From Candidatus Muproteobacteria bacterium RIFCSPHIGHO2_01_FULL_65_16 (GTDB lineage Bacteria > Pseudomonadota > Gammaproteobacteria > Acidiferrobacterales > Sulfurifustaceae), in the NCBI GenBank assembly GCA_001785175.1, contig MFSY01000011.1:1-14628 (forward strand): a stretch of 14,628 bases of DNA, written 5' to 3'. Below, one piece after another: positions 1 to 14,628 of the stretch. The notes below the pieces were generated by a model that saw only the letters and a list, made by a program, of their open reading frames with translations, had not been told where the DNA came from and made no database searches. Position numbers and translations under genes: made by a program. Numbering within the stretch: position 1 is the stretch's first letter; the number at the start of each line of letters is the position of its first letter.

Positions 1-208
1 GCGCGCGCGGCTCGAGCAGATGGCGGCCGAGTACGAGTCGCCCGAGGAGTTCATCCGCTGGCACTACGCGAACCCGGAGAAGCTGTCCGAGGTCGAGTCG
101 CTGGTGCTGGAAGAGAAGATCGTGGAAGATCTGCTGGCCACGGCCGAGGTCGTGGACAGGGCGGTCGGCTTCCAGGAGCTGCTGGGGATGGAGCCGACCA
201 CAACGTGA
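1..208 (+). CDS. tig: Trigger factor, C-terminal end (5' truncated by window)
   Basis: The reading frame is open from the left edge (first full codon at position 2) and stops with TGA at 206-208, giving about 68 C-terminal residues. Sequence such as RLEQMAAEYESPEEFIRWHY followed by ALEE/VLEEKIVEDLLA matches the C-terminal helical arm of trigger factor, the ribosome-bound chaperone and prolyl isomerase that receives nascent chains. The position immediately before clpP and clpX is the standard proteobacterial context. The ATG at 20 is internal, not a start. The gap to clpP is only 21 nt, so the two are probably co-transcribed, although a clpP promoter inside tig cannot be excluded. The N-terminal ribosome-binding and PPIase domains lie outside the window. 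Confidence 0.95.
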   Translation, partial: RARLEQMAAEYESPEEFIRWHYANPEKLSEVESLVLEEKIVEDLLATAEVVDRAVGFQELLGMEPTTT

Positions 209-229
209 CGCCGTTGGCAAAGGTAAGGA

Positions 230-865
230 ATGTCTATGTCAGATTACAGAAATCATGATGGCGCCCTGAATCCGCAGGCGCTCGGGTTGGTCCCGATGGT
301 GATCGAGACCACGGGCCGGGGCGAGCGCGCCTACGACATCTATTCCCGCATGCTCAAGGAGCGGGTGGTGTTCCTGGTCGGGCCGGTCGAGGATCACATG
401 GCCAATCTGGTGGTGGCGCAGCTGCTGTTCCTGGAATCCGAGAACCCGGACAAGGACGTTCACCTGTATATCAACTCCCCCGGCGGGGCGGTGAACGCCG
501 GGCTCGCCATCTACGACACCATGCAGTTCATCAAGCCCGACGTCTCCACCGTGTGCGTCGGCCAGGCGGCGAGCATGGGGGCGCTGATTCTGGCGGGCGG
601 CGCCAAGGCAAAACGCTTCGCGCTGCCGCACGCGCGCATGATGATCCATCAGCCGATGGGCGGCTTTCAGGGGCAGGCGGCGGACATTGACATCCATGCC
701 AGGGAGATCCTGCGCGTGCGCGAACGCCTGAACCAGATCCTGGTCAAACACACCGGCCAGACCATGGAGCGGATCCAGGAGGATACCGACCGGGACTATT
801 TCATGGACGGGTCGGAGGCCATGTCCTTCGGGCTGATTGATACGGTCATCGAAAAACGTACCTGA
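230..865 (+). CDS. clpP: ATP-dependent Clp protease proteolytic subunit ClpP
   Basis: This is the serine peptidase that forms the double-heptamer chamber of ClpXP. The 211-residue product is close to the E. coli length (207). The catalytic triad is visible: Ser115 in GQAASMGA, His140 in MIHQP and Asp189 in DRDYF, with the same spacings as E. coli mature Ser97/His122/Asp171. The mature N-terminus should begin near residue 19 (LVPMVIE), which implies a short self-removed propeptide. The oligomer handle region ([19 protein letters not shown]) is intact. The start is ambiguous: ATG 230 has AAAGG at 219-223, and ATG 236 has AAGGA at 225-229 with better spacing. The two differ by two propeptide residues that would be removed anyway. 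It lies between tig and clpX, 113 nt before the clpX start. Confidence 0.97.
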
Positions 866-870
866 AATGG

Positions 871-898
871 GTGAAATTTTCGAGGTCTATGCTATAAG
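871..898 (+). promoter_or_regulatory. Possible weak sigma-70 promoter for clpX
   Basis: In the clpP-clpX gap, GTGAAA (871-876, 4/6 to the -35 consensus) and TATAAG (893-898, 5/6 to the -10 consensus) are separated by 16 nt. This would give clpX transcription independent of clpP, as known in E. coli. The gap also contains a perfect 12-bp palindrome at 921-932 (TTTTCCGGAAAA) with no recognised owner. No terminator is seen between the genes, so read-through from clpP is likely too. Confidence 0.35.
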
Positions 899-978
899 TC
901 TTAGAGTGCACCCTTGCATATTTTCCGGAAAAACCGCACGCTAAACGCGTGTCCCTTGATCAATCGCGAGGATTAAGG

Positions 979-2280
<1,302 letters not shown>

Positions 2281-2309
2281 CCGGCGCGGTCGTGCGGCGA
2301 TCCAGATAG

Positions 2310-2334
2310 ACCCCGCCCATGGCGGGGTTTATTT
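2310..2334 (+). terminator. Rho-independent terminator after clpX
   Basis: The 7-bp stem CCCCGCC (2311-2317) / GGCGGGG (2321-2327), extended by one A-T pair, has a 3-nt CAT loop and is followed by a T-rich run (TTTATTTT, 2328-2335). It lies 30 nt past the clpX stop and before the lon promoter, so it separates the clpPX and lon transcripts. Confidence 0.85.
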
Positions 2335-2392
2335 TGAGTTTCGGCTATGAATCGAAACATGGCCGGTAATTTGCACTGATTGTCGGGGTTAC

Positions 2393-2422
2393 ATTGAAAT
2401 CCCGGTGGTTTGGCCCCACACT
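2393..2422 (+). promoter_or_regulatory. Sigma-32 (heat-shock) promoter of lon
   Basis: ATTGAAA (2393-2399; consensus CTTGAAA) is followed by a 14-nt spacer and CCCCACACT (2414-2422; consensus CCCCATNT). Both boxes and the spacer fit RpoH promoters, and lon is a classic member of that regulon. Transcription would start around 2428-2432, giving a leader of roughly 30 nt to the ATG at 2458. This also argues against the in-frame upstream start at 2410, which would lie inside the promoter. Confidence 0.85.
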
Positions 2423-2457
2423 TGAATCAACGACCGAACAGGACGCAGGATAGGATA

Positions 2458-4887
<2,430 letters not shown>

Positions 4888-4904
4888 CGTTCGTCCGCTG
4901 TTTC

Positions 4905-4934
4905 TTGACAGGGTTTTCCGGGGCTTGTTATAAA
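4905..4934 (+). promoter_or_regulatory. Strong sigma-70 promoter of hupB
   Basis: A perfect -35 TTGACA (4905-4910) lies 17-18 nt from TTATAA/TATAAA (4928-4934). Downstream of the -10 box the sequence turns GC-rich (GTCGCGCGC), a discriminator type often linked to stringent control; that last point is inference. The predicted leader is about 80 nt. Confidence 0.85.
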
Positions 4935-5020
4935 AGTCGCGCGCTGGAACGTGCGCACGTCGTGTTTTGGTCGCGCTCCATCGGCGACTCTTCCACCACA
5001 CACCACAAGGGGATGCCAAC

Positions 5021-5293
5021 GTGAACAAGACCGAACTCATTGATAAAGTGGCGCAGGCGACGGACTTGAACAAGGCCTCCGCGATGCGCACGGTCGAGGC
5101 GGTGTTTAACATCATCGCCAACTCCCTGCGCAACGGGGACGCGGTGACGCTGAGCGGCTTCGGCACCTTTTCCATCGGCAACCGGGCCGCGCGCACGGGA
5201 CGCAATCCGCGCACCGGCGAGGCCATCGCCATCGCGGCGTCGAAGAATCCCCGCTTCAAGGCTGGCAAAGGCCTGAAGGATGCCGTAAACTAA
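5021..5293 (+). CDS. hupB: DNA-binding protein HU (HU-beta type)
   Basis: This is a 90-residue nucleoid-associated protein that bends DNA as a dimer. The sequence begins MNKTELIDKVAQATDLNKAS, the helical dimerisation half, and continues into LSGFGTFSIGNRAART (residues 44-59). The DNA-clasping beta arm GRNPRTGEAI has the intercalating Pro63. The C-terminus NPRFKAGKGLKDAVN is standard. The start is the GTG at 5021, supported by the strong site AAGGGGA (5007-5013) with 7-nt spacing and by exact family length. The ATG at 5013 is out of frame, and an in-frame TTG at 4967 would add 18 residues foreign to HU. The position after lon and before ppiD matches hupB of E. coli and Pseudomonas, hence the symbol. 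Confidence 0.96.
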   Translation: MNKTELIDKVAQATDLNKASAMRTVEAVFNIIANSLRNGDAVTLSGFGTFSIGNRAARTGRNPRTGEAIAIAASKNPRFKAGKGLKDAVN

Positions 5294-5312
5294 CGCGCCT
5301 TTGGTTGGCGCG
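5294..5312 (+). other. GC-rich hairpin directly after hupB, no T-tract
   Basis: CGCGCC (5294-5299) pairs with GGCGCG (5307-5312) around a 7-nt loop. The stem starts at the nucleotide after the hupB stop codon. No T run follows, so it is not a standard intrinsic terminator. It may stabilise the hupB mRNA 3' end or mark processing of a hupB-tRNA read-through transcript. Confidence 0.45.
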
Positions 5313-5323
5313 CGCGGCTCCCC

Positions 5324-5399
5324 GGGTGCTTAGCTCAGTTGGTAGAGCGTCGCCCTTACAAGGCGAAGGCCGGGGGTTCGAGCCCCTCAGCACCCACCA
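5324..5399 (+). tRNA. tRNA-Val (anticodon TAC)
   Basis: This is a 76-nt cloverleaf with encoded CCA. The acceptor stem GGGTGCT / AGCACCC closes at 5324-5330 and 5389-5395. The D stem is GCTC/GAGC. The anticodon stem TCGCC/GGCGA carries loop CTTACAA with anticodon TAC. The T stem GGGGG/CCCTC (one G-U pair) carries TTCGAGC. The discriminator is A5396 and CCA is 5397-5399. It reads GTA and, with modification, other Val codons. No dedicated promoter is obvious, so read-through from hupB is plausible. Confidence 0.97.
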
Positions 5400-5403
5400 G
5401 CCA

Positions 5404-5498
5404 AAGACAGGACTGAGGACTGAGCGCTAAGGACTGAGAAGTGAATGCCTGTCTTTCTTCGCCCTTAGTCCTCAGCACTCGGTCCTCAGTCCTTTCTG
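5404..5498 (+). repeat. Heptad-array palindrome between tRNA-Val and tRNA-Asp (element 1)
   Basis: The whole gap between the two tRNA genes is one inverted repeat of 7-nt units. Left arm: six heptads in register at 5404-5445, consensus GACTGAG, with exact copies at 5411, 5418 and 5432. Right arm: seven heptads at 5450-5498, consensus CTCAGTC, the reverse complement. The core arms 5411-5438 and 5464-5491 match at 24 of 28 positions around a 25-nt spacer. A second, perfect 9-bp inverted pair (AAAGACAGG 5403-5411, CCTGTCTTT 5448-5456) interleaves with the first, so the RNA could adopt competing or knotted folds. The element starts 4 nt after the tRNA-Val CCA end and stops 6 nt before tRNA-Asp. 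Function unknown. Confidence 0.85.
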
Positions 5499-5504
5499 TG
5501 ATCC

Positions 5505-5581
5505 GGAGCGGTAGTTCAGTTGGTTAGAATACCGGCCTGTCACGCCGGGGGTCACGGGTTCGAGCCCCGTCCGCTCCGCCA
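5505..5581 (+). tRNA. tRNA-Asp (anticodon GTC)
   Basis: This is a 77-nt cloverleaf with encoded CCA. The acceptor stem GGAGCGG / CCGCTCC lies at 5505-5511 and 5571-5577. The D stem is GTTC/GAAT. The anticodon stem CCGGC/GCCGG carries loop CTGTCAC with anticodon GTC. The T stem ACGGG/CCCGT carries TTCGAGC. The discriminator is G5578, as expected for tRNA-Asp, and CCA is 5579-5581. A strong terminator follows 14 nt later. Confidence 0.97.
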
Positions 5582-5594
5582 TATAGAAGAATAG

Positions 5595-5621
5595 AAGGCG
5601 AGGCCGCCGCCTCGCCTTTTT
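5595..5621 (+). terminator. Rho-independent terminator after tRNA-Asp
   Basis: A perfect 10-bp stem (AAGGCGAGGC 5595-5604 with GCCTCGCCTT 5609-5618) encloses a 4-nt loop and ends in TTTTT (5617-5621). It closes the tRNA transcript and insulates ppiD. Confidence 0.92.
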
Positions 5622-5649
5622 AGCTATCAGCTAATAGTTATTAGCTTTT
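5622..5649 (+). repeat. Heptad repeat with small palindrome upstream of ppiD (element 6)
   Basis: Four tandem 7-nt units in perfect register start at 5622, 5629, 5636 and 5643: AGCTATC, then AGCTAAT, then AGTTATT, then AGCTTTT. AGCTAATA (5629-5636) and TATTAGCT (5639-5646) form a perfect inverted repeat, so the array also folds on itself. It abuts the terminator T run and lies just before the predicted ppiD promoter. The period matches elements 1 and 5, but the unit sequence is different. It is shorter than the others and has no separate opposed array. Confidence 0.65.
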
Positions 5650-5652
5650 CCG

Positions 5653-5682
5653 TTGCCACTCCCGCGGCGCATCCGGTAAAGT
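5653..5682 (+). promoter_or_regulatory. Predicted sigma-70 promoter of ppiD (near-leaderless)
   Basis: TTGCCA (5653-5658, 5/6) and TAAAGT (5677-5682, 4/6) are separated by 18 nt. A start point 6-8 nt past the -10 box falls at 5689-5691, that is, at or next to the ppiD ATG. No Shine-Dalgarno sequence is seen before that ATG, which agrees with a leaderless mRNA. Confidence 0.5.
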
Positions 5683-5690
5683 ACCCGCCC

Positions 5691-7580
5691 ATGCTGACCA
5701 AGATCCGCGAAAAGATTCAGGGCGTCATCGCCACCGTCATCCTGTTGCTGGTCGTCATCCCGTTCGCGCTCTGGGGCATCAATTCCTATTTTGAGGGCGG
5801 GTCGAGCGTCAATGTGGCCACCGCCGACGGCGTGGAGATCAGCCAGCGCGATTACCGCGCCGCCATGGACCAGTTCCGCGGCCGCATGGACCCGGCCGTG
5901 TTCGACAGCCGCGAGTTCAAGGCGCTGGTCGTGGACGGGCTCATCGATCAGGCGCTGCTGGTGCGCGACGCGCGGGCGCGCGGTTACCGCATCGGCAACG
6001 AGCGGCTCGGCCGGTTGATCCGGGAGAAGCCCTATTTCCAGCGCGACGGCAAATTCGATCCCCAGCTCTATGAGGCGCTGCTGCGCCGCGAAGGCATGAG
6101 CACGGTCGAGTTCGAGGCGCGGCTGCGCGAGGAAAACATGACCGGCCAGCTGCAGGCCGCCTTCGGCGAAACCGCGATCGTCACCGAGGCCGAAGTCACC
6201 GCGCTCCTGCGCCTGTGGCGGCAGGAGCGCGAAGTGGTCTACGCCGTGGTGGACCCCGAGCGGTTCGCGGGCAAGGCCGTTGTCACCCCCAAGGCGATAG
6301 AAGAATATTATTCCGCGCGCGCGGACGCCTTCCGTGCGCCGGAAGAGGTGCGCATCGAATACCTGCGGCTGGCGGCCGAGGATTTCGTCAAAAAGTATCA
6401 GCCGAGCGAGGACGAGCTGCGCAAGGCTTATGCCGAGGAGGCCGCGCGCTACACCCGCCCGGAAAAACGGCGCGCCAGCCACATCCTGATCGCGGTGGCG
6501 GCGAACGCCGCCAAGGAAGAGGTCGAGCGCGCCCAGGGCCGGATCCGCGAGCTCGAGCGCCAGGCGCGCGCCGGCGCCGATTTTGCCGCGCTCGCCGGGA
6601 AGCACTCGCAGGATCCCGATTCCGCCGCCAAGGGCGGCGATCTCGGCGAGATCGGGCGCGGGGTGCTGCCCAAGGAACTCGAAGCCGCGATTTACGTTCT
6701 CAGGCCGGGCGCGATCAGTCAGCCGGTGCGGACCGAGTTCGGTTTTCATCTGGCCAAATTGACCGGCTTCACGCCGGAGACGCGCAAGCCCCCGCACGAA
6801 GCGCGCAAGGAGCTGACCGACCTCGTGCGCAAGCGCCGGGGCGAGGAGCGTTTCCTCGAGGAAGCCGAGAAGTTCCGCAATCTCGTTTACGAGCATCCGG
6901 AAGGCCTCGGGCCCGCCGCGCAGGCGCTCGGACTCGCCATCCAGCGCAGCGAATGGTTCGGCCGCGCCGGCGGCGCCGGCGTCGCGGCATATCCCAAGGT
7001 GGTGGAGGCGGCGTTTCATCCGGAGGTGCTGGGCAAGACCCGCAACAGCGACGCCGTCGAGATCAATCCCGAGACCATGGTGGCCGTGCGCGTGCTGGAT
7101 CACCGGCCGGCGGCGCTCAGGCCGCTGGCGGAGGTGCGCGCCCAGATCGAGCGCACGCTCAGGTTGCAGCAGGCCGGCGAGCTGGCGCGGGCGGCGGCGA
7201 CAGACTGGCTCAAGCAGCTCCAGGCCGGCGCCGCGCTCGAGGCTCTGGCCCGGAGCCACGCGCTCAAATACCAGGGACCCAGGCTCGTGACGCGCGAGCG
7301 GCTGGACGGCCGCGATCGCCGCGTCGTCGAGGCCGCCTTCCGCGCGCCGCGGCCCCAGACGGGCAGGGCGGTGTACGGACTCGCCGATCTCGGAAGTCAG
7401 GGCTACGCCGTTTTTGGTTTAAAGCGCGTGCTCGAGGGCCGGCCGGAAAAGGCCGACTCGGCGCTGCGTGAGCGCGCGCGGCGATTGCTGCTCAGCCGGC
7501 GCGGGATCGAATACTACGCGCTCTATCGCGCGGGCCTGCGGCAGAAGGTGGACATCAAGATTTACCAGGACCGCCTCTGA
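5691..7580 (+). CDS. ppiD: Peptidyl-prolyl isomerase-like periplasmic chaperone PpiD
   Basis: This is an inner-membrane-anchored chaperone that assists proteins emerging from the Sec translocon. The 629-residue product compares with 623 in E. coli. A short cytoplasmic N-terminus (MLTKIREKIQ) precedes one membrane segment at about residues 11-34. Next is a SurA-N-like chaperone region (about 35-250), a parvulin domain at about 259-358, and a C-terminal chaperone region. The parvulin domain has ASHIL with His264, GGDLG, and FGFHLAKL with His353. E. coli PpiD lacks both His and is reported to be inactive as an isomerase, so this copy could retain activity. However, the usual active-site aromatic is Leu here (VLPKELEAAI). 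ATG 5691 has no Shine-Dalgarno site. The stop converges on fabI with a palindromic element between. Confidence 0.94.
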   Translation: MLTKIREKIQGVIATVILLLVVIPFALWGINSYFEGGSSVNVATADGVEISQRDYRAAMDQFRGRMDPAVFDSREFKALVVDGLIDQALLVRDARARGYRIGNERLGRLIREKPYFQRDGKFDPQLYEALLRREGMSTVEFEARLREENMTGQLQAAFGETAIVTEAEVTALLRLWRQEREVVYAVVDPERFAGKAVVTPKAIEEYYSARADAFRAPEEVRIEYLRLAAEDFVKKYQPSEDELRKAYAEEAARYTRPEKRRASHILIAVAANAAKEEVERAQGRIRELERQARAGADFAALAGKHSQDPDSAAKGGDLGEIGRGVLPKELEAAIYVLRPGAISQPVRTEFGFHLAKLTGFTPETRKPPHEARKELTDLVRKRRGEERFLEEAEKFRNLVYEHPEGLGPAAQALGLAIQRSEWFGRAGGAGVAAYPKVVEAAFHPEVLGKTRNSDAVEINPETMVAVRVLDHRPAALRPLAEVRAQIERTLRLQQAGELARAAATDWLKQLQAGAALEALARSHALKYQGPRLVTRERLDGRDRRVVEAAFRAPRPQTGRAVYGLADLGSQGYAVFGLKRVLEGRPEKADSALRERARRLLLSRRGIEYYALYRAGLRQKVDIKIYQDRL

Positions 7581-7607
7581 CGCAGCCGTATCAGCGGTCG
7601 CCAAATC

Positions 7608-7682
7608 CACCGCAGAGACGCGGAGGCGCGGAGTTATTGAAACAAAGACGGATTTTCTCTGCGTCTCTGCGCCTCTGCGGTG
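7608..7682 (+). repeat. Octad-array palindrome between convergent ppiD and fabI (element 2)
   Basis: The left arm holds three 8-nt units at 7611-7634 (consensus CGCRGAGR). The right arm holds three at 7656-7679 (TCTCTGCG at 7656 and 7664, CCTCTGCG at 7672). Arms 7608-7633 and 7657-7682 match at 22 of 26 positions. All four differences are A/G transitions, and three of them would be G-U pairs in RNA read from the + strand. The spacer is about 22 nt and A-rich. It is placed where a bidirectional terminator for ppiD and fabI would be expected, and no canonical terminator is seen in 7581-7754. Whether it terminates is untested. Confidence 0.85.
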
Positions 7683-7754
7683 AAAACCATAATTTCAGGA
7701 ATTGTTCGCAGCGCCCTTGATGTTTTTCCGCCGCGGCGCGGACGTCGGGGGGCC

Positions 7755-8558
7755 TCAGGGCTTGAGCAGTTTGCCGTAGTCCAGGCCGATGGCGACGGTG
7801 TTGAAGCCGGCGTCCACATAGGTGATCTCGCCCGTGACTCCGGAGGCCAGGTCCGAGCACAGGAAGGCGGCGACGTTGCCGACCTCGTCAATCGTCACGC
7901 CGTGTCCGAGCGGCGCCATCAGGTCGTTATAATCCAGCAGCTTTTTGAAGTCGTTGATGCCCGCGGCCGCGAGCGTGCGGATCGGGCCGGCGGAGACGGC
8001 GTTGACGCGTATGCCGTCGTGCCCGAGCGCCTGGGCGAGGTAGCGCACGTTGGCCTCGAGGCTGGCCTTGGCCAGGCCCATGATGTTGTAGTTTGGTATG
8101 GAGCGGTCGGCGCCGATGTAGGTCAGGGTGAGCAGCGCCCCCTTGCGCCCCTGCATCATGGCGCGCCCGGCCTTGGCCAGCGCGGTGAAACTGTAGGAGC
8201 TGATTTCGTGCGCGACCCGGAATCCCTCGCGCGTCGTGACATCGGCGAAATTTCCGGACAGCAGCTCGCGCGGGGCGAAGGCGACGGAATGCACAATGAT
8301 GTCGAGGCCGTCCCAGTAATCGTCCAGGCGTGAAAACACCGCCTCGATCTCCGTGTCGCTGGCCACGTCGCACGGCAGGATGATGTCCGATTTCGTCTGG
8401 GCCGCGAGCTTCTCGACACGCTCCTTGAGCTTGTCGTTCTGATAGGTGTATGCGAGCTCGGCGCCTTCCCGGTGCATGGCCTTGGCGATGCCCCAGGCGA
8501 TGGAGCGGTCGCCCGCCACGCCGACGATCAGCGCCCGTTTACCTGTCAGAAATCCCAT
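7755..8558 (-). CDS. fabI: Enoyl-[acyl-carrier-protein] reductase (NADH) FabI
   Basis: This enzyme reduces trans-2-enoyl-ACP in the last step of each fatty-acid elongation cycle. The 267-residue product is close to the E. coli length (262). It has an SDR fold with the atypical FabI nucleotide motif ([16 protein letters not shown], residues 10-25), a CDV acidic site at 63-65, and catalytic Tyr147, Tyr157 and Lys164 in [29 protein letters not shown] and the C-terminal VDAGF are present. The position of E. coli Gly93, where substitutions give triclosan or diazaborine resistance, is Ala93 here (HSVAFAP); Ala is natural in some FabI proteins. GGAG (complement of 8567-8570) precedes the ATG by 8 nt. 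It is transcribed toward ppiD and divergently from the transporter operon. A possible promoter upstream is too weak to call. Confidence 0.96.
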
Positions 8559-8657
8559 ATTGTCATCTCCACAACGGCTTTTGCGTTAGAGTTGTTATGT
8601 TCCCTGCCGGCGCCGACCAATAACGGGTCTGTCGGTATTGCGTCCGAGCAAATTCAG

Positions 8658-8691
8658 CCGCTACAGTAGCGGAATTTCCCGCCTGCGGGAA
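8658..8691 (+). other. Two adjacent short hairpins in the fabI/transporter gap
   Basis: CCGCTA (8658-8663) / TAGCGG (8667-8672) is followed at once by TTCCCGC (8676-8682) / GCGGGAA (8685-8691). Both are perfect, with loops of 2-3 nt. No T tract follows on either strand. They sit about 100 nt upstream of fabI and about 140 nt upstream of the solute-binding protein gene, so they could be protein-binding palindromes for divergent control, or RNA structures in a leader. I see no gene in 8559-8828; the rest of the gap is element 3. Confidence 0.4.
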
Positions 8692-8726
8692 GGGGGTGCG
8701 GCGGAGCGCTGCGAGCGGCAGGAGAG

Positions 8727-8799
8727 CGCAAAGATTCTTCTATTGATGATTATCCATGCTTTTCTTTGCGTCCTTCGCGTCTTTGCGGCAAATAATCAT
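8727..8799 (+). repeat. Unit-array palindrome upstream of transporter operon (element 3)
   Basis: The right array holds TCTTTGCG (8763-8770), the 9-nt unit TCCTTCGCG (8771-8779) and TCTTTGCG (8780-8787). The left side has only one matching unit, CGCAAAGA (8727-8734). A nested perfect inverted pair, ATGATTAT (8746-8753) and ATAATCAT (8792-8799), brackets the right array. The unit closely resembles that of element 2 (CGCAGAGA against CGCAAAGA), making these two the same subtype. The degenerate left arm suggests decay. Confidence 0.65.
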
Positions 8800-8828
8800 A
8801 CTTACTTAATCGGAACTTCTTGACGGAC

Positions 8829-11006
8829 ATGGGCCAAACGAATTCATACAGGCGCGCTCTGTTGCTGCTCGCGCTGGCCGCGCTGTCCTGCAACGCCCGG
8901 GCCGAGTGGAACAATCCGTATCCGGCGGCGGAGGAAGGGAAGAACATTCTGTACACGGCGTTCCGCGAGCGCCCCAAGCATCTCGATCCGGCGCGCGCCT
9001 ACAGCTCCAACGAATATGATTTCATCGCCCAGATCTACGAGCCGCCGTTCCAGTACCATTATCTCAAGCGGCCGTACGCGCTCGCGCCGCTGACCGCCGT
9101 CGCGCTGCCGCGGCCGGCGTATCTCGATACCCAGAGTCGGCGCCTGCCGCCGGACGCGCCGCCCGCCGCCGTCGCCTACAGCGTCTATGAGATACGCATC
9201 CGGCCCGGGATTTACTATCAGCCGCACCCGGCCTTCGCCCGCGACGCCGCGGGCAAGCTTCTGTACCACGCGCTCGACGAGCGCGCGCTCGCCGGCAAAT
9301 ACGCCATCGCCGACTTTCCGCGGACCGGCACGCGCGAGCTGGTCGCCGCCGATTATGTCTACCAGATCAAGCGTCTGGCGCACCCCAAGCTTCACTCGCC
9401 CATCCTGAGCGTCATGGGCGAATACATCGTGGGCATGAAGGACTACGCCGCGACACTGACGCGGGCCTACGCCGATGTCGCCGGCGGGCGCGAGGACGGG
9501 GTGTATCTGGATCTGGCGCGCTACCCGCTCGCGGGCGCCGAGGCGGTGGATCGCTATACCTATCGCGTGAAGATCCGCGGCGTCTACCCGCAGATCCGCT
9601 ACTGGATGGCGATGCCGTTTTTCGCCCCGATGCCGCCCGAGGCCGAACGTTTTTTCTCCCAGCCCGGCATGCAGGCGCGCAATCTCACGCTCGACTGGTA
9701 TCCCGTCGGCACCGGGGCGTATATGCTCACGGTCAACGACCCGAACCGTCGGATGGTGCTCGAACGCAACCCCAATTATCACGACGAGTTCTACCCGCGC
9801 GCGGGCGAGCCGGCGGACGCGGGCCGGGGCCTGCTCGCCGACGCCGGCAAGCGGCTGCCGCTCATTGACAAGGTGGTGTTCAGCCGCGAGAAGGAGGGCA
9901 TCCCCTACTGGAACAAGTTCCTGCAGGGCTACTACGACCGCTCCGCGGTGCTTACCGAGAGCTTCGACCAGGCGGTCCGCCTCACCGGCAGCGGCGACAC
10001 CGACGTGACCGAGTCCATGAAGCAGAAGGGCATCCGCCTGCTCACGAGCGTCGCCGCCTCGACCTATTATCTCGGCTTCAACATGCTCGACCCGGTCGTC
10101 GGCGGTTACGGCGAGCGCGCGCGCAAGCTCCGGCAGGCCGTCTCCATCGCCATTGATTACGAGGAGCAGATCTCGATCTTCCGCAACGGCCGCGGCATCG
10201 CCGCCCAGGGCCCGCTGCCGCCCGGCATTTTCGGTTACGAGGACGGCTGCGCCGGCAGCAACCCGCACGTGTACGACTGCGTGCGCGGCGTACCGCGGCG
10301 CAAGCCGATCGAGTTCGCGCGCCGGCTGCTCTCCGAGGCCGGCTATCCGGACGGACGCGACGCGCGCACCGGCGCCCCGCTGACGCTCTATTTCGAAACC
10401 GCGGCCACCGGCCCGGAGGAGAAGGCGCGCCTCGACTGGATGCGCAAGCAGCTGCAGAAGTTGAACGTCCAGCTCGAGGTGCGCGCCACCGATTACAACC
10501 GCTTTCAGGAAAAGATGCGCAAGGGCGACGCGCAACTGTTCGAGTGGGGCTGGAACGCGGACTACCCGGACCCGGAGAATTTTCTGTTTCTGCTCTACGG
10601 CCCGAACCGCAAGGTCGGCGCGGACGGCGAGAACGCCGCCAACTACGACAATCCCGAGTTCAACCGTCTGTTCGAGCGCATGAAGAACATGGAGAACGGT
10701 CCCGAGCGGCTGGCTATCATCCGCCGGATGCTGGACGTGGCCCGCCGCGACGCGCCCTGGGCCTGGGGCGTGCACCCCAAGCTGTTCACGCTCGAGCACG
10801 CCTGGGTGCTCAACGCCAAGCCCAACAACATGGCGAACAACACGCTCAAGTACCTGCGGCTCGAGCCCGCGCCGCGCGCGCGCGACCGCGCGGCCTGGAA
10901 CCGGCCGGTGCTGTGGCCGGTGGCGGCGGTGTTGCTGCTGCTGGCGGCGGGCGCCGCGCCGGCGGTGATCGCCTATCGCCGGCGCGAGCGGACGGTGCGC
11001 CGGTGA
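8829..11006 (+). CDS. Peptide-type ABC transporter solute-binding protein (family 5) with C-terminal membrane anchor
   Basis: This is a 725-residue extracytoplasmic solute-binding protein of SBP_bac_5 (OppA/DppA/YejA) type. A signal sequence (RRALLLLALAALSCNARA, ending in an ARA cleavage site before Glu-Trp) is followed by the binding domain. Family signs include RPKHLDPARAYSSNEYDF near the start, LGFNMLDP in the middle and WNADYPDPENFLF near residues 573-585. It is longer than OppA (about 540) or YejA (about 600). The C-terminus is unusual: a hydrophobic segment (about 693-716, VLWPVAAVLLLLAAGAAPAV) followed by YRRRERTVRR, a typical membrane stop with a positive inside tail. It would tether the protein to the inner membrane. 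The start is ATG 8829; an in-frame TTG at 8820 has a slightly better ribosome site and cannot be excluded. The stop overlaps the next gene by 4 nt. The substrate is inferred to be a peptide. Confidence 0.88.
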   Translation: MGQTNSYRRALLLLALAALSCNARAEWNNPYPAAEEGKNILYTAFRERPKHLDPARAYSSNEYDFIAQIYEPPFQYHYLKRPYALAPLTAVALPRPAYLDTQSRRLPPDAPPAAVAYSVYEIRIRPGIYYQPHPAFARDAAGKLLYHALDERALAGKYAIADFPRTGTRELVAADYVYQIKRLAHPKLHSPILSVMGEYIVGMKDYAATLTRAYADVAGGREDGVYLDLARYPLAGAEAVDRYTYRVKIRGVYPQIRYWMAMPFFAPMPPEAERFFSQPGMQARNLTLDWYPVGTGAYMLTVNDPNRRMVLERNPNYHDEFYPRAGEPADAGRGLLADAGKRLPLIDKVVFSREKEGIPYWNKFLQGYYDRSAVLTESFDQAVRLTGSGDTDVTESMKQKGIRLLTSVAASTYYLGFNMLDPVVGGYGERARKLRQAVSIAIDYEEQISIFRNGRGIAAQGPLPPGIFGYEDGCAGSNPHVYDCVRGVPRRKPIEFARRLLSEAGYPDGRDARTGAPLTLYFETAATGPEEKARLDWMRKQLQKLNVQLEVRATDYNRFQEKMRKGDAQLFEWGWNADYPDPENFLFLLYGPNRKVGADGENAANYDNPEFNRLFERMKNMENGPERLAIIRRMLDVARRDAPWAWGVHPKLFTLEHAWVLNAKPNNMANNTLKYLRLEPAPRARDRAAWNRPVLWPVAAVLLLLAAGAAPAVIAYRRRERTVRR

Positions 11007-11983
11007 TCGCCTATATCGTCCGCCGGCTGCTGCACGCCGTGCCGATCCTCGTCGGCGTGAACCTGATCACGTTCGCGCTGTTTTTCTTCGTCAACAGCCC
11101 GGACGACATGGCCCGCATCCACCTGGGCGTGAAGCGCGTCACGCCCGAGGCGATCGCCAAGTGGAAGGAGGACCGCGGCTTCAACCGGCCGCTGTTCTAC
11201 AACGCCGCGGCCGCGGGCGCGGACAAGGTCGCGGACACGATCTTCTTCCGGCACTCGGTGCGCCTGTTCGCCGGCGATTTCGGCCGGTCCGAGGACGGGC
11301 GCGACATCCGGCGCGAGATCTTCCAGCGCATGTGGCCGAGCGTGGCCATCGCCCTGCCGACCTTCGCCGTCGGCATCCTGGTGTACATCACGTTCGCCAT
11401 GCTGCTCGCTTTTTTCCGCGGCACCTACCTGGACGCGTGGGGGGTCGTGGCCTGCGTCGGCATGATGTCCGTCTCGACGCTGTTCTACGTCATCGGCGGA
11501 CAGTACCTGGTGAGCAAGCTGTGGCATCTCGTGCCGATATCCGGCTACGACGCCGGCGGCCTGCACGCGCTCAAGTTCCTGGCGCTGCCGGTGATCGTGG
11601 GCGTGGTGAGCGGCGTCGGCTCGAGCACGCGGCTCTACCGCAGCTTCTTTCTCGAGGAGATCGGCAAGGACTACGTGCGCACCGCCCGCGCCAAGGGACT
11701 GTCCGAGCCGCGCGTGCTGTTCCGCCACGTGCTCGGAAACGCGCTGATACCGATCCTGACCGGGGTCGTGGTCGTGATCCCGCTGCTGTTCGTCGGCAGC
11801 CTGATCATGGAGTCGTTCTTCGGCATCCCCGGCCTCGGCAGCTACACGATAGACGCCATCACCTCGCAGGACTTCTTCGTCGTGCGCGCCATGGTGTTCC
11901 TGGGCGCGGTGCTATATATCGTCGGGCTCATTCTCACCGACATCAGCTATTCGCTGGCCGATCCGCGGGTGCGGCTGGAATAA
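11003..11983 (+). CDS. Peptide-type ABC transporter permease, DppB/OppB/YejB family
   Basis: This is a 326-residue integral membrane permease of BPD_transp_1 type. The N-terminus IAYIVRRLLHAVPILVGVNLITFALFFFV is the characteristic first membrane helix of DppB/OppB proteins. The cytoplasmic coupling (EAA) loop that contacts the ATPase is clear: KDYVRTARAKGLSEPRVLFRHVLGNALIP. The C-terminal LTDISYSLADPRVRLE is also typical. The start is GTG 11003, which overlaps the TGA of the upstream gene (GTGA), so translation is probably coupled; no separate Shine-Dalgarno site is evident. The open frame continues upstream inside the previous gene, but that part is the shadow of another frame. It is followed by a 151-nt gap filled mostly by a palindromic element. 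Confidence 0.93.
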   Translation: MIAYIVRRLLHAVPILVGVNLITFALFFFVNSPDDMARIHLGVKRVTPEAIAKWKEDRGFNRPLFYNAAAAGADKVADTIFFRHSVRLFAGDFGRSEDGRDIRREIFQRMWPSVAIALPTFAVGILVYITFAMLLAFFRGTYLDAWGVVACVGMMSVSTLFYVIGGQYLVSKLWHLVPISGYDAGGLHALKFLALPVIVGVVSGVGSSTRLYRSFFLEEIGKDYVRTARAKGLSEPRVLFRHVLGNALIPILTGVVVVIPLLFVGSLIMESFFGIPGLGSYTIDAITSQDFFVVRAMVFLGAVLYIVGLILTDISYSLADPRVRLE

Positions 11984-11991
11984 AACGGCAA

Positions 11992-12121
11992 TTCACAGGA
12001 TTAACAGGATTTTTCAGGATTTACAGGATTAAACCGTTGCGGAAATTACATCAGGACATTTTTATGCCTTCACAAGAATTAATCCTGTTAATCCTGCGGA
12101 ATCTTGTTAATCCTGTGAAAT
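11992..12121 (+). repeat. 9/10-nt unit-array palindrome between the permease genes (element 4)
   Basis: The left array holds four CAGGATTAA-type units starting at 11996, 12005, 12015 and 12024. The right array holds four TTAATCCTG-type units starting at 12079, 12088, 12097 and 12107. Counting from the outside inward, both arms have unit lengths 9, 10, 9, so even the one-base insertion is mirrored. Outer flanks also pair (ATTCA with TGAAAT). The spacer is about 45 nt. The element is AT-rich against GC-rich neighbours and occupies most of an intra-operon gap. The downstream permease ATG lies 14 nt beyond it. Confidence 0.88.
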
Positions 12122-12134
12122 CGGATCTTGTCTT

Positions 12135-13526
12135 ATGCCTTTTCAGTTAGTCTTCCTGTGGACCGACGTATTGATCTACGTGCTGCTCGCGGCCGTGATC
12201 GGCTTCGGGCTTTACGCCGCGCGCCACGAGCATCTGCGCGCGCCCTGGCGCCTGGTGGCGCGCCGGCCGCTGGCCGCGGCCGCGGCCGTGGTGCTGGCGG
12301 CCTATGCCGCGGTCGGGCTGCTCGATTCCTTCCACTTCCACGCGCGCCTGGCGGGCGGGGACGGGCGCTACTCCGCCGAGGTGCGGAGCCTGCTCGACGT
12401 GCTCGCCGCGCCGCTGCGCGCGCGCACGGAGAAGACCTACTCCGCGCCGTTCGCCACCCACGCCTACACGAAAGAGACGGTCGAGCATCCGGACGGGCGG
12501 GTCGCGCGCGAATACCCGCGCCTCGAGCACGGCGGCGCGCATCTCGAGGACCCGGGCGGGCGCGCGGCCGACATCGCGGCGCGCGCCGCGCTGGCGACGC
12601 TCGCCGGCCTCGGCCTGTGGGCGGTCGCGGTTGCGGGCCTCGTCGCCCTGCGGCGCCGGCGCGGGGAGACGCCGGCGTCGGTCTGGCGGCGATTTGCCCG
12701 CGGCGAGGATGAAATCCCGTGGCGCACGCTGCTCGTCACGCTCGGCGTCGTGCTCGTGCTCGCCGCCAACGCCGTCGGCCTGTCGTTTTACTATCACGTC
12801 TTCGGCACCGATCAGGTGGGCCAGGACGTGTTCTACCGCTCGCTCAAGAGCGTGCGCACCGGGCTGGTCATCGGCACGCTCACGACGCTCGTGATGTTGC
12901 CGTTCGCGCTGCTCTTCGGCATCGCGGCCGGCTACTTCCGCGGTTGGGTGGATAATATCATCCAGTATTTTTACACCACCCTGAACTCGATCCCGTGGGT
13001 GCTGCTCGTCGCCGCCTCGATCCTGAGCCTGCAAGTGTACATGGCCAACAATCCCGAGGCCTTCAATACCACGGCCGAGCGCGCGGACATGCGCCTGTTG
13101 TTCCTGTGCCTGATCATGGGCGTCACCAGCTGGACCGGCCTGTGCCGCCTGCTGCGCGGCGAGACCTTCAAGCTGCGCGAGGGCGATTACGTCCAGGCGG
13201 CCCGGGCGCTGGGCGCGAGCCACGGCGCCATCATGGCGCGCCACCTGTTGCCCAACGTCATGCACATCGTGCTCATCACCGTGGTCCTCGACTTCAGCAG
13301 CCTGGTGCTGGCCGAGGCGGTGTTGTCCTATGTCGGCGTCGGCGTGGATCCGACGATGGAGAGCTGGGGCAACATGATCAACGGCGCGCGTCTGGAGATG
13401 GCGCGCGAGCCGATGGTGTGGTGGAGCCTGACGGCGGCGTTTGTGTTCATGTTCGGGCTGGTGCTGGCGGCGAACCTGTTCGCCGACGCGGTGCGGGACG
13501 CGTTTGATCCGAGATTAAGAAAGTAG
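12135..13526 (+). CDS. Peptide-type ABC transporter permease, DppC/OppC/YejE family, with N-terminal extension
   Basis: This is a 463-residue permease, well above the usual 300-340. The C-terminal 270 residues are a normal DppC-type core: FGTDQVGQDVFYRS at 223-236, membrane helices, and the EAA coupling loop LREGDYVQAARALGASHGAIMARHLLPN. They end with LAANLFADAVRDAFDPRLRK. Ahead of this are extra segments: hydrophobic helices at about 5-29 and 45-63, a soluble charged stretch (about 66-146), and further helices at about 152-172 and 198-217. YejE proteins also have an insert before the GTD motif, so part of this may be family-typical. The ATG at 12135 has only a weak GGA 9 nt upstream. Its stop codon TAG (13524-13526) lies inside the first heptad of element 5. 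Confidence 0.9.
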   Translation: MPFQLVFLWTDVLIYVLLAAVIGFGLYAARHEHLRAPWRLVARRPLAAAAAVVLAAYAAVGLLDSFHFHARLAGGDGRYSAEVRSLLDVLAAPLRARTEKTYSAPFATHAYTKETVEHPDGRVAREYPRLEHGGAHLEDPGGRAADIAARAALATLAGLGLWAVAVAGLVALRRRRGETPASVWRRFARGEDEIPWRTLLVTLGVVLVLAANAVGLSFYYHVFGTDQVGQDVFYRSLKSVRTGLVIGTLTTLVMLPFALLFGIAAGYFRGWVDNIIQYFYTTLNSIPWVLLVAASILSLQVYMANNPEAFNTTAERADMRLLFLCLIMGVTSWTGLCRLLRGETFKLREGDYVQAARALGASHGAIMARHLLPNVMHIVLITVVLDFSSLVLAEAVLSYVGVGVDPTMESWGNMINGARLEMAREPMVWWSLTAAFVFMFGLVLAANLFADAVRDAFDPRLRK

Positions 13527-13612
13527 CAAGTAGCAAGCTGCAAGTTACAAGTAAACAACAAAAACACAATAGTACTTGCCACTTGATACTTGCTACTTGT
13601 CACTTGTAACTT
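13521..13612 (+). repeat. Heptad-array palindrome between permease and ATPase genes (element 5)
   Basis: The left array has five heptads at 13521-13555 (AAGTAGC at 13521 and 13528, then AAGCTGC, AAGTTAC and AAGTAAA). The right array has six at 13571-13612 (ends ACTT; GCTACTT at 13592). The spacer is 15 nt and A-rich. Every unit begins AAGT or AAGC on the left and ends ACTT on the right, with the variation confined to the other three positions. The first heptad contains the permease stop codon. The ATPase ATG follows 19 nt after the last unit. Confidence 0.87.
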
Positions 13613-13631
13613 GCCGTTGGCGAAGAAAACG

Positions 13632-14628
13632 ATGGCGGAAATCTTACTCAAAGTCGAGGAGCTGAGGACGTATTTCGATACGCCCGAAGGCGTTGTGCGC
13701 GCCGTGGACGGGATCAGCCTCGAGATCGCCCGCGGCGAGACCGTGGCGCTGCTGGGCGAGTCCGGCTGCGGCAAGTCCATCACCGCGCTGTCGCTGCTGC
13801 AGCTGGTGCCGGCGCCGGCCGGACGCATCGTCGGCGGCCACGTGTGGCTCGGCGATCTGGATGTCCTGACCCTGCCCGAGCGCGAGATGCGCCGCGTCCG
13901 CGGCCGGCGCATGGCCATGATCTTCCAGGAGCCCCAGACCTCGCTCAACCCGGTGCTCACCGTCGGCGCGCAGATCCGCGAGGCGCTGCCGGAAGGGCCC
14001 GGCCGCGCCGCGGCGCGGGCGCGGGTCGTGGAGCTGCTCACCGCCGTGGGTATCGCCGACCCCGAGCGCCGCTGCGACGAGTATCCGCACCAGCTCTCCG
14101 GCGGCATGAAGCAGCGGGTCATGATCGCGATCGCGCTCGCGGCCGAGCCGGACCTGCTGATCGCCGACGAGCCGACCACGGCGCTGGATGTCACCATCCA
14201 GGCGCAGATCCTGGAGCTGTTGCGCGAGTTGCAGCGCAAGACCGGCATGGCGATCCTGTTCATCACCCACGATCTTGGCGTGGTGGCGGAGATGGCCGAC
14301 CGGGTCGCGGTGATGTACGCCGGCCAGATCGTCGAGAGCGCGCCGCGCGCCCGGTTCTTCGCCGCGCCGCGCCATCCCTATTCGCAGAAGCTCTTCCGCT
14401 CGCTGCCGTCGCGCCTCAAGCGCGGCGCGGCGCTCGAGGTGATGGCCGGCGCGGTGCCCAAACTCACGCAGGAATTCCACGCCTGCCGCTTCGCCGACCG
14501 CTGCGACTTTGCCTGGGATCTGTGCCGCGCGCGCGCGCCGCGCTGGCTGGAGCAGGACGGGCAGGGGGTTCGCTGCCATCTGTATGACCGGGATGTCGTC
14601 GCGCCCAAGCGCGCCGCGCCCGCCGCGC
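13632..14628 (+). CDS. Peptide-type ABC transporter ATP-binding protein, OppD/DppD family (3' truncated by window)
   Basis: The frame is open from ATG 13632 to the right edge (332 codons). It encodes the cytoplasmic ATPase powering the adjacent permeases. Walker A GESGCGKS is at 42-49, the Q-loop Gln99 in MIFQEPQTSLNP, the signature LSGGMKQR at 155-162, Walker B LLIADE at 175-180 and the switch His213 in FITHDLG. After HPYSQKLFRSLPS comes the C-terminal oligopeptide-transporter domain with four cysteines (285, 291, 298, 315). In DppD-type proteins such cysteines have been associated with an iron-sulfur cluster. That domain makes a separate OppD/DppD subunit more likely than a fused double ATPase of YejF type, so a partner OppF/DppF gene would be expected just outside. 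The ribosome site is weak (GAAGA at 13622-13626). Confidence 0.93.
   Translation, partial: MAEILLKVEELRTYFDTPEGVVRAVDGISLEIARGETVALLGESGCGKSITALSLLQLVPAPAGRIVGGHVWLGDLDVLTLPEREMRRVRGRRMAMIFQEPQTSLNPVLTVGAQIREALPEGPGRAAARARVVELLTAVGIADPERRCDEYPHQLSGGMKQRVMIAIALAAEPDLLIADEPTTALDVTIQAQILELLRELQRKTGMAILFITHDLGVVAEMADRVAVMYAGQIVESAPRARFFAAPRHPYSQKLFRSLPSRLKRGAALEVMAGAVPKLTQEFHACRFADRCDFAWDLCRARAPRWLEQDGQGVRCHLYDRDVVAPKRAAPAA

Follow-up and report, generated by a model that had tools for sequence, protein, structure and literature searches.

The 14,628-nucleotide stretch of a Candidatus Muproteobacteria genome analyzed here (the window) contains six short elements, E1 to E6, between or beside its genes, and the question is what they are and how they came to be there. 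The gene gaps and contig ends of uncultured bacteria are filled by short dispersed repeats, and the published accounts found each describe one unit in few lineages. The analysis identifies E1–E6 as members of several families (F1, F2, F34, F5, and F6) of short noncoding interspersed elements of about 30–150 bp. Each family has its own 7–10 nt unit arranged in tandem in one arm, and complete copies add an inverted second arm. The F1 unit is AGGACTG/AGTCCTC with a period of 7, and the F2 unit is the heptamer AGCTATC/GCTGATA, which also has a TAGCTGA form. E3 and E4 both belong to F34, defined by the octamer CTYTGCGY. The F5 unit is ACAGGATTA/TAATCCTGT with periods of 9 and 10, also written ACAGGATTN, and the F6 unit is the heptamer AAGTAGC/ACTTGCT, also written ACTTGCN. 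The features of the window are as follows.

5402..5500, unstranded: E1, F1 palindrome between tRNA-Val and tRNA-Asp (palindrome bounds; lag 7; RNA folding z -8.4)
5622..5649, unstranded: E2, short F2 heptamer array between tRNA-Asp and ppiD (marginal alone; family abundant)
7608..7682, unstranded: E3, F34 octamer palindrome between convergent ppiD and fabI (lag 8; folding z -7.3; orthologous gaps)
7683..7708, plus strand: E3 tail of the GAAAATCATccTTTCAGcAATTTTTCGAGG type, conserved in other E3 copies (BLAST and copy alignment)
8727..8799, unstranded: E4, half copy of the F34 octamer element in a divergent gap (fuller copies elsewhere in the genome)
8804..8820, minus strand: IS5-like terminal inverted repeat at the right end of E4 (matches GGAAGCTCTGATTAAGT with ≤4 mismatches)
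11992..12119, unstranded: E5, F5 palindrome in an ABC operon, between two permease genes (palindrome bounds; lags 9, 10, and 19; folding z -11.5)
13521..13613, unstranded: E6, F6 heptamer palindrome in the ABC operon of E5, between a permease and an ATPase gene (lag 7; family copies; folding z -4.8)

A first-pass annotation of the window had described six palindromes of tandem units in strict register that share a form but not a sequence. Four of them have this structure when analyzed singly. The best autocorrelation of E1, E3, E5, and E6 at lags 7–10 was matched by 0 of 2000 Markov shuffles each, and a stricter longest-run score gave p = 0.0125 for E1 and E5 and 0/400 for E3 and E6. The peak is at lag 7 in E1 and E6 and at lag 8 in E3; E5 peaks at lags 9, 10, and 19 and therefore has no single strict period. 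E2 alone is marginal (p = 0.0135 at lag 7 and 0.375 by the run score, a weak hairpin with folding z -2.8) and lies directly behind a terminator-like stem at 5596–5612; its heptamer family has 315 matches in the home genome, where the reversed control has 0. Taken singly, E4 gave no signal beyond chance (periodicity p = 0.58, run p = 0.125, folding z -0.5), and its array is confined to the right arm. Fuller copies elsewhere in the genome nevertheless establish E4 as a genuine member of its family. The shared form was borne out, but the sequences are not all different: E3 and E4 fall into one octamer superfamily, and E3–E6 have dispersed copies with common spacers or tails detected by BLAST and alignment. 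A BLAST search of 50 home loci returned no match for E1 or E2 other than the query itself. The element copies are old, judging by the best E3 relatives, which are 88–89% identical. All six elements are lower in GC (E1 0.53, E2 0.29, E3 0.59, E4 0.40, E5 0.35, and E6 0.36) than the window (0.65), and gene calls confirm the annotation's placement of the elements between tRNAs, between convergent genes, between divergent genes, and in an operon. Five are entirely intergenic; the first 6 nt of E6 (13521–13526) overlap the end of the preceding gene and supply its TAG stop. The units lie head to tail without spacers, and CRISPR was rejected, in line with the annotation.

The unit patterns were scanned in 595,152 bases of the home genome, made up of stretches from 40 of its 135 contigs. 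The scan returned 122 elements, a lower bound because E2 and E4 escape it. The annotation had named an equal yield of arrays from shuffled sequence as evidence against it; the real sequence gave 181 arms compared to 11 in ten Markov shuffles together. F1 is represented by three elements in the 40 contigs. Arm order is fixed in two-arm elements of F34 (21/21), F5 (10/10), F6 (17/17), and F1 (1/1) and in 8 of 9 of F2, the ninth having both arms in one direction. The positions of the 122 elements, which do not include E2 and E4, were determined with improved gene calls: 83 are in tandem gaps, 16 in convergent gaps, 4 in divergent gaps, 2 inside genes, and 17 at contig ends. Elements are scarcer in divergent gaps than expected (p = 2e-6 when gaps are weighted by base pairs, 7e-5 when they are counted); E4, if counted, is the fifth divergent element. 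The median distance to a neighboring gene is 16 nt at its 3′ end and 34 nt at its 5′ end. The two arms of one element are no closer to each other than arms of different elements in F2, F5, and F6, and only slightly more alike in F34 (p = 0.03). Target duplication above control was not detected for F2, F5, F6, or F34, whose element ends are uncertain; one 6-nt repeat occurred among 17 F6 elements, and for F1 one element was examined.

Orthologous gaps were compared in ten genomes, the home genome (G000) included, with lengths extrapolated from tblastn. The ppiD–fabI gap, which holds E3, measures 3–6 nt in five genomes and 142–174 nt in the other five, where it contains F34 in G000 and G001, F5 in G018, and another family, F7, in G005 and G016. 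This gap is a natural experiment, with three different families filling a 3–6 nt gap in close relatives. The yejB–yejE gap, the site of E5, is 4–6 nt long in 7 of the 10 genomes (home included); it is filled by F5 in G000, by one F5 arm in G016, and by a further heptamer palindrome, F8, in G001. The gap of E2 is occupied by an F5 palindrome in G001, a genome that also holds a pure tandem run of nine exact GGACTGA units. F5 is patchy within one genus, with 413 matches in G018, 157 in G005 (a single-contig assembly, 99% complete), and 1 in G014. These data show clean presence or absence at orthologous gaps, the outcome of a check that the annotation had proposed, and different families occupying one gap among relatives. 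Two of the gaps may hold one element in opposite orientations, to go by alignment scores, with independent insertions as the alternative. In the E1 gap, G000 and G001 scored 106 inverted and 71 direct, and in the ppiD–fabI gap, G005 and G016 scored 171 inverted and 76 direct. Direct alignment scored higher for a gap shared by G005 and G011 (200 versus 89 inverted) and for the ppiD–fabI gap of G000 and G001 (64 versus 29).

The annotation had also placed such strings in many environmental genomes. Cross-phylum searches with the octamer, F5 nonamer, and F2 heptamer units proved this right for all three, which recur in several phyla. Such elements number tens to hundreds in some genomes and are found in distant lineages. 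Octamer units with an identical terminal GGTGAA were found in many phyla, and an octamer 20-mer retrieved 77 stretches compared to 0 for the reversed 20-mer, a clean control. All 120 octamer loci yielded 114 usable right arms, with a left arm upstream in 61 and the motif downstream in 11; the excess was weaker in a later-examined subset of 40 loci (17 upstream versus 7 downstream). One of the 120 loci, in a Clostridia genome, is an apparent lone chance match. The arms covary across phyla, their variable letters matching between arms with Fisher p values of 2e-13 and 6e-10 that are not independent because there are several arms per genome. The octamer end motif, at ≤1 mismatch, was limited to 37 genomes of a 299-genome phylum sample, including 17 of its 238 high-quality genomes. 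A set of 39 genomes, 38 of them picked by a contig match to the octamer 20-mer, lacked a three-unit octamer match in 7. The octamer outnumbered its reversed form in G081 (750 versus 303) but not in G076 (50 versus 57), in a comparison that is weakly controlled, since reversing the octamer yields a string similar to one of its own rotations. The F2 pattern fell below its reversed control in several genomes (G065, G084, G089, and G092), and F2 was scored per genome only where it was clearly above that control. Viral contigs contained 5 F5 stretches, a count made without a reversed control. A plasmid search with a 60-nt octamer hairpin gave no match, and the low-complexity filter may have masked the query.

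Four explanations other than mobile DNA-level elements were considered. Selection could keep the elements as transcribed hairpins (terminators, mRNA 3′-end protection, or attenuators), consistent with the strong predicted hairpins of 4 of the 6 elements, their positions near gene 3′ ends, and the avoidance of divergent gaps. However, the right arms of E1, E3, E5, and E6 are not followed by a T run, which led us to reject an intrinsic terminator for these four, and a terminator scan limited to loops of 3–8 placed no site on them and sites beside E2 only. The strand-pairing test used the tandem-gap elements (49 of 57 two-arm elements), and no strand bias emerged: 92 G-U wobbles were counted on the transcribed strand versus 82 A-C mismatches (p = 0.50), along with 199 transversions. 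The same gap is empty in many close relatives, and only the two tRNAs reached an Rfam 15 gathering score; below that score, E1, E3, and E5 matched microRNA hairpins of eukaryotes. We consider a transcribed function unlikely, and neither Rfam nor the terminator scan yields a known family that accounts for all elements, the other outcome the annotation had named as evidence against it. IS5-type MITEs duplicate a YTAR target, and it is about equally improbable that all arrays are inner parts of such nonautonomous elements, bounded by terminal inverted repeats and a duplicated 4-bp target. The 595 kb do contain 25 matches to the GGAAGCTCTGATTAAGT-type end, about 9 of which, E4 among them, run on into an octamer unit by eye, and 11 matches to the E3-type end. 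Identical 4-bp flanks were seen by eye in 3 of 7 two-ended cases (CTAA, CTAA, and TTTA), and the octamer copy at 18865–19012 of contig C11 has CTAAG on either side. The three flank-matched cases enclose other sequence and no octamers, and therefore duplication around an octamer element rests on one case. F1, F2, F5, F6, and most of F34 show neither these ends nor a duplication, bare F34 palindromes occupy the same gap in other genomes and are present in other phyla, and the sole DDE_Tnp_1 gene found is without these ends within its 2.7-kb locus. The MITE explanation is insufficient for E1, E5, and E6.

The third explanation is immobile: polymerase slippage and template switching in place, with arrays arising independently many times. 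Unit register varies, a pure nine-unit array exists, and a heptamer excess with 7-nt-step indels is in print (PMC4679880, excerpt). Against this, nonorthologous copies of E3–E6 keep conserved spacers or tails, the octamer units with their common GGTGAA end extend over many phyla, and the 20-mer search gave 77 stretches to 0. An origin purely in place is quite improbable. The annotation had suggested one process that makes or maintains the arrays. Unrelated families do follow the same rules (palindromic arms, arm order, and gene-end gaps) and replace one another, but most families are dispersed by sequence, so their content is not made afresh per site, and part of the octamer family lies beside IS5-like ends. 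The co-occurring nuclease or transposase that it had proposed to look for was not found; the transposase families covered were DDE_Tnp_1 and Y1. RAYT (Y1) transposases that move REP/REPIN elements were tested as candidates and were not supported by co-occurrence or locus content. The elements do resemble REPs in lying near gene 3′ ends and rarely in divergent gaps, and the E6 unit gives a TAG stop as reported for GTAG REPs (both PMC3733652, excerpt). Nevertheless, Y1 gene number did not correlate with octamer number in 39 genomes (rho 0.07, p 0.66), and octamers were present in 4 of 5 genomes without a Y1 match. Of the Y1 matches in other genomes, 29 loci were read, and one of them contains octamer, F5, or F2 arrays; the three Y1 loci of the home genome contain no member of the five families. 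The elements also exceed the REP length of 20–40 bp. A RAYT origin is therefore very unlikely.

The reading we favor, and consider rather likely, is that the elements are mobile and mostly harmless DNA-level hairpin passengers, gained and lost in short post-gene gaps and altered by slippage and inversion. They would be small DNA-hairpin elements, probably mobile, that land harmlessly 3′ of genes; a transposition event was not observed in the compared genomes. Arrays would lengthen and shorten by in-register replication slippage, and the arms would let a single strand fold back, leading to inversion by template switching. New copies would arise when a folded single strand is inserted behind genes during replication by an enzyme supplied in trans, and selection would remove copies that interrupt a gene or separate divergent promoters. 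The part of F34 that lies beside IS5-like ends in the home genome, E4 included, may move as a MITE. A broader reading is possible but doubtful, namely that these are pan-bacterial minimal DNA parasites with phylum-crossing unit families, copying by an enzyme other than RAYT or by a process tied to replication, without target duplication, post-stop-codon placement, gap competition, and in-place flips. If one class explains all of these repeats, the same small set of units has crossed phylum borders and common environmental bacteria employ a new copying system.

Three published systems and the IS5-type MITEs serve for comparison. REP/BIME/REPIN elements are intergenic palindromes by gene 3′ ends with several families in several phyla (PMC3733652, excerpt), and the E1–E6 families share these properties. 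The present families differ in being longer, in having array arms, in the lack of a detected RAYT association, and in the lack of an unpaired GTAG or CGTC foot, which was not seen on reading the sequences; GTAG lies inside the F6 unit. Part of F34, including E4, adjoins ends like those of IS5-type MITEs, with one octamer copy in a duplicated flank, unlike F1, F2, F5, F6, and bare F34. Six unit strings taken literally, covering a part of the variants, gave 0 matches in the PMC text of 5.39 million papers. The closest known counterparts, as far as the excerpts describe them, are the GGGAATC arrays of Xanthomonas and the TAACTGA repeats. GGGAATC/(GGGANTN)n in Xanthomonas and GGGGA(C/T)T in Nostoc form tandem degenerate heptamer arrays, 186 and 183 in two genomes, which are 89–93% intergenic, close to the preceding gene, and few in divergent gaps. 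They include 70–75 inverted convergent pairs per genome that are potential stem-loops, and their single G-rich unit is discussed in terms of G-quadruplexes (PMC4692102, excerpt). Degenerate tandem units, intergenic positions, and partly inverted pairs are found here too. In contrast, the present families comprise several non-G-rich units of 7–10 nt, some of them cross-phylum, with different units in one orthologous gap; AGGACTG, AGCTATC, CTYTGCGY, ACAGGATTN, and ACTTGCN are not of the G-quadruplex type. TAACTGA direct repeats are patchy in Beggiatoaceae, Cyanobacteria, and Bacteroidetes with 7-nt indels and a suggested horizontal transfer, and in the first genome they lie mostly just upstream of start codons (PMC4679880, excerpt). 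Those are direct repeats, whereas inverted arms and gene-end positions are found here. The likeness is limited to F2 and E2, whose TAGCTGA is one base apart, and the F2 pattern TGATARCTGATARCTGATARCTGA with ≤3 mismatches has 160 matches in the home genome compared to 0 for its reversed control.

The home genome (G000) is a 1.7-Mb draft of 135 contigs, 79% complete, in which the window occupies contig C11 1–14628 and contains six elements, E1 to E6.

5402–5500: E1, F1 heptamer family, between tRNA-Val and tRNA-Asp
5622–5649: E2, F2 heptamer family, between tRNA-Asp and ppiD
7608–7682: E3, F34 octamer family, between convergent ppiD and fabI
8727–8799: E4, F34 octamer family, divergent gap
11992–12119: E5, F5 nonamer family, inside an ABC operon
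13521–13613: E6, F6 heptamer family, inside the same operon, overlapping the stop codon of the preceding gene

The first-pass annotation had described all six as tandem-unit palindromes with periods of 7, 7, 8, 8–9, 9–10, and 7 nt. These periods are recovered for E1, E2, and E6 (autocorrelation peak at lag 7) and for E3 (lag 8); E5 peaks at lags 9, 10, and 19, and E4 has no clear peak. The autocorrelation of E1, E3, E5, and E6 was reached by 0 of 2000 Markov shuffles of each element, and p was 0.0135 for E2 and 0.58 for E4. The longest-run score gave p = 0.0125 for E1 and E5 and 0.375 for E2. Folding z-scores from E1 to E6 were −8.4, −2.8, −7.3, −0.5, −11.5, and −4.8. Strong palindromic arrays are thus limited to E1, E3, E5, and E6; E2 amounts to a short array and E4 to a damaged copy.

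BLAST among 50 home loci found that copies of E3, E4, E5, and E6 have spacers and tails in common beyond the units, and the similarity among E3 copies extends past the right arm to ~7708. E1 and E2 matched only themselves in these loci, and the idea of a common architecture without common sequence is half right. A unit scan of stretches from 40 contigs (595,152 bases) detected 122 elements (F34 54, F2 32, F6 22, F5 11, and F1 3), a lower bound because the scan misses E2 and E4. The real sequence holds 181 arms compared to 11 in ten Markov shuffles combined. Shuffling thus does not yield equally many arrays; the arrays are real and well beyond chance. The arm order of two-arm elements is nearly constant (F34 21/21, F5 10/10, F6 17/17, F1 1/1, and F2 8/9), and both arms of the ninth F2 element point in the same direction. 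Of 67 pairs of neighbors within 4 kb, 30 are of one family, versus 20.0 expected (label shuffling, p = 0.006). Five F6 palindromes lie within 4.3 kb on contig C20 (L050 1200–5550), along one gene row resembling rsfS/nadD-proA-holA-lptE-leuS, as if one family had spread locally.

Element positions were taken from codon-model gene calls. The 122 elements comprise 83 in tandem gaps, 16 convergent, 4 divergent, 2 within genes, and 17 at contig ends. Neighboring gene 3′ ends lie at a median of 16 nt (n = 115) and 5′ ends at a median of 34 nt (n = 91). Divergent gaps are depleted: they hold 4 elements, whereas their share of gap length predicts 21.4 (p = 2e-6) and their share of gap number 17.9 (p = 7e-5); E4, outside the 122, would make a fifth case.

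Orthologous gaps were compared in ten family genomes including the home genome, with gap lengths extrapolated from tblastn. The clean presence or absence that the first-pass annotation proposed to look for was seen. The ppiD-fabI gap is 3–6 nt in five genomes (G011, G013, G014, G015, and G019) and filled in the other five. There, G000 (E3) and G001 carry an octamer palindrome, G018 carries one of F5 units, and G005 and G016 carry one of the F7 family, with the tenfold unit AACGCAGATG / CATCTGCGTT. The yejB-yejE gap, the site of E5, is 4–6 nt in seven genomes and contains F5 in G000, a single F5 arm in G016, and in G001 a palindrome of the F8 family, whose unit is another heptamer (ACGAGGG / CCCTCGT). 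F5 occupies in G001 the place of E2 in G000. At C11 18874–19011 of G000, an octamer element bounded by IS5-like ends is flanked on each side by CTAAG and is the one octamer element seen with duplicated flanks; the orthologous gap of G005 and G011 contains a bare octamer palindrome, and that of G019 has no element. Nine exact GGACTGA units stand in tandem without an inverted arm in G001 (contig C85 17627–17689, L383), at a site that holds MITEs, other palindromes, or nothing in other genomes. Close relatives thus fill identical short gaps with different families. This does not prove targeting, because G000 carries ~1 element per 5 kb and other sites are selected against.

Orientation also differs between relatives. 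The E1-gap element of G001 is that of G000 inverted (score 106 inverted versus 71 direct; highest score among 200 shuffles, 40). The F7 element in the ppiD-fabI gap is opposite in G005 and G016, outer ends included (171 versus 76; shuffles 45). Direct orientation was found for the gap common to G005 and G011 (200 direct versus 89 inverted) and for F34 of G000 and G001 (64 versus 29). Opposite orientation may have arisen by in-place inversion via the folded palindrome or by independent insertion into the same few bases; either would be notable.

We lean toward the elements being mobile, mostly harmless passengers. A link to a transposase gene, raised by the first-pass annotation, was not borne out for Y1 (RAYT) genes: across 39 genomes their number does not follow that of the octamers (rho 0.07); of the 29 Y1 loci examined in other genomes, 1 has an array of octamer, F5, or F2 type nearby; and none of the five families is present at the three home-genome Y1 loci. 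About 9 of 25 GGAAGCTCTGATTAAGT-like ends, E4's included, continue by eye into the octamer unit. Three of seven two-ended cases have an identical 4-bp flank, with interiors other than octamer:

L038 4762–4892: short element without octamers, GGAAGCTCTGATTAAGT-like ends, identical 4-bp flanks on both sides
L042 17515–17644: the same
L310 2852–2982: the same

Such flanks fit IS5-type MITEs, and these three elements look as MITEs would be expected to. Target duplication at bare elements did not exceed the control, and a 6-nt repeat was found at 1 of 17 F6 elements. No sign of selection on an RNA hairpin was seen in the 49 of 57 two-arm elements read in the transcribed orientation, since G-U wobbles (92) do not exceed A-C mismatches (82, p = 0.50). 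Within the home genome, the two arms of an element resemble each other no more than randomly paired arms do in F2, F5, and F6, and slightly more in F34 (p = 0.03). This suggests that copies are passed on whole rather than kept under constant correction.

The families are patchy among relatives. F2 has 315 matches in G000, 74 in G001, 31 in G019, 10 in G008, and at most 2 in the remaining 56 of 60 relatives. F5 has 413 in G018, 347 in G001, and 157 in the one-contig genome G005, but G014, a congener of G005 and G018, has a single match. The octamer has at least one match in 20 of 60 relatives. Its 20-mer CTYTGYGTCTYTGYGGTGAA matches 77 viral-contig stretches (letter-reversed control 0) and at least 120 stretches of the genome collection. 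Among the matches listed, titles include Planctomycetota, Acidobacteriota, Chloroflexota, Proteobacteria (several classes), Bacteroidota, Cyanobacteria, Verrucomicrobia, Nitrospinota, Poribacteria, Aminicenantes, Sumerlaeota, Fibrobacteres, WOR-3, and others, and the isolates Calothrix NIES-4105, Propionivibrio limicola, and Thiocystis minor. In 39 genomes, chosen mostly for carrying CTYTGYGTCTYTGYGGTGAA, F5 was found in 12, home included (reversed-control matches total 2), with 99 matches in a gammaproteobacterium, 57 in a Chloroflexaceae genome, and 17 in a Nitrospinota genome. F2 was found in 17, with 304 matches in a Planctomycetia and 261 in a Thermoanaerobaculales genome; the reversed control exceeds F2 in four genomes. 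The occurrence of E2- and E3-type strings in many environmental genomes, noted in the first-pass annotation, is thereby confirmed. The octamer end was present in 37 of 299 genomes evenly sampled from the home phylum, so it is widespread but not common.

Of 120 octamer loci, 80 were read first and the remaining 40 served as a test. The left arm lies upstream of 44 of 74 usable right arms in the first set, with the same motif downstream in 4 of 74. The excess holds in the test loci but is weaker (17/40 versus 7/40); overall the counts are 61/114 and 11/114. Arms agree at two variable positions (58 versus 3 and 55 versus 6) with Fisher p-values of 2e-13 and 6e-10, or 6e-4 and 5e-3 in the test loci alone, all too small because the motif permits only A/G there and single genomes contribute several arms. 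An unbroken perfect tandem run of the octamer CTTTGCGC lies at G035:C47:10349–10411. At L275, on a contig filed under the archaeon Candidatus Methanoperedens, the octamer end motif adjoins another octamer arm; the archaeal assignment may be a binning error.

The arrays are largely of a known kind but go beyond every description found: several unit families share one form, the same gaps, and the same phyla, and no link to a mover was found. The nearest described system is the GGGAATC heptamer arrays of Xanthomonas, degenerate, mostly intergenic, and close to the preceding gene (16% convergent, 7–8% divergent; 70–75 inverted pairs per genome) (PMC4692102). TAACTGA repeats are one base off the F2 unit; their author proposes that they spread horizontally, names no mechanism, and cites an excess of heptamers as a possible effect of slippage (PMC4679880). 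REPs share the positions of the present elements and differ in anatomy (PMC3733652). No treatment of octamer or nonamer palindromes or of the cross-family pattern was found in the open-access library searched, which excludes most subscription journals.

ARAGORN called a tRNA-Glu at window 1990–2087, minus strand, within a long clpX-like gene; the call is probably false, because Rfam does not report it. Repeats overall occupy 24,095 of the 595,152 sampled bases. One larger repeat runs from an octamer arm through F2 heptamers, whose number varies between copies, to a conserved stretch (TTGAATCGTGCCCC...). It is frequently located at contig ends and so probably breaks assembly. A palindromic repeat without tandem units (GCAGGTTGCTGAAAAACTCGTTTTTCAGCAACCTGC...) has up to 11 BLAST partners in the sample, and a further palindrome adjoins E3-type elements.

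L035 5700–5909: larger octamer + F2 repeat
L046 14720–14874: larger octamer + F2 repeat
L293 5550–5748: larger octamer + F2 repeat
L305 7307–7589 and 17894–18180: larger octamer + F2 repeat
L292 17234–17404: GCAGGTTGCTGAAAAACTCGTTTTTCAGCAACCTGC... palindromic repeat
L045 4824–4993: GCAGGTTGCTGAAAAACTCGTTTTTCAGCAACCTGC... palindromic repeat
L041 15656–15832: GCAGGTTGCTGAAAAACTCGTTTTTCAGCAACCTGC... palindromic repeat
L042 2780–3260: GTTGGGTTTCGCT...CTCAACCCAACCTAC palindrome adjoining E3-type elements
L011 near 2130: GTTGGGTTTCGCT...CTCAACCCAACCTAC palindrome adjoining E3-type elements
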